A stretch of DNA of 64,000 nt from Peptococcaceae bacterium 1109 (GTDB lineage Bacteria > Bacillota > Limnochordia > Darwinibacteriales > Darwinibacteriaceae), in the NCBI GenBank assembly GCA_001028815.1, contig LDJB01000003.1:174850-238849 (forward strand), given 5' to 3'. The notes under the pieces are model-generated. The model saw nothing but the letters and a program-made list of their open reading frames with translations. It had not been told where the DNA came from and made no database searches. A program made the position numbers and the translations under genes. How positions within the stretch are numbered: the stretch's first letter is position 1; each line of letters starts with the position of its first letter. Below are positions 1 through 64,000 of the stretch, piece after piece.

Positions 1-68
1 GTTGCCACTGGCTGGCGAGGGGCATAGATTCCGAACACGCCGCATTCTTCCCGCGGTTTCCCACTCAT
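1..68 (-). CDS. purF: PurF amidophosphoribosyltransferase, N-terminal fragment
   Basis: Only the first 22 codons lie in the window; the gene runs off the left edge. The reading frame begins [18 protein letters not shown], a short propeptide followed by the CGVFGIY start of the Ntn-type glutaminase domain, in which the cysteine becomes the N-terminal nucleophile after processing. PurF makes phosphoribosylamine from PRPP and glutamine, the first step of purine synthesis. Its ATG overlaps the TGA stop of purL in an ATGA arrangement, so translation is probably coupled. It is the fifth gene of the purE-purS-purQ-purL-purF operon. The PurF nucleophile is intact, in contrast to the neighbouring PurQ. 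Confidence 0.88.
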
Positions 69-2254
69 AGGCAAGCTCTCACCTCCCAAGGGTCAAGCTG
101 GCTCGGGAGAGTACCCTTCCGGGCCGCCTGACATTGACAGATGCTCACTTTAAGGCTTACATCCGCTGCTAGAATCCTGAGCTCTAGGCCACCTGTGCGG
201 CCGATCATCTGCGCGGGTACCCCCGCTTCTCGGGCTCGCTCTAGGAAAGCTCGCCCCTGGCCAGGGGCCAGAGTGGCCACAAACCTGCCGAGCCTTTCGC
301 CAAAGAGCGCCAGAAGGGGGTATTCTGTCTTGAGGGTTATCACCGCACCTACCGCGCCGCTCATCTCCGCCAAAGCCACCGCGAGCCCCCCTTCAACCAC
401 ATCATGGGCGGATGTAATGCTCCCTCCCTGGATTTCTCGGTAGAGGAAATCCAAGCGGCTGCGGATGCTTTCCAGGTCCAGCTCTGGGAGGGCTCCCCCT
501 TCCTGCCCTTCAACTAGGGCAAGGTACTCGGAGCCTGCCAAGCTCCCCTCCACTTCTCCGATGAGGATAATATCTTCCCCAGGCCTGAACTGGTTTGACA
601 GCGCTTTGCTGGCATTTTCCACGATCCCCACCATGCCGATTATGGGCGTGGGGTAAATAGGCTTCTCCCCGCTCTCGTTGTAGAGGCTGACATTGCCGCC
701 CGTTACGGGGGTATCCAGTGCTCTGCATGCCGCGGCGATCCCCGCGCAAGCCTGCTCTAGTTCCCAGAAGACTTCCTGCTTCTCTGGGCTGCCGAAGTTA
801 AGGCAGTTGGTGACAGCCAGGGGCTTGCCTCCGCTGCACACAATGTTTTGTGCCGCTTCCACCACAGCCAGGGCACTCCCGACGTACGGATCTAGGTAAA
901 CGTAGCGGGAGTTGCAGTCGGTGGTCAAAGCTAGGGCCTTTGTTGTCCCGGGAATGGGCACCACAGCACTATCGCCCCCAGGAATACCCCTGTGGTCGTA
1001 CTGGTTGTAGATCCACTCCTTGCTGGCAATGTTTGGGGAAGCCAGGAGCCTGAGGAGTACCGCCTCTGGGGGCTCATGTAAAGCCAGATCAGACAAATCC
1101 ACTGCCTTAAGGGCTCCATAGCGCTCTGGCTCCACTCCCTGTAAACTCCTCACGGGGGAGAGGTCCGTGAGGGTCCTCACTGGGATCTCCGCCACCACTT
1201 CTCCCTGGTGGAGCAGGCGGAACTGCCCATCCGCGGTCACTTTTCCGATTTCGGTGGCTTCCACGCCCCAGCGGCGGAAGACCTCTTTGACTTCATCGTC
1301 CCGCCCAGGCTTCGGTACCATGAGCATGCGTTCTTGGGATTCAGAGAGCATCATCTCATAAGGGGTCATCCCCTCTTCCCGGCAAGGCACTAGGTCGAGG
1401 TTGAGCTCAATGCCCGTACCTCCCCGGCTTGCCATCTCCGCAGCTGAACTTGTGAGGCCCGCCGCTCCCATATCTTGGATGCCCAAGAGCAGCCCTTTCT
1501 CCATTACTTCCAGGCACGCTTCCATGAGCAGCTTTTCCATGAACGGATCCCCAGCCTGGACCGCGGTCACCTTCTCCTCCGACTCCTCCGTCAGCTCCAC
1601 GGAGGCAAAGGTAGCGCCATGGATGCCGTCCCGCCCTGTTTTGGAGCCCGCGATCATCACCGTGCCCCCTGGCACATCCGCGGCAGCCTTCACCAGCTCT
1701 TCATGGCGGAGGAGCCCCACAGCCATAGCGTTCACTAAGGGGTTCCCCTGGTAGGAGGGATGGAAGTATACCTCCCCGCCCACTGTGGGAACGCCCACTC
1801 CGCTGCCGTAACCGCTGATCCCTGCCACTACCCCCTGGACCAGGAAGCGGGTAGCCCCATCCTCTAGGGGGCCAAAGCGCAGGGAGTCCAAGACGGCAAT
1901 AGGCCGAGCTCCCATTGTAAAGATATCCCGGAGGATGCCTCCCACTCCCGTGGCAGCGCCTTGGTAAGGTTCCACCGCGGAAGGATGGTTGTGGGACTCA
2001 ATCTTAAAGGCTGCTGCGAGCCCATCCCCGATGTCCACCACCCCCGCATTCTCACCAGGGCCCTGCAGGACCTGGGGGCCAGTGGTGGGAAAACCCTTGA
2101 GGAGTGGTTTAGAGGTCTTGTAGGAACAATGCTCTGACCACATCACCGAGAAAATCCCCACTTCCAAGAAGTTGGGCTCCCGCTTGAGATATTCTGTGAT
2201 CAGGTTGAACTCCTCATCGGTTAAGCCCATATCCCGCCAAACTCTAGGCTCCAT
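65..2254 (-). CDS. purL: Phosphoribosylformylglycinamidine (FGAM) synthase subunit PurL
   Basis: This 729-residue protein is the small-type PurL that works with PurS and PurQ; it turns FGAR into FGAM using ATP and ammonia. Visible signatures are WSEHCSYK near residues 39-46, carrying the conserved histidine, and [21 protein letters not shown] around residues 86-106, the ATP/substrate loop, followed by the second AIRS-like half ([10 protein letters not shown] region). Length is usual for the family. The ATG at 2254 lies 11 bases inside the end of purQ, and its stop overlaps purF, so the three genes are tightly coupled. Nothing in PurL looks degenerate, which matters because the partner glutaminase PurQ lacks its catalytic residues and ammonia would have to come from another source. 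Confidence 0.96.
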
Positions 2255-2903
2255 GGCTCATTCTCCTCTCTACGCTGTACACGATGGACCTCAGCAGGCG
2301 TTCGCCATCGGGGCTGTGCCCTGGCTGGGGGAGAATGCCAAGCACATTCCCTGCCTCATTCATAATGCCCGCGGCCCCGCCTACAGAGTCGTTGGGACAG
2401 TTCACATACCGAAAAACGACCTGCCCCCTGCCCTCCAGTTCCTGAAGTTCCTCATGGGGCAGCTGAAAGCAGCCGTGAGCCGTACTGATCCTCAACTTCA
2501 GGATTTCCCCCGGAGCCCATAGGCTGGTAAACAAGGTATCCGCTCTCTCTACCTGAACCAGTTCCACCTGGCACTGGTATCGCAGGGAAGGGTTAGCCAC
2601 CAGCACCCCAGGGAGAAGCCCCCACTCCGTTAGGACATGAAAGCCGCTTCCCGTGCCCAGCACAAGGCCCCCTCGCTGGGCAAAGGCTAGCGCCGCTTCC
2701 CGTACGGGAGAAAGGCGGGCGAGGGCACCAGGGCGGATGTAGTTGCCAAAGGGGGCGCCGCCAGGAATAACTAAGAGGTCAATCTCGCCCAGGTTAGTCT
2801 CTGTATGCCAGAGGATGTCCACCGCGCAACCTAGCTGGGCAAAGCATTCTTGAAGCCCTTGTTCGCCGCTTGTTCCGGGAAATCGCACAATGCCGGCCCG
2901 CAT
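2244..2903 (-). CDS. purQ: PurQ-like FGAM synthase subunit with all three glutaminase residues lost
   Basis: Position in the operon, length (219 aa) and fold signatures (FPGTSGEQG at residues 8-16, [17 protein letters not shown] at 33-49, [18 protein letters not shown] near 163-180) identify this as PurQ, the class I glutaminase that feeds ammonia to PurL. The catalytic motif, normally GVCNGFQ, reads GTGSGFH (residues 83-89), so the nucleophilic cysteine is glycine 85. The C-terminal motif, normally PHPER, reads PQPGH (192-196), so the catalytic histidine is glutamine 193 and the glutamate is glycine 195. I read both sites on the nucleotide sequence; the frame is intact throughout. The protein is therefore expected to be unable to hydrolyse glutamine but may keep a structural role in the PurSQL complex. 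It starts one base after purS ends and overlaps purL by 11 bases. Confidence 0.9.
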
Positions 2904-2904
2904 C

Positions 2905-3147
2905 TTACTCCTCCACTTCCAGGCGGTAATCTTCCATGGCCTGGTTCACCAGAAGCTCTGTACAGAACTTGTCCACCAGGGCCTTCGCCTTTTCCCGATC
3001 CTCTTCAGGGACGGTAACTTCAATGAACTTGCCTACCCGCACTCGCTCCACCGCATATCCCCGGCTCTTGAGGGCCGCTTCCCCTGCCCGGCCGTGGGGA
3101 TCCAGAATACTGCCTTTAGGCGTGATAATCACGTTTACTTTGGTCAT
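2905..3147 (-). CDS. purS: FGAM synthase subunit PurS
   Basis: An 80-residue protein with the PurS pattern: N-terminal beta strand VNVIITPKGSILDPHGRAGEAAL, then SRGYAVERVRVGKFIEVTV and a helical C-terminus. PurS is the small dimeric subunit that bridges PurL and PurQ in the FGAM synthase complex. The ATG at 3147 lies 32 bases inside the 3' end of purE, an unusually long overlap, and its stop is one base before the purQ start. Retention of PurS suggests that the PurSQL complex still assembles even though PurQ is catalytically degenerate. Confidence 0.93.
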   Translation of the reverse strand: MTKVNVIITPKGSILDPHGRAGEAALKSRGYAVERVRVGKFIEVTVPEEDREKAKALVDKFCTELLVNQAMEDYRLEVEE

Positions 3148-3643
3148 TGCCTAAACCTCCTCTGTTCTGCAGAGCCTCGTCTTGGGCTGTTACCTTATCC
3201 GCCTGTGCCTGGCGGAACCTTACCAGCTTGTCCTTTACTTCCCCGTTCTTCAAGGCCAAGATTTCCACTGCTAGCAGTGCCCCGTTGTAAGCACCATCAA
3301 TGGCCATGCAAGCCACCGGAACCCCTGGGGGCATCTGCACGATGGAGTACAGGGAGTCAACACCGTTTAGGGGCCCGCTTGCGATAGGCACACCGATTAC
3401 TGGGATGGCCACTGCACCGGCCACAACCCCAGGAAGGTGAGCCGCGAGCCCAGCCCCAGCGATTATCACCTCTCCCCCCTCCGCGGCGAACTTCCGGGCC
3501 CATGCCACCGTCTCATCGAGAGTACGGTGGGCAGAGAGGATTTTCACGGCATAGGGAATGCCAAACTCCTCCAAGGCCTGGAGCGCCTTGTCCATCACGG
3601 GCAGATCTGATTGACTGCCCATTACCACGCCAACCACAGCCAT
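3116..3643 (-). CDS. purE: N5-carboxyaminoimidazole ribonucleotide mutase PurE
   Basis: This 175-residue protein is class I PurE, which converts N5-CAIR to CAIR in purine synthesis. The signature MGSQSDLPVM at residues 8-17, SAHRT near 37-41 with the catalytic histidine, and IIAGAGLAAHLPGVVAG are all present. The start at 3643 is preceded by GGAGG at a suitable distance. The last dozen or so codons form a charged tail that is coded in the overlap with purS. It is the first gene of the operon and lies directly behind a guanine riboswitch and terminator. No purK is seen in the window. Confidence 0.95.
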   Translation of the reverse strand: MAVVGVVMGSQSDLPVMDKALQALEEFGIPYAVKILSAHRTLDETVAWARKFAAEGGEVIIAGAGLAAHLPGVVAGAVAIPVIGVPIASGPLNGVDSLYSIVQMPPGVPVACMAIDGAYNGALLAVEILALKNGEVKDKLVRFRQAQADKVTAQDEALQNRGGLGNDQSKRDYHA

Positions 3644-3660
3644 GTCCAGTCCTCCTTGTG

Positions 3661-3730
3661 GAAAATGAAAAAGCCCAGGCCGGTAGATTCCACGCTTAAG
3701 AAAGTGAGTGAAACCTACCCGCCTGGGCTT
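3661..3730 (-). terminator. Riboswitch-controlled intrinsic terminator before purE
   Basis: On the minus strand AAGCCCAGGC pairs with GCCTGGGCTT across a long loop that contains a second inner pair (GGTAG/CTACC). The 3' arm runs into TTTCATTTTC. It lies between the guanine aptamer and the purE ribosome binding site, the place expected for the expression platform of a transcriptional OFF switch. Confidence 0.85.
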
Positions 3731-3815
3731 TTATCCCTTCGGTGTAGTCAGCAGTGCCTCGCGGCACCACAAACCTGTACCACTTGGTCGCAAATCTGCG
3801 CCCTAGGTACACTTT

Positions 3816-3886
3816 CGCTCATAGTCAGGCCATTTACGGTGGCCTGGTAGAAACTTGCAGACCGTATTACTGCGATTATATGAACG
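3816..3886 (-). ncRNA. Guanine-class purine riboswitch aptamer upstream of the pur operon
   Basis: The minus strand reads CGTTCATATAATCGC, then GTTTCTACC and CCGTAAATGG, then CTGACTATGAGCG, matching the conserved core of purine aptamers. The P1 arms CGTTCATA and TATGAGCG pair with one G-U. The pyrimidine that contacts the ligand is a C (GACTATG rather than GATTATG), which by established knowledge makes it guanine/hypoxanthine specific rather than adenine specific. It lies about 170 bases upstream of purE with a terminator between, so high guanine should stop transcription of purE-S-Q-L-F. Confidence 0.95.
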
Positions 3887-3911
3887 CTACTTTATGAAAT
3901 TGTCTAGTTTA

Positions 3912-3940
3912 ATTCTACCCTATGCCCTGGGAAAGGTCAA
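3912..3940 (-). promoter_or_regulatory. SigA-type promoter of the pur operon
   Basis: On the minus strand TTGACC and TAGAAT are separated by exactly 17 bases. The -10 box lies just upstream of the riboswitch P1 stem. The -35 box overlaps the stop codon of the upstream hypothetical gene. Confidence 0.85.
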
Positions 3941-4650
3941 TCCTGGGATGAACCTTGCCCGGCCGTCGGATCGTAGCTGTATGAATGCAGGAAAGAGGAA
4001 ACAGTGAAGGGCGTTTCACCCTCGAGGGAAGTGAAATCCCTCTTAATGAGGCCCACGTTCACTGCATAGTACTCTGTGATCTCAGTACCCGCAGATTCCC
4101 CGGCTGGCTTGGTTTTGACTACTACAACATCATAGAAGGTTCCCGCGGGCACGCTCACTTCTGGAATGCGGGCAGTAATCTCCCGCTTGCCAACCTGATC
4201 CTGCCAGGAGTTTCCCACTGTCAGAGGGCCCTGGAGGGGGACACGCTGGAGGGGGGCCTCACCATCAACTGCCTCGAAGAGATCGACAGCATCAGGGGAG
4301 TACTCTTCCATACTGATCAGCATGGCTGCCCGCTCTGGGGAAAGGCTGTATACAGCACCCACGGTGGTCGCGGTAGTCTCATCTTCCACCAATGCCAAAG
4401 AGCCCTGGGCAGCTGTAACCTTCCGAGAGAAGCCCGCGTACTCTGCCCCTTCACCCACGTAATGCCAGATCATTCCGGGCTGGGTAGGGAAGTAGGGGCG
4501 GACATCGCTAGTAGCGGTTGCTCCGGTGGGCCCGCTCAACCTTGGGCCGCCGTTTTCCAGGGTAGCCGCCCAGATGATGATCACTGCTAATGTGAGAAAA
4601 AATGCTGCAATCACTCGCCACGGGCTTCTTGAACGTCTCCTGACATACAT
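3937..4650 (-). CDS. Membrane-anchored extracytoplasmic protein of unknown function
   Basis: I do not recognise the family. The 237-residue product starts with a basic stretch (RRRSRSPWR) and one hydrophobic segment at about residues 12-30 that should act as an uncleaved anchor, leaving about 200 residues outside the cell. The external part begins with a low-complexity linker followed by YFPTQPGMIWHYVGEG and beta-rich sequence ending in a serine-rich tail. The ATG has AGGTG seven bases upstream. It follows the MATE transporter gene by 12 bases, so the two are probably cotranscribed, and its stop codon overlaps the -35 box of the pur promoter. Similar tandem patterns occur in secreted repeat proteins of Firmicutes, but I assign no function. 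Confidence 0.7.
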   Translation of the reverse strand: MYVRRRSRSPWRVIAAFFLTLAVIIIWAATLENGGPRLSGPTGATATSDVRPYFPTQPGMIWHYVGEGAEYAGFSRKVTAAQGSLALVEDETTATTVGAVYSLSPERAAMLISMEEYSPDAVDLFEAVDGEAPLQRVPLQGPLTVGNSWQDQVGKREITARIPEVSVPAGTFYDVVVVKTKPAGESAGTEITEYYAVNVGLIKRDFTSLEGETPFTVSSFLHSYSYDPTAGQGSSQD

Positions 4651-4662
4651 AGCTTCACCTAC

Positions 4663-6115
4663 TTAGACACGTATAGTTTTCCACTTCCCAGACTTGTAGC
4701 GCAGGACAACGAGGAGGGAGCGGAGGAGCTGATCCGCAACCAAGGCCACCCACGCCCCAAGCAAGCCCCAGCCAAGGTAGTTCACGTTGACCATCGCCAG
4801 CCCCGGCCGGACCAACATCACAGTGATGAAGGTAATAAGGGCTGTTGCCCTGGTATCACCTGCACCGCGCAGGGCTCCTGCGAGGATAAACTGGGACGAC
4901 TGGAAGGGCTGAGTGAGGGCCACTAGCTTTAGCACCATCGCACCCTGGACCATAATCTGTAGTTCATCGGTGTACAACCCCCACCACCTGCCGGCCGAAG
5001 AAGAAGAACACTGCGGCGATGATCAGAGCCACGATAAGCCCCAGCCGCCGAGTATGGTTGGCGTAGGCTTGGGCCATATCAGGACGCTTTTTCCCCAGGC
5101 TTTGCCCCACCAGCGATGTTGCAGAAACGGCAAAGGCTTGGCCGCTCATAAAGGACAGGGCCTGGATGTTCATGGCCACATTGTGGGTGGCAAAGGCTAC
5201 CGTCCCCAAAGAAGCCACCGTCCTGATAAACACCATTACACCTGTCCGCATGAGAAGCTGCTCTGCCATGGCAGGGAGGCCGATGTTGAGAATGCTCTTG
5301 ATGTCCTCCTTCACCGGGGCGAACCCATCCCGCAGCCGGATCCGGAGATAGCTGTTCCCCTTCAGCACCACGTACCCTGCCATAAGGAAGGCCGCTCCCT
5401 GGCCGATAATCGTGGCCAACGAGGCTCCTGCCACTTCCATTCGGGGAAAGCCAAAGTGGCCGTGGATGAGTAGGTAGTTGCCGATGACGTTCACTACGTT
5501 GGCGATGAGGTTGTAGATCATCGCAGTGCGAGAGTTCCCCACTCCCCGCAATGTGGCGGTGATAGTACTAGTCAGGGCGAATGGTACAAAGCCGATCATC
5601 TGAATCCTGAGGTATACAGTGGCATCAGGCACAGCCGCCGGATCGCCGCTGCTCATAAAGCGCACCATGTCCTCGGCAAAGACGTAACCTAAGATTGACG
5701 CGATCGCTGAGGTAACAAACGTCAGGACCAGAGCTTGCCTTAAAATATGATTAGCCCTATCTCGCCGCCCCGCACCCTTGTAGCGGGCAACGAGAGCTGT
5801 AGCACCAACGTTCATCGCGATAAACATGGTCATCAGGAGAAACTTAGGTTGAGTTGTGAGGCCTACCGCGGCAAGGGCCACAGGACCCAGGCCGCCCACC
5901 ATCATGAGGTCGACCATAGAGGTAAGCTGAGTGAGGGTCAGCTCCACTAAGGAAGGCCAAGCGATACGAAACACATCCCTGTAAAGATGCTTGGATGTTA
6001 CGCCTTCGGGCAGCTTCCGATCTACCCGAGCTGCGCCAGTTGCTTGCAGGGAGGCGGTTGTCCCCTCTTCCACCAAGTCCAGAGCCAACGGGATTTTCTC
6101 TGCACTTTCCACCAT
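4663..6115 (-). pseudogene. MATE family efflux transporter, frameshifted near the C-terminus
   Basis: The first frame (from about 6115) encodes some 380 residues of a MATE multidrug/Na+ antiporter: DVFRIAWPSLVELTLTQLTS, MVDLMMVGGLGPVALAAVG and repeated membrane helices. It then runs into a stop at 4964. The remaining C-terminal helices (YTDELQIMVQGA to the end at 4663) continue in a different frame. Joining VVGLYTDELQ needs one base fewer in the run of five C at 4978-4982 (five G on the coding strand), so the break is a single-base insertion in a homopolymer. It may be a true pseudogene, a phase-variable tract or a sequencing error. The N-terminal 45 residues before the first helix are longer than usual; an ATG at 6115 and a TTG at 6127 are both possible starts. 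Confidence 0.85.
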
Positions 6116-6184
6116 TTTCTGTATCAAGTCCTTTGCTTTGCCGCTCCCGCAGCTTGATTGAGTATCATTGATGAATATTATAAT

Positions 6185-6213
6185 AGTATATCATGTCCAT
6201 TGCGGAAAGTCTA
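6185..6213 (-). promoter_or_regulatory. Candidate promoter of the MATE gene
   Basis: The minus strand carries TAGACT, 17 bases, TATACT, followed by further A/T-rich sequence. The match to consensus is moderate and other -10 candidates (TATAAT slightly downstream) overlap it. Confidence 0.4.
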
Positions 6214-6261
6214 GGAAAGGGTCCCCGTCAGGTTTCCTTTCCCTCAGCTAAATGACCCAAG

Positions 6262-6300
6262 AAAAAACGAACCCGCATCTCTAAGCACATAGAGATGCGG
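6262..6300 (-). terminator. Intrinsic terminator that contains the stop codon of the UroD-like gene
   Basis: A perfect 10-base-pair stem (CCGCATCTCT with AGAGATGCGG, loop of 8) is followed on the minus strand by GGTTCGTTTTTTC. The TAG stop of the upstream UroD-fold gene at 6281-6283 lies at the junction of stem and loop. Confidence 0.92.
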
Positions 6301-7294
6301 AAATCATTGCGAAGTAATTCTCATGGGGTACGTACTCGGGGATGCTGTTACCAGACCCCAAGGCGTATCCGCCCCGGCCCTTAGCCCGTTCAAGCATGGC
6401 CCTGGACCGCTCCTGAATTAACTGAGGAGTCTCACGGCAGAGGAAGTTAAGGTCAATGCCCCCCAGGATGGCAATGCGGCTTCCCCAACGCTCGTAAGCT
6501 TCTTCCACGGGGATAATACTGTCCTCAAAGGAGTGCTTGCCGTCATATCCCAATCCATCGATCAGGTCATCCATCACCGCTTCCAAATTGCCGCAGGAGT
6601 GGAGGATAGCCGGCTTGCCCGCAGCGTGGATCGCGGATACGATCTGCTCGTGCCACGGAAAGACTAACCTGCGCATATCTCCGGGGGCGAGCATGGTTTG
6701 GGTCTTGAACCCCCAGTCGTCATTAGAGATCAGGGCTCCCACCGTAGGGTACGCAGCAGTTATCTCATAGTACCGCACAAGCCGCGATCCAACCGCAGCA
6801 AAAATGTCTTTCACCAGTTCTCCATCATCTACCAGCATGTAGCACAAGTTCTCATAACCCACAAGGTCAATAACGTTCTCCAGTACCCCACCAGGCCCCA
6901 TTACAACCAGCTTCATCCCTTCTGGGACATCTGGAGCGATCTTCTCAAGCCTGGAATAGTCAAACTCAGCAGGATCAGGCCACGGATACTCCTCAAAGGA
7001 GCGATGGTCCCGGATAAGGCTCCCATCATTGAGGGACCGGGTCTTCTTCATTGCCTGATCTCCAGTGGGGAAGCGGAAAGCAGAGCCCCTTACTGTGGCA
7101 TAGTCATAGCCTGCTGCCTGAAAGGCCTGGATAAGAAGGCGCATCTCCCCCAGTTCATCTTGGGGGCTGGCGTACTCTGGCCCGGCAAGTTTTTCGTAAA
7201 GGGCCGTGTGCATAAACATCTCAAAGAGCGTTGGCCGCGGGGGATCCTCCCTGTTTAAGACTGCAAGGAGGTTATCAAAGCAAGGATTCCGCAT
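6281..7294 (-). CDS. UroD/MtaA-superfamily protein (methyltransferase-like), copy 1
   Basis: This 337-residue protein belongs to the uroporphyrinogen decarboxylase fold superfamily, which also holds cobamide-dependent methyltransferases. It shows LHSCGNLEAVMDDLI with H232 and C234, the first part of the zinc motif of MtaA/MtbA enzymes, and ILGGIDLNFL. The third zinc ligand, a C-terminal cysteine, is not evident: the matching segment reads GSGNSIPEYVPHENY. The same ending occurs in the copy at 58149-59204, so the two form one subfamily. It is the last gene of an operon with a GntR regulator and a SIS-domain protein (gap of 12 bases). A methyltransferase or decarboxylase role is possible; the substrate is unknown, and heme synthesis is unlikely because of the sugar-gene context. 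Confidence 0.82.
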   Translation of the reverse strand: MRNPCFDNLLAVLNREDPPRPTLFEMFMHTALYEKLAGPEYASPQDELGEMRLLIQAFQAAGYDYATVRGSAFRFPTGDQAMKKTRSLNDGSLIRDHRSFEEYPWPDPAEFDYSRLEKIAPDVPEGMKLVVMGPGGVLENVIDLVGYENLCYMLVDDGELVKDIFAAVGSRLVRYYEITAAYPTVGALISNDDWGFKTQTMLAPGDMRRLVFPWHEQIVSAIHAAGKPAILHSCGNLEAVMDDLIDGLGYDGKHSFEDSIIPVEEAYERWGSRIAILGGIDLNFLCRETPQLIQERSRAMLERAKGRGGYALGSGNSIPEYVPHENYFAMISASLCA

Positions 7295-7306
7295 TTCTGG
7301 GCCCCC

Positions 7307-8041
7307 CTAGAGCCGTTCAAAGAAGGCCCGGTAGCGCTCCATGAGGCGCTCATTATTCTCTGGGCCATTGGGCATATTCGAACTGATCAGAATGGGAGGT
7401 TCCTCACCGCTGTCCCGGAGGATTTCCGCCGCGGTCATGAGCATGAGGTGCATGAGGAATGACCCTGCAATGGTAGAACCAGGTCCCATAGGCCTGCCCT
7501 CCATGATTTCCACTAGCGCATCCCCAGGTGGAAGGTGATTATCCACTACCACATCCACAAGGTCCGCGAGGGTCTCAGAGAGGCCTTTTCGTTTCGCCGT
7601 GTCCCGGCTGTAAGCAGTGGAGGTGATCCCAATGGTCTTGAGGCCCTGGTTCCGAGCGAGCTTTGCCATCTCCACGGGCACAGCGTTGACACCAGAGTTA
7701 GAAACAATCACCAAGGTGTCATTGGGGTTAAAACGGTACTTTCTAAAGATAATCTCAGCCAGGCCACTCATGCGCTCCAAGGCGCCGCTGGCCATGGGGC
7801 CTTCATGGAGCATGAGCTGCGGTTCAGAAATGGGCAGCACTGGCACAAGCCCCCCCGCCCGGAAGAAGGCATCTTCACCGATGATGTGGGAATGGCCGGT
7901 CCCGAAAATCCGGATCAAGCCACCGTTCTTGATGCTGTCCGCCATGAGCTGGGCAGCCTTGGCGATAGGCTCCCGTTCCCCTTCTAGGATTCTGTTAAGT
8001 AGAGCTGTGATCTCCTGAAAGTACCGATCGTACGCCATCAT
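7307..8041 (-). CDS. SIS-domain sugar-phosphate binding/isomerase protein
   Basis: This protein of about 244 residues has one SIS (sugar isomerase) domain: IRIFGTGHSHIIGEDAFFRAGG near the N-terminus and VIVSNSGVNAVPVEMAKLA in the middle, with a GxG and SNSG phosphosugar-binding pattern. It resembles the UPF0309 group found beside amino-sugar genes in Bacillota. I chose the ATG at 8041 because AGGAG lies upstream; a GTG at 8053 and an ATG at 8038 are alternatives. It is cotranscribed with the GntR regulator before it (a gap of 14 bases) and the UroD-like gene after it. It probably isomerises or senses a phosphorylated sugar; which one cannot be told. Confidence 0.82.
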   Translation of the reverse strand: MMAYDRYFQEITALLNRILEGEREPIAKAAQLMADSIKNGGLIRIFGTGHSHIIGEDAFFRAGGLVPVLPISEPQLMLHEGPMASGALERMSGLAEIIFRKYRFNPNDTLVIVSNSGVNAVPVEMAKLARNQGLKTIGITSTAYSRDTAKRKGLSETLADLVDVVVDNHLPPGDALVEIMEGRPMGPGSTIAGSFLMHLMLMTAAEILRDSGEEPPILISSNMPNGPENNERLMERYRAFFERL

Positions 8042-8055
8042 GTTGCCTGTCACTC

Positions 8056-8832
8056 CTATCTTTGTTGTTGTTCCTCAGGCAGGGAAAACCCTCGGCGGAA
8101 ACTTATGCTCCCCGTGGGTTCCTCCACCGTCTCAATTGTGAGGACATAGTCCTTCGCCCTGATAACACTGGAAGAATACTCCATAACCTCATCTTGGACA
8201 AAGCCCAGCCGTTCAGTGCACAACACTGGGGATCCCTCCACGATCTGAAGAACCTGGGCCACAGCGGGACTGGCGATTCCTGCAGCGAAGCTGTCCTGCA
8301 CTCTGGTGGGCCGCAGCCCCCGTCTTTCCAGGGCGAGGTAGAGAGACTCCGCGGCATCCCCGGGCGAAAGTGGCCCAACCCTATCCACAGGAAGGTAAGA
8401 CGTGACCATCACCAAGGGCTCCTGGCCGATGTACCGCAGACGCTCAATGCGGTACACCCTGGCTTCCGGTGAGAGGCGAAGCCTCGCCCCTGCCTTTGCT
8501 CCTGCCTGAACAATCTTGAATTCCAGCACCTGGGCGGACGTCTCATATCCGTGCAGGGAAACCTGCTCCGTGTAGCTTTGGATCTTGGTGCCAGGCTGTT
8601 GAATGCGGGGTTGAGTTACGAAAGTGCCTTTCCCCCGCTGCCGCTCGATTCGCCCTGCTTTTTCCAACTCATCCAGGGCTTGCTTGATGGTACCCCGGCT
8701 TACGCCGTAGAGTTTTGCCAGCTCTGGCTCTGAGGGAAGGCGCGTCCCAGCCGCTTCATCGCCATACTTCACCCGCAGATCCTCCGCAATTTGGTAGTAC
8801 AGTGGAATGGGCGCTTTGCGGTCCACTACCAT
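8056..8832 (-). CDS. GntR family regulator, HutC/UTRA subfamily
   Basis: The N-terminal 70 residues form a GntR winged helix (PIPLYYQIAEDL, LPSEPELAKLYGVSRGTIKQALDELEKAGRIERQRGKGTFV). The rest is a UTRA ligand-binding domain (YRIERLRYIGQEPLVMVTSYLP, VLCTERLGFVQDEVMEYSSSVIRA). The ATG at 8832 has GGGAGG nine bases upstream, so it is preferred over one at 8868. HutC-type regulators usually bind phosphorylated sugars or amino acids and repress their own operon. It heads the GntR-SIS-UroD operon, and a dyad of GntR type lies about 55 bases upstream. Confidence 0.92.
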   Translation of the reverse strand: MVVDRKAPIPLYYQIAEDLRVKYGDEAAGTRLPSEPELAKLYGVSRGTIKQALDELEKAGRIERQRGKGTFVTQPRIQQPGTKIQSYTEQVSLHGYETSAQVLEFKIVQAGAKAGARLRLSPEARVYRIERLRYIGQEPLVMVTSYLPVDRVGPLSPGDAAESLYLALERRGLRPTRVQDSFAAGIASPAVAQVLQIVEGSPVLCTERLGFVQDEVMEYSSSVIRAKDYVLTIETVEEPTGSISFRRGFSLPEEQQQR

Positions 8833-8884
8833 TTTTCTACCTCCCCGCTCCCAGAGGCCTGAGGCCACAGTGGGTGTTGTCCAC

Positions 8885-8896
8885 TTGTCTAGTCAA
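8885..8896. promoter_or_regulatory. Candidate GntR operator dyad
   Basis: TTGTCTAGTCAA is a near-perfect 12-base palindrome (arms TTG/CAA around CTAG, one mismatched pair), close in style to operators of HutC/TreR-type regulators. It lies upstream of the gntR gene in its presumed promoter region, which fits autoregulation. No binding data exist. Confidence 0.45.
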
Positions 8897-8947
8897 CTGG
8901 TCCTTTACCATTCTTGGACACTGGAGCCCAGCATTCCTGCTAGCTGG

Positions 8948-8979
8948 AAAAAAAAGAACGGTGGGCCTAAGCCACCGTT
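8948..8979 (-). terminator. Terminator of the PHP-domain gene
   Basis: On the minus strand AACGGTGG pairs with CCACCGTT around a short loop and is followed by eight T. It begins at the stop codon of the PHP gene. Confidence 0.9.
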
Positions 8980-9670
8980 ACAAACCCACCGCGCTTTCTT
9001 GCTGAGTCTTCCTAGGAGGTATTCTGTTTTCCCGCAGGTACTCGGCAAACTCCACCGACGTACTCACCGGCCGGTCCAGGTAAACTCCAGCCACCCCCAC
9101 ATCGGTGCTCTGGTGGGCATCAGAACCGGCAATTTGGATGAGGTTGTGGCGTTTGGCATACTCCAAGGCCAGATGATTGTTATTGGTCTGCCTGGGATTT
9201 CCGTTGAAGACTTCCATACCATCCAGGCAGGCCCCGGGGGCTGGCCCCTGCCCAGGGCGGAAGGGATGGGCCTGGGCGATCAGGAGCCTGTGAGCCCGGC
9301 TGAAATCAATGAAGGTTTCCACTGTATAGTCATACAAGCGAGGATGCTCCCTCAGAAACTCCGGTGTGAGCCCGTACACAAGGTAGTCCTCGATGCGGTT
9401 GAAAAAGCGCAACTCAATCCCGAGGAGCACCGTAAGGCCGTACTTCTTACCCGCAGCCAAGGCCCCGTTGTACCCCTCCAAGTAGCGAGCAACCTTATCT
9501 TCCCATGTCCGTTCTGGGAGGGACTCGAAGTATTCCCGAATGTAGTGGTCCGTTATTACGATCCCTGTGTAGCCCGCCTGGGCATAGCGCCGTACCATAT
9601 CCTCAGCACTCAAGACGCCGCACCAGCTCGTTTCCGCGGTGTGTACATGACAGTCGTACAAATAGGCCAT
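8978..9670 (-). CDS. PHP-domain metal-dependent phosphoesterase
   Basis: The 230-residue protein is a stand-alone PHP domain. Metal-binding motifs are in order: YDCHVHTAE (residues 5-13), GIVITDHYI (35-43), LLGIELRF, AQAHPFR and IAGSDAHQS near the C-terminus. Proteins of this type hydrolyse phosphoesters such as histidinol phosphate, nucleoside 3',5'-bisphosphates or short oligonucleotides; the substrate here cannot be told. It is a single-gene transcript with its own promoter at 9706-9734 and terminator at 8948-8979. The ATG has GAGGT seven bases upstream. Confidence 0.88.
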   Translation of the reverse strand: MAYLYDCHVHTAETSWCGVLSAEDMVRRYAQAGYTGIVITDHYIREYFESLPERTWEDKVARYLEGYNGALAAGKKYGLTVLLGIELRFFNRIEDYLVYGLTPEFLREHPRLYDYTVETFIDFSRAHRLLIAQAHPFRPGQGPAPGACLDGMEVFNGNPRQTNNNHLALEYAKRHNLIQIAGSDAHQSTDVGVAGVYLDRPVSTSVEFAEYLRENRIPPRKTQQESAVGL

Positions 9671-9705
9671 TGTTAACCTCTTTCCTAAGCTAAAGTCCTA
9701 AGGGC

Positions 9706-9734
9706 ATCCTATCACTAAGCTGTAACACGGTCAA
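9706..9734 (-). promoter_or_regulatory. SigA-type promoter of the PHP gene
   Basis: The minus strand has TTGACC, 17 bases, TAGGAT, about 35 bases upstream of the start codon. Confidence 0.82.
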
Positions 9735-9752
9735 GGGAAGGGGCGGCCCCTT

Positions 9753-10235
9753 TTAGAGAAGTTTGCCAGCGAGGCGCGCGATATTTGACTCCAAAATGTG
9801 CGATTCACTGTGCTTGACTCTTGCAACCAGGCGCACCACCGTTCGAAAGATAAACCCCATCTTCTCCATGTGATACTCGTAACCAAAATGCTCACAAGCC
9901 ACCGCGTGTTCCCGGAGACGCTGCCCAAAGCAGTCATTGAGATAGGCTTCATACCGTCCCCCATCCCCGCAGCACAAAAACAAGGCGAGCCGCTTGGCCC
10001 CCAGTGTATCCTCGTTCTCTTCGCAGAACTTCTGCACTGGGGCGAGGAGCTTCCCTGCATAAACTGGCCCGCCAACCACAATGGCATCATACTTCGCCAG
10101 ATTGTCTGGATGTCCGTTGCTGAGATCAACGACAGTGACCTCTGCTTCCTTGAGCTTCTCTTTCAGGACACGGGCACACTTTGCTGTACAGCCAAATTTG
10201 GAGGCGTAAGCGATCAATATGTGCACATTAGCCAT
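9753..10235 (-). CDS. Flavodoxin-domain protein (HemG/MioC-like)
   Basis: The 160-residue protein starts with ILIAYASKFGCTAKCARVL, the phosphate loop of flavodoxin folds, followed by YDAIVVGGPVYAGKLLAPVQKF, which holds the flavin ring, and LALFLCCGDGGRYEAYLND. This arrangement resembles the flavodoxin-like protoporphyrinogen oxidase HemG and related anaerobic flavodoxins. Four cysteines occur in the middle. It likely binds FMN and acts as an electron carrier or small oxidoreductase. Its start is preceded by AAAGGGA. It stands alone, divergent from the GH4 gene. Assignment beyond the fold is uncertain. Confidence 0.82.
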   Translation of the reverse strand: MANVHILIAYASKFGCTAKCARVLKEKLKEAEVTVVDLSNGHPDNLAKYDAIVVGGPVYAGKLLAPVQKFCEENEDTLGAKRLALFLCCGDGGRYEAYLNDCFGQRLREHAVACEHFGYEYHMEKMGFIFRTVVRLVARVKHSESHILESNIARLAGKLL

Positions 10236-10396
10236 CCCTTTCAGTCCATACTGACTCCATTAACCTTACAGTTTGGGCGTACAGCCCCCTTTTCCTCCTT
10301 GGTTATGGGCTCACAGGAAGAGCAGGGGGAAAATTCTTCGCTGGGAAGGTCAGGGATGGGGGCCCGGCGAAACTTACCCCATGTGGAGGTGTATGT

Positions 10397-11758
10397 ATGG
10401 CCTTTAAAATTGCCTTTATTGGTGCAGGGAGCATTACTTTTACCCGCACCCTGCTCCGGGACCTGTTGACTGTGCCGGAGTTTGCTGATGTGGAGATCGC
10501 CTTTACTGACATCGACGAAACCAATCTTAGGCGCACTACGGAGCTGGCGGAAAGGGATATTGCCGCGAACGGGCTCAAGACACGGATCACCGCGACCACC
10601 GATCGACGGGAAGCACTTAGCGGTGCCCGCTACGTGTTCAACTTGGTGCGCATCGGCGGGCTCGATGCCTTTTCCACCGATGTGGAGATCCCTCTGCGTT
10701 ACGGCATTGACCAATGCGTGGGGGATACCCTCTGTGCAGGGGGGATCATGTACGGACAGCGGGGCATTCCTGTCATGCTTGAATTCTGCAGGGATATCCG
10801 AGAAGTAGCAGAGCCTGGGTGCCTCCTCTTAAACTATGCCAATCCTATGGCTATGATCACCTGGGCTTGCAACAAGTTCGGAGGAGTAGAGACTGTAGGC
10901 CTGTGCCATGGTGTACAGCATGGGCACGGCATGATAGCGGAAGTGTTGGGCCTTGAGAAAGACGAAGTGGACATAATTTGTGCCGGGATCAACCACCAGA
11001 CCTGGTATGTTAAAGTCCAGCACAAAGGGGAAGATCTCACGGGCAAGCTGTTGGAAGCCTTTGAACGGCACCCTAAGTACAGCCGTAAGGAAAAGGTGCG
11101 CATCGATATGCTGCGCCGTTTCGGCTACTTCAGCACCGAATCTAACGGCCACCTCAGCGAATATCTCCCGTGGTACCGCAAGCGCCGTGATGAAATCGAA
11201 CACTGGATCGGCCGGGACGATTGGTTTGATGGGGAAACAGGCGGCTATCTCCGGATCTGCAGGGAGTTCAGGGATTCCTTTGAGAACGACTACCAAAGAT
11301 GGCTGCAAGAACCGCCCATGGAATTTACCCCCGACGCTCGCAGTGATGAACACGGGTCGTACATTATCGAGGCCTTGGAGACTGGCCGGATCTACCGGGG
11401 GCACTTTAACGTGGTGAACCGGGGAGTCCTGACCAACCTTCCCGACGATGCGGTGGTAGAAGTGCCAGGCTATGTGGACAGCCTGGGAATTCACACGCCC
11501 GTCATCGGCGATCTGCCCCTGGGCTGTGCCGCGGTGTGCAATGCCAGCATCACTGTGCAGCGCCTTGCAGTGGAAGCGGCTGTTTCTGGCGATGATACCC
11601 TCCTCCGTCAAGCCATGCTCATGGACCCCCTGGTGGGCGCGGTGTGCACCCCGCCAGAAGTGTGGCAGCTGGTTGATGAGATGCTCATTGCCCAAGAAAA
11701 ATGGCTGCCCCAATACAGAGCAGCCATTGCACAAGCGAAGGCCCGCCTGAAATCGTAA
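10397..11758 (+). CDS. Glycoside hydrolase family 4 alpha-galactosidase/alpha-glucosidase-like enzyme
   Basis: The 453-residue product is a GH4 enzyme, which cleaves glycosides by an NAD- and metal-dependent redox mechanism. The NAD loop FIGAGSITFTRTLL is at residues 7-20, and LNYANPMAMITWACNKF is followed by GLCHGVQH at 168-175 whose C170-H171 pair binds the metal; AGINHQTWYVKV follows. The CHGV form of the motif is usual in the alpha-galactosidase/alpha-glucuronidase branch (MelA, AglA and LplD types). The preferred sugar is not certain, and glucuronide or galacturonide cleavage is possible given the uronate genes elsewhere. GGAGG precedes the ATG by eight bases. The gene is convergent with the PocR-AraC regulator and has no transporter beside it. 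Confidence 0.92.
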   Translation: MAFKIAFIGAGSITFTRTLLRDLLTVPEFADVEIAFTDIDETNLRRTTELAERDIAANGLKTRITATTDRREALSGARYVFNLVRIGGLDAFSTDVEIPLRYGIDQCVGDTLCAGGIMYGQRGIPVMLEFCRDIREVAEPGCLLLNYANPMAMITWACNKFGGVETVGLCHGVQHGHGMIAEVLGLEKDEVDIICAGINHQTWYVKVQHKGEDLTGKLLEAFERHPKYSRKEKVRIDMLRRFGYFSTESNGHLSEYLPWYRKRRDEIEHWIGRDDWFDGETGGYLRICREFRDSFENDYQRWLQEPPMEFTPDARSDEHGSYIIEALETGRIYRGHFNVVNRGVLTNLPDDAVVEVPGYVDSLGIHTPVIGDLPLGCAAVCNASITVQRLAVEAAVSGDDTLLRQAMLMDPLVGAVCTPPEVWQLVDEMLIAQEKWLPQYRAAIAQAKARLKS

Positions 11759-11766
11759 GGCGGCCT

Positions 11767-13005
11767 CTATGCCAACATCTGTGTGCGCCACCGGTGGGGA
11801 GACTCACCGGTGTATTTTTTGAACACCTTTGAGAAGTAGCTTTGGTCGTTGAAGCCTACCATCTGGCTGATCTCCGCGAGGGAGTAGTCTGACTGCATTA
11901 AGATCTTCGCGGCTTCCACCCGCACTTGGCTGAGGTAATCGGTGAATGACAGGCCCATTTCCTCTTTGAACACCTTACTGAAATAGGTGGGATGGAGGCC
12001 CACTTCCCGAGCAGCATCTTCTAGGACCAAATCTTCCCGGTAGTGAGTGCGGATGAAGTTCACCGCCTTGTGGATGAGGTCCCGGTTCTTGAGGCTCCTG
12101 GAACCGAAGGTAGATTCAATAAACCCCTCTAAGACCGGGACTAGGGACCAGGATAGCTCCATCAAGTCGTTCATCCCTTGGATCTCAATGAGGTAGGAGT
12201 TCTCAATCCCGAAAATGGTTTCTAAATCAGCCCCTGCTTCAATAGCCGCCCTGGACAGCAGCGCGGTCAGGGCCACAATGCGGGATTTTTTCACCTTGAA
12301 GCTGGTATCTTCGAAATAAATGATACCGAGGATCTCGTTTAGGATCTTTCGCGCGCCTAGCTGATCGCCGGTTTTGACCGCGAATATTAGGTCCTTCTCC
12401 AGTTCAAAGGCTTGCGCCCCTTTGGCCCCCCGGGCCTTTTGCTCATGGATAGTCTCTGCGATCCCCGCCCCCAGTTCGTGGTATTCCTTCCGGGCAGCGA
12501 GGGCAGGGAGTTCAGGGATCATTAGCTCTTTGCTGAGGCGCATCAAGAGTTTGGCCAAGTACCGCACACGGGTGGGCGTCACCACAGGTATGCCCCGCAG
12601 CGCTTCCCGCACTTCATCCTCCCTCTCTCGGAGAGCAGGATTTTGCCGGTACAAGCTCTCCATGAAAAGGCTATCCACCTCATGGAGGAGCACAGGCCCG
12701 CCTATGAGGTAGTACTCAGCCACTCCCCTATACAAAACAGGGACAGCCCAGTTAGCTAAGCCAACTGGGCAGAAATAGACGTAGTAATCCCCAAGCTGTT
12801 CCGCTTGGTAGCCTCCATACAGATTGGAACGGCGGCATTCCTTCCCATCCCCGTCCTGGTGGAACACCAACCCGCAGATCGCGTTCTTTTCCTCAACATA
12901 GGAATTCCCCTGCCGATCCACCACCTTGCAGCCCACGCCGCAAGCAATGGAATATACTATCGCGGTCTCAATGGACTGATCCAACAGGCGGCTGCGCGGT
13001 TCCAT
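11767..13005 (-). CDS. PocR-domain AraC family transcriptional regulator
   Basis: From the ATG at 13005 (GGAGG seven bases upstream; an upstream extension in the same frame overlaps the activase gene and is ignored) the protein has 412 residues. The N-terminal part (LLDQSIETAIVYSIACGV, AICGLVFHQDGDGKECRRSN, YYVYFCPVGLANWAVPVL) is a PocR sensory domain with conserved cysteines, and the C-terminal 100 residues hold two AraC helix-turn-helix motifs (LEDAAREVGLHPTYFSKVFKE and LAEISQMVGFNDQSYFSKVF). PocR regulators control cobamide-dependent pathways such as propanediol use. It is the last gene of the corrinoid operon, 22 bases after the activase, so it probably activates that operon in response to its substrate. 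Confidence 0.92.
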   Translation of the reverse strand: MEPRSRLLDQSIETAIVYSIACGVGCKVVDRQGNSYVEEKNAICGLVFHQDGDGKECRRSNLYGGYQAEQLGDYYVYFCPVGLANWAVPVLYRGVAEYYLIGGPVLLHEVDSLFMESLYRQNPALREREDEVREALRGIPVVTPTRVRYLAKLLMRLSKELMIPELPALAARKEYHELGAGIAETIHEQKARGAKGAQAFELEKDLIFAVKTGDQLGARKILNEILGIIYFEDTSFKVKKSRIVALTALLSRAAIEAGADLETIFGIENSYLIEIQGMNDLMELSWSLVPVLEGFIESTFGSRSLKNRDLIHKAVNFIRTHYREDLVLEDAAREVGLHPTYFSKVFKEEMGLSFTDYLSQVRVEAAKILMQSDYSLAEISQMVGFNDQSYFSKVFKKYTGESPHRWRTQMLA

Positions 13006-13027
13006 CTGGAGGCCTCCCTTCTGTGAT

Positions 13028-14797
13028 CTAGAACAACATGGTTTCCATGAAAATACTCTGAAAGTCTGTCCGAGTGGACAGCTCGATGTACTCCACCTTG
13101 CCCTTGAGGGCGGCGGCACGCTGCAGCTGGGATTTATCTAAGAGGCACATCTTGGCCCCCGCGCCCGCGCCGTTGCCCATCTGGACTACCCTATCCTCTA
13201 GCTCCTTGGGGAATAGCCCCACGGTGCATGCGTTTTTCACGTTAATGTGGCTCCCAAAGCCCCCTGCAAGGTACACTGCGGCTACCTGGCCGGAGGTAAT
13301 ACCTGCCTCTTTGAGGAGGGTCAAGATCCCAGCTTTGACCGCGCCCTTTGCAAGCTGCAGCTCCCGCACATCTCTTTGGGTCAAGAGGATGTCTTCCGTC
13401 ACTGCAAAGGCTGCCATACCGCTTTTAGACTTCAACATGGGGCGCTGCCAATCCTCTAAAGCCCGTTCACCCACGAAGGCGCCGGTGTCATCCAAGAACC
13501 CACAGCGGAGCAGCTCCGCTACAATATCGATGAGGCCTGAACCGCAAATGCCCTTGGGTTCTCCGCCCCCAATTACCTCAAATTCCCTGCGGCCGTTCAC
13601 AAACCGGAAGGCGGATATGGCCCCGGGGACTCCCGCCATCCCGCAGGACAAGTTCGCCCCTTCAAAGGCAGGCCCCGCTGCGGCGGAGCAGGCTAGAAAC
13701 CGCTCTTTGTTCCCCAATACAATCTCGCCATTAGTGCCCACATCGATGAGGAGGCTGAATCCCTCCTGGCTTTCCAGGCCGCAAACTAACATGTCCGCGA
13801 TAATGTCCGCCCCCACATACCCCGAGACGGAGGGGAGCAGTACCACTTCGCCAAGGGGGTTGATATCTATGCCCAGCTCCTTGGCCTCCAGTTCCAGCTG
13901 TTCAGAGAAGACTGGGACAAAGGGCGCGTTGGCGATGCTCAGTGCGCTCACTCCCAGCAAGGTGTGGAGCATCACGGTGTTCCCCACCACCGTCATGAGA
14001 TAGATATCAGTGGAGGGTACCTGAGCTTTCTGGCAAAGCCGTTCGGTAAGATGGTTCAGCCCTTCCACTAAAGCTTTTTGCAGCTGGGGGACGCCTTCAG
14101 GGACGCTTTGGCTGAAAGCAATTCGGGAAATTACATCCGCGCCGAAGCTGCGCTGGGGATTTGCCATGGACTCCACGGCCACTTCCTTACCGGTGGCCAG
14201 GTCCATAAGGTACGCTGCCATAGTCGTCGTGCCAATGTCCACCGCGATGCCGTACACTGGCCTAAAGCCTTCCCGAACGTGGATGATGGTATGGCCCCGT
14301 ACCACCACGGAGTAATCTTCCCCAGCCTTCAGATGGGCAAGTGCCGGGAGGCACTGCGGCGCAACCTCCTTGGCACCCGCTGCCTCTCCCACGCGGGCTG
14401 CTATGTCCCGCTGGTGGTGGATAGTGCTTTCCGGGGCCCCAACCTGTACCTGCCTCACCAAGGGATTGACAGCCACTTCCCTCTCTGCGCCGCCGGTGAC
14501 AACCTCCAGAGGCCCGACGCCCAAGGTTTCCAGGACCATGCCGTCCTCTGCCGCAAGGTAGCAGGCCAGGCGAAGCCCTTCGTTCACGTCCTCTGGAGAG
14601 AGGAATGCCTCCTCAGCGGGCGTCACTGGCGGGGCGCCTTGAAGCACCCGCACCCTGCACTTCCCGCATGTGCCTGAACCGCCGCAGTAGCTGTCCAACT
14701 GCGCACCTTCCCGTACTAGTGCCCCGTAAACCGTTTCACCTGGTTTCACTGGGATGACTGTTCTGTGTTCACCATCACTGAGGATTATCTCCGCCAC
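13028..14797 (-). CDS. Reductive activator of corrinoid enzymes (RACE; ferredoxin plus ASKHA domain)
   Basis: The 589-residue protein begins with a plant-type [2Fe-2S] domain: cysteines C38, C44, C47 (SYCGGSGTCGKCRVRVLQG) and C79. A linker follows, then the ASKHA-type ATPase domain: YGIAVDIGTTTMAAYLMDL near residue 182, LLIDVGTNGEIVLG and a C-terminal VYLAGGFGSHINVKNA. Such proteins use ATP to drive one-electron reduction of inactive cob(II)amide back to cob(I)amide on corrinoid methyl carriers. RamA has a different iron-sulfur domain, so the RACE/Orf-type activase is the better name. It starts two bases after the DUF1638 gene and lies in one operon with the corrinoid protein it presumably serves. 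Confidence 0.93.
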   Translation of the reverse strand: MAEIILSDGEHRTVIPVKPGETVYGALVREGAQLDSYCGGSGTCGKCRVRVLQGAPPVTPAEEAFLSPEDVNEGLRLACYLAAEDGMVLETLGVGPLEVVTGGAEREVAVNPLVRQVQVGAPESTIHHQRDIAARVGEAAGAKEVAPQCLPALAHLKAGEDYSVVVRGHTIIHVREGFRPVYGIAVDIGTTTMAAYLMDLATGKEVAVESMANPQRSFGADVISRIAFSQSVPEGVPQLQKALVEGLNHLTERLCQKAQVPSTDIYLMTVVGNTVMLHTLLGVSALSIANAPFVPVFSEQLELEAKELGIDINPLGEVVLLPSVSGYVGADIIADMLVCGLESQEGFSLLIDVGTNGEIVLGNKERFLACSAAAGPAFEGANLSCGMAGVPGAISAFRFVNGRREFEVIGGGEPKGICGSGLIDIVAELLRCGFLDDTGAFVGERALEDWQRPMLKSKSGMAAFAVTEDILLTQRDVRELQLAKGAVKAGILTLLKEAGITSGQVAAVYLAGGFGSHINVKNACTVGLFPKELEDRVVQMGNGAGAGAKMCLLDKSQLQRAAALKGKVEYIELSTRTDFQSIFMETMLF

Positions 14798-14799
14798 TT

Positions 14800-15552
14800 C
14801 TACTCCCCTTCCTGGCTTAGGCGACAGATCTCATCCCAGTCATAGACGCCTTCGATCTCCCGCCCTGGTGGGACCACGAGAAACTCCTCTGGACCCCACT
14901 GGCCGTGTACGAGGCGCTTGATGAGCTCAATGCTGCCCTCCAGTTCCACAAATTCCTTCCCTTCCCGTTCTGCCTTTTCTTGAAAGCGGGCCGCCCAATC
15001 GCCCGTATCCGTTTCTGGGACTCGAATGAACACCACCCTCTCCCCGTGCTTATCCATGGTGAACGCGGGATAAAGGGTTTCCATAATATAGCGGGCGTTA
15101 TCTTCCCCGTAAAGGGCCGCATACTCTTCAAAGGTACGGTTCAGCCCCAAGGTTTCCCGCAGGTCCGAGGTGCGCACATCGCTGTCGCCCCGTTCCATAT
15201 AGCCTACAGAAGTAAAGGGCTGGCTGGGGTTTTGGGAAAAATGCTCCTTGAACTTAAGGCGCGACCCCAAAAACAGGGTACAGCAGTCATGGGCCCGGGG
15301 AAGCACCAGCTGCGTGCTGCGCGCGACAAGCCCTACAGTACCGTTACCGCATAAACCGTAACCCAGGAGGATGGCATCGTACTGTCCCTCTGATGCTCCA
15401 TCTATCTTCTCTTGAATAAGTCCTCTTAGTGCAGCGCTGTTTTCATGGGCATCCTTCTGGGTAAACTCCAGGTCAACCACATGAGGTGAACTAGCGGCGC
15501 AGAGGCAGAACTCCCGGGTAAGGACCTCACAGGCAATGACTTTTAGCCGCAT
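14800..15552 (-). CDS. DUF1638 protein of a corrinoid methyltransferase operon
   Basis: The 250-residue product carries the DUF1638 pattern: VIACEVLTREFCLCAA at the N-terminus, YDAILLGYGLCGNGTVGL and LPRAHDCCTLFLGS in the middle. Several cysteines and a histidine are arranged as if to bind a metal or cofactor. The function is not known; members are typically found beside UroD-type methyltransferases, corrinoid proteins and their activases, as here. I place the start at the ATG 15552; the GGAG upstream is 14 bases away, longer than ideal. It follows the MtaA-like gene after an 88-base gap that holds a hairpin, and precedes the activase by two bases. Confidence 0.85.
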   Translation of the reverse strand: MRLKVIACEVLTREFCLCAASSPHVVDLEFTQKDAHENSAALRGLIQEKIDGASEGQYDAILLGYGLCGNGTVGLVARSTQLVLPRAHDCCTLFLGSRLKFKEHFSQNPSQPFTSVGYMERGDSDVRTSDLRETLGLNRTFEEYAALYGEDNARYIMETLYPAFTMDKHGERVVFIRVPETDTGDWAARFQEKAEREGKEFVELEGSIELIKRLVHGQWGPEEFLVVPPGREIEGVYDWDEICRLSQEGE

Positions 15553-15586
15553 AGTAAGTTCTTCAGCTCCTTTTGCGTGTACGCGC

Positions 15587-15614
15587 CACGACCATCCTAT
15601 TACAGATGGTCGTG
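15587..15614 (-). other. Intercistronic hairpin between the MtaA-like and DUF1638 genes
   Basis: CACGACCATC and GATGGTCGTG form a perfect 10-base-pair stem with an 8-base loop. No T tract follows, so it is more likely an RNA processing or stability element that sets the relative expression of the operon halves than a terminator. Confidence 0.7.
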
Positions 15615-15640
15615 CGCAGCATCTAATATTCTTACTACTC

Positions 15641-16678
15641 TCAGTAGCGGCCGAACTCCTTTGCACTGTCGATAATTACCTGGGCCTTATCAAAGGAGAG
15701 GTTTGCTGGGTATTCACAGCCTGTGGCTAAGATAAACCCGCCTCCTGCCTTGTGCATCGCGATTTCCTTGCGGCACTCTTCCCGAACTTCCTCCTCAGTG
15801 GCGTACAAGAGCCAGGTAGGCGGCACATGCCCGATAAAGGTAATCTTATCCCCATACTTGGCCTGCGCATCCTCATAGGAGCTGCAGTCATCGGGAACGT
15901 GGAGGAAGGAGATGGCAGTGGGCTTCATGGTCTGAATCTGGGCGTCAAAGTAAATACCTGTGCCGCAGTTGTGCACCATGACCATGCAGCCTTTTTCCCG
16001 GATGCGGTCTGCGATTTTCTCTACGTATACTCCCTCGAATTCCAGCCACATCTGCTTACTCATAATAGACTGGGAGGCAAACAAGGTGTCCAGCATGATG
16101 GCGTGGACTCCAGTAGCTGCCAGGGCGTCCACGTATTCTAGGAGCGTTTCTGTGATCGCCGCCACTCCGTGCTTCACAGCATCAGGATCGTCAATGATGT
16201 CCATGAAGAGGTTGGCCTGGCCCCGCATCATGCTCAAGATCCCTAAGGGGCCAAAGACAAAGGCCACCACAGGCACGTCCTGGCCCTTGCTCTTTACCAA
16301 CCGATCGCAGAGACGGACATGGCCGTTCATGCGCTTGGCCGCGGGGAACTTGATGGGTTCCACGGTGTAGATGTCTTTAGTGGATTTGAGCATATAGTCG
16401 TTGAAATCTGGATGAGCCGCTTCGTTTTCGGGGAAAACGATCTTCTGGCCAAAATCTGCTGCTTCCACCGAGAGGTCGATGAGGGTGCAGATCACGTCCA
16501 GGCCGAACATATCCGTGACCTTTTCGTACGCTTCAGCGCACACGTCCATATCCGTGCTCCACACAGGATAGGACGCATTCACAAGTTTGCGGGACACCCC
16601 GCAGAGCAGCGGGTACACGGGGATGCGGTCCGCCTCTTTGTGCTGAAGGGTTAAGCTTACTCTCTCAATGGGTTTCAT
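15641..16678 (-). CDS. MtaA/MtbA-type cobamide methyltransferase (UroD fold), copy 2
   Basis: The 345-residue protein starts like MtaA-family enzymes (MKPIERVSLTLQHKEADRIPVYP) and has a complete zinc motif: VHNCGTG with H236 and C238, and a C-terminal cysteine C321 in ATGCEYPAN. Enzymes of this family move a methyl group between a corrinoid protein and a thiol such as coenzyme M or another acceptor. The corrinoid protein is encoded just upstream (gap 20 bases). No MtaB, MttB or MtmB-type first methyltransferase occurs in the window, so this protein may itself demethylate the primary substrate. That role is inferred, not shown. Confidence 0.9.
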   Translation of the reverse strand: MKPIERVSLTLQHKEADRIPVYPLLCGVSRKLVNASYPVWSTDMDVCAEAYEKVTDMFGLDVICTLIDLSVEAADFGQKIVFPENEAAHPDFNDYMLKSTKDIYTVEPIKFPAAKRMNGHVRLCDRLVKSKGQDVPVVAFVFGPLGILSMMRGQANLFMDIIDDPDAVKHGVAAITETLLEYVDALAATGVHAIMLDTLFASQSIMSKQMWLEFEGVYVEKIADRIREKGCMVMVHNCGTGIYFDAQIQTMKPTAISFLHVPDDCSSYEDAQAKYGDKITFIGHVPPTWLLYATEEEVREECRKEIAMHKAGGGFILATGCEYPANLSFDKAQVIIDSAKEFGRY

Positions 16679-16698
16679 AGTATCCTCCCTGAGAATTC

Positions 16699-17328
16699 TT
16701 AGTAAACCAGCTTCTTCGCTTCAAAAGCTGCTTCCGCTGCGTCCTTGGCGTACACGTCCGCGCCCACTTCCTGGGCAAACTTAGCAGTAACCGGGGCTCC
16801 CCCTACCATAATCTTTACTTGATCCCGCAGGCCCGCTGCTTTGATGGCTTCGATGGTAGCTTTCATCTCGCCCATGGTAGTGGTAAGCAAGGCAGACATG
16901 CCTACGATCTGGGGCTTATACTCCTTAATGGCTTCCACAAAGCGTTCCGCGGACACATCGACGCCCAGATCGTGGACGGTGAGCCCGCTGCCTTCGAACA
17001 TCATCCGGACTAGGTTCTTGCCGATGTCATGCAAGTCGCCCTTGACGGTGCCTAAAACCACTGTTCCGATGGGCTCTACCCCAGTTTCGATCAGCCGTGG
17101 CTTCAAGACTTCCATACCCGCGTTCATAGCCCGGGCGGCGATGAGGACTTCCGGGACGAAGACTTCGTTGTTCTTGAACTTGATGCCGATCACTTCCATA
17201 GCCGCCAGCAGGCCTTCGTTGAGGATCTGCCTAGGTTCCAAGCCCTGCTCCAGTGCGCTCTTGATCCCTTGGGTAACCCCGTTGACATCGCCCCGCTGCA
17301 GTGCTTGGTTGATTTCTTGTAAGACCAT
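16699..17328 (-). CDS. Corrinoid (cobalamin-binding) methyl-carrier protein
   Basis: From the ATG at 17328, which has GGAGG nine bases upstream, the protein has 209 residues, the usual size for MtaC/MtbC/MttC-type carriers. It has an N-terminal helical cap domain (about residues 1-85) and a Rossmann-like B12 domain with the base-off/His-on motif VKGDLHDIGKNLV, in which H100 ligates cobalt. Later GMSALLTTTMGEM and KIMVGGAPV complete the B12-binding pattern. It is the first gene of the operon corrinoid protein, MtaA-like, DUF1638, activase, PocR-AraC. A possible -10 box (TACAAT at 17365-17370) has no good -35 partner, as expected for an activator-dependent promoter. Confidence 0.95.
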   Translation of the reverse strand: MVLQEINQALQRGDVNGVTQGIKSALEQGLEPRQILNEGLLAAMEVIGIKFKNNEVFVPEVLIAARAMNAGMEVLKPRLIETGVEPIGTVVLGTVKGDLHDIGKNLVRMMFEGSGLTVHDLGVDVSAERFVEAIKEYKPQIVGMSALLTTTMGEMKATIEAIKAAGLRDQVKIMVGGAPVTAKFAQEVGADVYAKDAAEAAFEAKKLVY

Positions 17329-17474
17329 GTTATCGTTCCTCCGATTTTTTGTAGTTTTGTCTTTATTGTACCTGCTCACAGAAGTGAAGTATTGTAAAAT
17401 CATAATGTCCTTAGGTAATTTGATGTCTTAATCAAGGAGCCTGGCCTTTTTGGTCGAACTAGGTAAGAAACATC

Positions 17475-18440
17475 ATGCTAGGAAACGGGGTACCCATGGA
17501 ACTAGTCCTTCACATTCTCACCAACACCATCATGCCCATCTTCGTCCTTATCCTGTTAGGCGCCATCTTAGGGAAAACGTACGATATCCACCTACCGTCT
17601 TTGAGCAAGATGTACTTTAATGTGCTCATGCCTTGCTTTCTCTTTGTCAACCTCTATCAGGCGGAAATCACCAGAGAGATGGCCCTGGCATTCTTGTTTG
17701 CGGTGCTGCTGTTCGTCCTTAATTACCTGGTGAGCACCCTTGTGGGGCGGCGGCTGGGGATGTCCAGGGAGGAACTGGGAGCTTTCACCAACGCAGCCTC
17801 ATTCTACAACTCAGGCAATCTGGGCCTTCCCTTGATTACCCTCGCCTTCTCCGGCAGCCCCCTGCAGGCTCAGGCCCTTACCGCCCAGATCATGGTGATG
17901 CTTTTCCAGAACACCGGGAACATCTCATTGGGAGTACTGAACGTGGCCCACTCCAGCGCGCCAGATTGGCGGGGCTTAGTGGCGAGGATCATCCGCATGC
18001 CCAGCATCTGGATTCTTCCCCTCACCATTGCTGCCCGGGCACTGCCTGTGGATCTTTCCCAAATACCCCTGCTGTGGACGCCCGCGCAGTACGCGAACAG
18101 CGCCTTAGTCGGAGTGGCCCTGGTCACCCTAGGAGTCCAGCTGAGCAAGAACAGCTTCCGCGTAAAAGACCCTGGGGTCTGGTTCGCTGGAGCCCTGCGC
18201 CTCGTGGGAAGCCCCTTGCTGGCCTGGCTTCTCATTCAGGTGATGGGTTTTTCCGGTGCAGTGGCGCAAACGCTCTTTATCTCCTCTGCTGCCCCTGCAG
18301 CAGTGAATAACGCTCTCATTGCCGTGGAATTCGACAGCTCGCCCCGCTTTGCGGCCCAAACGGTGCTGGCTACTACTGCCCTAAGCTCTGTAACCTTGGT
18401 GGGCGCTATCTATCTGGCTCGGATCCTCTTTCCTGTGTGA
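17475..18440 (+). CDS. AEC family membrane transporter
   Basis: The 321-residue protein has about ten hydrophobic helices arranged as two inverted halves: MPIFVLILLGAILGKTYDIHLP, SFYNSGNLGLPLITLAFSG, and a C-terminal LFISSAAPAAVNNALIAVEF. This is the auxin efflux carrier/malate permease family, which exports or imports organic acids and some metabolites. The NSGNLGLP and PAAVNNALIA segments are typical unwound substrate-site regions. AGGT lies upstream of the ATG used; a second ATG at 17496 is also possible. It is transcribed divergently from the corrinoid operon and is followed by the spore protein gene in the same direction. The substrate is unknown. Confidence 0.87.
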   Translation: MLGNGVPMELVLHILTNTIMPIFVLILLGAILGKTYDIHLPSLSKMYFNVLMPCFLFVNLYQAEITREMALAFLFAVLLFVLNYLVSTLVGRRLGMSREELGAFTNAASFYNSGNLGLPLITLAFSGSPLQAQALTAQIMVMLFQNTGNISLGVLNVAHSSAPDWRGLVARIIRMPSIWILPLTIAARALPVDLSQIPLLWTPAQYANSALVGVALVTLGVQLSKNSFRVKDPGVWFAGALRLVGSPLLAWLLIQVMGFSGAVAQTLFISSAAPAAVNNALIAVEFDSSPRFAAQTVLATTALSSVTLVGAIYLARILFPV

Positions 18441-18483
18441 GTAGGCTTTCCCGTGGGGATACTATGCCCGGGAGTGATGACCA

Positions 18484-18690
18484 ATGGCACGTCGACGTGG
18501 GATCATGTCTGACCGGTTAAAGTATGAGCTGGCAGCAGAACTTGGATTCTACCACAAGGTGCAAGACGGGGATTGGGGCAACATCACGACCCGAGAAGCT
18601 GGGTCGCTGGTGCGGGCTGCTATCGAACGGGCTGAACGGATGATGGCCGCCCAAGGCAGCATCAGCCCAGCACAAAACAAGGGACTCTGA
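18484..18690 (+). CDS. Alpha/beta-type small acid-soluble spore protein, SspF-like
   Basis: The 68-residue protein reads RRRGIMSDRLKYELAAEL, GFYHKVQDGDWGNIT and REAGSLVRAAIERAE in order. These are the two conserved helices and the GPR protease-site region of the SspF branch of alpha/beta SASPs. The family coats and protects DNA in dormant endospores. GGGAG lies nine bases before the ATG. The stop codon lies in the loop of the following hairpin. It is the clearest evidence in the window that the organism forms endospores. Confidence 0.93.
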   Translation: MARRRGIMSDRLKYELAAELGFYHKVQDGDWGNITTREAGSLVRAAIERAERMMAAQGSISPAQNKGL

Positions 18691-18703
18691 AGAGTCCCTT
18701 GTT
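18675..18703. terminator. Bidirectional terminator between the spore protein and OppC genes
   Basis: AAACAAGGGACTC and GAGTCCCTTGTTT form a 13-base-pair stem with a 3-base loop. The TGA stop of the SASP gene is in the loop. T-rich sequence follows on both strands (TTGTTTGCTGTT and TTGTTTTGTG), so it can serve both convergent genes. Confidence 0.8.
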
Positions 18704-18716
18704 TGCTGTTATGCTG

Positions 18717-19583
18717 CTAGTCGTGCTGCTGTGTCTGATCCTGCCTGGGGTCAAAGGCATCCCGAAGGCCATCTCCTACGAAGTTGATGCTGAGCACTAC
18801 CACGAACACTGCCAGCCCTGGTGGAATCCACATCCAGGGCATTCCGGCCAAGATGTGGAGGGGCCTTGCCCGATTCAGCATGTTGCCCCATGATGGTGCC
18901 GGTGGTGGTACTCCAAGGCCTAGGAAACTTAAGCCTGCCTCAGACAGGATGGCCGAGGCCACTCCCAAAGTTGCGGAGACCAACAGCGGTGAAAAAGCAT
19001 TGGGCAAGATATGCCTGAACATGATCCGCCCAGGACGAGCCCCTAGGGCAGTAGCTGCAGCCACAAAGTCGGTGGTTTTCAGTTTGAGGAACTCCGCCCT
19101 GAGAAGCCGCGCAGGCCCAGGCCAGCTTAAGACTCCGAGGATAATCATGGTGTTGTAGATAGACGGCCCGAAAATCGCGGAAATGGTGATGGCCAGTATC
19201 AGGAACGGAAAGCTGTAGAAAATGTCCGCGAGGCGCATGATGAACGTATCCACAAAACCGCCGAAGTAACCCGCGAGAGAGCCTAAGACTAGGCCGATGC
19301 TCAAAGAGATCCCCACAGAGACGAGCCCTACCGACAAGGAAATCCTACCGCCGTAGAGCAGCCTGGAAAGGATGTCCCTGCCCATATCGTCGGTGCCAAA
19401 GGGATATTCCCTGGAAGGGGGCTGGTTGCGCATGCGTAGATTCGCGCGATTGGGATCATGGGGAGCCAAGAGGGGCGCAAAAACCGCTGCCAGAATAAAC
19501 GCTGTCAATATACACAGTCCAATCAGGGCGAACTTGTTGCGGCGGAACCGCTGCCAAAATTTGCGCATAGCCGCCCTCCTCAC
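18717..19583 (-). CDS. Opp/Dpp-type ABC transporter permease (OppC/DppC)
   Basis: The 288-residue protein has the OppC N-terminal region (FWQRFRRNKFALIGLCILTAFILAAVFAPLLAPHDPN), the substrate-site segment YPFGTDDMGRDILSRLLYGGR and an EAA loop (AATALGARPGRIMFRHILPN) that contacts the ATPase. Six membrane helices are predicted by eye. Its ATG overlaps the TGA of the OppB gene. These permeases import peptides, nickel, or oligosaccharides depending on the binding protein. No ATPase genes follow; the gene ends at a bidirectional terminator. Confidence 0.95.
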   Translation of the reverse strand: MRRAAMRKFWQRFRRNKFALIGLCILTAFILAAVFAPLLAPHDPNRANLRMRNQPPSREYPFGTDDMGRDILSRLLYGGRISLSVGLVSVGISLSIGLVLGSLAGYFGGFVDTFIMRLADIFYSFPFLILAITISAIFGPSIYNTMIILGVLSWPGPARLLRAEFLKLKTTDFVAAATALGARPGRIMFRHILPNAFSPLLVSATLGVASAILSEAGLSFLGLGVPPPAPSWGNMLNRARPLHILAGMPWMWIPPGLAVFVVVLSINFVGDGLRDAFDPRQDQTQQHD

Positions 19584-20539
19584 TCGTACCTGATGCGCGG
19601 ATCGGCCACCGCATAGGAGATGTCCGCGATCAAGTTCCCAATGAAAATTAAGACAGCAAACATGAGGTTGATGCCCATGATGACTGGATAGTTCCGCTCA
19701 CTCACTGCCTGAATGGCCAGGGATCCCAGGCCAGGCCAAGCAAAGATGTTCTCTACAATCACTGCGCCAGAGAATATAAAAGGAATGGTAAAACCCATAA
19801 GGGTCAAGATGGGCAAGAGAGCATTGCGCAGTGCATGTTTATACACCACGATATTCTCCCCCAAGCCCTTGGCCCGGGCGGTGCGGAGAAAATCATGGCC
19901 CAAAACTTCCAACAGGCTGGAACGCATGTACCGGGCGATGCCCGCGATATCGCTTAGGCCCAGCGTAATGCTGGGTAGGAGCAAGTACTTCACATAGCCA
20001 AGGAATGTGCGGGCTTCTCCGGCCATAAAGAAGCCGCCCGCAGGCAAGACGTCTAATTTCAAGGCAAAGACATATAAGAGCAGCAGTCCAAAAAAGAAAC
20101 TAGGAATGGAAATACCTACAAACGCAAAGAACGTCACAGCGTAGTCCAAGGCGGAGTACTGATACCTCGCGGAAAGTATCCCCACGGGAATCCCAATGAC
20201 CCATGCGAGAATGATGGAACAGAGGGACAAGAGGATGGTGGCAGGCATACGCTCCATGATCAGGTCTGCCACAGGCCTCCGGGATGAGTCAAAGGACAAA
20301 CCTAAATCTCCCTTAAGCACCCTACCCAACCATTTTGCGTACTGCACGGGAAAAGAATCGTTTAGGCCGAGCTGAGCTTCCCGCCGGGCAATAGTCTCCT
20401 CGTCGATATTAGGCACTCCCCTTAGGTGCGTCACCGGGCTGCCTGGTGCGATGGTAATCACCAGGTACAGCAAAAAAGTGAAACCCAAGAGTACGGGGAT
20501 TCCTTGCACAAAAACCCTTCTAACAATATAGCGCCACAT
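19580..20539 (-). CDS. Opp/Dpp-type ABC transporter permease (OppB/DppB)
   Basis: The 319-residue permease begins MWRYIVRRVFVQGIPVLLGFTFLLYL, followed by the periplasmic segment with ETIARREAQLGLNDSFPVQYA and the EAA motif RTARAKGLGENIVVYKHALRNALLPILT. The C-terminal end SYAVADPRIRYE is characteristic of DppB/OppB. It forms a heterodimer with the OppC-type product, whose start overlaps this stop. A hairpin separates it from the binding-protein gene upstream. GAGGTGATT precedes the ATG. Confidence 0.95.
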   Translation of the reverse strand: MWRYIVRRVFVQGIPVLLGFTFLLYLVITIAPGSPVTHLRGVPNIDEETIARREAQLGLNDSFPVQYAKWLGRVLKGDLGLSFDSSRRPVADLIMERMPATILLSLCSIILAWVIGIPVGILSARYQYSALDYAVTFFAFVGISIPSFFFGLLLLYVFALKLDVLPAGGFFMAGEARTFLGYVKYLLLPSITLGLSDIAGIARYMRSSLLEVLGHDFLRTARAKGLGENIVVYKHALRNALLPILTLMGFTIPFIFSGAVIVENIFAWPGLGSLAIQAVSERNYPVIMGINLMFAVLIFIGNLIADISYAVADPRIRYE

Positions 20540-20562
20540 TCAATCACCTCAAGTATTAGGAA

Positions 20563-20593
20563 GGGGCGCAGCCCGTGCTTGGGCTGCGGCCCC
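20563..20593 (-). other. Hairpin between the family 5 binding protein and OppB genes
   Basis: On the minus strand GGGGCcGCAGCCC pairs with GGGCTGCgCCCC around a 6-base loop. Only a weak T-rich tail follows. Such hairpins behind binding-protein genes often protect the upstream RNA or reduce readthrough, raising the binding protein over the permeases. Confidence 0.7.
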
Positions 20594-20613
20594 AGTTTAA
20601 ACCTAGTCTGCAA

Positions 20614-22218
20614 TTAGTCTTGGATCCAGATCTGACTGAGTCTCTGCAAGCCACCCAGAGGGCCAAGGGGGCCAGGCTCAGTATTGATGCCTTGTACCCG
20701 TTCATTAACTGCGGCAACGGTGACACCGTAGCTCAGGAACATGGTGGGCAGTTCGTAGTTGATGATCCGCTGCCATTCGGCGTAGATCTCTTTGCGCTTC
20801 TCAGGATCGGTCTCTCTCCGGCCCATCTCGATGAGCTCGTCAGACCGGTCATGGTAGAAGCCAGGATCGTTCCAAGGAGAGGTGGAATGCCAGATGCCGT
20901 GGGGGTCAGGATCCACAGTGAGGCTCCAGCCCATGGTAAAGGTATCGAACTCACGGGCATCTACCCGGTCAACAGCGGCACTGAACTCCATGAATACCAG
21001 GTTGACCTTAATCCCGATATCCGCCATGTTCTGCTGGAAGAGCAGGGCCATCTGCTCAGTTACCCGGCTGCCCTCGGGCACGAGGAACTCAAACTCCAAG
21101 CGCATATCATCTTTTTCCAGGATGCCGCCTGCCCCAGGCTTCCAGCCAGCATCTGCTAGCATCTGGGCTGCCAGTTCTGGATTGTACGGATACTCATTGA
21201 TACCTTCACTGGTGAAAGCCCAAGAAGCCATAGGAATGGGCGCATTGGCCACAATCCCGAAGCCTTCTCTGAGGACCTCCACATAGGTTTCCCGGTCAAA
21301 ACCGTAGGTGATTGCCTGGCGCACAACTGGGTCCGCGAAGCGAGGCTGGCGCAGGTTGAAGCAGATGTAGTTGTAGCTCAGTTCTTCATAGATGTAGAGG
21401 TCGACCCCAGGAATACCGCTTACTTCTGCGTAGTTGTCCGGGGAGATCTCCGCGTAATCGACCCGTTGCTGGCGGATGTAGATGGGAAGGGCATCAAAGG
21501 CCACCCGCTGGAAGACAACCTGGTCAATATTGGGCCGGCCGAGGAAATAGTCATCGTTGGCCTGCAATATGACGTGCTGGTCGGTCATGAATTCCACGAA
21601 CTTGAAGGGGCCTGCGCCAATTGGATGCCTGTTAAACTCTGCCTGCTCTAGTTCACCCACAGGAATATCCCCTAAGAGGTGCTTAGGAAGGACACCGTAG
21701 CCGAACTGAGTCACGAGGGGAGCATATGGCTCAGTGATGGTGAACTTGATGGTGTAGTCATCGATTACTTCGATGCCAGGCACATCGTCTCTTTCACCGT
21801 TGTGGTACTCCTCTGCACCCACCAACAGCTTGAAGCTGCCATAGCGCACACCGGTATACTCTGGGTGCAGCATGGTTTTGTAAGTAAACTCAACGTCCTC
21901 GGCTGTGACCTCTACTCCATCATGGAACTTGACCCTTTCATGGAGGAAGAAGGTAATTGACAACCCATCTTCCGAGATCTCCCAGCCCTTCGCGAGCCTT
22001 GGCTGAGGTTGGAGCTGCTCATCAATGTAGATCAGCCCGTCATACACAAGATCGATAATGTAGGAGTCATATTGTTCTGTGTACAAAATGGGGTTAAACA
22101 TACCACGGGGATTGGTGGTCAGGGCGAAACGGAATGTTCCCCCTTGGACCGGCTCCTGTGCGACGGCCACCGCGCTCAGGATCAAACACAGAAGAACTAC
22201 AGCCAGCAACTTTCTCAT
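20614..22218 (-). CDS. ABC transporter substrate-binding protein, family 5 (Opp/Dpp type)
   Basis: The ATG at 22218 has GGAGG eight bases upstream and starts a signal peptide (MRKLLAVVLLCLILSAVAVAQ) with a probable cleavage after AVAQ; it lacks a lipobox cysteine, so it may be free or otherwise anchored. The mature part of about 510 residues shows the family 5 pattern: NPRGMFNPILYTEQYDSYII, LAKGWEISEDGLSITFFLHE, VKFHDGVEVTAEDVEFTYKT. It delivers a ligand to the OppB/OppC permeases encoded just downstream. The aldolase and PfkB kinase genes upstream hint that the ligand may be a sugar or oligosaccharide rather than a peptide; that is inference. Confidence 0.94.
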   Translation of the reverse strand: MRKLLAVVLLCLILSAVAVAQEPVQGGTFRFALTTNPRGMFNPILYTEQYDSYIIDLVYDGLIYIDEQLQPQPRLAKGWEISEDGLSITFFLHERVKFHDGVEVTAEDVEFTYKTMLHPEYTGVRYGSFKLLVGAEEYHNGERDDVPGIEVIDDYTIKFTITEPYAPLVTQFGYGVLPKHLLGDIPVGELEQAEFNRHPIGAGPFKFVEFMTDQHVILQANDDYFLGRPNIDQVVFQRVAFDALPIYIRQQRVDYAEISPDNYAEVSGIPGVDLYIYEELSYNYICFNLRQPRFADPVVRQAITYGFDRETYVEVLREGFGIVANAPIPMASWAFTSEGINEYPYNPELAAQMLADAGWKPGAGGILEKDDMRLEFEFLVPEGSRVTEQMALLFQQNMADIGIKVNLVFMEFSAAVDRVDAREFDTFTMGWSLTVDPDPHGIWHSTSPWNDPGFYHDRSDELIEMGRRETDPEKRKEIYAEWQRIINYELPTMFLSYGVTVAAVNERVQGINTEPGPLGPLGGLQRLSQIWIQD

Positions 22219-22380
22219 ACGAATACCCTCCTCATAATTATTCATTGGCCTTGCGAGATCTCGGACCGCAGAAGCTATTAGAGGGTTATTCTGCATGAAT
22301 ATGCGTATTCCTTGTTTAACTCCCCTGTTTTTGTATTGTTTTCAATCCCTTAACAGTAACGCCCTAATCTACCAGGAGAT

Positions 22381-23241
22381 CTACCCCTTGAGCTTCTCCG
22401 TTCCGAACACCTCAATCTGCTGAGCCACCACAGCTTTCATCTGGGCTTTGGCTGCTGCGATGAGATCGGGGTAACCAACAGGCCTGCCCTGGCCTAAGAG
22501 GCTCCGTACGGCCCCAACCCCAGCAAGGGAGTTTTCCGTGAAGAAGTTCACCTTCGTAATTCCCCCAGCGATGGCATTGCGGAAATCTTGAGCGCTCAAG
22601 CCTGAGCCGCCATGCAGGACTAAGGGCACCGCGGTTTGGGCCCTGATCTCTGCCAGAAGCCCCAGCTCAAGCTTAGGCTCCCCTCGATACGGGCCGTGCA
22701 CTGTCCCGATGGATACAGCCAAAGCGTCTACATTCGTCTCGGCAACAAACTGCGCAGCCTGGCTCGGATCGGTGAAGTTCGCCGGGTCAACTTCCGTCCC
22801 GTCGGTGAGGTTCCCTTCCCCGCCTTCCACATGGCCCAGCTCCGCCTCTACGCTGGCCCCATACTTGTGGGCCAACTGGACAACCCTCTTGGTTAGCGCT
22901 GCGTTTTCGCTGTAGGGTAAGGCAGAACCGTCGATCATTACCGAGGAAAAACCAAGGTCTAACCCTTGCTGGATGGTCTCGAGTCGAGTACCGTGGTCCA
23001 AGTGGATCACCACAGGGATCCGCAGGGATTCTGCCCGATCCCTTAGGTAGCGCAGGAAAGCGGGCACATCCAGGTAGCGAAAGTGCACCTCTGCCACGCT
23101 CAGAATAACCGGGGAACTAAGCTCCGCACTTGCTTGTAAGATGGCTTCTGCCATGCTGTGGTCAGCGGCGTTAAAGGACCCCACCGCGCAGCCCTTGGCT
23201 TGAGCCTGAGGAAGTAGTTCTCGCAGTGTTACAATTGCCAT
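22381..23241 (-). CDS. Class II ketose-bisphosphate aldolase
   Basis: The 286-residue protein is a zinc-dependent class II aldolase of the FbaA/GatY/KbaY/IolJ group. VVIHLDHGTRLETI carries the zinc histidine after the catalytic Asp-type loop, EAELGHVEGGEGNL follows, then the conserved VSIGTVHGPYRGEPKLELGLL and LVLHGGSGLSAQDFRNAI with the second zinc histidines, and GITKVNFFT. It splits a 1,6-bisphosphate or 6-phospho-keto acid derivative into dihydroxyacetone phosphate and an aldehyde. It starts seven bases after the PfkB kinase gene, so the two form a kinase-aldolase pair. The specific substrate (fructose, tagatose or a deoxy-inositol derivative) cannot be fixed. Confidence 0.93.
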   Translation of the reverse strand: MAIVTLRELLPQAQAKGCAVGSFNAADHSMAEAILQASAELSSPVILSVAEVHFRYLDVPAFLRYLRDRAESLRIPVVIHLDHGTRLETIQQGLDLGFSSVMIDGSALPYSENAALTKRVVQLAHKYGASVEAELGHVEGGEGNLTDGTEVDPANFTDPSQAAQFVAETNVDALAVSIGTVHGPYRGEPKLELGLLAEIRAQTAVPLVLHGGSGLSAQDFRNAIAGGITKVNFFTENSLAGVGAVRSLLGQGRPVGYPDLIAAAKAQMKAVVAQQIEVFGTEKLKG

Positions 23242-23248
23242 TACTGAA

Positions 23249-24352
23249 TCATCCTTTCATATCTCGTGGCCCAACTAACAAGTTGCCTTCCCCAACTCGC
23301 CAGCGAGGGCAATCTAGCGAAAGGGGGCGCCTGGCCCAGCCTTCGCCGATCCGCTCCTGCACTTGGCTTAAGGGGGGTATCCCTTCTGTGGCTGAGAGCA
23401 TTTCCACGCAGTGGGCACCCACCGCCACTGCCCAGGTAAGGGTTTCCTCAGGGCTCTGTTTCTCGGCAATCCCAGCTAGGAATCCTGCGATGGTGGAATC
23501 CCCTGCCCCTGTTGTCCCTTGAACGTCCACCACGAAACACGCCGCTGTGAGCTGGCGGTTGCCCCATCCGGGCCCTAAGAGCCCGTCCCCCTGAGGCCCA
23601 GTCTGGAGGTACAAGCCTTGATCTCCAAGCTTAATCCCTATAGCGCCCGCACCCATCGCGAGGGCCTCCTCTGCCACTTCTTCCACCATGGCCAGGCTTG
23701 TCACAGGCCCTATGCGCCCTAGCATGTAGAGGAGCTCGTCAATGCTAGGCAAGAACACATCCACAAAGGGCAAGACCGCGGCGAGGATGTCCCTCCATGA
23801 GGCTTGGCCTGCAGGGGAGTCAGGGTCTGGCATGGCCATATCGAGGCTTGTGACCATCCCTGCTGCCTTGGCACGCTGGAAGAGATCAACTAGCTGCCTG
23901 CCGCCGTCTTGGTACATGTTGGCCATGAGGGGTGGGTAGCCGAAGTGAAACAACCCCTTGGGCAGTGTGGAAAAGTCTACGTCCCACGAGGAAAAGCAGT
24001 CATTGGTTCCAGGATAGTGGAGGAACGCCCGGTCCGATCCAGGAGGGCTTAGCACGATGGTGTATGAAGTGGTTTCACCTGGGCACACAGCCAGGTACTG
24101 CCCATCGATGCCCTCTTCCGCATAGATACGCTGCACAATCTCCCCGAAGTGATCGCTGCCGATCCGCCCTACAAGAATTGGCTGGAAACCCAGCCTACGC
24201 AGGGCGATCCCGGTGTTTGACACCGCTCCTCCGGTGGCAAAGGAAATTCCATCCATCACGACCATCGTCCCAGGCTGAAGCGCCTCTAGGCTGCCAGCTG
24301 GCCACTTGGGGATCACGTCCAAGCAGATGTGTCCTGCTACGACTATTTCCAT
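23249..24352 (-). CDS. PfkB family carbohydrate kinase
   Basis: The 367-residue kinase starts VVAGHICLDVIPKW and shows GGAVSNTGIALRRLG, the ribokinase-family sugar-binding region, and GTTGAGDSTIAGFLAGI near residue 300, the anion hole with the catalytic aspartate. I chose the ATG at 24352, which has GAGGG eight bases upstream, over a GTG at 24361. It is longer than most ribokinases owing to its C-terminal tail. It probably phosphorylates a sugar or sugar phosphate that the neighbouring class II aldolase then splits, and precedes a family 5 importer in the same direction. Its substrate is not known. Confidence 0.92.
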   Translation of the reverse strand: MEIVVAGHICLDVIPKWPAGSLEALQPGTMVVMDGISFATGGAVSNTGIALRRLGFQPILVGRIGSDHFGEIVQRIYAEEGIDGQYLAVCPGETTSYTIVLSPPGSDRAFLHYPGTNDCFSSWDVDFSTLPKGLFHFGYPPLMANMYQDGGRQLVDLFQRAKAAGMVTSLDMAMPDPDSPAGQASWRDILAAVLPFVDVFLPSIDELLYMLGRIGPVTSLAMVEEVAEEALAMGAGAIGIKLGDQGLYLQTGPQGDGLLGPGWGNRQLTAACFVVDVQGTTGAGDSTIAGFLAGIAEKQSPEETLTWAVAVGAHCVEMLSATEGIPPLSQVQERIGEGWARRPLSLDCPRWRVGEGNLLVGPRDMKG

Positions 24353-24506
24353 CCTTAGCACCCTCGCTTTCTACTACCCCTCCGTATCTCTTTATAGATT
24401 AAATAACTTCTCCTTAATCCCTGCCCTATCTCCACCACCTGCGAAGGAAAAGGCCTGCCCCGAGCCGAAAGACTATAGAGTCAAACCGCACGAAAGGGGA
24501 GATCTT

Positions 24507-25436
24507 ATGACGCCGCGACAGCGGGCAGCCACAGCTTTAGACCTGGGAATACCTGATCAAGTGCCCACTTTTGAGCTGGAGTTCCAGTTAGAGGAAGAGA
24601 TGTTCGGCAAACCCTTTCTGCGCCAGCACCAGCTTGAGGGACGCAGCCCCAAGGAGCAGGAACGCCTGGTGAAAGAAAACGCCGAGTACATGCTTGAGGT
24701 CTACTCCAAGCTCGAGTGGTCCATCATTCCCATTCATTACCTCGCGGAGAAGTGGATCGGAGAGACTGCGAGGCACATCCGGGCCCTCACCGGGGATACC
24801 TACATGCTAACCACTCACGGGGATGGCACCTTTGCCATACCAGATGGGAAAGACTTCGAAGCGTTTGTGTACCGTATCGCGGATCACCCCGAGGAAGTTG
24901 AAGCCCAGGCAGAGGCCATGGCAGAGGCGGCCATTGCCCGGAACAAGCGCCTTATCGAAAAGGGGCTCGACTGCTTCATCCTCTGCTCTGATTACTGCTT
25001 CAACACCGGCCCCTTCCTTTCTCCCCAGATGTTCCGCCGCTTTGTCCAGCCTTATCTGGCAAGGATTATCCGGGAGACAAAGGCCGCAGGGGCTTACACC
25101 ATCAAGCACACCGACGGGAACATCATGCCCATCCTCGATCAGCTGGTGGAGTGTGAACCCCATGCCCTCCACTCCCTGGATCCAATGGCGGGAGTGGACA
25201 TTAAGGTAGTAAAGGGACTGGTGGGGGATAAGGTATGCTTGTGTGGCAATGTTCACTGCGCCGCCCTGCAAACCGGGACCGATGAAGAGGTAAAAGCCAG
25301 CGCCCGCTACGCACTGGAGCACGGTAAACCGGGCGGCGGATACATTTTCTGCACCAGCAATATCCCCTTCAAAGGGATGGAACCCAGGCGCTATCTCATG
25401 GTTCTGGATGTCTGGAAGGAATACCGGGATTACTAG
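24507..25436 (+). CDS. UroD-superfamily protein, copy 3, with altered metal motif
   Basis: From the ATG at 24507 (GGGGAG six bases upstream) the protein has 309 residues. It has the UroD fold pattern: MTPRQRAATALDLGIPDQVP, CFILCSDYCFNTGPFLSPQMF, and IKHTDGNIMPILDQLV. The zinc motif, normally HxC, is H201-T-D203 here, with a C-terminal cysteine C282 in YIFCTSNIP. The set therefore differs from both the MtaA-like copy at 15641 (H, C, C) and the copies at 6281 and 58149 (H, C, none). It is divergent from the PfkB-aldolase genes and ends at a strong terminator. Function is unknown; a methyltransferase or lyase role on a sugar-derived compound is possible. Confidence 0.83.
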   Translation: MTPRQRAATALDLGIPDQVPTFELEFQLEEEMFGKPFLRQHQLEGRSPKEQERLVKENAEYMLEVYSKLEWSIIPIHYLAEKWIGETARHIRALTGDTYMLTTHGDGTFAIPDGKDFEAFVYRIADHPEEVEAQAEAMAEAAIARNKRLIEKGLDCFILCSDYCFNTGPFLSPQMFRRFVQPYLARIIRETKAAGAYTIKHTDGNIMPILDQLVECEPHALHSLDPMAGVDIKVVKGLVGDKVCLCGNVHCAALQTGTDEEVKASARYALEHGKPGGGYIFCTSNIPFKGMEPRRYLMVLDVWKEYRDY

Positions 25437-25446
25437 AAAAACAGAA

Positions 25447-25478
25447 ACGCTGCCTCACTTGGGGCAGCGCATTTTTTC
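25447..25478. terminator. Terminator after the UroD-like gene, usable on both strands
   Basis: CGCTGCC and GGCAGCG form the stem and ATTTTTT follows on the plus strand. On the minus strand the stem is followed by TTTCTGTTTTTC, so it could also stop transcripts of the GH67 gene that have read through the tRNA on its antisense strand. Confidence 0.9.
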
Positions 25479-25541
25479 TCTCTTCCCGGCCTGGATAGAA
25501 GGATATTGGGACGGAGCAGCGAATACTTTTTTCCGAAAGGT

Positions 25542-25617
25542 GGGGATGTAGCTCAGCTGGGAGAGCGCCACGTTCGCAACGTGGAAGTCGAGGGTTCGAG
25601 TCCCTTCATCTCCACCA
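25542..25617 (+). tRNA. tRNA-Ala (anticodon CGC)
   Basis: A 76-base cloverleaf can be drawn: acceptor GGGGATG with CATCTCC, D arm GCTC/GAGC, anticodon stem CCACG/CGTGG with loop TTCGCAA (anticodon CGC), T arm GAGGG/CCCTT with TTCGAGT, and an encoded CCA end. The third acceptor pair is G3-U70, the identity element of alanine tRNA. It reads GCG codons. Confidence 0.96.
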
Positions 25618-25625
25618 TCTTCTGC

Positions 25626-27665
25626 TCAATAGATCTTTCTCCCCCGCTCGTCGGGGATGCCAGACTTGCGGTAGAAATAGCTGTTGACCACATCACGCCA
25701 CTCCGTGGCGTTTTTTAGTTGCTCCTGCAGTTTGGCAGCCACATGCACGAAGGTTTCAGGATCAACTCGCCCCTCCAAGGAGTTCCAACGGGCAATCATC
25801 TCCTGAACCTGCTCCACCCCGGCGAAGTGAGTGTCGTAGATGTGCTGGATCAGGGTCTTCCCAGACCGAAGCCGCTCCCTGTAACCAACCCGGTGAAAGA
25901 AGAGCAGCAGCTCCTCTGGGCACCTTTCCCGAGATTCATACAGCTCTGCGTTTGGTTGGTGGTACTGCCCCGCAAAGCCCGTTCCTCCCTGCAGGGTCCG
26001 ATCCACCCCGATTGCCTGCCAATCAGCCCGGTGATATGTGCCCCAACGGTCGTATTCATACCCGTCCACGTTGGGCCCGTAGTGGTGCCCAGGGTTCACC
26101 ATCCAGCCGATCCCCAAGGGCACTGTGTAGTTCTCGTAGATCTCACGGGACTTAAGGAGCATCTCCAGGATAACAGACTTAACTCTCTCGTCATCGCCGA
26201 ATGTCAGCCGCACCCATTCCTCGCCCACCTCCGCTGCGCTCAGCCCAGGGTTCCAACACAACCGAGCAAACCCGTAAAGGTTTGCTTGGGCAAGGGTGTG
26301 GCCTGTCCAGTTTGGATCTGACCCCACATTGGACACGCCTGCGATCCCTGAGTATGCCTGGGGGAATACTCTCCCCGCAACAATTTCCTGCACTGTTGAA
26401 CCAGGGCCTTGCGCGAAGGTGTCAAAATCTAAGACTTCCTTCCAGAGGGGCACAAGGTAGCAGAGGTCTTTCTGCTGGCCTGTGTATTCCTGGGTGATCT
26501 GCAGTTCTAAGATCTGGTTAGTCCGGCTGAGCCCTCCAAAGAGGGGCGAGACAGGTTCTCTGATCTGGAAATCCATGGGCCCGTTCTTGATCTGGAGGAC
26601 AACGTTCTGGGCAAACTTCCCATCCAAGGGCATGAAGGTGTCATAGGCCGCCCGGGCCCTGTCGGTCGTGTGATCACGCCAATCCTGCATGCAGTTGTAC
26701 ACAAAGCATCGCCAAATCACGATCCCGCCGTAGGGCTCCAATGCCTTTCCCAGCATATTTGCCCCTTGAGCATGGTCTCGGCCGTATGTAAAGGGGCCAG
26801 GACGGTGTTCGGAATCGGCTTTCACCACAAATCCGCCGAAGTCGGGAATCCGGGCGTAGATGGCCCGGGCCCTCTCTGCCCACCACTCTTGTACGTGAGG
26901 ATCGAGGGGATCTGCGGTGGTGAGGCCCCCCAGTTCCATGGGGCTGGCATAGTTGATGCACAATAACACTCTAATCCCCCAGGGGCGGAATATATCCGCA
27001 AGGCGTTCCACCAAGGGAAGCTTAGGGCCAATCAAGCCCGTTTCTGCTGTATGTACGTTGACGTTGTTGATGGAAATGGCATTAATGCCCACCGAAGCGA
27101 GGAGGCGAGCATAGGCGGCTATGCGCTCCTGGTCCTTAGCAAGGGTTCCCCCATTCCACAAGATGGACCGTCCCGCATACCCCCGCTCAATGCTGCCATC
27201 GAGGTTATCCCAATGATTGATCATGCGGATGGGCACAGAGGGGTTCTCTAATAAGAATGCTTCACTCCCCCCGGGGCTGGCAAAGCTCCGTCCCAAGCGC
27301 AGCTCCCTGAGAAAGGCAAACATTCCGTAGAGAAGGCCTCTCTCTGTCTTGGCGGTGATGACCACCTGCCCCTCCCAGGCCCCAGGTTTAATCACAAACC
27401 CTTCTTCCCCGAGCTGATCCGCGAAGGGCCCCAGGAGATCAAGCCCCACCACAAGGCTGGCCCTACTGGGCTCGGCCACAAACTCTGGTGTGGTGCGGTA
27501 AAGCCCTTTGCCCGCCCGCTCAAGTTCTTCTGCGATGCACGCGGCAGTAGCGCTCCCGCCAAGGACCGCCACTACCCGCAGCGGGTTCTCCCGATCCTCC
27601 TGAGCCGCCTGCGGCTGCAAATCGTACCTGAGCCAGCAGGGGGAGCTCCCAGTCCTGCCTTCCAT
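25626..27665 (-). CDS. aguA: Alpha-glucuronidase, glycoside hydrolase family 67
   Basis: The 679-residue enzyme matches family GH67 over its full length. Catalytic positions are visible: E286 in [16 protein letters not shown] (acid), D365 in [12 protein letters not shown] and E393 in QITQEYTGQ, each one residue beyond the well-studied Geobacillus enzyme (E285, D364, E392). GH67 removes (4-O-methyl)glucuronic acid from the end of xylan-derived aldouronic acids, usually inside the cell; no signal peptide is present. AAAGGGGG precedes the ATG. The 3' end is convergent with tRNA-Ala, nine bases away. No xylanase or xylosidase lies nearby. Confidence 0.96.
25695..25716 (+). terminator. Likely tRNA-Ala terminator inside the GH67 coding region
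   Basis: ACGCCAC and GTGGCGT pair around a 3-base loop and are followed by TTTTT on the plus strand, the direction of the tRNA, about 80 bases past its end. The site lies inside the 3' coding end of the oppositely oriented alpha-glucuronidase gene. Confidence 0.75.
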
Positions 27666-27679
27666 GTTACAGGCCCCCT

Positions 27680-28576
27680 TTACTCATGACCATGAGAACC
27701 GTTAATCAAAACAGGTGAGCGGGGATCGTGCTTCACCACATTATCCTGAACTGCCTTGGCGCTCGCATTGGCATAGCAGTAAGCGCATTGGTGAAGGCAA
27801 GTGTTGTAAGCGCCGATATCAACACTAGCCGCACAGCCGCACCCCGCCCTTTGGTTCCGATCCCGCGGCGCGCCGCAGGATTTTCCTGTGAGTTCCTCCA
27901 CCAGCGCTTTGTGGATGCAGCTGCCCTTTGTGATACCATAGGAGGATAGATCTAGCTCCTCACAGCAGGTGCTCACTACCATGCCCCGCTCCTGCCCTAC
28001 CTCACCGATAAACCTGCCTAACACATGCATCTCTTCCTCCGTAATGGGCCGAAGGTTGAGGTGTTTAGTATTGCGCAAGGTCTTTCTATAGAAATCCACG
28101 AAGCTAAAGACACAGCGCTCCGTTGAGCCCTGAAGCTCCGAAGCTAGAGCCCAAAACTGCTCCACGTGCCATTGGAGGGTCAGCTTATCCCCTAAGATGA
28201 TGGGATCATAGCGCCACACCACCCGCTTTGGCCCCACATGCCTCGCGAGCCGTTTGAAGGTGTCAATTCGAGTGAAAAGCGCGGGCAAGCCCCCCTCAAC
28301 GGCTCGCGGATAGGGGTTGAGGGTAAACTGAAAGTAGTAAGTATATCCCATGGCATCTAACTGGGGCAGATACGTGAGGAAGGGCTCAGGGTTCTTGGTC
28401 CAGAAGACGATGCAGTCTACCAGGTCTGGAGACAGCTCGATCTGCCTAACATGGCTGTGGTTCATCGGGTTGCGGACGATGACATATCCCTCTTCAAGCC
28501 GCCTGATAAACCAGTGCCCAAAGAAGGCCGGCACATCAGTGCGACGGCTTGCACTTATGATCACTCTGCCCACCAT
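27680..28576 (-). CDS. DUF1848 protein with radical-SAM-like cysteine cluster
   Basis: The product of about 298 residues matches the DUF1848 family: [28 protein letters not shown] at the start, [14 protein letters not shown], and a cysteine-rich C-terminus with [15 protein letters not shown] followed by [12 protein letters not shown]. The CxxCxYC arrangement suggests an iron-sulfur cluster, and it may be a relative of spore photoproduct lyase-type or other radical SAM proteins; no activity is established. The ATG at 28576 is preferred; a TTG at 28603 that overlaps the upstream gene is possible. It lies 13 bases behind a small ribbon-helix-helix gene, forming a two-gene transcript. Confidence 0.82.
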
Positions 28577-28589
28577 ACTTTCCCGCGGC

Positions 28590-28772
28590 TTAGTTCCCCT
28601 CAACCAGCCTCATTTTCTGCTTTGGCTCCAGCTGCTCCCTGGCCTTGCCCAGGTACAGTTCAAGTGATTTCTCCACCAAGGCTGAAAGGCTGATGTCCTC
28701 CTTCACTGCCTGGATCTTAGCCTCCTTGTAGACTTCCCGGTTGATATACCCACTCAGTCGTGCTTTCTCCAC
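28590..28772 (-). CDS. Small ribbon-helix-helix (CopG/Arc-like) DNA-binding protein
   Basis: The GTG at 28772 has GGGAGG eight bases upstream and gives a 60-residue protein. KARLSGYINREVYKEAKIQA forms the beta strand and first helix and EDISLSALVEKSLELYL the second, the ribbon-helix-helix layout of CopG-type repressors and antitoxins. No toxin is adjacent; the gene downstream is a DUF1848 protein. Its promoter contains an inverted repeat whose arms double as -35 boxes of the divergent promoters, which is a natural place for this protein to bind. Confidence 0.75.
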   Translation of the reverse strand: MEKARLSGYINREVYKEAKIQAVKEDISLSALVEKSLELYLGKAREQLEPKQKMRLVEGN

Positions 28773-28809
28773 TGTAAGTTCCTCCCAAAACCATTTCAAC
28801 ACATTTCCT

Positions 28810-28837
28810 ATTATAGCATAATAATACCATAACGCAA
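28810..28837 (-). promoter_or_regulatory. Promoter of the RHH-DUF1848 transcript
   Basis: On the minus strand TTGCGT and TATAAT are separated by 16 bases. The -35 box lies in one arm of the inverted repeat at 28833-28858. Confidence 0.75.
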
Positions 28838-28858
28838 AGGTGTTTTTGTCCCTTTGCG
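28833..28858. promoter_or_regulatory. Inverted repeat shared by two divergent -35 boxes
   Basis: CGCAAAGG and CCTTTGCG are perfect 8-base arms spaced by 10 bases. Each arm contains the TTGCG of an outward-facing -35 box, so one symmetric protein dimer could control both directions. Confidence 0.6.
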
Positions 28859-28881
28859 CATTAACGTTATTGTGTTATACT
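28854..28881 (+). promoter_or_regulatory. Promoter of the 123-residue unknown gene
   Basis: TTGCGC and TATACT are separated by 16 bases, 32 bases upstream of the ATG at 28913. Confidence 0.7.
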
Positions 28882-28912
28882 ATAGATACCTTCAGGATAA
28901 GAGGTGAATACC

Positions 28913-29284
28913 ATGACGAGCAGGACACTCACTCCCATTGCCTTGATCCGTGCGGAAGAGTGGAAGGCCATTATATACTACTGCTTAACCGAGGACACCG
29001 AACATAACTATGAGTGTCCTGATGAGCACGCCATCGTGGTGTGGACAACCTCTGACGATGAAACCGCTGGGCCTTCCATGCACGGTGCCTTTAACTGCGA
29101 AACATCACTCCAGACACCTGGCTTTGTCAATGTTTTCTGGCTAAGTGGGAACTGCGATAGGCCAGAGGGCTTTGCTTGGGAAGGCAACTGGAGCCCTCAC
29201 ATGGCCCGGACTCGCTTTATGGAGATGTATGAGAAAGCTCTGGGGAAAAAATACGCGGGCACCCGCTCCGAGAACCGGGGCTAG
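28913..29284 (+). CDS. Small protein of unknown function, divergent from the RHH gene
   Basis: I do not recognise the family. The ATG at 28913 has GAGGTG seven bases upstream; the product has 123 residues. It is acidic in the first half (TEDTEHNYECPDEHAIVVWTT), rich in tryptophan (VFWLSGNCD, WEGNWSPHMAR) and ends in a basic stretch. It has no signal peptide or membrane segment and is likely a soluble single-domain protein. Its promoter shares an inverted repeat with the RHH-DUF1848 transcript, so its expression is probably linked to that pair. A strong terminator follows. Confidence 0.7.
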   Translation: MTSRTLTPIALIRAEEWKAIIYYCLTEDTEHNYECPDEHAIVVWTTSDDETAGPSMHGAFNCETSLQTPGFVNVFWLSGNCDRPEGFAWEGNWSPHMARTRFMEMYEKALGKKYAGTRSENRG

Positions 29285-29296
29285 CCCTAGAAGAAG

Positions 29297-29326
29297 AAAG
29301 AACTCCGCACATGGAGTTCTTTTTTG
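29297..29326. terminator. Terminator between convergent genes
   Basis: GAACTCC and GGAGTTC form a short stem and TTTTTT follows on the plus strand. On the minus strand the stem is followed by TTTCTTCTTC, so it may serve both directions. Confidence 0.88.
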
Positions 29327-29332
29327 ATCTCT

Positions 29333-30406
29333 CTAGGTATGGAAAACTAGATCTGCCTGCGCGAGAATGCCGAAAGCATCGAAGTAGCGGTTTTCTAAGG
29401 GAATCCACTCCTCCACAAACCGGCGGAGCAAAGCCTCCCCGCTGCGCCTTATAATGCGCTCCCTCTGCCTTTCCGGGCTCACCTTCAGAAACACCTTAAG
29501 GTGATAGGGATCCCCAAAGGCAGGATGCATGCTGTAGGAGCCTTCGATGATGTTCAACCGCTTTGGGAGCACTTCAGCCTGGCGCGCTATGCGCTGGGTG
29601 CCACAGTCAAAGACTCCGTAGGTGAAGGAGCGCTGGGCCTTGAGGCCTTGGAGGACTTCTTCTGCAAAGCGCTCATAGTGCACGTTGCCCCCAGGCGCCT
29701 CCAGCCGCGCTTTGCTCTTAAGCTCGCTGGGTACGAAAAAGTCATCCATGTGAAAGATATTGCAGTCGTAGACTTCCCCTAGAAGATCAGCTAGGAAGCT
29801 TTTCCCCGCACCGCTGTTGCCGTCAATGGCCACCACCACGTGGGGTTCTTTGTCCAGCAAACCATCGATCGCTGCGAAGAGGGAGGCAAAACGAGCAAAC
29901 TCTTGCCGCACAACCCGATAGGCTGGTTGGTAGGCTTCCCGGTAAACAGCGCTGTGGTGCATCCCTGGATAGCCTGCTTTTCTGTACTCCTCCAAAAACT
30001 CCTCCAGCTCCCCTTCGGGAATGGGCATCTCCCCTGAGCGGGCCAGGCCTAGGAGGAGCTGCAGTTTCTCCTCAAGGGTGTCTTTACAGGGGGGTGCTTC
30101 CTTGGCGGAACGGACGAACCAGCGGGCAACGGTTCTCAAGCTCACCCCAGACCTAGGTAGCGGCCTAAGGTTTACCCGGCAATAGCCTCCGCCAATTCCC
30201 TCAAACAAGGGGGGGACTGGGGTCAAGCTGGAGGCCCTTTGGCAAGCAACGTACTCGTCCCTCAATCTCGCCCATGCCTCTGCCTCAGAAGGCAAAAAGT
30301 GGCCAGTGCCAAACTCGCTTTGGAAAATGAGCTTCACCAGGTCCCCCTTCTCCATCAGGGGATAACGCTGCCAGTGTTCGAGAAGGACAGTGCGAAACTC
30401 CTTCAT
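29333..30406 (-). CDS. Two-domain protein: unknown N-terminal domain plus uridine-kinase-like P-loop domain
   Basis: The 357-residue protein has a C-terminal kinase domain: VVVAIDGNSGAGKSFLADLL with the Walker A motif at residues 196-203, IFHMDDFFVP, and a lid region with RQRERIIRRSG. This is the uridine kinase/phosphoribulokinase branch of P-loop kinases. The first 180 residues (LMEKGDLVKLIFQSEFGTGHFLPS, then CRVNLRPLPRSG) are not a family I know, and may bind the substrate or an effector. Its ATG overlaps the stop of the GntR regulator gene, so the two are coupled. A small-molecule kinase role is likely; the substrate is unknown. Confidence 0.75.
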   Translation of the reverse strand: MKEFRTVLLEHWQRYPLMEKGDLVKLIFQSEFGTGHFLPSEAEAWARLRDEYVACQRASSLTPVPPLFEGIGGGYCRVNLRPLPRSGVSLRTVARWFVRSAKEAPPCKDTLEEKLQLLLGLARSGEMPIPEGELEEFLEEYRKAGYPGMHHSAVYREAYQPAYRVVRQEFARFASLFAAIDGLLDKEPHVVVAIDGNSGAGKSFLADLLGEVYDCNIFHMDDFFVPSELKSKARLEAPGGNVHYERFAEEVLQGLKAQRSFTYGVFDCGTQRIARQAEVLPKRLNIIEGSYSMHPAFGDPYHLKVFLKVSPERQRERIIRRSGEALLRRFVEEWIPLENRYFDAFGILAQADLVFHT

Positions 30407-31107
30407 GCCCTGCTCCTGCTCCCGCTCTCTAGCTGTGCCCTGTGGACCCGAAGCCAGTTCTCCGCGGCGCTGCGCGCGTGCTCAGCCAAGGCGTGGGCTG
30501 CCATCTCTGGATCCTTTTCCTTGATGGCGGCCACAATGGCCCCGTGCTCTTCCCCAGCCTGGCGCATCCTTCCAGGGCTTGCCAGAGAGTCCAGGCGGGC
30601 CCTGCGCAGGTAGTCATGGAAAGCAGAGAGTACCAGTTCCAGAGGGACGCTGTGGGAAGCTTCATACAGCACTTCATGAAAACGGGTATCCAGTTCCCGC
30701 CAGGAGCGGTAGTCATGGTCGGCCGCGGCCCGATCCATTTTCATCAGGAGGCACTCCAGCTCATTGAGCTGTTCTGGGGTAATGTGCATCGCTGCCCACT
30801 TGGCCGCGAGGCCTTCAACTAAGGCCCGGACCGCATAAATGTCCTGAATGTCCTTTTCAGAGATGCCCGCAACTACAGCCCCTTTGTTGCGGATGATGGT
30901 GACAAGCCCTTCCTGCTCCAGCCTGCGAAGGGCTTCCCGCACGGGGGTACGGCTTACACCCAGCTCCGCTGCGATCCGTGACTCCCGGATCACTGCCCCT
31001 GGTTCATAGGTACCGTCCAGGATGCGCCTGCGCATCTGCACAAATACACGTTCGTGGAGGGAGCTGGGTTCAGAATGATGGGAATCTAATTTGTGCAAAG
31101 CTCTCAA
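30403..31107 (-). CDS. GntR family regulator, FadR/FCD subfamily
   Basis: The protein has an N-terminal GntR winged helix (YEPGAVIRESRIAAELGVSRTPVREALRRLEQEGLV) and an all-helical FCD ligand domain with the metal-binding pattern DTRFHEVLYEASH and HDYLRRARLDSL, ending in HALAEHARSAAENWL. FCD regulators commonly sense organic acids such as uronates, lactate or gluconate. No ATG is available: the frame opens at a TTG (31107), with another TTG at 31095, so the start is uncertain. It is upstream of and overlapping the kinase-like gene, and lies beside the KDG kinase/aldolase operon, which it could also control; that is inference. Confidence 0.9.
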   Translation of the reverse strand: MRALHKLDSHHSEPSSLHERVFVQMRRRILDGTYEPGAVIRESRIAAELGVSRTPVREALRRLEQEGLVTIIRNKGAVVAGISEKDIQDIYAVRALVEGLAAKWAAMHITPEQLNELECLLMKMDRAAADHDYRSWRELDTRFHEVLYEASHSVPLELVLSAFHDYLRRARLDSLASPGRMRQAGEEHGAIVAAIKEKDPEMAAHALAEHARSAAENWLRVHRAQLESGSRSRA

Positions 31108-31163
31108 TCCAATCTTGGTGAGTTAACCCCAGTTTACTACAGTGTTTCTTCGTCTTACAACCG

Positions 31164-31191
31164 GAAAATAAGCCCGCATTTATATACGGGC
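31164..31191 (-). terminator. Terminator of the kdgA operon, enclosing the stop codon
   Basis: On the minus strand GCCCG and CGGGC pair around a loop that holds the TAA stop codon of kdgA, followed by TTATTTT. Confidence 0.75.
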
Positions 31192-31824
31192 ACTCTGAGC
31201 AGCAGCTACGAACCGAGCGGCTAAATCGCTTAGGGCGTCCCAGTTCCCTTCTGCAACCAGCTTCTTATCTACTAGGGAACTGCCTACCCCAACAAAGGCC
31301 GCCCCCGCCTTGATAAACTCGGGGGTGTTCTCTAAGGTTACCCCACCAGTGGGCGTAACCTCGATCTGGGGCAGAGGCCCTTTGAGGTCTTTAATGAATC
31401 CCGGGCCTAGCTTGGTTGCAGGGAAGATCTTAATCACATCTGCCCCTGCTTCCCACGCGGTCAAGATCTCTGTGGGCGTAAAAGCACCGGGGATGCAGAT
31501 TTTGCTGTACCGCTTGCACATCGCGACCAGCTCGGGTTTGAAGGCAGGGCTCACCACAAACTCTGCACCGGCGAGAATGGCCATGCGAGCCGTCTCTGCA
31601 TCAAGTACGCTCCCCACCCCAATGATGGCCTCACCCTGGAGCTCGTCCACCGCAGCCTTGATGGTCTCTAAGGCACCAGGAGAAGTCATCGTGATCTCAA
31701 GGGCTCGCACCCCGCCTTTGCTCAAGGCTCTTGTGATCTGCAGGAGTTCCTCGGGCCCGCTAGCGCGGATTACTGCCACTACGCCGCTGTCTCTAATTGC
31801 TTGCAGGCATTCTGCTTTTGTCAT
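31180..31824 (-). CDS. kdgA: KDPG aldolase (2-dehydro-3-deoxy-phosphogluconate aldolase)
   Basis: The 214-residue enzyme is a class I KDPG/KHG aldolase. The catalytic base E43 lies in ALEITMTSPGA, the substrate phosphate loop in VTPTGGVTLEN, and the Schiff-base lysine K132 in VIKIFPATKLG. It cleaves KDPG into pyruvate and glyceraldehyde 3-phosphate. It follows kdgK by 27 bases and ends the operon. Together with KdgK it completes the breakdown of uronic acids or gluconate. AAGGAGGAG precedes the ATG. Confidence 0.96.
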   Translation of the reverse strand: MTKAECLQAIRDSGVVAVIRASGPEELLQITRALSKGGVRALEITMTSPGALETIKAAVDELQGEAIIGVGSVLDAETARMAILAGAEFVVSPAFKPELVAMCKRYSKICIPGAFTPTEILTAWEAGADVIKIFPATKLGPGFIKDLKGPLPQIEVTPTGGVTLENTPEFIKAGAAFVGVGSSLVDKKLVAEGNWDALSDLAARFVAAAQSARI

Positions 31825-31851
31825 GCGGTCTCCTCCTTGTATTAGTTCAGC

Positions 31852-32874
31852 TTAACGCTGTACCCTCCCTGATTGATCTCCAGCCGCGAGAGTTTGGACT
31901 TCCTTCGTAGATACTAAGTTAAAGTCGCCAAGGATGGTGTGCTTAAGGCATGAGGCAGCCGCGGCAAACTCTAAGGCTTCCCCATCCGGCATTCCAGTCA
32001 CAAGGCCGTAGATCAAGCCTGCAGCAAAGGAGTCTCCGGCCCCGACCCGATCTACGATCTGGATTTCATACTTGCGGGACCGGAAAAACTTCTTGGTGTT
32101 GTACAGCAGCCCAGACCAGTTGTTCACAGAAGCGGACAAGCTTTCCCGTAGAGTGATGGCAACTTTCTTAAAGCCAAACCGCTCCACAAGCTGGAGAGCA
32201 ACTTCCTGGTAACCTGCCTCACTCAACTTGCCCTCGGTCACACATGACTCGCCCGCAGTAATGCCGAACACCTTGTCCGCATCCTCTTCATTAGCCACCA
32301 AAACGTCCACATAAGGCATCAAGCTGCTCATCACCTGCTTGGCCTCTTCTGGAGACCAGAGCTTCTTGCGGTAGTTCAAATCCGCGCTCACCGTTACCCC
32401 TAGCTCTTTAGCAGTTTGCACCGCCTCCAGAGTTACCGTCGCCGGCCCCTTCCCCAGCGCTGGGGTTATGCCGGTAAAGTGAAACCAATCCGCGCCCTCA
32501 AGGATGGCGTGCCAGTGGAATTCTCCCGGCTTGACCTGGGAAATTGCAGAATGGGCCCGGTCGTAGATCACCTTAGACGGGCGCTGAGAGGCACCGTGTT
32601 CGAGGAAGTAGATCCCTAGACGCTCACCGCCCCGGAGGATGAAACCTGTACCTACCCCGTAGCGGCGCAAGCTGTTTACGGCACACTGCCCAATTTCATG
32701 GTCGGGCACTTTGGTGACAAAGTGGGTATCCAAGCCGTAGTTGGCTAAGGATACAGCCACGTTCGCTTCGCCGCCACCGTAAACCACATCAAAAGAATCA
32801 GCTTGCACAAACCGCCCGTGCCCAGAAGGGGACAGGCGCAGCATGATCTCGCCGAACGTAACAACTCGCTTCAC
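31852..32874 (-). CDS. kdgK: 2-dehydro-3-deoxygluconate (KDG) kinase, PfkB family
   Basis: The 340-residue protein starts VVTFGEIMLRLSPSGHGRFVQ and has VVYGGGEANVAVSLANYG, the sugar-binding region of KDG kinases, followed by the C-terminal DRVGAGDSFAAGLIYGL with the catalytic aspartate. It phosphorylates KDG to KDPG, the substrate of the aldolase encoded next. Length and sequence fit KdgK rather than ribokinase or fructokinase. The gene lies 54 bases behind the YesN-like regulator, at the end of a six-gene transcript that also encodes a binding protein and histidine kinase. Confidence 0.92.
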   Translation of the reverse strand: MKRVVTFGEIMLRLSPSGHGRFVQADSFDVVYGGGEANVAVSLANYGLDTHFVTKVPDHEIGQCAVNSLRRYGVGTGFILRGGERLGIYFLEHGASQRPSKVIYDRAHSAISQVKPGEFHWHAILEGADWFHFTGITPALGKGPATVTLEAVQTAKELGVTVSADLNYRKKLWSPEEAKQVMSSLMPYVDVLVANEEDADKVFGITAGESCVTEGKLSEAGYQEVALQLVERFGFKKVAITLRESLSASVNNWSGLLYNTKKFFRSRKYEIQIVDRVGAGDSFAAGLIYGLVTGMPDGEALEFAAAASCLKHTILGDFNLVSTKEVQTLAAGDQSGRVQR

Positions 32875-32928
32875 CGATGCTGAGCCCCCTATCGGCCAAT
32901 TATTTCTGCATATTTCCGACGATTCCTG

Positions 32929-34101
32929 TCAGTTCTTACGCGCTTGGGCAGATCCCGGATCGGCCCTATACTCGGTGGGGGTGACGCCCACTTCCCGCTT
33001 AAACCACGAGCTGAAGTAATAAGCATTCTGGAAGCCCAGGAAGTCCGCGATTTCATACATGCGCTGATCCGTGGTTTTGAGGAGTTCCATGGCTTTCCGG
33101 ACCTTTAGGCCGTTGATGTAATCGCTAAAGTGCTGCCCCACCTGGTCTAAGAAGAGTTTGCTTAAATAGCCCGTACTCACATTGAATTCTTCCGCAAGTT
33201 TCCCCAGGCTGATCCCTCGTTGGTAATTCTCGTCCACGTACTGCTTGATCTGGTGCATCATGCGGGTTTTCCGCCGCTGGGGGGCCGATTGGATCAACCT
33301 ATTTGTATCCAGCACCACGGCCTTAAGCCATTCCTTCAGCATAGCAAGGCTGCCATTCTGCTCAGGATGGGCCGAGATGTGCCGAACCATGATCGAGACC
33401 CCCTCATCGTACGCAAAGCCCACTTCCTTCAGGGTGTTCAAGAGAGCGATCATGATGCTGTTCATGAAGATATAGACGCTGCGGGTATCCTCCTGGAACT
33501 GATCCATCAGCTGAAAATAGGAATGAAGCTCTGCTTCCAGGTCCCCTTCATTCCCCGCTTTGAGGAGGCTTCCCAGTTTCCGGCAGGCGGAAGCAGTGGA
33601 CTGCTCCACAAAGAGCTCCCTGTTGATCAGCCAGCGAAAGGCTCCCGGGAGGCTGCTGCGGCTGATGGCCTCATACATTTCGTCGTGGGCCGCTTCACGG
33701 GCATCATCGTCCACATCCCGCTCCTGGGCGATTTTAGCCCGCAGGCGCTGGACCATCTCTAAGAGCCGCTGGGTGCGGAAGGGCTTGAGGACGTAATCCT
33801 CCACCCCTAAGCGGAGGGACTCCCGCGCGTACTCAAAGTCCGCGTACTCGCTGATCACGATCACCCTGAGCCCTGGGTTCTGCTCCCTAGCCCGGCGAAT
33901 GAGCTCAATACCGGTCATCCCGGGCATGCGGATATCGGTGACTAAGATATCTATATTCTCTTCCTTCAGGATAGTCAGGGCCTCATAACCGTCCTTGGCC
34001 TGGAAGACTTGGCAGTTGTACTTTTGCCAATCCACATTACTGCTGACCTTTTCCCGAAGGTACTTCTCATCATCAGCTACAAGTAATCTGCACTCAACCA
34101 T
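32929..34101 (-). CDS. YesN-type response regulator (receiver plus AraC output domain)
   Basis: The 390-residue protein has an N-terminal receiver domain (LLVADDEKYLREKV, phosphoacceptor aspartate in DILVTDIRMPGMTG, and VLKPFRTQRL) and a C-terminal AraC domain (ISLGKLAEEFNVSTGYLSKLFLDQVGQHFSDYI and MYEIADFLGFQNAYYFSSWFKREVG). The middle part is helical and variable, as usual for YesN. It is the partner of the histidine kinase whose gene ends 15 bases upstream. It likely activates the sugar acid operon in which it lies. Confidence 0.95.
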   Translation of the reverse strand: MVECRLLVADDEKYLREKVSSNVDWQKYNCQVFQAKDGYEALTILKEENIDILVTDIRMPGMTGIELIRRAREQNPGLRVIVISEYADFEYARESLRLGVEDYVLKPFRTQRLLEMVQRLRAKIAQERDVDDDAREAAHDEMYEAISRSSLPGAFRWLINRELFVEQSTASACRKLGSLLKAGNEGDLEAELHSYFQLMDQFQEDTRSVYIFMNSIMIALLNTLKEVGFAYDEGVSIMVRHISAHPEQNGSLAMLKEWLKAVVLDTNRLIQSAPQRRKTRMMHQIKQYVDENYQRGISLGKLAEEFNVSTGYLSKLFLDQVGQHFSDYINGLKVRKAMELLKTTDQRMYEIADFLGFQNAYYFSSWFKREVGVTPTEYRADPGSAQARKN

Positions 34102-34116
34102 AAGCCTCCACCTATG

Positions 34117-35817
34117 CTATGCACTTTCTTCTGCTTCTAGTGCAAGTTGTTCATCTAAGAATCCGATTTTCAGGATGGTGCGTGTACCCTGCCCCGGTTC
34201 GCTTTCCAAGGTCAAGCCGTACTCTTTGCCGAAAATCAGCTGGGCCCGTTTCTGCACGTTCATCAAGCCAAAACACGGCCGGTCTTCCTGGGCAGGAATT
34301 TCTCCTGCCAAGATCCCGTTGATCTGCTCCAGTTCCTCCGGCTTCATACCCACACCGTTATCCGAAACAGTAAACACAATGCCGTCGTGGCTGCGGGAGA
34401 CCAACACTTCCACCCGCCCCGGCCGATCGGCGCGCAAGATGCCGTGGAAGATGGCATTCTCTACCAAAGGCTGCAGCAAGAGGCGGGGCATAAGGAACTC
34501 CAAGACCTCCGGCTCCTGCACTTGAATGTGGTACTGATACCCCTGGCCGTGGCGGAGCTGTTGGATGTAAAGATAGTTGCGGACGTGCTCGATCTCACTA
34601 GCTACCTTCACAATTTCCCTGCCTTGACTGAGGCTCAAGCGGAAGAAGTTCCCCAAAGCCTCAATCAGGTAGATGGCTTCCTCCGTCTGCTCCTGCTCAA
34701 GCTGGCCAATGATCATGTCCAGGGTGTTGTAGATGAAGTGAGGCTTAATCTGGTTGGTTAGGCTCTCGATCTCCAGCTTACGCAGAAGCTTTTGCTCTTT
34801 GAGGTTTTCACTCATGAGTTCCCCGATCCGGGCCAGCATGGTACGGAAATCGGTGCTGAGCTGTGCAATTTCATCCCGGCCCGCAACGGGCAGATCCTCC
34901 GCTGCCGCATCCAGAGTTGCTTGGCGGGCAAATTCCTGCAGCCGGCGGATGGGATGGCTGATGGCGTGGGAGAGGTAAACGGCTAAGAAGCCCACACCAA
35001 CCAAAACTAAAGTAATGCCCCCGTACGTTAGGCGCTTAAGGTAAGCAAGTTCTGCCTCAACTTCGTCGGCGTACACCACGCTCACGATTTTCCAGCCCGT
35101 AACCTCAGAGTCCACAGTGTTGATTAGGACTTCCTCAGAATCCTCCACCTCATGGCCGTGAGGGCTGAACACGATCTGGCCGTCTTGATCCATGATGTAG
35201 ACGTATCCTCTCGGGCTAGCCTTAAGGTTAGCCATGCTGGCAAGGCGCTCTAGGTTAATGTCCGCGCTCACCCAGACGTCTCGGCGCCCATCGGAGGCAT
35301 AGGGCCGGACCATCGTCACAACTTCCTTGCCGAAGCGGTTTACCCGAGGGCCCGAGTAGCTCACAGTGTTACCGTGGGGGACAAAGTCAGTGAAGTAGAA
35401 ACCGTAGCTGCTGAGGATGCGCCCATCTGCAAAGGTAATGGCAATATCCTCTAACCCCGGCTTTACGCGCCGTAGGTTATTGAAGTCTTCCCAGATGCGG
35501 AATACATACTTGCGGCTGTTGGTGACGCTGTTATTCTGCACCAACTTGATGAACTGGTCGATGTAGAAGTCCGGGTCTCTGGTAAGAAGAAAGTCGATAT
35601 CCCGGAAGTACTCGTCAATATCTTGGGCTACCCGATTGACAACTTCCACGGAGTAATCGGTCACCCGCTCCGTCATACTGCCCAGGTAAACGTCTACAGA
35701 AAGCCAGCCTAAGATCGCCACGGGCAAGAGTGCAGTGGCAAGGTAGGATAGAATCAAGCGTGTGCGGATGGAATGAATCCCCCAGCCAGCATTGCGGGCA
35801 AGTTTGATCAGCTTCAC
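34117..35817 (-). CDS. YesM-type sensor histidine kinase
   Basis: The 566-residue protein has a membrane helix at the N-terminus (LILSYLATALLPVAILGW), a large extracytoplasmic sensor domain (about residues 45-290), a second membrane helix (ITLVLVGVGFLAVYL), a HAMP linker (HAISHPIRRLQEFA) and a His_kinase domain with the phosphoacceptor in LTNQIKPHFIYNTLDMI. The ATPase part has PLVENAIFHGI and VSDNGVGMKPEE. A GTG at 35817 with GAGGTG six bases upstream is the best start. The binding-protein gene ends about ten bases before it, which suggests that the binding protein reports the ligand to this sensor. Confidence 0.95.
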   Translation of the reverse strand: MKLIKLARNAGWGIHSIRTRLILSYLATALLPVAILGWLSVDVYLGSMTERVTDYSVEVVNRVAQDIDEYFRDIDFLLTRDPDFYIDQFIKLVQNNSVTNSRKYVFRIWEDFNNLRRVKPGLEDIAITFADGRILSSYGFYFTDFVPHGNTVSYSGPRVNRFGKEVVTMVRPYASDGRRDVWVSADINLERLASMANLKASPRGYVYIMDQDGQIVFSPHGHEVEDSEEVLINTVDSEVTGWKIVSVVYADEVEAELAYLKRLTYGGITLVLVGVGFLAVYLSHAISHPIRRLQEFARQATLDAAAEDLPVAGRDEIAQLSTDFRTMLARIGELMSENLKEQKLLRKLEIESLTNQIKPHFIYNTLDMIIGQLEQEQTEEAIYLIEALGNFFRLSLSQGREIVKVASEIEHVRNYLYIQQLRHGQGYQYHIQVQEPEVLEFLMPRLLLQPLVENAIFHGILRADRPGRVEVLVSRSHDGIVFTVSDNGVGMKPEELEQINGILAGEIPAQEDRPCFGLMNVQKRAQLIFGKEYGLTLESEPGQGTRTILKIGFLDEQLALEAEESA

Positions 35818-35827
35818 AACCCACACC

Positions 35828-36808
35828 TCACTTTACCAACCACGGTTCGTAGATCTGCAGCAGCTCGTCCAGGTTCTCATGGCTGGCGTAGGTGAGCCCC
35901 ACTTCTACGAAGACCGTCTCTGGTAGTTGGCCGCCGCGGAGATAGTCCACCAAAAGCTCAACCCCCAAGGCACCCATGGAGGCCATGTCCTGCCCCACTA
36001 GGTACTGCAAGAGACCGTCCCTAAGCAACAGGAGGGCATCATAGAAAATGTCTATGCCCACTGCGATCCCGCCTGCGTGAGCCCACTGCTTGAAAGCGGG
36101 CATGGCATCAGAGGGGACGTAGAAAGGCCAGCCTCCAGTAAAGAAGAACACGTCCACTTCTGGGTTTGCCTTCAGATAATCCTCTACCATAATAGTGGCG
36201 AGATCAACGTTGTCCCGGTTATACAATATCTCGTCCACTTCCAGGCCGAGCTCTCCCTCAATTGCGCCAAAGAAACCGTCCATACGTTCTATCAGGTTAA
36301 GGGCATCTGGTTCCCCTGACATAATCACCGCGGAAAGGGGGCCTTCAAGGCCCCTGGCTTGGGCTATCCTCACCAATGCCTTCCCCGCTTCCCAGCCCGC
36401 TTTGAAGTTGTCAATCCCGATATGAAACAGCCGGCCGCTGGTGGGGCTGTCCGCATCAAAGGTAATTACTGGGATGCCGTTATCCAGGGCCCTTTGGATG
36501 GCCCCTTGGATCTCAGGCACATCGTTGACGCTTACCACAATGCCATCTACCCCCTGGCCGATCAAGGACTCCATCACCGCGAGCTGGCCCTCTGTGGAAA
36601 AACCCCAGGGCGCCAGCCACTCGAGGCGGACCCCTAGTTCCATTGCCTTCTGATGAGCATTTTCAAAGGCATCCAAGAAGATGGGGTTGTCAAGGGAACG
36701 GGGTACGAATCCGATGGTCAGCTGGTCCTCGGCCTGTACTCCCCCGGAAAGGAGAAGGAACACTGCCAAGGCTGTCCACACCATCCATGCCCTGCGAATC
36801 TGTGCCAA
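35828..36808 (-). CDS. Ribose-type periplasmic sugar-binding protein, probably a sensor component
   Basis: Starting at a TTG (36808) with GGGGG seven bases upstream, the product has a signal peptide (RRAWMVWTALAVFLLLSGGVQA) and a mature domain of about 300 residues of the Peripla_BP_4 type: IGFVPRSLDNPIFLDAFENA, GVDGIVVSVNDVPEIQGAI, GIPVITFDADSPTSGRLFHIGIDN. An ATG at 36784 is an alternative. The operon has no permease or ATPase; instead the next genes are a YesM kinase and YesN regulator. This is the arrangement of three-component sugar sensors such as XylFII-LytS-YesN in clostridia, so the protein probably senses a sugar or uronate rather than importing it. Confidence 0.88.
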   Translation of the reverse strand: MAQIRRAWMVWTALAVFLLLSGGVQAEDQLTIGFVPRSLDNPIFLDAFENAHQKAMELGVRLEWLAPWGFSTEGQLAVMESLIGQGVDGIVVSVNDVPEIQGAIQRALDNGIPVITFDADSPTSGRLFHIGIDNFKAGWEAGKALVRIAQARGLEGPLSAVIMSGEPDALNLIERMDGFFGAIEGELGLEVDEILYNRDNVDLATIMVEDYLKANPEVDVFFFTGGWPFYVPSDAMPAFKQWAHAGGIAVGIDIFYDALLLLRDGLLQYLVGQDMASMGALGVELLVDYLRGGQLPETVFVEVGLTYASHENLDELLQIYEPWLVK

Positions 36809-36825
36809 AAACTCACCCCCATGGT

Positions 36826-37311
36826 TCAAAACAGTGCCGCGACCCCTTGCGTGAGCAGCAGGACTGCTAAGGCCGCAATGAGGTTGCCACAGAAGATTGT
36901 GGGCAATACCCCGCGCAGGGGCAAGCCCAGAAGAACCGCTATCATGCTGCCTGTCCAAACACCGGTGCCAGGAATGGGGACGCCTACAAACAGCAAAAGG
37001 CCCCACATGCCGTACCGCTTCACTTGCTTGCCTTTGGCTAGGGTGCGAGCAGTAAGGCGATCCACAAGCTTTTTGAAGGGTTGAAACTGGCTGAGAAAGC
37101 GAAACAAGCGGCGCAACGCGAGAAGAATGAAAGGTACTGGGAGCATGCTCCCAACTAAGCTAGTAACCAAGGTATCAAAGGGAGATAGGCCCAGGGATAT
37201 CCCTAAGGGAATGGCTCCCCTCACCTCCACAACTGGGAAGGCCGCTGCGATGAAAACCGCCAGCTCTGCACCTAAGTTGTGGTGGATGAAATCAACTACT
37301 GCATCAATCAT
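36826..37311 (-). CDS. Small integral membrane protein, COG2426 (putative small multidrug export family)
   Basis: The 161-residue protein consists of about four or five hydrophobic helices: LAVFIAAAFPVVEVRGAIPLGISLGL, VTSLVGSMLPVPFILLAL, and GLLLFVGVPIPGTGVWTGSMIAVLLGLPL. The EVRGAIP and GVPIPGTG motifs define the COG2426/Sm_multidrug_ex family. The name is historical and the activity is not established; some members relate to DedA-like or small-molecule flux proteins. It is the first gene of the operon leading to the binding protein, kinase, regulator and KDG genes, and is divergent from the Gfo/Idh/MocA gene. Confidence 0.82.
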   Translation of the reverse strand: MIDAVVDFIHHNLGAELAVFIAAAFPVVEVRGAIPLGISLGLSPFDTLVTSLVGSMLPVPFILLALRRLFRFLSQFQPFKKLVDRLTARTLAKGKQVKRYGMWGLLLFVGVPIPGTGVWTGSMIAVLLGLPLRGVLPTIFCGNLIAALAVLLLTQGVAALF

Positions 37312-37478
37312 GCCGCTGTCCTTTCTGAAATTCTACTGTGCAAAGGCACCCTTAACATGTATATTTCTGTTCCTTTGCGAACTTTCCTTGTTCTACCGAG
37401 AATACGTGCTTAGTCAAAAGGAACCTGGATGGCAGACCGGGAACTACTCCCAGGGAGCAATGAACGGAGGTGTACAGT

Positions 37479-38543
37479 ATGCGAGATGGCATGACCTATG
37501 CCCCCAAAGGGCGGCCTCAGCCTGTGGTTAAGCCTGGTGTCTTCAAGATCGCTGCCATAGGGCTGGACCACGGCCATATTTACGGGATGTGCAACGGCCT
37601 CATCGAGGCAGGGGCAGAGCTGAAGTGGGTGTACGATGCTGACCCAGTGAAGGTCCGAGCTTTTCAGAAAGAGTTCCCAGGGGCCCAAGAGGCCCGCTCC
37701 CGAGACGAGGTCCTAGCTGATCCAGAGGTGAAACTGGTGGCTGGGGCTGCGATCCCATCAGAACGGTGTGCCCTGGGCCTGGCAGTGATTGATGCGGGGA
37801 AGGACTACTTCACCGACAAAGGCCCCTTCACCACCTTGGCACAGCTAGAGCTGGCCCGGGCAAAAGTGGCAGAAACGAATGGCAAGTACATGGTGTACTA
37901 CAGCGAGCGCTTGCACGTAGAAAGCGCTGTCTTTGCAGGCCAGCTCATTGAGGAGGGAGCTATTGGCAGAGTGCTGCACGTTGCAGGGTTTGGCCCTCAC
38001 CGACTAAACGCCCCTGCCAGGCCAGCCTGGTTCTTCCAAAAAGAGCGCTACGGGGGCATCATCGCGGATATCGGCACTCATCAAGTGGAGCAGTTCCTCT
38101 ACTATACCGGTGCCAAGGATGCTCAAGTCCTCCACGGGGTAGTGGCGAACTACAACCACCCCGAATACCCAGAGTTAGAGGATTTCGGTGCTGCTGCACT
38201 CCTTGGAGACAACGGCGCAACGGGCTACTTCCGCGTCGATTGGTTCACCCCTGATGCCCTCCCCACCTGGGGCGACGGGCGCGTATTGATTACGGGGGCC
38301 GATGGCTACATTGAGCTGCGGAAGTACATTGATGTGGCCAGAGAAACCACCACCGACCACGTGTACCTTGTGAACCATGAGGGGATGCACCACTTTCACG
38401 TCGCAGGAAAGGTAGGGTTCCCATTCTTCGGCCAGCTCATCTTAGACTGCCTGAACCGCACCGAAACGGCGATGACCCAGGCACATGCCTTCAAAGCCGC
38501 GGAAATCGCGCTGAAAGCCCAGGCCATAGCTCTCAAGGTTTAG
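37479..38543 (+). CDS. Gfo/Idh/MocA family NAD(P)-dependent sugar oxidoreductase
   Basis: The ATG at 37479 has GGAGGTG eight bases upstream; the 354-residue product has an N-terminal Rossmann domain and a C-terminal alpha/beta domain of the Gfo/Idh/MocA family. The dinucleotide loop is unusual, AAIGLDHGHIYGMCNGL in place of GxGxxG. The usual EKP motif reads FTDKGPFTTLAQ, keeping the lysine. RYGGIIADIGTHQVEQFLYYTG carries the catalytic Asp and His residues of the family. It likely oxidises or epimerises a sugar or inositol. It is divergent from the uronate-sensor operon and precedes the LysM gene. Confidence 0.88.
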   Translation: MRDGMTYAPKGRPQPVVKPGVFKIAAIGLDHGHIYGMCNGLIEAGAELKWVYDADPVKVRAFQKEFPGAQEARSRDEVLADPEVKLVAGAAIPSERCALGLAVIDAGKDYFTDKGPFTTLAQLELARAKVAETNGKYMVYYSERLHVESAVFAGQLIEEGAIGRVLHVAGFGPHRLNAPARPAWFFQKERYGGIIADIGTHQVEQFLYYTGAKDAQVLHGVVANYNHPEYPELEDFGAAALLGDNGATGYFRVDWFTPDALPTWGDGRVLITGADGYIELRKYIDVARETTTDHVYLVNHEGMHHFHVAGKVGFPFFGQLILDCLNRTETAMTQAHAFKAAEIALKAQAIALKV

Positions 38544-38635
38544 TGGCAGAGCTGGGATTATCCGCCACAGAGCCCAGGAAGATACCTTTGCATCTAGGCT
38601 GCCTGCGGTGGATAATTGAGCCTGGAGGTGTAATT

Positions 38636-39178
38636 ATGAAAAAGGTATTACTCGTACTCGTTGTGCTCATGGTGGCCGCCTCGGCCGTTCACGCTGTGCA
38701 TGCCCAAGAAACCCAAGCTTACAAAGTGCAAGCTGGGGATACGCTGTGGGCCCTAGCACAGAAGTATGATACAACCGTAGTCAAGCTCCTTGACCTTAAC
38801 CCAGGGGTCACCCCTGATCGGCTAGCCGTAGGGCAAGAGCTGAAGGTTCCTGTGGAAGCCATTTGGAGCTACCATGTGGTACAGCGTGGGGACAGCGTGA
38901 AGTCCTTAGCTGCACAGTATCGGGTGCCTGTGGAAGGTATTCAGGAAGCCAACGGCATAACGGGCAACAAGCTCACCGTCGGTGAGATGATCCGCATCCC
39001 CATCCATCTGTATATGGGGGAAGCGGAGGCAGAGCCTAAGACCCATGTAGTGGAAATCGGCGAAACCCTCTTTGGCATCGCCAAGGAGTACAAGGCCACC
39101 CTTGGGGACCTTGTAGAGTGGAACAACCTAAAGAACCCTGATACCATCTTTGCCGGCCAGAAACTGATTGTTGGCTGA
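38636..39178 (+). CDS. Secreted LysM-repeat protein
   Basis: From the ATG at 38636 (GGAGGTG seven bases upstream) the 180-residue product has a signal peptide (MKKVLLVLVVLMVAASAVHA) and then three LysM domains with little else: YKVQAGDTLWALAQKYDTTV, YHVVQRGDSVKSLAAQYRV and HVVEIGETLFGIAKEYKATL. LysM binds peptidoglycan or chitin. No catalytic domain is present, so it is probably a cell-wall or spore-coat binding protein. It ends at a bidirectional terminator opposite a small gene controlled by a c-di-AMP riboswitch, a riboswitch class often found with wall-related genes, although it is on the other strand here. Confidence 0.9.
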   Translation: MKKVLLVLVVLMVAASAVHAVHAQETQAYKVQAGDTLWALAQKYDTTVVKLLDLNPGVTPDRLAVGQELKVPVEAIWSYHVVQRGDSVKSLAAQYRVPVEGIQEANGITGNKLTVGEMIRIPIHLYMGEAEAEPKTHVVEIGETLFGIAKEYKATLGDLVEWNNLKNPDTIFAGQKLIVG

Positions 39179-39185
39179 ACCACTT

Positions 39186-39219
39186 AAAAAGCCTGGGAGC
39201 TTAACGCCCCCAGGCTTTT
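39186..39219. terminator. Bidirectional terminator between the LysM gene and the 59-residue ORF
   Basis: GCCTGGG and CCCAGGC pair; the plus strand continues TTTTG and the minus strand TTTTTAAG. It can end both convergent transcripts. Confidence 0.9.
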
Positions 39220-39222
39220 GCC

Positions 39223-39402
39223 TTATACCATCGATGTGAATGTGAGCCAATTGTGACTGGACTCGTTACTGGTTCTGATCTGCTGTTTCTGACGCGGATG
39301 GATTTCCAGTTCTAAGAATTTTGCCACGTTCTCTTTTCTGTTAACAGTTAGTCCCAAGCGGCTTGCCAACGAATGGTGAATCCGGATCAACATCTTTTCC
39401 AT
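39223..39402 (-). CDS. 59-residue basic protein of unknown function behind a c-di-AMP riboswitch
   Basis: The ATG at 39402 has AGGAG six bases upstream, a very good ribosome binding site. The product is short and basic: MEKMLIRIHHSLASRLGLTV, then NRKENVAKFLELEIHPRQKQQ and a serine/threonine-rich tail; it has no signal peptide or membrane helix. I know no family for it. It is the only reading frame between a consensus promoter plus ydaO-type aptamer (39441-39588) and a terminator (39186-39219). It may be a real small regulator, a leader peptide, or chance coding within a noncoding transcript. Confidence 0.5.
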   Translation of the reverse strand: MEKMLIRIHHSLASRLGLTVNRKENVAKFLELEIHPRQKQQIRTSNESSHNWLTFTSMV

Positions 39403-39440
39403 TCTGCCACTCCTTTCAGGCAAACATGATGCGCTTGGAT

Positions 39441-39553
39441 TACTCCTGTGAGGTTAGCTGACGGGTTCGGGCGTCCAAGTCGCCCTACTTGGCTGGCCAA
39501 GATTCACCCCAAAAAGACTGGGTCCCCCACGCCCTTGCGGCTTCGGAGATTTC
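39441..39553 (-). ncRNA. Cyclic di-AMP (ydaO/yuaA-type) riboswitch
   Basis: The minus strand carries the conserved blocks of this class in order: TCTCCGAAGCCGC, GGGGGACCCA, GGGGTGAATC, TAGGGCGA, then CCCGAACCCGTCAGCTAACC. The outer helix can form between CTCC and GGAG at the two ends. This aptamer class binds c-di-AMP and usually turns genes OFF for potassium uptake, osmoprotection or wall turnover. Here the transcript continues to a 59-codon reading frame. I see no terminator between aptamer and gene, so control could be at translation or at the terminator behind the ORF. Confidence 0.94.
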
Positions 39554-39559
39554 ACCTAC

Positions 39560-39588
39560 ATAATAACATCTTAACTATTTCCTGTCAA
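39560..39588 (-). promoter_or_regulatory. Consensus SigA promoter of the c-di-AMP riboswitch transcript
   Basis: TTGACA and TATTAT are separated by 17 bases on the minus strand. Transcription should start within a few bases of the aptamer's 5' end. Confidence 0.92.
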
Positions 39589-39937
39589 TACTATTAGGAA
39601 TAATTCTTATTTCGTAAAATTTTGCTCTCTCCTAGGGGCAGGAAAGCTGCGCGGACCTCCCTAATGACGAATTTCGTAACGTTTGACAAGAAATCGACGT
39701 GTTCGCCTTGGCAAGCTCAGTTTTTCCCTGAAGCGATTATCCTAAGGACATGAGAATATCTGGATCGAAATTCTTTTCGTCATTGTGGCGTAAGAAAGGA
39801 GGAAATGTCGATTTGTTAGAGAACCTCTTCCATAGCTGTACTGCTGTTAACTGAAACTATGCATTAAGGGAGGTGAAGGCGGAATATAGGATACGCCCTA
39901 CCTGCAGCACTAAAAACACCACAAGAGGAGGATTCTC
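39589..39937 (+). other. Leader region of the Afu/Fbp-type transporter operon
   Basis: This 350-base stretch has no convincing gene. It contains a perfect dyad ACGAATTTCGT at 39667-39677 and two further TTTCGT motifs near 39610 and 39773, which could be operator-like. A TTGACA at 39683-39688 lacks a -10 partner. A weaker candidate promoter is TTAAGG, 17 bases, TAGGAT at 39864-39892. GAGGAGG before the ATG at 39938 is the ribosome binding site. Confidence 0.35.
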
Positions 39938-40906
39938 ATGAAAAAGCTTATGGCGATCCTGGCTGCGCTCGTAATCATGGTTTCCGCAGTAGGAACCGGC
40001 GCAGCTCAACCCACTGGCAAGATCGTTGTTTACAGTGCATCCGGCCCAGAAATTGCTGATCCGATTATCGATCTGTTCAACGAACGGTACCCAAATATTG
40101 AAGTAACCAAAGTTCACGCTGGTACTCCCGAGCTGTTTTCCCGCCTGAGAGCTGAGGCCAACAATCCTGCAGCTGATGTCATGTTTGGCGGCGATCCGCT
40201 GACATACGATCGGGAAGCAGATCTTTTCACACCCTTTGACCATCCAGAAAAGGCTAACTTCCAAACCTACGATCCATACGACATCTGGCAGCCATTCACC
40301 ATTTTCGTGCAGCCACTGATGGTTAACACCAGTATGGTCACTCCGGAAAACTATCCTGCGACCGTACAGGACGTTCTAGAAAACGCCCAATACTTCAAGG
40401 ATCTCGGCGGCATCGCCTTGGCAGCCCCCAACACATCATCTACTGGCTGGACCATTGTGAGCGGAATTGCCACAGCCCACGGTTGGGAGTTCATTGCCGA
40501 TCTGGTACCTTACCTCAGCGTTACCAACGGCTCTGATGCCATGTTCAGCGCAGTACGCGATGGCGAACTGCCAATCGGCTGGATCAATGAAGACCTGGGC
40601 GTACAGTGGGAGCAAGCTGGGGCAAACGTCAAGCTGATTTACCCCACCGATGTTTCTACCATTCAGATGGACGCCTACGGCCTGGTCAAGAACGGGCCTA
40701 ACCCAGAGGCAGCTAAACTGTTTATGGAGTTCCTCGGTTCTAAGGAAGTACACGAAATCGCCGCTCAGATCGTAAAGCGCCGTTCGGTCCGCATTGACGT
40801 GGAACCGCCTGGTGATCTCCCCGAACTGGAAGGCTTGAACCTGTTCTATGCCTCCGAACCACGGGATGTTGTCACCGACCGCTTTAACCAACTACTGGGC
40901 AATTAA
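39938..40906 (+). CDS. ABC transporter substrate-binding protein, Fbp/Afu type
   Basis: The 322-residue protein has a signal peptide (MKKLMAILAALVIMVSAVGTGAAQ) and a family 1 binding fold: GKIVVYSASGPEIADPIIDLFNER, AADVMFGGDPLTYDREADLF, TGWTIVSGIATAHGWEFIADL, and QMDAYGLVKNGPNPEAAKLF. This type is often named as an iron(III) binding protein. The usual tyrosine pair for iron is not obvious, and the operon holds a glycosidase and a phosphatase, so a phosphorylated or glycosyl compound, as bound by AfuA of Actinobacillus, is a better guess. GAGGAGG precedes the ATG. Confidence 0.9.
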   Translation: MKKLMAILAALVIMVSAVGTGAAQPTGKIVVYSASGPEIADPIIDLFNERYPNIEVTKVHAGTPELFSRLRAEANNPAADVMFGGDPLTYDREADLFTPFDHPEKANFQTYDPYDIWQPFTIFVQPLMVNTSMVTPENYPATVQDVLENAQYFKDLGGIALAAPNTSSTGWTIVSGIATAHGWEFIADLVPYLSVTNGSDAMFSAVRDGELPIGWINEDLGVQWEQAGANVKLIYPTDVSTIQMDAYGLVKNGPNPEAAKLFMEFLGSKEVHEIAAQIVKRRSVRIDVEPPGDLPELEGLNLFYASEPRDVVTDRFNQLLGN

Positions 40907-40929
40907 ATTGTAAGGTAAACGAATCGAAC

Positions 40930-40952
40930 TCCCCCGGCTTTTTGCCGGGGGA
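40930..40952 (+). other. Hairpin between the binding protein and permease genes
   Basis: TCCCCCGGC and GCCGGGGGA form a perfect 9-base-pair stem with a TTTTT loop. No T tract follows, so it is more likely a stabiliser of the upstream message or a partial stop than a full terminator. Confidence 0.7.
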
Positions 40953-40990
40953 TTCGGTTCACCTTACGATGACAATGTGAGGTGTAATTG

Positions 40991-43045
40991 ATGAAATCCT
41001 TTCGTGGAAAACTGAGGGACCCATGGCTCTTACTCAGTATGGTGCTTGCCCTCGGCCTAGTTCTCTTAGTGGTTGTCCCCCAATACCGGATCTTCGTTTC
41101 TTCCTCAGAACAGGAGCTAGGCAAGGCTGTGTTGCGGCGGGAAAGCGATGGCTCCATAGCGCACGTTCCCAGCTCCACCGCTGGTTTCGAGATGGTGCCT
41201 GAAGGCAATGGCATGTCCATAGCGCGAAACGGCCTAGAGCTGCTCGCAGTTAGGCCCATCACCGCCAAGCAGGTGATCCTCACCCCCATGGCTGGTGATG
41301 ACATTACCGCGGAGATCGTCGATGATAAGCAGATCAAGTTGGTGGGCAGCGGTTTTGACCTAGTCCTGACCCAAGAGACGTTCAGGACATCCATTTTCGG
41401 CCCTGTGGTGAAACCAGATCCTCTTGCGATCGTAGAAGCACAGGATGGGCAGATTGTGATCAGCCATGCCGACAACGCCTACTTGACCTTTGTAGATAGC
41501 AAGCCAACACACGGGCTTGGCAACTTCCGCACGTTCTTGACTCGCAGCCGCTATGTGGACGCTATCAAAAACAGCCTGATTGTGGCGGTGGGAGCAACGG
41601 CCATTGCAACTGTACTGGCTGTGTCCCTAGCATACTTTTTTGCCCGCTACAACTTCCCGGGAAAGCAAGGAATGGTAACTCTGATAACCATGGCCTCCAT
41701 CTCTCCCCCGTTCTTGGGCGGATATGCATGGCGGATGCTGCTGGGAAGCCAAGGTGTGCTGACCCGTCTCTTAGGGCTAAACTTCACCATCGTAGGCCTG
41801 CATGGCGTCATCTGGGTAATCAACTGGCTCATATTCCCCCTGATCTTCCTGATGACATATGACTCATTTACAGCCATTGATAACACCTTGATCGAATCGT
41901 CCATGAGTTTGGGCGCAGACAAGCGGAAAACGCTGTTTAGAGTAATTATACCTTTGGCAATGCCAGGAATTATCACCGGTGTGTACCTCGGACTGATGAC
42001 TGCATTTTCCGACTTTGGCACGCCCTATGTAATCTCTCTTAACCTGAATGTACTCCCTGTGCTGGTCTATCAAGAGTTCATGAATGAAGTTGGCACCAAC
42101 TTCCCCATCGCCAGCACGGGCAGCGTGATCATGATCGCCATCTCCAGTGCAATTCTGATGGCTCAGCGCATCTATCTGGCAACCAAGTCCTATGCTTCGA
42201 TTGCATCCAAATCCATTGCGCTCATCAATCCACCCCGCCGGGTAAAGGCAGGCATTGTGAGCTATGCAGCCGTGTTGATTTTCATGGCCTTCGTGCCCCA
42301 TCTGACGGTGATAATCACGTCCTTCTTGCAGTGGAGTTCTGGCATCGTGCGGCCCATCTTTACCCTGGGCAACTATGAACGCCTGTTTAACCTCCAGCTC
42401 AGCTCCATTTACGTGAGCCTGTTCCTAGGCATCGTCACTACCATCCTTAATGTAGTGATCGGGGTTGCCATTGCTTACATCATCGTGCGCAAGCGTTACC
42501 GGATCGTTTCTAACCTCCTCAACTTGATGGTGATGATCCCGTACATTGTGCCAGGCACAGTGCTAGCCATCGGGTTCATTATGATCTTTAACCAGCCGCC
42601 CTTGCTGCTTACAGGTACCTGGGCCATTCTCGTCCTAGCGTACTTCGTAAGGAAGCTGCCCTACTCGGTAAAGACCGCTGAAGCAGTTCTATACCAGATC
42701 CACCCTGATCTCGAGGAGGCAGCTAAGAGCCTGGGAGCCAAACCCGCGAAGAGTTTCTACGACGTCACGCTCAAACTCATGTTAGGCGGAGTTATTTCTG
42801 GAGCAACCCTGTCGTTCCTTCAGATTATGACGGAGATCAGCTCCACCATCATCCTGTACCGCCCGCCGTGGAAACCAATGACTGCGGTGATTTTCGAAAA
42901 CACAACGAGAGCCGGATCTGACTTTGGTGTGGCATCGGCCATGACCGTTATCTTGATGCTGATTGTCTATGTCCCGCTCTACCTCATCACTAAGAAAACA
43001 AGAATGAACTCGAAGGGAGAGGAAACCTTTGCGACCTACAACTGA
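40991..43045 (+). CDS. Fused ABC transporter permease, FbpB/AfuB type
   Basis: The 684-residue protein is a double permease. A first membrane helix (LLSMVLALGLVLLVVVPQYRIF) is followed by an extracytoplasmic insert of about 140 residues, then two permease halves, each with an EAA loop: ESSMSLGADKRKTLFRVIIPLAMPG near residue 300 and EEAAKSLGAKPAKSFYDVTLKLM near 575. This fusion and size are those of the AfuB/FbpB group. GAGGTG precedes the ATG at 40991. The gene overlaps the ATPase gene by 17 bases. With the binding protein and ATPase it makes a full importer. Confidence 0.93.
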   Translation: MKSFRGKLRDPWLLLSMVLALGLVLLVVVPQYRIFVSSSEQELGKAVLRRESDGSIAHVPSSTAGFEMVPEGNGMSIARNGLELLAVRPITAKQVILTPMAGDDITAEIVDDKQIKLVGSGFDLVLTQETFRTSIFGPVVKPDPLAIVEAQDGQIVISHADNAYLTFVDSKPTHGLGNFRTFLTRSRYVDAIKNSLIVAVGATAIATVLAVSLAYFFARYNFPGKQGMVTLITMASISPPFLGGYAWRMLLGSQGVLTRLLGLNFTIVGLHGVIWVINWLIFPLIFLMTYDSFTAIDNTLIESSMSLGADKRKTLFRVIIPLAMPGIITGVYLGLMTAFSDFGTPYVISLNLNVLPVLVYQEFMNEVGTNFPIASTGSVIMIAISSAILMAQRIYLATKSYASIASKSIALINPPRRVKAGIVSYAAVLIFMAFVPHLTVIITSFLQWSSGIVRPIFTLGNYERLFNLQLSSIYVSLFLGIVTTILNVVIGVAIAYIIVRKRYRIVSNLLNLMVMIPYIVPGTVLAIGFIMIFNQPPLLLTGTWAILVLAYFVRKLPYSVKTAEAVLYQIHPDLEEAAKSLGAKPAKSFYDVTLKLMLGGVISGATLSFLQIMTEISSTIILYRPPWKPMTAVIFENTTRAGSDFGVASAMTVILMLIVYVPLYLITKKTRMNSKGEETFATYN

Positions 43046-44111
43046 GAATCGCGCTGCGGGAGTGGGCATTGAGCAAGTCTCCAAGGTGTTTGGAAAAACG
43101 CGCGTGCTAAACTCCGTCAATCTTCAAATAGAGCCGGAAGAATTCTTCACGATTATCGGGCCATCAGGGTGCGGCAAAACCACACTGCTGCGCATCATTT
43201 CTGGCTTCTATGAGCCTGATGGCGGGAAAGTATATTTCAACAAACAGGATGTGACAAGCCTGCCCCCCTGGGAGCGGAACATCGGCTTCGTTTTTCAAAA
43301 CTACGCACTGTGGCCCAACATGTCCATCTTTGAAAACGTGGCCTACGGCCTGCGCATTCGGAAAAAGCCCCTGGACTACATCAAACAGAAAGTAAAGTGG
43401 GCACTGGACATCGTAGATCTACCAGGTGTTGAAGATAAGAACCCCAGCCAGTTAAGTGGAGGCATGCAGCAGCGGGTAGCCATTGCCCGAGCTATCGTCA
43501 TCGACCCCGATCTGTTGCTCCTCGACGAACCCTTGTCCAACCTTGATGCCAAACTCCGCATCTCTCTGCGGAAGCACATCCGGGAGATCCAGCGCAACCT
43601 AGGGATCACAGCGGTGTATGTCACCCACGACCAGGAGGAAGCCCTTGAGATCTCCGACCGCATAGCCATAATGAACAAAGGCGATCTGCAGCAGGTCGGT
43701 ACGCCTAAAGAAGTATACGAACAGCCAGCCAATCACTTTGTGGCAAACTTTGTGGGGGAGGCCAACTTCCTCACAGGGGAAGTAACAGGGGACGGCATGT
43801 TCGTGGTGCCTAGCGCCCAAGTGAAGGTTCCCCTTAGTGTACTGCAGGCCAATGGTACTGTCACTCCAGGTAAAGCCACGATGATGGTGCGTCCTGAAAT
43901 GATCAGGGCTGCTGAAGAAGGCGAGCACCACGCATCTGGCCGCATCGTAAGGCGCTACTATGTTGGCAACTTGAAGAAGTATGTGATTGAGTTAGCAGAT
44001 AAAACCACCCTGTCCTGGGAGATGTTTGAGGACCCCTACCAGGAAGGAGATCAGGTAAGCCTCAAGTTCGCGGCCATGTGCCAGATCAAGGATGGTGTTA
44101 AGAATGACTGA
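43029..44111 (+). CDS. ABC transporter ATP-binding protein, FbpC/PotA/MalK type
   Basis: The 360-residue ATPase starts at a TTG (43029) with GAGAGG upstream, inside the permease gene. Motifs are complete: Walker A IIGPSGCGKTTLLRI at residues 43-57, Q loop FVFQNYALWPNM, signature LSGGMQQRVAIARA, Walker B LLLLDEPLSNLDA and the switch VYVTHDQEEAL. The C-terminal 110 residues form a TOBE-like regulatory domain. It energises the fused permease. The stop overlaps the glycosidase start by 8 bases, which ties the transporter firmly to that enzyme. Confidence 0.95.
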   Translation: MRPTTENRAAGVGIEQVSKVFGKTRVLNSVNLQIEPEEFFTIIGPSGCGKTTLLRIISGFYEPDGGKVYFNKQDVTSLPPWERNIGFVFQNYALWPNMSIFENVAYGLRIRKKPLDYIKQKVKWALDIVDLPGVEDKNPSQLSGGMQQRVAIARAIVIDPDLLLLDEPLSNLDAKLRISLRKHIREIQRNLGITAVYVTHDQEEALEISDRIAIMNKGDLQQVGTPKEVYEQPANHFVANFVGEANFLTGEVTGDGMFVVPSAQVKVPLSVLQANGTVTPGKATMMVRPEMIRAAEEGEHHASGRIVRRYYVGNLKKYVIELADKTTLSWEMFEDPYQEGDQVSLKFAAMCQIKDGVKND

Positions 44112-46332
44112 TTTTAAGATCGCATCTGACGTTGTGGAACAGTTTGGCAACATGATCGCCCTGCGGAAGACTGAGGAGCAAGCATTCCCAGGCATCGCGC
44201 AGCTGTTTGTGGCCTCGGTGCTCCAGTGCCAACCCTTGGCAGAAGTAGAAGTGCTGGCCAGCGACGGGAAACGGCTTGAACTGGTAGAGGAAAAGGCCGA
44301 TCTAAACCCGGTTTGCCACAAGCGTGTGTTCGGCAGCGAACTTCTGTCGGTACAGGAAGAAATTGTGGTCCATGACAACGAAGCTGCTTTGCGCCTCACC
44401 TTGGTGCCTAAGACTTGCTCGGACTTAGGGCTCACCCTGCGCATCTCTGGTGGAGTGCTCATGTCTCCTCAAGGCGTACCATACCATTGGGAAGAGGAAA
44501 AGCTCATTCACGGCACCTATTCGCCAGACCGTGTACAGGTTGACTGGCGGGACAAAATCCGTCTCGCCCTCACCTTCTCCCAGCCCATGGATGAGGGAGG
44601 AATCATGCCCCTGCGGGAGGAAGATGTTGCCAAGAAGCTCTACTTCCGCACCTTCAACGCGAAGAAGCGCTATCGCTATTGGATTGAGCGGGAAGTTCGC
44701 ACAGGGCAGGCTGGCCTAAGCACTGCGGAGGCCAGGAACCTAGCTTACTGTGGTACCAAGGCCATCACTCTCAAGGCTGGCCAGGAGTACACTCTGGAAG
44801 TATTGTTTGCCGTTGCTGACAACCCCAGCCGCTCCTTTGCACAGCTATATGCTGACCGGGACAAGGCTTGGACGGACTTCCTTGCCCAGGTCCCTGAGTT
44901 TATCTCGGACCATCAAGAACTGGTAGAAACCTACTACAAGAGCTGGTTTGTGCTGTTTGCGAACCGGATGGCCTTTGATGAACCCCGGTTTAAATACCCG
45001 TTCACCTCAGTTAACAAGTTCCACTATTACAACCAGTTCTTCTGGGATTCAGGCTTCCACGCGATTCCTTGGATCTGGTTCAATGACAAGGAACCGGCTC
45101 AATCAGAGCTGAAGAACTTCGTCCTCAATCAGTGGCGTAATGGGATGATCCCCTACGAGCTCTTCCTCTACGATGTTAACGGCCGGGAATGGATGGAGAC
45201 TGATGCTAAAACAACCGCGGCCACCCAGCCGCCAACCTTAGCTATCTCTCTGATGGAGATCTTTGCCAAGTTTGGCGACAAAGAGTTCCTGGAGTTCTTC
45301 TACGAGCCCCTCCTACGCTACGAAGACTGGCTGTGGAGATATCGGGACCTTGGCCGCAGGGGCCTCTCCTATGTGTTTCACATTTGGGAAAGCGGCACCG
45401 ACAACAGCCCCAAGTTTGACCCGGTGCACAAAAACCGGCTGCTGGACCCGGCCCTGGAGGTTGTTGACTTCAACGTCTTTATCTACCTCCTCAGGCAAGC
45501 CATCCTGAAGATGGCAGATATTCTGGGTAAAGAGCCGCCTGCCCGGATCAAAGAGCGGATCGCCCTGACGAAACAGTCAGCCAACGAAGTTCTCCTGGAC
45601 AAGGAAGATGGGTTCTATTATGACGTCTGGGCTGACACTGACAAGCATGTCAAAGTTAAGGCGTTTTCTGGTGTCCTGCCGCTCATTACCGACTGGCCAG
45701 ATGAAGAGACCCGTGAACGGCTCCTTAATGATTACCTCCTTTCGGAGAAGGAGTTCAACACAGAGTGTCCTGTCCCATCGGTGAGTGTCTCCGAACCCAC
45801 ATTTGCCAGCCACGACTTCTGGCGGGGAGCGAACTGGCCCCAGATAACATGGACCTTTGTGTATGGCCTCAAGCGCAATAGCCATGCAGAAGCAGCAAGC
45901 ATTATTCTAGACAAATACCTGGCTCAATCCACCAAACGCCACTTCTGCAATGAATACTGCGATTCAGTCACAGGCCAGGACGTAGGCCTGCCATTCCAAG
46001 GCTGGGGTACCCTCTACATTGACCATATCATCCGGCACTTGTGTGGCCTGGAGCCCACCACAAACGGCTTCCAGTTCCACCCCCTGTCCACCAGGTATAA
46101 GTCGCTGGAAGTGCGAAACATCCGCATTGGCGATATGCAGGTCAGCGTAAAAGCGGAGCAAGGCCATTGGCTTGTGAACATAGACGGGCAAGTGGCCATC
46201 AAAGCCCCGAGCCAAGGTACCTTCACCGCTGTAGTCGAAGATGGGAAACTCGTAATCACCGGCCCTGCCGAGCTTCAGGTAGAGCAAGCTCCAGGCCAAT
46301 CCACCCCGGTTGAGATTCGCAATGTCAACTAG
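44104..46332 (+). CDS. GH63-like (alpha/alpha)6-barrel glycoside hydrolase
   Basis: The 742-residue protein has a beta-rich N-terminal domain (about residues 1-260) and an alpha/alpha barrel typical of the GH63/GH37 clan: YYNQFFWDSGFHAIPWIWF near residue 320, RNGMIPYELFLYDVNGREW, HIWESGTDNSPKFDP, and DFWRGANWPQITWTFVYGL. The WDSGFH and WESGTDNSP segments hold the probable catalytic acids. Bacterial relatives hydrolyse mannosylglycerate or glucosylglycerate and alpha-glucosides. No signal peptide is present, so it acts on an imported compound. It lies in one operon with the ABC importer, a phosphatase and an RpiR regulator. Confidence 0.88.
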   Translation: MTDFKIASDVVEQFGNMIALRKTEEQAFPGIAQLFVASVLQCQPLAEVEVLASDGKRLELVEEKADLNPVCHKRVFGSELLSVQEEIVVHDNEAALRLTLVPKTCSDLGLTLRISGGVLMSPQGVPYHWEEEKLIHGTYSPDRVQVDWRDKIRLALTFSQPMDEGGIMPLREEDVAKKLYFRTFNAKKRYRYWIEREVRTGQAGLSTAEARNLAYCGTKAITLKAGQEYTLEVLFAVADNPSRSFAQLYADRDKAWTDFLAQVPEFISDHQELVETYYKSWFVLFANRMAFDEPRFKYPFTSVNKFHYYNQFFWDSGFHAIPWIWFNDKEPAQSELKNFVLNQWRNGMIPYELFLYDVNGREWMETDAKTTAATQPPTLAISLMEIFAKFGDKEFLEFFYEPLLRYEDWLWRYRDLGRRGLSYVFHIWESGTDNSPKFDPVHKNRLLDPALEVVDFNVFIYLLRQAILKMADILGKEPPARIKERIALTKQSANEVLLDKEDGFYYDVWADTDKHVKVKAFSGVLPLITDWPDEETRERLLNDYLLSEKEFNTECPVPSVSVSEPTFASHDFWRGANWPQITWTFVYGLKRNSHAEAASIILDKYLAQSTKRHFCNEYCDSVTGQDVGLPFQGWGTLYIDHIIRHLCGLEPTTNGFQFHPLSTRYKSLEVRNIRIGDMQVSVKAEQGHWLVNIDGQVAIKAPSQGTFTAVVEDGKLVITGPAELQVEQAPGQSTPVEIRNVN

Positions 46333-46361
46333 ATCCGACTCAACCATTTCGGAGGTATCCA

Positions 46362-47132
46362 ATGTCCTTACTTGATAAAATTGCAACTATTGTGGCCAGT
46401 GCAGGCGACATCCTCTTAGAAAAAATGGAAGCAGGGTTTTCCATCTGCAAGAAGGGCCAGATTGACCTGGTTACTGATGCGGACCACGCTGTGGAAAGAT
46501 TCCTCATCAGCGAGCTCAAGCAGGCATTTCCCGCAGCTTCCTTCTGTGCGGAAGAACAAGGATGGCTAGAAGACAATGAGAGCGATGCTGTGTGGTTTAT
46601 CGATCCACTGGATGGTACCACCAACTTCGCCCATGGCTTCCCCTACTTCTCCATTTCTGTGGCCTTAGCCAAGAACGGCCAGACGGTAGCTGGTGTGGTC
46701 TACAACCCTGTAAGCAAAGAACTTTTTGCTGCAGAAAGAGGCAAGGGTGCCCGGCGTAACGGGCACCCCATTAAGGTCTCGCAGAACGCTGACTTGCAGG
46801 ACAGCTTGCTTGTCACTGGTTTTCCCTACAACATCAAGACCAGCGCTGAGAACAATTTTGACCAGTTTTCCCGGGCAACAAAAGCCAGCCAAGGCGTGCG
46901 CCGTACGGGCTCTGCTGCCCTGGACCTTTGCAACGTCGCCTGCGGAAGATTCGACGGTTATTGGGAGCAGCTCGTGAATGTCTGGGACATTGCCGCTGGC
47001 GCCCTCATTGTTGAGGAAGCGGGCGGAACCGTCACAGACTACCACGGCAGTGCCTTGCTGCACAGCTCCAAGAGTGTGATTGCAACAAACGGCTTGATTC
47101 ATGGACAACTGTTAGACGTTTTACAGGGGTGA
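46362..47132 (+). CDS. Inositol monophosphatase family phosphatase
   Basis: The 256-residue enzyme has the metal-binding motifs of the family in order: LVTDADHAVERFL, FCAEEQGW, WFIDPLDGTTNFAHGFPYF and the C-terminal YWEQLVNVWDIAAGALIVEEAGG. It removes phosphate from inositol phosphate or other sugar phosphates. GGAGG precedes the ATG. It lies 29 bases behind the GH63-like gene and four bases before the RpiR gene, which suggests that a phosphorylated sugar arises during use of the imported compound. Confidence 0.93.
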   Translation: MSLLDKIATIVASAGDILLEKMEAGFSICKKGQIDLVTDADHAVERFLISELKQAFPAASFCAEEQGWLEDNESDAVWFIDPLDGTTNFAHGFPYFSISVALAKNGQTVAGVVYNPVSKELFAAERGKGARRNGHPIKVSQNADLQDSLLVTGFPYNIKTSAENNFDQFSRATKASQGVRRTGSAALDLCNVACGRFDGYWEQLVNVWDIAAGALIVEEAGGTVTDYHGSALLHSSKSVIATNGLIHGQLLDVLQG

Positions 47133-47136
47133 GAAC

Positions 47137-47967
47137 ATGCTAAACGGACATGGCGGAGTATTTCTTAGGATAAACGGAGTATACCCACATCTTGGGCGCA
47201 TGGAACAGCGGGTAGCGAATTTCATAAAGAACTACCCTGAAGAAGTGGTGCGCTTGCCCATAAATGTCCTCGCGGACAAGGTTGGAGTGAGCAGCTCCAC
47301 AATTGTCCGGCTCTGCCGCCGCCTTGGTATCCAAGGTTACTCCGATCTCAAACTCCAGCTGGCTCAAGATTTGGCAGCGAGTACCCGCCATGCCTACGCG
47401 GATGAAGGCGATGCCTCAGGCCCTGAAGCTTTGATCCGGGCCACCCATGAACGTCTCTTGGATTCCATCAATGACACATTCCGCTTTTTAAATGCTGCGG
47501 ATCTGGTCAAGGCTGGGAACTACCTGCAAGGGGCCCGGACAATCTTGGTTATCGGTACGGGGGGCTCCGCTGCAGTGGCTTCCCTGTTCAACTATAACTT
47601 AATCAAACTGGGCTTCCCCAGCCAAGCCTCTACAGACTTTGTGGCCATCCCCCTCATCCTAAACCGCATGGGCCCTCAAGACGTCTTAGTGGCCATCTCC
47701 CATTCTGGCTCCACCAGCAGCGTGGATGAAGCTGTGGGCATGGCCAAGAGCCAAGGCTGCCGAGTTGTTGGGCTCACCAACTATCCTGAATCAGTCATCG
47801 CCAGGCAAAGCGACGTAGTGCTGACTACGGCCGTGATCGAAAGCCCTCATGGCAGCGAAGGCGGGCCAATCCGGGTCGCGCAAATCGCTGTCCTCGACGC
47901 ACTCTGGCAGTGGCTCAGCGCGGCCAGCCAGCGGGAAGAGGTGGGGGCAGCAGCCTCCCGAGGATAA
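47137..47967 (+). CDS. RpiR/MurR family transcriptional regulator with SIS domain
   Basis: The 276-residue protein has an N-terminal RpiR helix-turn-helix (MEQRVANFIKNYPEEVVRLPINVLADKVGVSSSTIVRLCRRLG, about residues 22-65, written here in parts of the family pattern) and a C-terminal SIS domain with ILVIGTGGSAAVASLFNYNL and VLVAISHSGSTSSVDEAV, which binds a phosphosugar. It probably controls the Afu-like transporter operon it ends, sensing a sugar phosphate. A small hairpin (CTCCCGA/TCGGGAG) at its stop codon separates it from the convergent downstream gene. Confidence 0.92.
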   Translation: MLNGHGGVFLRINGVYPHLGRMEQRVANFIKNYPEEVVRLPINVLADKVGVSSSTIVRLCRRLGIQGYSDLKLQLAQDLAASTRHAYADEGDASGPEALIRATHERLLDSINDTFRFLNAADLVKAGNYLQGARTILVIGTGGSAAVASLFNYNLIKLGFPSQASTDFVAIPLILNRMGPQDVLVAISHSGSTSSVDEAVGMAKSQGCRVVGLTNYPESVIARQSDVVLTTAVIESPHGSEGGPIRVAQIAVLDALWQWLSAASQREEVGAAASRG

Positions 47968-47986
47968 TCGGGAGAACCTTAATCCG

Positions 47987-48919
47987 CTACAACCAGCCGA
48001 AGGATCGGAAGATGCGGTAGCGCTCCAGAGCCATGATCCCCTGCCAATAACGCCTAGCTATCGCGAACTCTAAGGGGTAGGCCGGCCAGTCCCAGGGTAC
48101 AGTCCAGAGGCCGTTTTCATCAGCCTGTTCTGCGTAGAAGGCCAAGTTCTGTTGGACTAAGCCTTCAAAGGCCGGATAAAGGAAGCTCTCAGGGCTTTGC
48201 ACGAAATTCAGAGGCAGGGCCTTGTAACCGATGGCCCACTGGGACGGATCTTGTTCCATTGCCCCCGCTGCCAGATCTTTGATCTTTTCCTGCACCTGCT
48301 TGATGCTAAACCCGGTACGCTGGGCAAGTTCAGCCTTGTAGGGCGCGAGTAGGTCCGCGGCGGCGACGTAATTGTAGGCTTCGTGCATTTCCATTGCGGT
48401 GCAGTTCATCAGCCTTTCCACGGCGAGCTGCACCGTTTTCCATCCCTGCTGGGCAGGCTTACTCTCCAGCGGCGTCCAGTAAATCAGGAAGGCGGCAAGC
48501 TCCACGCTGGGATTGAAAGCCCACTCTTCCTTTGCCCCTTCCTGCCATTCCCACCATGGAGCATGAGGATAGGCGCTGGTTTCAGGGAGCACCGCGGGCC
48601 ACATCCCATCCTCCCCCTGGCTGGCGCTGAGGTACTCCACTAACCTCGCTACAAGGGGCGACTCAGGCTCCGCCCCAACTTCAAACAGAATCCTGGCTGC
48701 AGCCCAAGAAGCCATCGGGGATGAGCTGGGCAGCCAAAAATCTGGTTCCATCCCGTGCCCAAATCCCCCATCGCTGTTCTGGTACGCCGAAAGAATCTCC
48801 AAAACCCTCTCTCTGGGCCCGCGTGCAAAGGCATACTCCCACCGGGCTGCCTCCAAGGGCCGGGCACACCGCTTCACCCACCGCTCTGCATTCTGAAATG
48901 ATTGGGCCACGCTCCTCAT
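47987..48919 (-). CDS. Alpha-alpha toroid (prenyltransferase/squalene cyclase-like) protein of unknown function
   Basis: The 310-residue protein contains QNSDGGFGHGMEPDFW and SQGEDGMWPAVL, repeats of the QxxDGxF/W type found in terpenoid cyclase and prenyltransferase toroids, followed by a helical second half (YNYVAAADLLAPYKAEL, NGLWTVPWDWPAYPLEFAIARRYW). The DxDD motif of squalene cyclases is not seen, so cyclase activity is doubtful; such proteins may act as lyases, binding scaffolds or unknown enzymes. The ATG is 15 bases downstream of the rlmA stop, so it is probably cotranscribed with that gene. Confidence 0.65.
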   Translation of the reverse strand: MRSVAQSFQNAERWVKRCARPLEAARWEYAFARGPRERVLEILSAYQNSDGGFGHGMEPDFWLPSSSPMASWAAARILFEVGAEPESPLVARLVEYLSASQGEDGMWPAVLPETSAYPHAPWWEWQEGAKEEWAFNPSVELAAFLIYWTPLESKPAQQGWKTVQLAVERLMNCTAMEMHEAYNYVAAADLLAPYKAELAQRTGFSIKQVQEKIKDLAAGAMEQDPSQWAIGYKALPLNFVQSPESFLYPAFEGLVQQNLAFYAEQADENGLWTVPWDWPAYPLEFAIARRYWQGIMALERYRIFRSFGWL

Positions 48920-48934
48920 GTGCGTGCCTCCTTC

Positions 48935-49828
48935 CTAGGCCAAGGGCCTTCTGCCAATCAAAACCGCAACGTCAATGGTTACCGCTTCTAGCCCGCTCTG
49001 CACGAACGCCTCCTTCCGCTCCGGGCTAGCCTGCCAGCTGAGGGGGGTCATTTCCACCAACGCAGGCAAGTCGTTCGCATCAACTGCTGCCCGGTACTGA
49101 ACCTCTACCGTGCTCACCTCTGCGAAGTGCTGGGCAAAGAGAAATGCTGCATCACCCTCGCCTGCCTCAGCACCCTCGCCATGCAGGGCGAGCCGCACTT
49201 CCTCGAGGTAGCGCTCCCCGGGTACCACCTTGATAACCAGGCCTTCTGGTGCCATGAGGCGGGCAAACTCCCGGTAGTTCGCGGGTGAGAAGATGTTCAG
49301 GAGCACGTGGAACTGCCCTGGGGCAAAGGGAGCCTTGGCTAAATCACCAACGCACCACAGCGGCCCGGGGTAATTCCGGGCCGCCACTTGAATCCCTTCC
49401 TTGGCAATGTCCACCCCCACGGCAAGCACCTCTATGCTGCCGCCAGCTATCTGAGAGGCCACGTTCCATAGGTGAGAACCTTCGCCGCAGCCCAGATCCA
49501 AGATGCGAATCTCCCCTGCCCCCTGCTCCTTTGCCCATCCCGCGGCGGCCTCCGCGATGGGCTGTACCACTCCTTCGTAAAGGCCTCGTTGGTACACTGC
49601 GCTCCGAGCCTCAAACAAGGCCTTAGTATATTTCTGATCCCCTTTTCTGCTGGGAAGAAGATTAAGATAGCCTGTGCGGGCTAGATCGAAGGTGTGGCCC
49701 TGTGGACAGGCCACCGAGTTGGGTTCTGTAAGGGCGAGCCCAGCTTCGCAGAGGGGACATTGGAGTAAGCCAGGCTGAGATCTGATCAAGCTTTTTACCG
49801 TATCAATTTTCCTGCGCATGAGCCTCAT
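48935..49828 (-). CDS. rlmA: RlmA-type 23S rRNA (guanine-N1) methyltransferase
   Basis: The 297-residue protein has an N-terminal zinc finger, C24, C27, C41 and H45 (LQCPLCEAG and ACPQGHTFDLARTGYLNLL), a hallmark of RlmA, followed by the SAM-binding motif ILDLGCGEGSHLW and the methyltransferase core (FHVLLNIFSPANYREFARLMAPEG). It methylates N1 of a guanine in 23S rRNA (G745 in the E. coli numbering, or the neighbouring site in the RlmA-II group). Some RlmA homologs alter susceptibility to macrolides such as tylosin or mycinamicin; that is not implied by sequence alone. The start among the two ATGs is uncertain by three codons. Confidence 0.92.
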   Translation of the reverse strand: MRLMRRKIDTVKSLIRSQPGLLQCPLCEAGLALTEPNSVACPQGHTFDLARTGYLNLLPSRKGDQKYTKALFEARSAVYQRGLYEGVVQPIAEAAAGWAKEQGAGEIRILDLGCGEGSHLWNVASQIAGGSIEVLAVGVDIAKEGIQVAARNYPGPLWCVGDLAKAPFAPGQFHVLLNIFSPANYREFARLMAPEGLVIKVVPGERYLEEVRLALHGEGAEAGEGDAAFLFAQHFAEVSTVEVQYRAAVDANDLPALVEMTPLSWQASPERKEAFVQSGLEAVTIDVAVLIGRRPLA

Positions 49829-49950
49829 ATCTTTCTGTGTAGTACTTGAGTCTATACGTACACTCTACGGGAAGGGCCTAGGCAATTCCTGCCGCACAAA
49901 AAAACCCAAAACTCCGCCTAGATTGTTAAATTTGGTTTTGTGAAAATAAG

Positions 49951-50733
49951 TTGAAGGATTTCGAGACTTCATGGCAAATACGAGGAAAGGAAACTTTACT
50001 ATGCACAGGTTGGTCACTGAGGGGAGTTTTTGGTAAGTTGTTGATTGAACAGACGGGCACTACACTTACGCGAGAACGTTGGCTGTCAATACTCTGTTGC
50101 ATGGATCTGATGGTGATACCAGAAGAAGAGCACCTCCTTGAGGATTGCGCCGCCATAAGCAGCCTTCTTCGTGATCCCCATAGTCTAGCCCCAGATCCAC
50201 TAAACGCAAATTGGGCCTTCCGCAAGGGAGGTCTATCTTTGTGTGACAAAGCACAAGAAATCTTCTGGCTGTTGAAGCGGTACCAGTACCAGTGGGAGTC
50301 CATCTTGCCCACGTACACCCAAGCGTTCTTTGCAGACACCTTGCAAGAGGTTGCGGGCGAGATGGGCCTCGATGAAGGGGACCTCGAGGTCCAGCGGCAG
50401 ATCTACTGGCACTGCGTAGTCAATCTCAAGGGCCTGCCGCCTCTCATCTGCAGGCCTGAATGCCTCGGGGAAGGCCTAGACCCTGCCCTTTTGTCCCGCT
50501 ATGAACAAGCGGTAACCCTAAACACTCAAACCCTCCAGGATATTTTCGGACAGGAAGAGGCGAGCCAAGGGGATGCCTGCATCACCCTGGCTAAACTAGC
50601 TTATACCCGGCGGGACAACGTATTGATCCGTCCCATGCTCCCGGGACAGCACGGATCGCTCATCGCTTCTCCCACCCTTCTTCTAAACAGCATCCTGTTC
50701 CGCTTTGCGATGCTCCTTGCAATGCTGCAGTAA
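49951..50733 (+). CDS. Unknown protein; probable frameshift near the 5' end
   Basis: I do not recognise the family of this helical, cysteine-containing protein (LSILCCMDLMVIPEEEHLLEDCA, WHCVVNLKGLPPLICRPECL). The open frame begins at a TTG (49951) without a ribosome binding site. A better start is the ATG at 50001, behind GAGGAAAGG, which reads MHRLVTEGSFW and then stops. Removing one T from the run of five at 50027-50031 would join it as MHRLVTEGSFGKLLIEQTG to the long frame. Either translation starts at a TTG (50038) or the T run carries an error. A possible promoter lies at 49923-49950. It is a single gene, convergent with the oxidoreductase pseudogene. Confidence 0.6.
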   Translation: MKDFETSWQIRGKETLLCTGWSLRGVFGKLLIEQTGTTLTRERWLSILCCMDLMVIPEEEHLLEDCAAISSLLRDPHSLAPDPLNANWAFRKGGLSLCDKAQEIFWLLKRYQYQWESILPTYTQAFFADTLQEVAGEMGLDEGDLEVQRQIYWHCVVNLKGLPPLICRPECLGEGLDPALLSRYEQAVTLNTQTLQDIFGQEEASQGDACITLAKLAYTRRDNVLIRPMLPGQHGSLIASPTLLLNSILFRFAMLLAMLQ

Positions 50734-50767
50734 CTGCCTGGGGCATCCCTGTAGCGGGCTGCACCTG

Positions 50768-51543
50768 CTAGTACACCGGTTCATACTCGGGCTCAAAGTC
50801 AACCTCGACAACGCGGTTTTCCTGAGCTGATTCTAGCATGGCAAAAACAGTGAGTGCATCCCCGTACTCCAGCTCAGGTGTGACAGACAGGGGTTCTGCC
50901 CCAACCGCAGCTTTGTAGAGTGCACCGCATCAATAGGCCCAAAGATGTGGCGGAGGGCAGCGATGTCGTGGACGCCTGTGTCGAGAATGACACCTCCAGG
51001 GTATTCGGGATGCTGACGCCACTCTGTGGAGGCAAACCCTGGTTTATGCATGTCCTCTGGGAAGTTGACCACCCTGTTTTGGATGAAGTAGTACACATCC
51101 CCCACTTCCCTGGTGCGCACCAGGTCCCGCATGATGTTGTGTTCTGTGCTGTAACGGTAGTTTTCCGCAATCATGATGGGCACGCCGTACCGCCGTGGCA
51201 ATGCCCTCGCCTTCAGGGCCTCTTCCTTAGTGGGAGCTAACGGTTTCTCGCAGATTATGGGCTTCCCCGCCCTAGCCACCTCTTCCGTGACCTTGAAATT
51301 CAGCTCGATGGGAAGCATGATGTCAAAGGCATCAATGTCGTCCCGCTGAAGCATCTCCCGGTAGTCCGTATACAGATCGCCTCCAGAGAGCCCTAGGGCT
51401 TCCTTCCACTTCTCCAATTTTGACCCATCGATATCGCAAAGGGCGGCTATCTGGAACTTGTCTGCCAGCCGCTGGTACGCGGGGAAATGCAGCCGTTCAA
51501 AAGCTAGCCCGGTACCAATGATGCCCATGCGCAGTTTGTGCAT
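50768..51543 (-). pseudogene. Gfo/Idh/MocA family oxidoreductase, internally deleted and frameshifted
   Basis: The first 225 residues are a normal family member: MGIIGTGLAFERLHFPAYQR (dinucleotide loop), IICEKPLAPTKEEAL (EKP lysine), GVILDTGVHDIAALRHIFGP (Asp/His). After FGPIDAV the frame goes wrong near 50928 and stops at 50833. In the next frame the sequence reads LYKAAVGAEPLSVTPELEYG, FAMLESAQENRVVEVDFEPE and a stop at 50768, the usual C-terminal end. The part between, some 80 residues of the beta-sheet domain in other members, is missing. The gene thus has both an internal deletion and a frame change at the joint. It should not make an active enzyme. Confidence 0.85.
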
Positions 51544-51672
51544 TTTCCTTCCCCCTGTTCCTGGAGTGTGTGGGGATAGGATTACCCAAATGCTTCTGGC
51601 CTATGTCACGAGGCCCCAACGCGCGTCCCGTGCCAACCTAGGCACAGGGACGTGTTCCGTTTCCAGGCCCAA

Positions 51673-51702
51673 TTACCATGTTCCCGCCAGGATGGATATA
51701 AT
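51673..51702 (+). promoter_or_regulatory. Candidate promoter of the helD gene
   Basis: TTACCA and TATAAT are separated by 18 bases, 42 bases upstream of the GTG start. The -10 box is perfect and the -35 weak. Confidence 0.6.
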
Positions 51703-51744
51703 ATCTATAGGACGAAACAGACCAGGACGGCAGGAGGCATTCAG

Positions 51745-53958
51745 GTGAACCAGGAACGCCGCTTTGAGGAACAACGCCTGCAAAAGGTAACTACTGAAGT
51801 TCGGGCTCAGCTCCAGGAAACCGGCGTGAGCACTGCCGCTTACCACAAGCGCGCCCACGAAGTGCGCCGGCTCATTTGGGAAGACCTGCAGATCAGCTCT
51901 GCCAGCACCGACATTTACGATGAGTTAGCTCAGCACCTCATCCAACTAGGGGAAGAAAGGGGCATTGCGGCCCGCAAGTACTACCGGCTGCGCACCCTCC
52001 TCACCATGCAGGACAGCCCCTACTTCGGCCGCTTCGACTTTCAGGCAGAGGGAAGCTCAGAGCAGGAGATGTACTACATCGGCTTAGGTTCCCTCATTGA
52101 GAGGGCGTCAGGAGAACCCTTGGTCTACGACTGGCGGGCGCCCATCAGCGCGCTCTACTACGACTATGGCCTAGGCAGTGCAGCGTATGAAGCCCCAGTG
52201 GGGAAAGTCACGGGAACGGTTACAAGGAAGCGCCAGTATAAAATCTCGAGCGGCAGGCTCATCTACATGTTAGACACCGATGTGGTAATTGACGATGAGC
52301 TGCTCCAGCGGGCCTTGAGCGAACACGCCGATGAACACCTGCGGAGCATAGTTACCACTATCCAGCGGGAGCAAAACCAAGCCATCCGCTACGACAAAAA
52401 GCCCGTCCTAATCGTCACGGGCCCCGCGGGAAGCGGCAAAACCTCCGTGGCAGTACACCGCATCGCGTACCTGCTCTACAAGCACCGCCTGGACACCACT
52501 GCGAATGATGTCATCATCTTCTCCCCCAGCAATGTGTTCAGCGAGTACATCGCCCGCGTCCTGCCAGAACTGGGGGAAGAAAACGTCCTCCAAACCACCT
52601 TCCAGGCCTTCGCAGAAGCCACTTTGGGCGGAGCTTACCACTGCGAAAGCCTCATGGACTTCCAGGAACAACTCGCTTCTGCTTCTGGGGAAGAGGCGAG
52701 CGCCCTTGCGGCGCGCCTAGTTGCCAAGAATTCCGAGGAGTTCCTCCGGCGCCTAGAGCAAGTGATCCAGGAGTACCCAGCCAAAGAAATCCAGCCGCAG
52801 GACGTGTACTTCGCCAACAAGTTGATTATGCCCCAACAGGAGCTCCGGCAGCTGATCGCGGTGGAGTACAGCTACCTGCCCCTCGCGGCGAGGCTGGCTA
52901 AGGTAAAGCAGAGAGTGCGTGCCCTTGTGCGGCCATATAAGAAGGCTAAAGCCAGGGCCGCCTACCAGGCTCTGCGGGAAGCAGATCCTCTCCAAGGAGG
53001 GCACTGGGAGTGGGCTCGCCAAGCCTTAGCACCTGTCCGGGACGAATACAAAAAAACCCTCACCCAGCTGGAAAGCTGGCTGAGGCTTGATCCGGTGGAG
53101 AGCTATCTTGACCTGCTCACCACCGCGGAGCGACAGGCCACAGAAACTGCCCTCAAGGCAGGTAAGATCATGTTTGAGGACGTAGCCCCCATTCTCTTCC
53201 TCAAGGGCAAGCTGGAAGGCTTCCCCTCCCAGCAGCGGATCCGCCACGTCGTTATCGACGAAGGCCAAGACTACTCTGCCCTCCAACTGCGGATCATTTA
53301 TGAGCTTTTCCCAAAAGCCCACTTTACATTGCTGGGGGACGAGAATCAGCTGCTTAACCCAGGCCTCCGGGGAAAGCACGGGCTTGCCGCTGCGGGGACG
53401 ATCTTCCCCCCTAGTTCTGTGGAGTACATTAACCTCACAAAGGCATACCGCTCTACCCAGGAGATTGCCCGTTTCTGCCTGGCCATCCTTCCCGATGATG
53501 AGCGCAAAGGGGCAGTCCCTATGGTCCGTCGGGGCGAAAAGCCCACGGTTGTCCAGGTGGATCCCTCCCGCCGGGGGGAAGTAGTAGGGCGATACCTAAG
53601 GGAGCTAGAAGCGCGCCAGTATTCCTCCATCGCGGTAATCTGCAGGAGTGCTCTCCAAGCAGCCCAGGCCCACAGGGAACTAGAGGAGTTCGGCCCGAGC
53701 TTGATCACAGACGAACACAGCCGCTACAGGGGCGGCCTTGTGGTAATCTCCTACTACCTCGCGAAGGGGTTGGAGTTTGATGCAGTGATCCTGTGGGATG
53801 CACAAGCGGCCCAGTTTAGTCAAGCCCACCACCGCTACCAACTGTACGTGGCTTGCAGCCGGGCTTTACACGCACTGTATCTCTGCTATACAGACACTCC
53901 CTCACCCTTCATAGCCCAGATCCCCAAGGAGTACTACAGCTTCCAAGCTGATACCTAA
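51745..53958 (+). CDS. helD: HelD-type UvrD/Rep superfamily helicase (RNA polymerase recycling factor)
   Basis: The GTG at 51745 has AGGAGG seven bases upstream and gives 737 residues, usual for Gram-positive HelD. The first 130 residues are a charged coiled coil (RFEEQRLQKVTTEVRAQL), the arm that enters the RNA polymerase secondary channel. Helicase motifs follow: IQREQNQAIR (Q motif), IVTGPAGSGKTSVAVHRIAYLL near residue 226 (Walker A), VVIDEGQDYSALQLRIIYEL (motif II), LLGDENQLLNPG (III), INLTKAYRSTQEIARFC (IV) and LVVISYYLAKGLEFDAVIL (V). HelD uses ATP to free stalled RNA polymerase from DNA or drugs such as rifampicin in some bacteria. Confidence 0.93.
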   Translation: MNQERRFEEQRLQKVTTEVRAQLQETGVSTAAYHKRAHEVRRLIWEDLQISSASTDIYDELAQHLIQLGEERGIAARKYYRLRTLLTMQDSPYFGRFDFQAEGSSEQEMYYIGLGSLIERASGEPLVYDWRAPISALYYDYGLGSAAYEAPVGKVTGTVTRKRQYKISSGRLIYMLDTDVVIDDELLQRALSEHADEHLRSIVTTIQREQNQAIRYDKKPVLIVTGPAGSGKTSVAVHRIAYLLYKHRLDTTANDVIIFSPSNVFSEYIARVLPELGEENVLQTTFQAFAEATLGGAYHCESLMDFQEQLASASGEEASALAARLVAKNSEEFLRRLEQVIQEYPAKEIQPQDVYFANKLIMPQQELRQLIAVEYSYLPLAARLAKVKQRVRALVRPYKKAKARAAYQALREADPLQGGHWEWARQALAPVRDEYKKTLTQLESWLRLDPVESYLDLLTTAERQATETALKAGKIMFEDVAPILFLKGKLEGFPSQQRIRHVVIDEGQDYSALQLRIIYELFPKAHFTLLGDENQLLNPGLRGKHGLAAAGTIFPPSSVEYINLTKAYRSTQEIARFCLAILPDDERKGAVPMVRRGEKPTVVQVDPSRRGEVVGRYLRELEARQYSSIAVICRSALQAAQAHRELEEFGPSLITDEHSRYRGGLVVISYYLAKGLEFDAVILWDAQAAQFSQAHHRYQLYVACSRALHALYLCYTDTPSPFIAQIPKEYYSFQADT

Positions 53959-53979
53959 CACTCCCCTGGGGAAGGGCCC

Positions 53980-55221
53980 CTACTTCTTTATGAAGCGCCA
54001 GAAATTGCCCCCAAACAGGGCTTGTACGTCCCGTGCCAGTTCCTCCCTGGTCAGTGTCCAGTTGGCCGCGAGGAGATCGCTGTATTTGTCATACAACACC
54101 TTGCCCACAACCTCTTTAGCGTGTTTCCATTTGTAGATCAGCTGTTCCACTACCCGGGCATCAGAGTGCTGTGGGATAAAGGCCAGGCCCAGGGTTTCCA
54201 TGCGCATCCTGGTGATCTCCTCTACCAGGCTGGGATTGTTCAAAAACCACCAGCATCCGAAGATGAGCAAGTTGGGGAACTTCCGCGCGGTGATGGCCAG
54301 TTCATGCTGGTTTTCCCTTGACAGCATGGTGACGAGGAACTTGTTCTGTGGGTAACGGGCGCAGAGATATTCCACTGCAGCTATGTCCCCTTTCCCCACC
54401 GAATCCCCCGCGAGGCGGAGCTTGGGGTTAACCTGCCGTTTAGCCCCGATCATAAGCGCCAAGGGCACGTTTGCTTCTTCGCACACTGGTAGGATACACT
54501 CTTCGATAAGGCGGGCTCGTACAGACCCATCGCCAGCTCTAAAGCCTGCTGGAAGGGATGCAGCGAGATATAGCCCGGAAATCCGCTCCAGCCACTCCCG
54601 CAAAAAGCGCTGCACTTCCCCGATGGACTTGGGGCCAAGGGACTCCTCAGCCTCATAGCCTTGCTCCAGCATGAGCCTGCATGCGTGAGGGAAATCGTTC
54701 AAGAGGACATCCACCCGGAGAGCGCCCCGGAAACGGCTGTCTATGGTAGTTGTGCTTTCCCACACCTTCCGTTCTACTAGGTCGAAGGGGTCGTTGGTCA
54801 TAACCACGCACTCCACACCAGAGAGCTCCAGTACAAGGTCAATGAACTCTTCCCGGCTCAGGCCATCGAAAAATGCCCGGTACGCCTTGAGATCCCGGGC
54901 TCCCACATCCAGCCCCAAAGCATTCAGCGCTGTGAGTACACCCCGCTGAGCTTCGCTCATGGGGGAGCGGTTCAGGAACAGCTCTTCCCAGGTAAGATCC
55001 GCTTGTGCCCCTTTGCCGAGGCTGAAAAACTCCCCATAGCCCATCCTGGTCCAGCGGAAGAACTCCGCCACCAGGTAGTGATAGGTTAGGAGTTCGTCCA
55101 CGCCCCACAAACACAAATCGCCAAACTCCGGGGCAAAGAGATGGGTATGGATATCCGTGATTTTTACGGCAGCCAATTCTTCCCTAAGGGCCTCCCTAAG
55201 GTTCCCACTGTTTACCAGCAC
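53980..55221 (-). CDS. Uronate isomerase-like amidohydrolase-superfamily protein
   Basis: The 413-residue protein begins at a GTG with GAGGAGGTGAAGG upstream. ITDIHTHLFAPEFGDLCLWG carries the HxH metal pair (H25, H27) and the C-terminal part reads NLLIFGCWWFLNNPSLVEEI and GLAFIPQHSDARVV. This is the uronate isomerase (UxaC) branch of the amidohydrolase superfamily, in the shorter form represented by Bacillus halodurans BH0493 rather than the classical E. coli enzyme. It likely interconverts glucuronate or galacturonate with the ketouronate. It lies in one transcript with GH38 and a UroD-fold protein, although a terminator sits between GH38 and this gene. Confidence 0.85.
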   Translation of the reverse strand: MLVNSGNLREALREELAAVKITDIHTHLFAPEFGDLCLWGVDELLTYHYLVAEFFRWTRMGYGEFFSLGKGAQADLTWEELFLNRSPMSEAQRGVLTALNALGLDVGARDLKAYRAFFDGLSREEFIDLVLELSGVECVVMTNDPFDLVERKVWESTTTIDSRFRGALRVDVLLNDFPHACRLMLEQGYEAEESLGPKSIGEVQRFLREWLERISGLYLAASLPAGFRAGDGSVRARLIEECILPVCEEANVPLALMIGAKRQVNPKLRLAGDSVGKGDIAAVEYLCARYPQNKFLVTMLSRENQHELAITARKFPNLLIFGCWWFLNNPSLVEEITRMRMETLGLAFIPQHSDARVVEQLIYKWKHAKEVVGKVLYDKYSDLLAANWTLTREELARDVQALFGGNFWRFIKK

Positions 55222-55244
55222 TTTCCTTCACCTCCTCTTCACTG

Positions 55245-55290
55245 AAAAAGAGGGCACAGGTGCCACTGCCTACTGCAGCCACCTGCGCCC
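55245..55290 (-). terminator. Intercistronic terminator between GH38 and the uronate isomerase-like gene
   Basis: On the minus strand GGGCGCAGGTG pairs with CACCTGTGCCC (one G-U) around a 17-base loop, followed by TCTTTTTC. It starts 17 bases past the GH38 stop and would reduce readthrough into the next gene. Confidence 0.75.
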
Positions 55291-55306
55291 GATTCGTGTT
55301 TATCGC

Positions 55307-58081
55307 TTAATTGCCCTCGAGCTTCACATTCATCGTTACCACGCTGTATTTCGTGATTGGGAAGCGCAGCTCTGAGCCTGAGAACTCGATCCCTTCACTG
55401 CCCAGTCCCCGCTCGGTGATGTCAACAAACTCCGCCCCTTCCACTTTGCCGTGGAACTTCAAGGTTGCCATGGAGTCTTGCCCCTCAGCCTCATAGAGGC
55501 GGACGATTACTGCACCCTCAGGGCCCTCTTCCGGCAGTTTTACCGCGGATAGGACAGCGGTACCGGATACAATCTCCATGAAGCTTCCCTTCAAGGGGAG
55601 AGCGCCAGCGTTGGGTTTGACCGACAGTGCGGTAAGAGGCTGATTGTACGCCTGCGCGGCCTTGATAACCTCACCATTTGCTGCATTGCCGTCCACCACC
55701 GCCACCGCGAACCTAAAGCGGTGTACGCCGTACTCTGGATCTGGGTCTGGATCAAAGGAGCTCCGGACCAGGGTGTGGCTTAAGCTGTTGTCCCAACCCC
55801 GGAAGCCGTAGTTTGTCTTGGACATGAGGGCCGCCGACTTGCCCCCAGGGCTGTTGGGTAAAGCCCAGGCCCAGTTATTAGCAGGGACGTCGTGATCGAG
55901 CGGCTGCCGATCCACGGTGCCGCAAGGGGCATCATAGCGGTAGACATCGCACTTATAGCTTAAGGGAAGGTTGAAGTTCAGCTGAGGAATGCCCTCTCCC
56001 GTCCGGCCTCGCTCGTGCCATTCACATTTCACGTCGTAGTCCAGCATGGTGCTCCCCTCATCTAGGGAAATGGTCACTTCTAGCTTGGAGCGGCCGAACT
56101 CCGTTTCCATGGATATGGAGTTCCGAATCCCCTCTTCCCCGTACTCCACGTGTTTAAGCCTGACTCCCGTGGTAAGATCCTGTACATCCATGTAACGCCC
56201 AACCCGCCAGGACGTCATCCTCTTCGCGTCGTCCTCGGTAACGAGGCGGAAGCGGCCGCCCCTGGTTCCGTCAATGAGCTCCTCCCCTGTGGCCTTGGCA
56301 ATGAGGGAAACTAGGGCCCCGGTCTGGGGATGGAACTCTGCCCGGAGGTGCTCGTTTTCTAGAACGAACTCATCTGGGGCATCCAGGCGTGGATCCCTCG
56401 GAAGGGGCTTGGGAAGATCCTCCCGGCACTCTTCATTGATCACTAGTGTGGCATAGCCGCACGCAGGCACCTCAACGTTCACTAAGACCCGCATGTAGCG
56501 GTGAGCCCAATATGTTCTCGGTTCCTTGTCCAAGAGCTGGTGGGAAAGGCGGCGCCCTGTGTGATCCGTTACAATTAGTTTTGAATAGTCCCCCGGCCAA
56601 TCCCAGATCACGATCTCCACCGCTTCGCTGCGGCTCACCGCGGCGGTATTGAAAATCTGGAACAGGCGCTCTTTGCCTCCACTGCGGGAGGTTTGGGAAA
56701 CACGGAAGGATTCAACCCCAAAGCCTACACCCGCACCTTCCCCGGTGGACTGAGTGCCATCGCCTGCGCCTATTCCAAGGGAGGCTGTATCTACCGCACC
56801 CGCAATCTGGCGCATGGCCCGCATCTTGGCTGTCCCTGCCTCTGCCATGGCTTCCTGGAACATGCCCATCGCGTGCTCCCTAGGGTCAATAGTGCAAGAC
56901 CCGGGGAGGATATCATGGAACTGGTTGAACAAGACCTTCTGCCACGCACCAGCCATGCGCTCGGGGGATCCGGGCGCGCCAGTCGCGGAGTGGCTAAAAG
57001 CCTGAAGAAGCTCTGCCTCTCCCAGGGCATTCTCTGCCACCTTATTGGCCATCTTGATACGGCTCTGCGATGTATAGCAGCCTGTAAAGACGAAGTTCAA
57101 CTCCCCTTCAACCACAGGCAACCGATCCTGGATTGTCTCTGCCAAAGCGAAGAACTCCCCGTACGTCCCAAACCGCAGGTTGGGGAAGACTGGCCAGGAA
57201 CTCATCTCGATGATGCGCTCCAAATCCCTGCGAGTGGGGCCGCCGCCGTGGTCCCCCACGCCATAGACCCGCAGCATGGTGTTGAGGCCATGTCGCATGC
57301 AGAACTCAGGAACATAGTAAGCCCAGTCGGGATTCACTCCCCCAAGGTACCAATGGGGTTCCCGGTAAACCAAGATGCTGCTGCCCGAGGGGGCCTGCCA
57401 ACGGTACAAGTTGTGCCCCTCATAGCCCCGGCAGTGGTAGTAATACTTCACCCCGCCCTTTGCCAGGATCTCTGGTACGGTCAGGCTGTGGCCGAAGGTG
57501 TCCGGCTCATAGTCCAGATCCAGGCCATCCCCAGGAATGTCCAAAAGCTTTGCCAGGTAGCCCCTGGTGTAGAGCAGGTGACGAGCGGCACTCTCCCCAG
57601 AGGGCATGTTTTTATCTGCCTCCACCCATGTCGCGGCCGTTACTTCCCAGCGGCCCTCATGGACCCTTTCCTTGATTTCCTCCAACATCTCTGGGTCGTA
57701 CTTGGCTACAATCTCATACACGGACGCCTGCGACTGGGAAAAGCGGAACTCAGGGTACTCATTCATCAAGTTCAATACTGTGCGGAAAGTCTCCAATGTA
57801 ATGGAAACAGTCTCATCGTACCGCCACATCCAGTTCATGTCGATGTGGGCGTGGCCTGCACAGATAATCGTGAACTGCTTGGCTGCAGTACCAAACTGTT
57901 CGATGAGCATTCCTTCCGCCTCTTGCGCAGCGGCCTTAGTAAGGGCATCATTCTCTGCTCGCTCCCGAGCGAGAAACTCTTCCACATTCTTAATTACGCC
58001 ATTGTCTTCTGCGGCGCCAGCGGCACACAGCTCCTTAGCATAGCGGAGCTGAGCACCAATGCGCTCTGCCCAGTATTCCAT
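55307..58081 (-). CDS. Alpha-mannosidase, glycoside hydrolase family 38
   Basis: The 924-residue enzyme is a GH38 alpha-mannosidase. The zinc motif AGHAHIDMNWMWRYDET has H79 and D81, and the catalytic nucleophile D194 lies in DLDYEPDTFGHSLTVPE. FNQFHDILPGSCTIDPREHA supplies further metal ligands. The C-terminal half is beta-rich, as in the family (PLSYKCDVYRYDAPCGT). GGAGG precedes the ATG. It follows the UroD-like gene by 67 bases and is followed, past a terminator, by the uronate isomerase-like gene. It lacks a signal peptide, so it acts inside the cell on imported mannosides. Confidence 0.96.
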   Translation of the reverse strand: MEYWAERIGAQLRYAKELCAAGAAEDNGVIKNVEEFLARERAENDALTKAAAQEAEGMLIEQFGTAAKQFTIICAGHAHIDMNWMWRYDETVSITLETFRTVLNLMNEYPEFRFSQSQASVYEIVAKYDPEMLEEIKERVHEGRWEVTAATWVEADKNMPSGESAARHLLYTRGYLAKLLDIPGDGLDLDYEPDTFGHSLTVPEILAKGGVKYYYHCRGYEGHNLYRWQAPSGSSILVYREPHWYLGGVNPDWAYYVPEFCMRHGLNTMLRVYGVGDHGGGPTRRDLERIIEMSSWPVFPNLRFGTYGEFFALAETIQDRLPVVEGELNFVFTGCYTSQSRIKMANKVAENALGEAELLQAFSHSATGAPGSPERMAGAWQKVLFNQFHDILPGSCTIDPREHAMGMFQEAMAEAGTAKMRAMRQIAGAVDTASLGIGAGDGTQSTGEGAGVGFGVESFRVSQTSRSGGKERLFQIFNTAAVSRSEAVEIVIWDWPGDYSKLIVTDHTGRRLSHQLLDKEPRTYWAHRYMRVLVNVEVPACGYATLVINEECREDLPKPLPRDPRLDAPDEFVLENEHLRAEFHPQTGALVSLIAKATGEELIDGTRGGRFRLVTEDDAKRMTSWRVGRYMDVQDLTTGVRLKHVEYGEEGIRNSISMETEFGRSKLEVTISLDEGSTMLDYDVKCEWHERGRTGEGIPQLNFNLPLSYKCDVYRYDAPCGTVDRQPLDHDVPANNWAWALPNSPGGKSAALMSKTNYGFRGWDNSLSHTLVRSSFDPDPDPEYGVHRFRFAVAVVDGNAANGEVIKAAQAYNQPLTALSVKPNAGALPLKGSFMEIVSGTAVLSAVKLPEEGPEGAVIVRLYEAEGQDSMATLKFHGKVEGAEFVDITERGLGSEGIEFSGSELRFPITKYSVVTMNVKLEGN

Positions 58082-58148
58082 ATTATCGTCCTCCCTTAAA
58101 TTACTTAATATAATAGTGCAGCAAGTTCATTTGCAGGCCCCCGTTATC

Positions 58149-59204
58149 TCATGCGCCCCGGTGCTTGCGGACTGTATCCACCATAGCAAGATAACCGGCA
58201 GGAGGGACATAGTCGGGAATAGAGTTGCCTGTGCCGATGGCAACGCCTCCCCTTCCTTCCACTTGGCAGAGTACTGCTTTGACGTACTCTGCAATCTCAG
58301 CCTCTGAGAACTGGCAGATCACATCCATATCCACCCCGCCAAAGTTGCCGATCCTGTCCCCGTAACGCTCCAGCCACACCGTGAAAGGCGCAATCACATC
58401 TTCATTGGAGTGTTTCGCATCGATCCCCGCCATTTCGATAAGGTCATCCATGACGGCAAAGATGTCCCCACAGCTGTGAAGGAGAAAGGGCTTGCCATAA
58501 GCGTGAACCAGGTCCACAATCCGTTTATACTGGGGAATGATGTGGGTACGGATGTCCTGGGGCGGCAGCAAGGTGGACGTTTTAAACCCCAAGTCATCGC
58601 CGAACCGGCATACGGCGTATAGATCGCCATATTCCTTCAGAAAACGGGCCCAGATGGCTTCCATAGTACTCCCCACTGCGGTGAACAGATCTCTGTATAA
58701 ATCAGGATCATCTGCGCGGATGTAGCACAGCTGTTCAAAGCCGACAATGTCCTGGACGAGCTCAAACACGCCATTGCCGGGGCCGCCCACTGCCTTCATC
58801 CCCGGAGGCATTGCTTCCTGGAGCAGTTCAAAGTCGCCAGCATAGGCCGCAAAATACCTGTCCGGGAGCTCGTCCCAAGGATAGCGGTAAAAGTCCCCGC
58901 GGGTCTTAATTACGCCAGGCTTGTGCCCCCCAAGGGCACCGCTGCCGGGCATAATCACCCCAATACACCGCTCAAAACTGACTGTGTCATACCCCATCTG
59001 CAAGAAGAAATTAGCATAAGTCCGGAAAAACTCCCGCCTATCTGAGCTGTCTCCTGCATACAGAAGTGCAAACTCCTTACATAAGACCTCTTCCATCACC
59101 TGCTCTGAGATAATGTGTTCGTACAAGGGGATTCGCTCTGGAGTGCGGTTCCAGGCCGCATCCACAACATGCTGATAGTCAGGGCTAAAGCAAGGCAAAC
59201 TCAT
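58149..59204 (-). CDS. UroD/MtaA-superfamily protein, copy 4
   Basis: From the ATG at 59204 the protein has 351 residues. It is clearly paralogous to the copy at 6281-7294: GPGNGVFELVQDIVGFEQLCYIRADD, FGDDLGFKTSTLLPPQDIR, FLLHSCGDIFAVMDDLIEMAGIDAKHS and the end GGVAIGTGNSIPDYVPPAGYLAMV. H and C of the HxC zinc motif are present but the C-terminal cysteine is replaced by GTGNS. It heads a transcript with GH38 and the uronate isomerase-like gene. The repeated link with glycan enzymes argues against a role in tetrapyrrole synthesis; the activity is unknown. Confidence 0.82.
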   Translation of the reverse strand: MSLPCFSPDYQHVVDAAWNRTPERIPLYEHIISEQVMEEVLCKEFALLYAGDSSDRREFFRTYANFFLQMGYDTVSFERCIGVIMPGSGALGGHKPGVIKTRGDFYRYPWDELPDRYFAAYAGDFELLQEAMPPGMKAVGGPGNGVFELVQDIVGFEQLCYIRADDPDLYRDLFTAVGSTMEAIWARFLKEYGDLYAVCRFGDDLGFKTSTLLPPQDIRTHIIPQYKRIVDLVHAYGKPFLLHSCGDIFAVMDDLIEMAGIDAKHSNEDVIAPFTVWLERYGDRIGNFGGVDMDVICQFSEAEIAEYVKAVLCQVEGRGGVAIGTGNSIPDYVPPAGYLAMVDTVRKHRGA

Positions 59205-59309
59205 CCCTCCTTCCCCACTGCTTCCAAGGTCCAATGGCAATGTTCCACAGATTTGCTGCTAGACCTCCCGGTGATGTTACAAATTATCCCTATCGGGAAA
59301 GACGTCCCC

Positions 59310-59332
59310 TTCGCACAGCCGCTTTGTGCGAA
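59310..59332. promoter_or_regulatory. Inverted repeat upstream of the Phd-Uma2 promoter
   Basis: TTCGCACA and TGTGCGAA are perfect 8-base arms spaced by 7 bases, ending four bases before the -35 box of the Phd-Uma2 gene. It is a candidate operator, possibly for the Phd-like domain itself, and also lies in the leader of the divergent UroD gene. Confidence 0.5.
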
Positions 59333-59335
59333 ACA

Positions 59336-59364
59336 TAGACAAAGATCGCACGATTTGGCATAAT
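59336..59364 (+). promoter_or_regulatory. Promoter of the Phd-Uma2 fusion gene
   Basis: TAGACA and CATAAT are separated by 17 bases, 19 bases upstream of the ATG at 59384. The spacer repeats the TCGCAC of the inverted repeat. Confidence 0.75.
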
Positions 59365-59383
59365 AGATATGCGAGGTGGTTGC

Positions 59384-60139
59384 ATGGACAGGGAAAAACG
59401 GCCGCACAGCACTATCACTGCTACCGAACTCAAGCAGCACCTAGGAATGTACCTAGACTATGTCATGGCCAACAACGAGGTGGTTGTGACAAAGAACGGC
59501 GAAAAGGTAGTGCGCTTGACTCCCTATCTGTCGGATTTGGAGCGCTATCTTGAGATCAGGGAACGGGCCGTGGACTATCTCGGGGGCGGCAAGAGGGTGT
59601 CGTACGAGGAGTTCCTGGAGATCTCCGCAAAGAGCGAAGCGCGCCTGGAATACATTGACGAGGAAATCGTGCTCCTTGCTTCTCCCACCGCAAGCCATCA
59701 GGAGGTTTCTGGCAATCTCTACGTACGTTTGCGGGAGTACTTGAGGAGTACAGAGTGCCAGGCCTATTACGCACCCTTTGACGTCCATCTCCATAAGCCC
59801 GGGGTCAAGAACCCTGATGTGGTGCAGCCCGACCTGATTGTCGCCTGTGATCTGGAAAAACTGACGGAAGACGGCCGCTACATGGGTACTCCCACCCTGG
59901 TGGTGGAGATTCTCTCCCCAAGTACAAGGCAAAAGGACATGGTGGACAAACTGAGGAGTTACATGCTTGGGGGCGTGGAGGAATACTGGATCATAGATCC
60001 AGACAATCGGAAAGTTCTCCTGTACAGCTTTGCAGAACGGAACATCAGGGATCTATCGGAATACCGGTTGGGGGAAGTGGTTCAATCTGCCTGTTTCCCA
60101 GGCCTGGAAGTACCGGTGTCCGCTGTATTCGAAAGCTAG
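59384..60139 (+). CDS. Fusion of a Phd/YefM antitoxin-like domain with a Uma2 (DUF820) nuclease-fold domain
   Basis: The 251-residue protein (ATG at 59384, GAGGTG upstream) begins with an antitoxin-type DNA-binding domain: STITATELKQHLGMYLDYV, ANNEVVVTKNGEKVVRLTPY, residues 9-48. A 40-residue helical linker follows (SDLERYLEIRERAVDYLGGG). From about residue 85 it is a Uma2 family restriction-endonuclease-like fold: EARLEYIDEEIVLLASPTAS, YYAPFDVHL, DVVQPDLIVACD with D150, and TLVVEILSPSTRQKDMVDKL with E175, then EYWIIDPDNRKV. Uma2 proteins resemble PD-(D/E)xK nucleases; their role is unclear. The antitoxin half may bind the dyad in the promoter. It ends at a strong terminator. Confidence 0.88.
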   Translation: MDREKRPHSTITATELKQHLGMYLDYVMANNEVVVTKNGEKVVRLTPYLSDLERYLEIRERAVDYLGGGKRVSYEEFLEISAKSEARLEYIDEEIVLLASPTASHQEVSGNLYVRLREYLRSTECQAYYAPFDVHLHKPGVKNPDVVQPDLIVACDLEKLTEDGRYMGTPTLVVEILSPSTRQKDMVDKLRSYMLGGVEEYWIIDPDNRKVLLYSFAERNIRDLSEYRLGEVVQSACFPGLEVPVSAVFES

Positions 60140-60149
60140 AGTAAGCCGT

Positions 60150-60189
60150 GAAAGGCCAAGCTTGCCCAGCCTGGCCTTTCTGCCTTTTT
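60150..60189 (+). terminator. Terminator of the Phd-Uma2 gene
   Basis: GAAAGGCCA and TGGCCTTTC pair around a 13-base loop and TGCCTTTTT follows on the plus strand. Confidence 0.88.
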
Positions 60190-60410
60190 CAACTGGTTTT
60201 GAGGCGGTTGTCGGAAAAAAGCAGCGGGATGCAGTACAGGCCAGAAAGGCCAACCAGAGTGTAAACAGCCCTGCTCAAGGTGGAGGAACTGCGGAGGGCT
60301 TCGCCGCCGAATAGGGCGGTTACCAAATCCCACTGGAATACTCCCACCAGCAGCCAGTTCAGCGCACCAATGATTACCAAGACAAGGGCTACTCTAGACA
60401 ACCAGTTCAT
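60189..60410 (-). CDS. DUF378 small membrane protein
   Basis: The ATG at 60410 has GGAGG seven bases upstream and gives 73 residues with two membrane helices: LVLVIIGALNWLLVGVF and LSRAVYTLVGLSGLYCIPLLF, with WDLVTALFGG between. This is the DUF378 family, widely found in Bacillota; function is unknown. The stop is just beyond the terminator of the convergent Phd-Uma2 gene. Confidence 0.9.
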   Translation of the reverse strand: MNWLSRVALVLVIIGALNWLLVGVFQWDLVTALFGGEALRSSSTLSRAVYTLVGLSGLYCIPLLFSDNRLKTS

Positions 60411-60436
60411 CGCCACACCTCCTCACTGAATATTCT

Positions 60437-60464
60437 ATCCTATTATTTCCACTTTCCCCAGCAA
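60437..60464 (-). promoter_or_regulatory. Promoter of the DUF378 gene
   Basis: On the minus strand TTGCTG and TAGGAT are separated by 16 bases, about 30 bases upstream of the start codon. Confidence 0.65.
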
Positions 60465-60475
60465 CATACACCTCC

Positions 60476-60504
60476 TTGACGGAACCTCTGTCCTATTGTA
60501 CACT
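60476..60504 (+). promoter_or_regulatory. Promoter of the ROK-MFS operon
   Basis: TTGACG and TACACT are separated by exactly 17 bases, 50 bases upstream of the ATG at 60555. It is back to back with the DUF378 promoter. Confidence 0.8.
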
Positions 60505-60554
60505 TATTTTGAAGGTTTTTTTAACCATTGAAATAATGCAGAGGAGTGAACCTG

Positions 60555-61556
60555 ATGGGCATCAACATGCTCGATGTGAAGCAGGCCAATGCCCAGGCGG
60601 TGCTTTGGGAACTCTGGGCCCACAGGGCCGCATCAGTGCGCTATCTTGCGCAGCGCACAGGGCTTAGCTTCGCAACAGTGGGCAGCATCCTCGCTGAGTT
60701 TGTGGAAACAGGAGAAGTCATCTTAGGAGACCTTGTTTCAGGAACGGGCGGCCGGCCATCCCAGGCCTATGTCTTCAACGCCGAGTTCGCCCATGTCCTT
60801 GCCCTCTCCGCACAAGTGCGAAGCGATACCCATATGATTCGTGCCTGCGTGGGCAATCTTTACGGGGAAACCATCGCGGAGCGGGAGTACCCTTTCGCGC
60901 AGATCAGCTTGGAGAGCTTCGGTGAGGCCGTCGCCGCCGCCTTGAACGCTCACCCCACTATAAAGGTCCTGGCCTGTGCCATACCTGGCGTGGTGCGGGA
61001 TGGTGTTGTAGTGGTCAACGACTATCCTGCCCTGGACGGTACTGCCTTCCCAGAATACTTTCGGGAGAAGTATGGGGTGCATACGGTGGTGAGCAACGAT
61101 GTCAACGCCGCACTTATGGGCTATGCTGCTGAAACGGAGCCTGGCCCGGTTATCGTCGGTATCTACTTTCCCAAACACTTCGATCCAGGCTCTGCCGTGA
61201 TGGTAAACGGTAAGGTCTTAGAGGGTGATGCTGGTTGGGCTGGGGAAGTGAAGCTGCTCCCCTGGGACGTGGACTGGCTTGCAGTGGACTACCAAGATCC
61301 CCTCGCTATCGGGCCTGCCATCGCCCGCTTAATCGGTGTGTTCTGCGCAGTTGTCAATCCCGGCAAAATAGTGCTCTACGGCGATTTCTTAAGTGAGGAC
61401 GTACAGCGTGCCGTTGAGGATAACATCCCCTCCAAAGCCCTTAGAGCCATCTTTCCCCCCATTGTCTACGGCCGGGAACTGGACCAGGATATAATCAGAG
61501 GGCTGTTCGCTCAAGGCATCGCTGCCTATAAACATCAACTCACAATAAAGCAATAG
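60555..61556 (+). CDS. ROK family transcriptional regulator
   Basis: The 333-residue protein has an N-terminal winged helix (MLDVKQANAQAVLWELWAHR, LAQRTGLSFATVGSILAEFVETGEVI) and a ROK domain (VSGTGGRPSQAYVFN, VVSNDVNAALMGYA, GDAGWAGEVKLLPW). The glycine-rich ATP loop and the ExGH and zinc CxCGxxGC motifs of glucokinases are not seen (EVKL replaces ExGH), so it is a regulator without kinase activity. The ATG at 60555 has GAGGAG eight bases upstream. It is followed at 11 bases by an MFS transporter that it probably controls in response to a sugar. Confidence 0.88.
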   Translation: MGINMLDVKQANAQAVLWELWAHRAASVRYLAQRTGLSFATVGSILAEFVETGEVILGDLVSGTGGRPSQAYVFNAEFAHVLALSAQVRSDTHMIRACVGNLYGETIAEREYPFAQISLESFGEAVAAALNAHPTIKVLACAIPGVVRDGVVVVNDYPALDGTAFPEYFREKYGVHTVVSNDVNAALMGYAAETEPGPVIVGIYFPKHFDPGSAVMVNGKVLEGDAGWAGEVKLLPWDVDWLAVDYQDPLAIGPAIARLIGVFCAVVNPGKIVLYGDFLSEDVQRAVEDNIPSKALRAIFPPIVYGRELDQDIIRGLFAQGIAAYKHQLTIKQ

Positions 61557-61567
61557 GAGATGGAAAA

Positions 61568-62764
61568 ATGCTCATTCTTGCCTTGATTTACCTCGCATTC
61601 ATCAGCTTAGGACTGCCCGATTCCTTATTGGGCTCCTCTTGGCCCCTGATGCACCTGGAGTTTGCCGTGCCGGTGGACCGGGCGGGTATTGTATCCATGA
61701 TCATATCGGGCGGAACTATTATCTCCAGCCTCTTTTCCCACCGCGTGATTAAGCGCTACGGCACTGCGAAAGTGACCGTGGCCAGCGTGGCTATGACCGC
61801 GGTGGCCCTCTTAGGCTTTTCCCTCTCCCTCAGGTTTCACTGGCTTTTCTTCCTGGCTGTACCCTTAGGTTTGGGGGCAGGGGCGGTAGATGCAGGCCTC
61901 AATGAGTTCGTGGCGGAGCATTACGCGGCTAAGCATATGAATTGGCTCCACTGTTTTTGGGGAGTTGGGGCTATGCTGGGCCCTATGCTCATCGCGGTTT
62001 TCACCCGGTTGGGCGGCGGCTGGCGCAGTGGGTACTTTAACATCTCCCTGGTTCAGTTCGCCTTGGTGCTCACCCTCCTGGCCGCACTGGGCAAATGGAC
62101 CGAGATGGAGCATAGCAAATCCAGGCAGCATTCTGCAACCAAGGAAGGCACAAAAAAGCACAGCCTCTTGGCTCCCCTGAAAAGCAAGGGGGCGCCCTTA
62201 GCTATGCTCACATTTTTCTTCTATACATCCGTTGAGGCATCTGTCATGCTCTGGGGAGCTAGCTACCTTGTAAACACTAAGTTTATGGCGCCAGAAACAG
62301 CTGCGGGCTGGGTTTCCCTGTTCTTTCTGGGCCTCACCGGCGGGCGCATGCTCAGCGGATTTGCCTCAATGAAGCTCAGCAGTGAAACCTTGATTCGCAT
62401 AGGCACCCTCTTAGTGCTTGGCGGGCTTATCATCATGGCCCTGCCCGTACCTACCCTATTGGCCACTTCCGCCCTTGTGCTAGTGGGGATCGGCCTTGCC
62501 CCCATCTTCCCGTCTATGCTCCACCTCACGCCGGTGTATTTCGAACGGGAGATCGCCCAGGCTGCCATGGGCATGCAGATGGCCTTCGCGTATACAGGCA
62601 CTACTTTGATGCCACCCCTCTTTGGGCGACTGTTCGCAGTTACTTCCTTCCGCCTAATGCCCTACATCCTCTTGTTCTGCGCGGTGGGCATGCTGGCCTG
62701 CACTACCCGGCTCGCGGCACTAGGGGGGAAGAACCCCCATCCTGCCAAGGTTCTCACCTCTTAG
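61568..62764 (+). CDS. MFS transporter, probably for sugars
   Basis: The 398-residue protein has twelve hydrophobic segments in two halves: LILALIYLAFISLGLPDSLLGSSWP, the conserved loop between helices 2 and 3 (SHRVIKRYGTAKVTVASV), PLGLGAGAVDAGLNEFVAEHYA in helix 4-5, a basic central loop, then SLFFLGLTGGRMLSGFASMK. The D-A-G-L-N-E segment is seen in FucP/GalP-like sugar carriers of Bacillota. It follows the ROK regulator in one operon. It overlaps the convergent M20 gene by four bases without a terminator between them. The substrate is unknown; a monosaccharide is likely. Confidence 0.9.
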   Translation: MLILALIYLAFISLGLPDSLLGSSWPLMHLEFAVPVDRAGIVSMIISGGTIISSLFSHRVIKRYGTAKVTVASVAMTAVALLGFSLSLRFHWLFFLAVPLGLGAGAVDAGLNEFVAEHYAAKHMNWLHCFWGVGAMLGPMLIAVFTRLGGGWRSGYFNISLVQFALVLTLLAALGKWTEMEHSKSRQHSATKEGTKKHSLLAPLKSKGAPLAMLTFFFYTSVEASVMLWGASYLVNTKFMAPETAAGWVSLFFLGLTGGRMLSGFASMKLSSETLIRIGTLLVLGGLIIMALPVPTLLATSALVLVGIGLAPIFPSMLHLTPVYFEREIAQAAMGMQMAFAYTGTTLMPPLFGRLFAVTSFRLMPYILLFCAVGMLACTTRLAALGGKNPHPAKVLTS

Positions 62765-63912
62765 GGCCTGAGATAGCTATCGAGCACAGCCTGGATCGCC
62801 TTCCAGCCTGCAACCACGCCCTCGTGGGGAACAAGATAGCGGGGGTTATGCAGTTCGTTAACGGCACCAGGCTGGCCTGTCCCAAAGAGGAGCAGCGCTC
62901 CTGGAACCTCTTGGAGGAAATAGGCCACATCCTCCCCAATAAGGCTGCTTAGCCCAGAGGTTACGATGGACATCTCGGGAAGGCGCTTCTGCAGCACGTC
63001 CACCACCCGCTGGCATACTGCCTCATGGTTCACCACCGCGGGTACGCCTGCCTGGTAATCTAGCTCGTGGGTGCCGCCGTACATTTGTGCCGCGGCACCA
63101 AAGGCTTGTTCTAAGAGGTGGATCATGTCTCGCTGGTCCTCTGGAGAGATGGTCCGCACCGTGCCCTCCAGGACAACTTCTTCAGGAATGACGTTGAAAC
63201 TGCTTCCCCCATAAATGGTTCCGAAGGACAAGGCTCTAGGCCGCATGGCATCGCCTTTGCGCTGAACCGCGGCAAAGGCCCCCTGGACTCCAGCCGCGGC
63301 CATGGCAATGGGATCTCGGGCTTTGTGGGGCAGTGCGCCGTGTCCACCCCGCCCCCGAAACGCCACCTGAAAGCGGTCTGCAAAGGCTGTGAGGGGGCCG
63401 CCCTGAATTCCCATGGTCCCTAGGGGAAGCTCTGGCCAGTTGTGCAGGGCAAAGAGCACGTCGGGCCTCACCTCGTCAAATATCCCCTCAGCCAACATCC
63501 CCTGGGCACCAGCTACAATCTCCTCCGCAGGCTGAAAAATGGCCATAAAAGTGCCCTTGCACGCTGACTTGTGTTCTGCAAAATACCTGCAGCACGTCAA
63601 AGCAACTGCCATGTGAGTATCGTGCCCGCAGGCGTGCATTACCCCTGAGTGCTTCGAAGCGTACGGCACGCCTGTTTCTTCACCAATGGGCAGGGCATCC
63701 ATATCTGCCCGGAGTGCGGCACACGGCCCCGCCTCTGGAAACCGGAGCAGCCCCACAACCCCAGTCTTCCCCACACCCCGCCTCACCTCAAAACCGAGCA
63801 GTTCTAGCTCGGCAGCGAGGAATTCAGCAGTTTTGCATTCCTGAAATGCCACCTCTGGCCTTTGATGGAGCTCCTCCCGCATCCGCTGAAGGTAAGTCGT
63901 AAGCTGTTGCAT
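62761..63912 (-). CDS. M20 family amidohydrolase (IAA-amino acid hydrolase/N-acyl-amino acid deacylase type)
   Basis: The 383-residue protein has the metal motifs of M20D peptidases: ALRADMDALPIGEETGVPYAS, VMHACGHDTHMAVAL, IFQPAEEIVAGAQGML, FRGRGGHGALPHKARDPI, and a C-terminal SSLIGEDVAYFLQEVPGALLLFG with the last ligands. Family members remove acyl groups from amino acids or act on N-acetyl-diaminopimelate; this one cannot be placed more precisely. GGGAGG precedes the ATG at 63912. A gene upstream, partly in the window, ends 13 bases before the ATG, so it may be in an operon. Confidence 0.93.
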   Translation of the reverse strand: MQQLTTYLQRMREELHQRPEVAFQECKTAEFLAAELELLGFEVRRGVGKTGVVGLLRFPEAGPCAALRADMDALPIGEETGVPYASKHSGVMHACGHDTHMAVALTCCRYFAEHKSACKGTFMAIFQPAEEIVAGAQGMLAEGIFDEVRPDVLFALHNWPELPLGTMGIQGGPLTAFADRFQVAFRGRGGHGALPHKARDPIAMAAAGVQGAFAAVQRKGDAMRPRALSFGTIYGGSSFNVIPEEVVLEGTVRTISPEDQRDMIHLLEQAFGAAAQMYGGTHELDYQAGVPAVVNHEAVCQRVVDVLQKRLPEMSIVTSGLSSLIGEDVAYFLQEVPGALLLFGTGQPGAVNELHNPRYLVPHEGVVAGWKAIQAVLDSYLRP

Positions 63913-63924
63913 CACTCATCCTCC

Positions 63925-64000
63925 CTACTTAGCTGGCACCGACGCAGCAGGCACGGTGCCCAAAGCCCCAGCCTTTTGTCGCACTTGCCTCCGGGCATAG
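63925..64000 (-). CDS. C-terminal end of an unidentified protein
   Basis: One frame reads in from the right edge as YARRQVRQKAGALGTVPAA and stops at TAG 63925-63927, 13 bases before the M20 gene's start. The basic, alanine-rich tail could be the end of a real protein in the same operon. Two other frames are also open for most of this stretch, so the choice is weak. Confidence 0.35.
   Translation of the reverse strand, partial: YARRQVRQKAGALGTVPAASVPAK

Follow-up and report, generated by a model that had tools for sequence, protein, structure and literature searches.

A single-gene unit with a predicted c-di-AMP riboswitch encodes a conserved small basic protein in one family of uncultured Bacillota

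Some small-protein regulators, such as SR1P and Sda of Bacillus subtilis, each come from a single gene and exert their effect by binding to a partner protein. Among c-di-AMP riboswitches, those characterised in PMC9960051 and PMC9337991 are OFF switches, while overlap of aptamer and terminator has been put forward as reasoning for an ON switch (PMC9337991). The nlpC riboswitch of Corynebacterium glutamicum has no canonical terminator, and its control has been inferred to be translational (PMC9960051). In the window, defined here as the whole stretch of 64,000 nucleotides that was analysed, the preliminary description had recognised a promoter, a complete ydaO-type aptamer, a ribosome-binding site, a short open reading frame and a terminator as a self-contained unit, and all of these were found, on the minus strand. 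The span given for it, 39223-39588, was right for the part covered and omitted the terminator and an upstream element at 39618..39594. The features are, from upstream to downstream:

39594..39618, minus strand: conserved operator-like element, TTTACGAAATAAGAATTATTCCTAA (consensus TTTACGAAWNNRGAATNAYTMYTAA), beginning 30 nt upstream of the -35 box
39588..39560, minus strand: sigma-A-type promoter TTGACA-17-TATTAT with extended -10 TG, 11 of 12 consensus matches
39427..39558, minus strand: c-di-AMP (ydaO-type) riboswitch aptamer, RF00379, 94.8 bits, pseudoknot strands intact
39403..39426, minus strand: leader of 24 nt with the Shine-Dalgarno sequence (SD) GGAG at 39413..39410, the terminator hairpin of the relatives missing
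39223..39402, minus strand: ATG open reading frame of 59 codons (59 aa), member of a new small-protein family with motif KFLELEIHPRQK, based on profile, alignment and selection
39187..39219, minus strand: intrinsic terminator of the unit, hairpin followed by U's, bidirectional, -26.0 kcal/mol, z -5.7

The transcript is short (approximately 370 nt), self-contained and terminated, with the 59-codon reading frame as its sole gene. The aptamer begins one base past the promoter end, the SD GGAG sits seven bases 5' of the ATG, and the terminator also ends a convergent plus-strand LysM gene (Pfam LysM), with -21.7 kcal/mol on that strand. A purine riboswitch (RF00167) is also present in the window, at 3802..3903 on the minus strand (91.5 bits).

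A covariance search with the ydaO-type model, which had been suggested as a check, matched the aptamer to RF00379 over the complete model (positions 1-134) with 94.8 bits (E 4.1e-21; gathering score 38), the highest score within its taxonomic family. The pseudoknot pairing CUUGGA/UCCAAG is intact in the window, and CUUGG/CCAAG is found in nearly all related leaders; the window aptamer is predicted to bind c-di-AMP. RF00379 is present in 57 of the 61 genomes searched, including that of the window, which also carries two genes with a diadenylate cyclase domain and one further c-di-AMP riboswitch, located ahead of a Na+/H+ exchanger gene.

The reading frame had been called an orphan, a label that had to be abandoned, as orthologues were found in 16 related genomes. 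Single-sequence tblastn of the window reading frame returned weak matches only (best E 4.6e-4), which are convincing because of their position just behind riboswitches. Reading the genes downstream of 80 riboswitches revealed 16 more reading frames of 47-58 codons sharing the motif (K/R)(F/Y)(L/F)x(L/W)ExHPRQK, with few single-position exceptions, and a profile search showed one copy per genome in 17 of the 23 genomes of the taxonomic family of the window. All 17 copies lie directly behind an RF00379 aptamer, starting 24-86 nt past it, with the promoter at an equal position in every case, a ribosome-binding site before each start codon and an own terminator after each reading frame. The proteins are 47-59 aa long when counted from the best start. 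The six family genomes without the reading frame (G001, G006, G008, G010, G015, and G022) have riboswitches that precede other genes, one G006 riboswitch cut by a contig end (G006 is 75% complete) being left out of this judgement, and no riboswitch of this unit without the reading frame was seen among the family genomes. The preliminary description had reasoned that a riboswitch kept alone, or kept before a larger gene, would mark the reading frame as a remnant; no copy exceeds 59 aa and the genomes that lack it show no such riboswitch, which favoured the protein.

Outside the taxonomic family, the profile search detected no member, either in 50 further genomes of the class or, leaving the genome of the window aside, in a phylum sample of 398 genomes; the genomes are mostly draft assemblies, and absence beyond the taxonomic family rests on samples. 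A motif scan of genome contigs produced 57 stretches and one confirmed relative, in UBA5493, which gives no evidence of wider spread since it was confirmed with the divergent window sequence only and chance matches of such a motif in this amount of DNA were roughly estimated at some tens. No family match was detected in Pfam, NCBIfam or PDB sequences, and PHROGs matches were only marginal, so that the protein is apparently undescribed, in the sense of not being found in the libraries and literature searched, the coverage of which is partial. The reading frames constitute a protein family that, in these data, is confined to a single family of uncultured Bacillota.

Alignment of the copies showed that M1, E33, H35, P36, R37, and K39 are invariant, and the window copy carries all of them. 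The invariant proline is spelt with four codons and the invariant glutamate with both. A synonymous excess was observed in five of five independent close pairs (pN/pS 0.17-0.46, combined p 1.5e-21), all drawn from the relatives, as the window copy has no close relative and shares 20-39% identity with the other members. The reading frame is not a remnant, and by this substitution pattern the copies of the relatives are under purifying selection. The pattern also bears on the earlier suggestion that the unit may be a regulatory RNA, namely a trans-acting RNA or a c-di-AMP sponge in which the reading frame is incidental. The short, self-contained and terminated transcript with no other gene in the unit would suit such an RNA, but the strong synonymous bias, the conservation of an amino-acid motif whose third codon positions vary freely, the good ribosome-binding site ahead of each start codon and the terminator that precedes the reading frame in the relatives, which suits control of that reading frame, make it highly improbable; selection at the codon level in the relatives argues against a pure regulatory RNA. 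The proposal of a riboswitch devoted to a small protein is supported by these results, and the unit is probably a single-gene, self-terminated one whose product, a conserved, small and basic protein of 47-59 aa, is an output of c-di-AMP signalling.

Two observations go beyond the preliminary description: the upstream element is specific to the unit, and the copy in the window has lost a terminator. In 16 of 16 relatives, an intrinsic terminator is located between aptamer and reading frame, and its first three bases are the final AAG of the pseudoknot strand CCAAG, as is the case in all 58 scored leaders of the family; terminator base and pseudoknot share these three nucleotides. The window copy is the only one of the 17 units without a terminator before the reading frame, only a few bases being left between CCAAGCG and the ribosome-binding site in comparison with G005, a loss that rests on one assembly. 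As the terminator is missing, control in the window would be translational or lost. Modelling of SD accessibility in the window leader gave an opening cost of 5.8 vs 3.6 kcal/mol, values that favour neither reading. Translational control, inferred for the nlpC riboswitch that likewise has no terminator, may apply here too. A second platform loss was noticed at L070 (G008), where the c-di-AMP riboswitch ahead of a Na+/H+ exchanger gene has lost both the 3' strand of the pseudoknot and the terminator.

The overlap in the relatives raises the question of the direction of control. Their riboswitches may be genetic ON switches, in which c-di-AMP would fold the pseudoknot and take the AAG from the terminator base, so that transcription proceeds, a reading that we hold tentatively and at somewhat less than even chance. 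It is consistent with the AAG overlap in 58 of 58 leaders, an arrangement that is itself the published argument for ON control (PMC9337991), with the lack of an antiterminator like that published for OFF switches (58 leaders, mean z +0.45), and with an identical architecture ahead of a Na+/H+ exchanger gene. However, the riboswitches characterised in PMC9960051 and PMC9337991 act as OFF switches, and the hairpin deprived of the pseudoknot strand still retains -15 kcal/mol, has its end roughly 1 nt away from the U-tract and may still terminate. ON control is compatible with a c-di-AMP-controlled single-gene unit as proposed above; its contrary is an OFF switch.

Genomic context analyses revealed that, in the same-genus genome G001, the flanking oxidoreductase, LysM and solute-binding-protein genes occur in equal order with no unit between them, while in G005 the unit and the LysM gene lie on different contigs, and therefore the unit was moved or lost within the genus of the window. 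In its new place it is still complete, with element, promoter, riboswitch, reading frame and terminator. Most relatives have a DUF4932 gene divergent to the unit (e.g., L159, L163, and L158), and near their units lie genes that were classed, solely by eye, as GH3-like and MFS-like; the window unit has not retained these neighbours, which were thus not used for function. Loss of the terminator, departure from the neighbourhood and a sister genome without the unit might together mean that the window copy is a decaying relic of a real family. The window copy being alone among 17 in missing the terminator, the empty site in G001 and the divergent protein sequence are in line with this, whereas the intact pseudoknot, an aptamer score at the top of the taxonomic family (94.8 bits), the presence of all invariant residues and the intact promoter, element, SD and terminator render decay unlikely.

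The 25-bp element is common to the units and lies at a constant distance upstream of the -35 box. With a leave-one-out matrix, 15 of the 17 units scored 17-38 bits, the exceptions being G007 and G013, while 64 other c-di-AMP riboswitch leaders from the same and related genomes reached at most 12.5 bits, all but one remaining below 6. The element has one match in the window and none in 100 shuffles, and it is retained there though the neighbourhood of the unit differs from that of the relatives. A regulon was sought in eight genomes, where the element was found at the unit and elsewhere only as two matches with three mismatches, near the control rate, leaving at most one good copy per genome; it was not found in G001, the genome without the unit. 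We read the element as a putative operator for a DNA-binding factor. In operators of the Fur/Zur/PerR type, a Fur-family protein binds a 7-1-7 inverted repeat centred on AATNATT. Many copies of the element have an AATNATT-like core, but their symmetry is imperfect and no genome has more than one good site; the resemblance to a Fur-family box, seen in some copies, is offered as a lead only. A stronger version of the proposal, in which the protein is a dedicated c-di-AMP effector that controls itself through this unique element, the riboswitch of the relatives is ON and the pseudoknot serves as antiterminator, seems doubtful to us, slightly more so than decay of the window copy.

The protein is small, basic (pI 9.6-11.3) and not hydrophobic overall. 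AlphaFold models, built from one and two sequences, were poor (pLDDT 60-63), showing at low confidence three helices in the window protein (residues 2-16, 22-33, and 48-58) and one in the protein of a relative (19-30), and the two models agree solely on a short helix ahead of HPRQK. A small partner-binding effector is our best guess for its role, and the pathway points to potassium, osmotic or envelope homeostasis as the process that it may serve; the designation as an effector of c-di-AMP signalling, already proposed in the preliminary description, is likewise presumptive. In the unit as we picture it, transcription would start at the extended -10 promoter, probably in response to a DNA-binding factor that occupies the upstream element, and the c-di-AMP aptamer would form in the nascent RNA. 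Whether the intrinsic terminator overlapping the pseudoknot then stops transcription before the reading frame would be decided by the aptamer in the relatives, while in the window, where the aptamer is 24 nt from the start codon, it would act on translation only, or the gene may escape control. The protein would most likely bind its partner via one conserved segment, the short helix with HPRQK, and this binding may adjust potassium, osmotic or envelope homeostasis, as do other c-di-AMP targets.

Other small genes occur behind riboswitches of this class. The earlier statement that known targets are potassium transporters, osmolyte uptake and wall hydrolases, not small unknown proteins, proved too strong in its negative part, since the same genomes have the class before zinc-ribbon-like proteins and Veg. 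The zinc-ribbon-like proteins (CxxC...CxxC) are a second small-protein class of about 53-63 aa, encoded immediately after c-di-AMP riboswitches in the taxonomic family of the window (in relatives, L054, L061, L065, L066, L069, L073, L076, L080, L083, L089, L100, L107, and L111) and sometimes followed by a 105-aa protein without Pfam match. Veg-like genes (PF06257, biofilm formation stimulator) also follow c-di-AMP riboswitches, both in this family and in its order (in relatives, L060, L075, L079, L085, L087, L092, L095, L099, L103, L104, L110, L113, and L119); the literature searches made found no link between Veg and c-di-AMP riboswitches.

The unit thus presents one conserved small protein outside known families as the probable output of a well-known second-messenger riboswitch, and it supplies a defined candidate c-di-AMP effector whose linkage is conserved in 17 genomes. 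In the leaders of the relatives, terminator and aptamer overlap as would be expected of an ON switch, and in the window copy the expression platform was lost or replaced. Like regulators of the SR1P and Sda type, the family consists of small proteins from single genes that would act on a partner, a likeness of size and organisation; the inputs differ. As in the C. glutamicum nlpC riboswitch, no terminator follows the aptamer in the window; however, nlpC encodes a cell-wall peptidase, and the relatives of the window copy have terminators. With the c-di-AMP riboswitch of B. subtilis the unit shares the complete aptamer with its pseudoknot and, in the copies of the relatives, the terminator that comes next. 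It departs from the published type in that the terminator base overlaps the pseudoknot strand, an antiterminator of the published type is absent and the window copy has no terminator before the reading frame, and from the B. subtilis type in that its sole gene encodes an undescribed small protein, and not a K+ or osmolyte transporter or a wall hydrolase.
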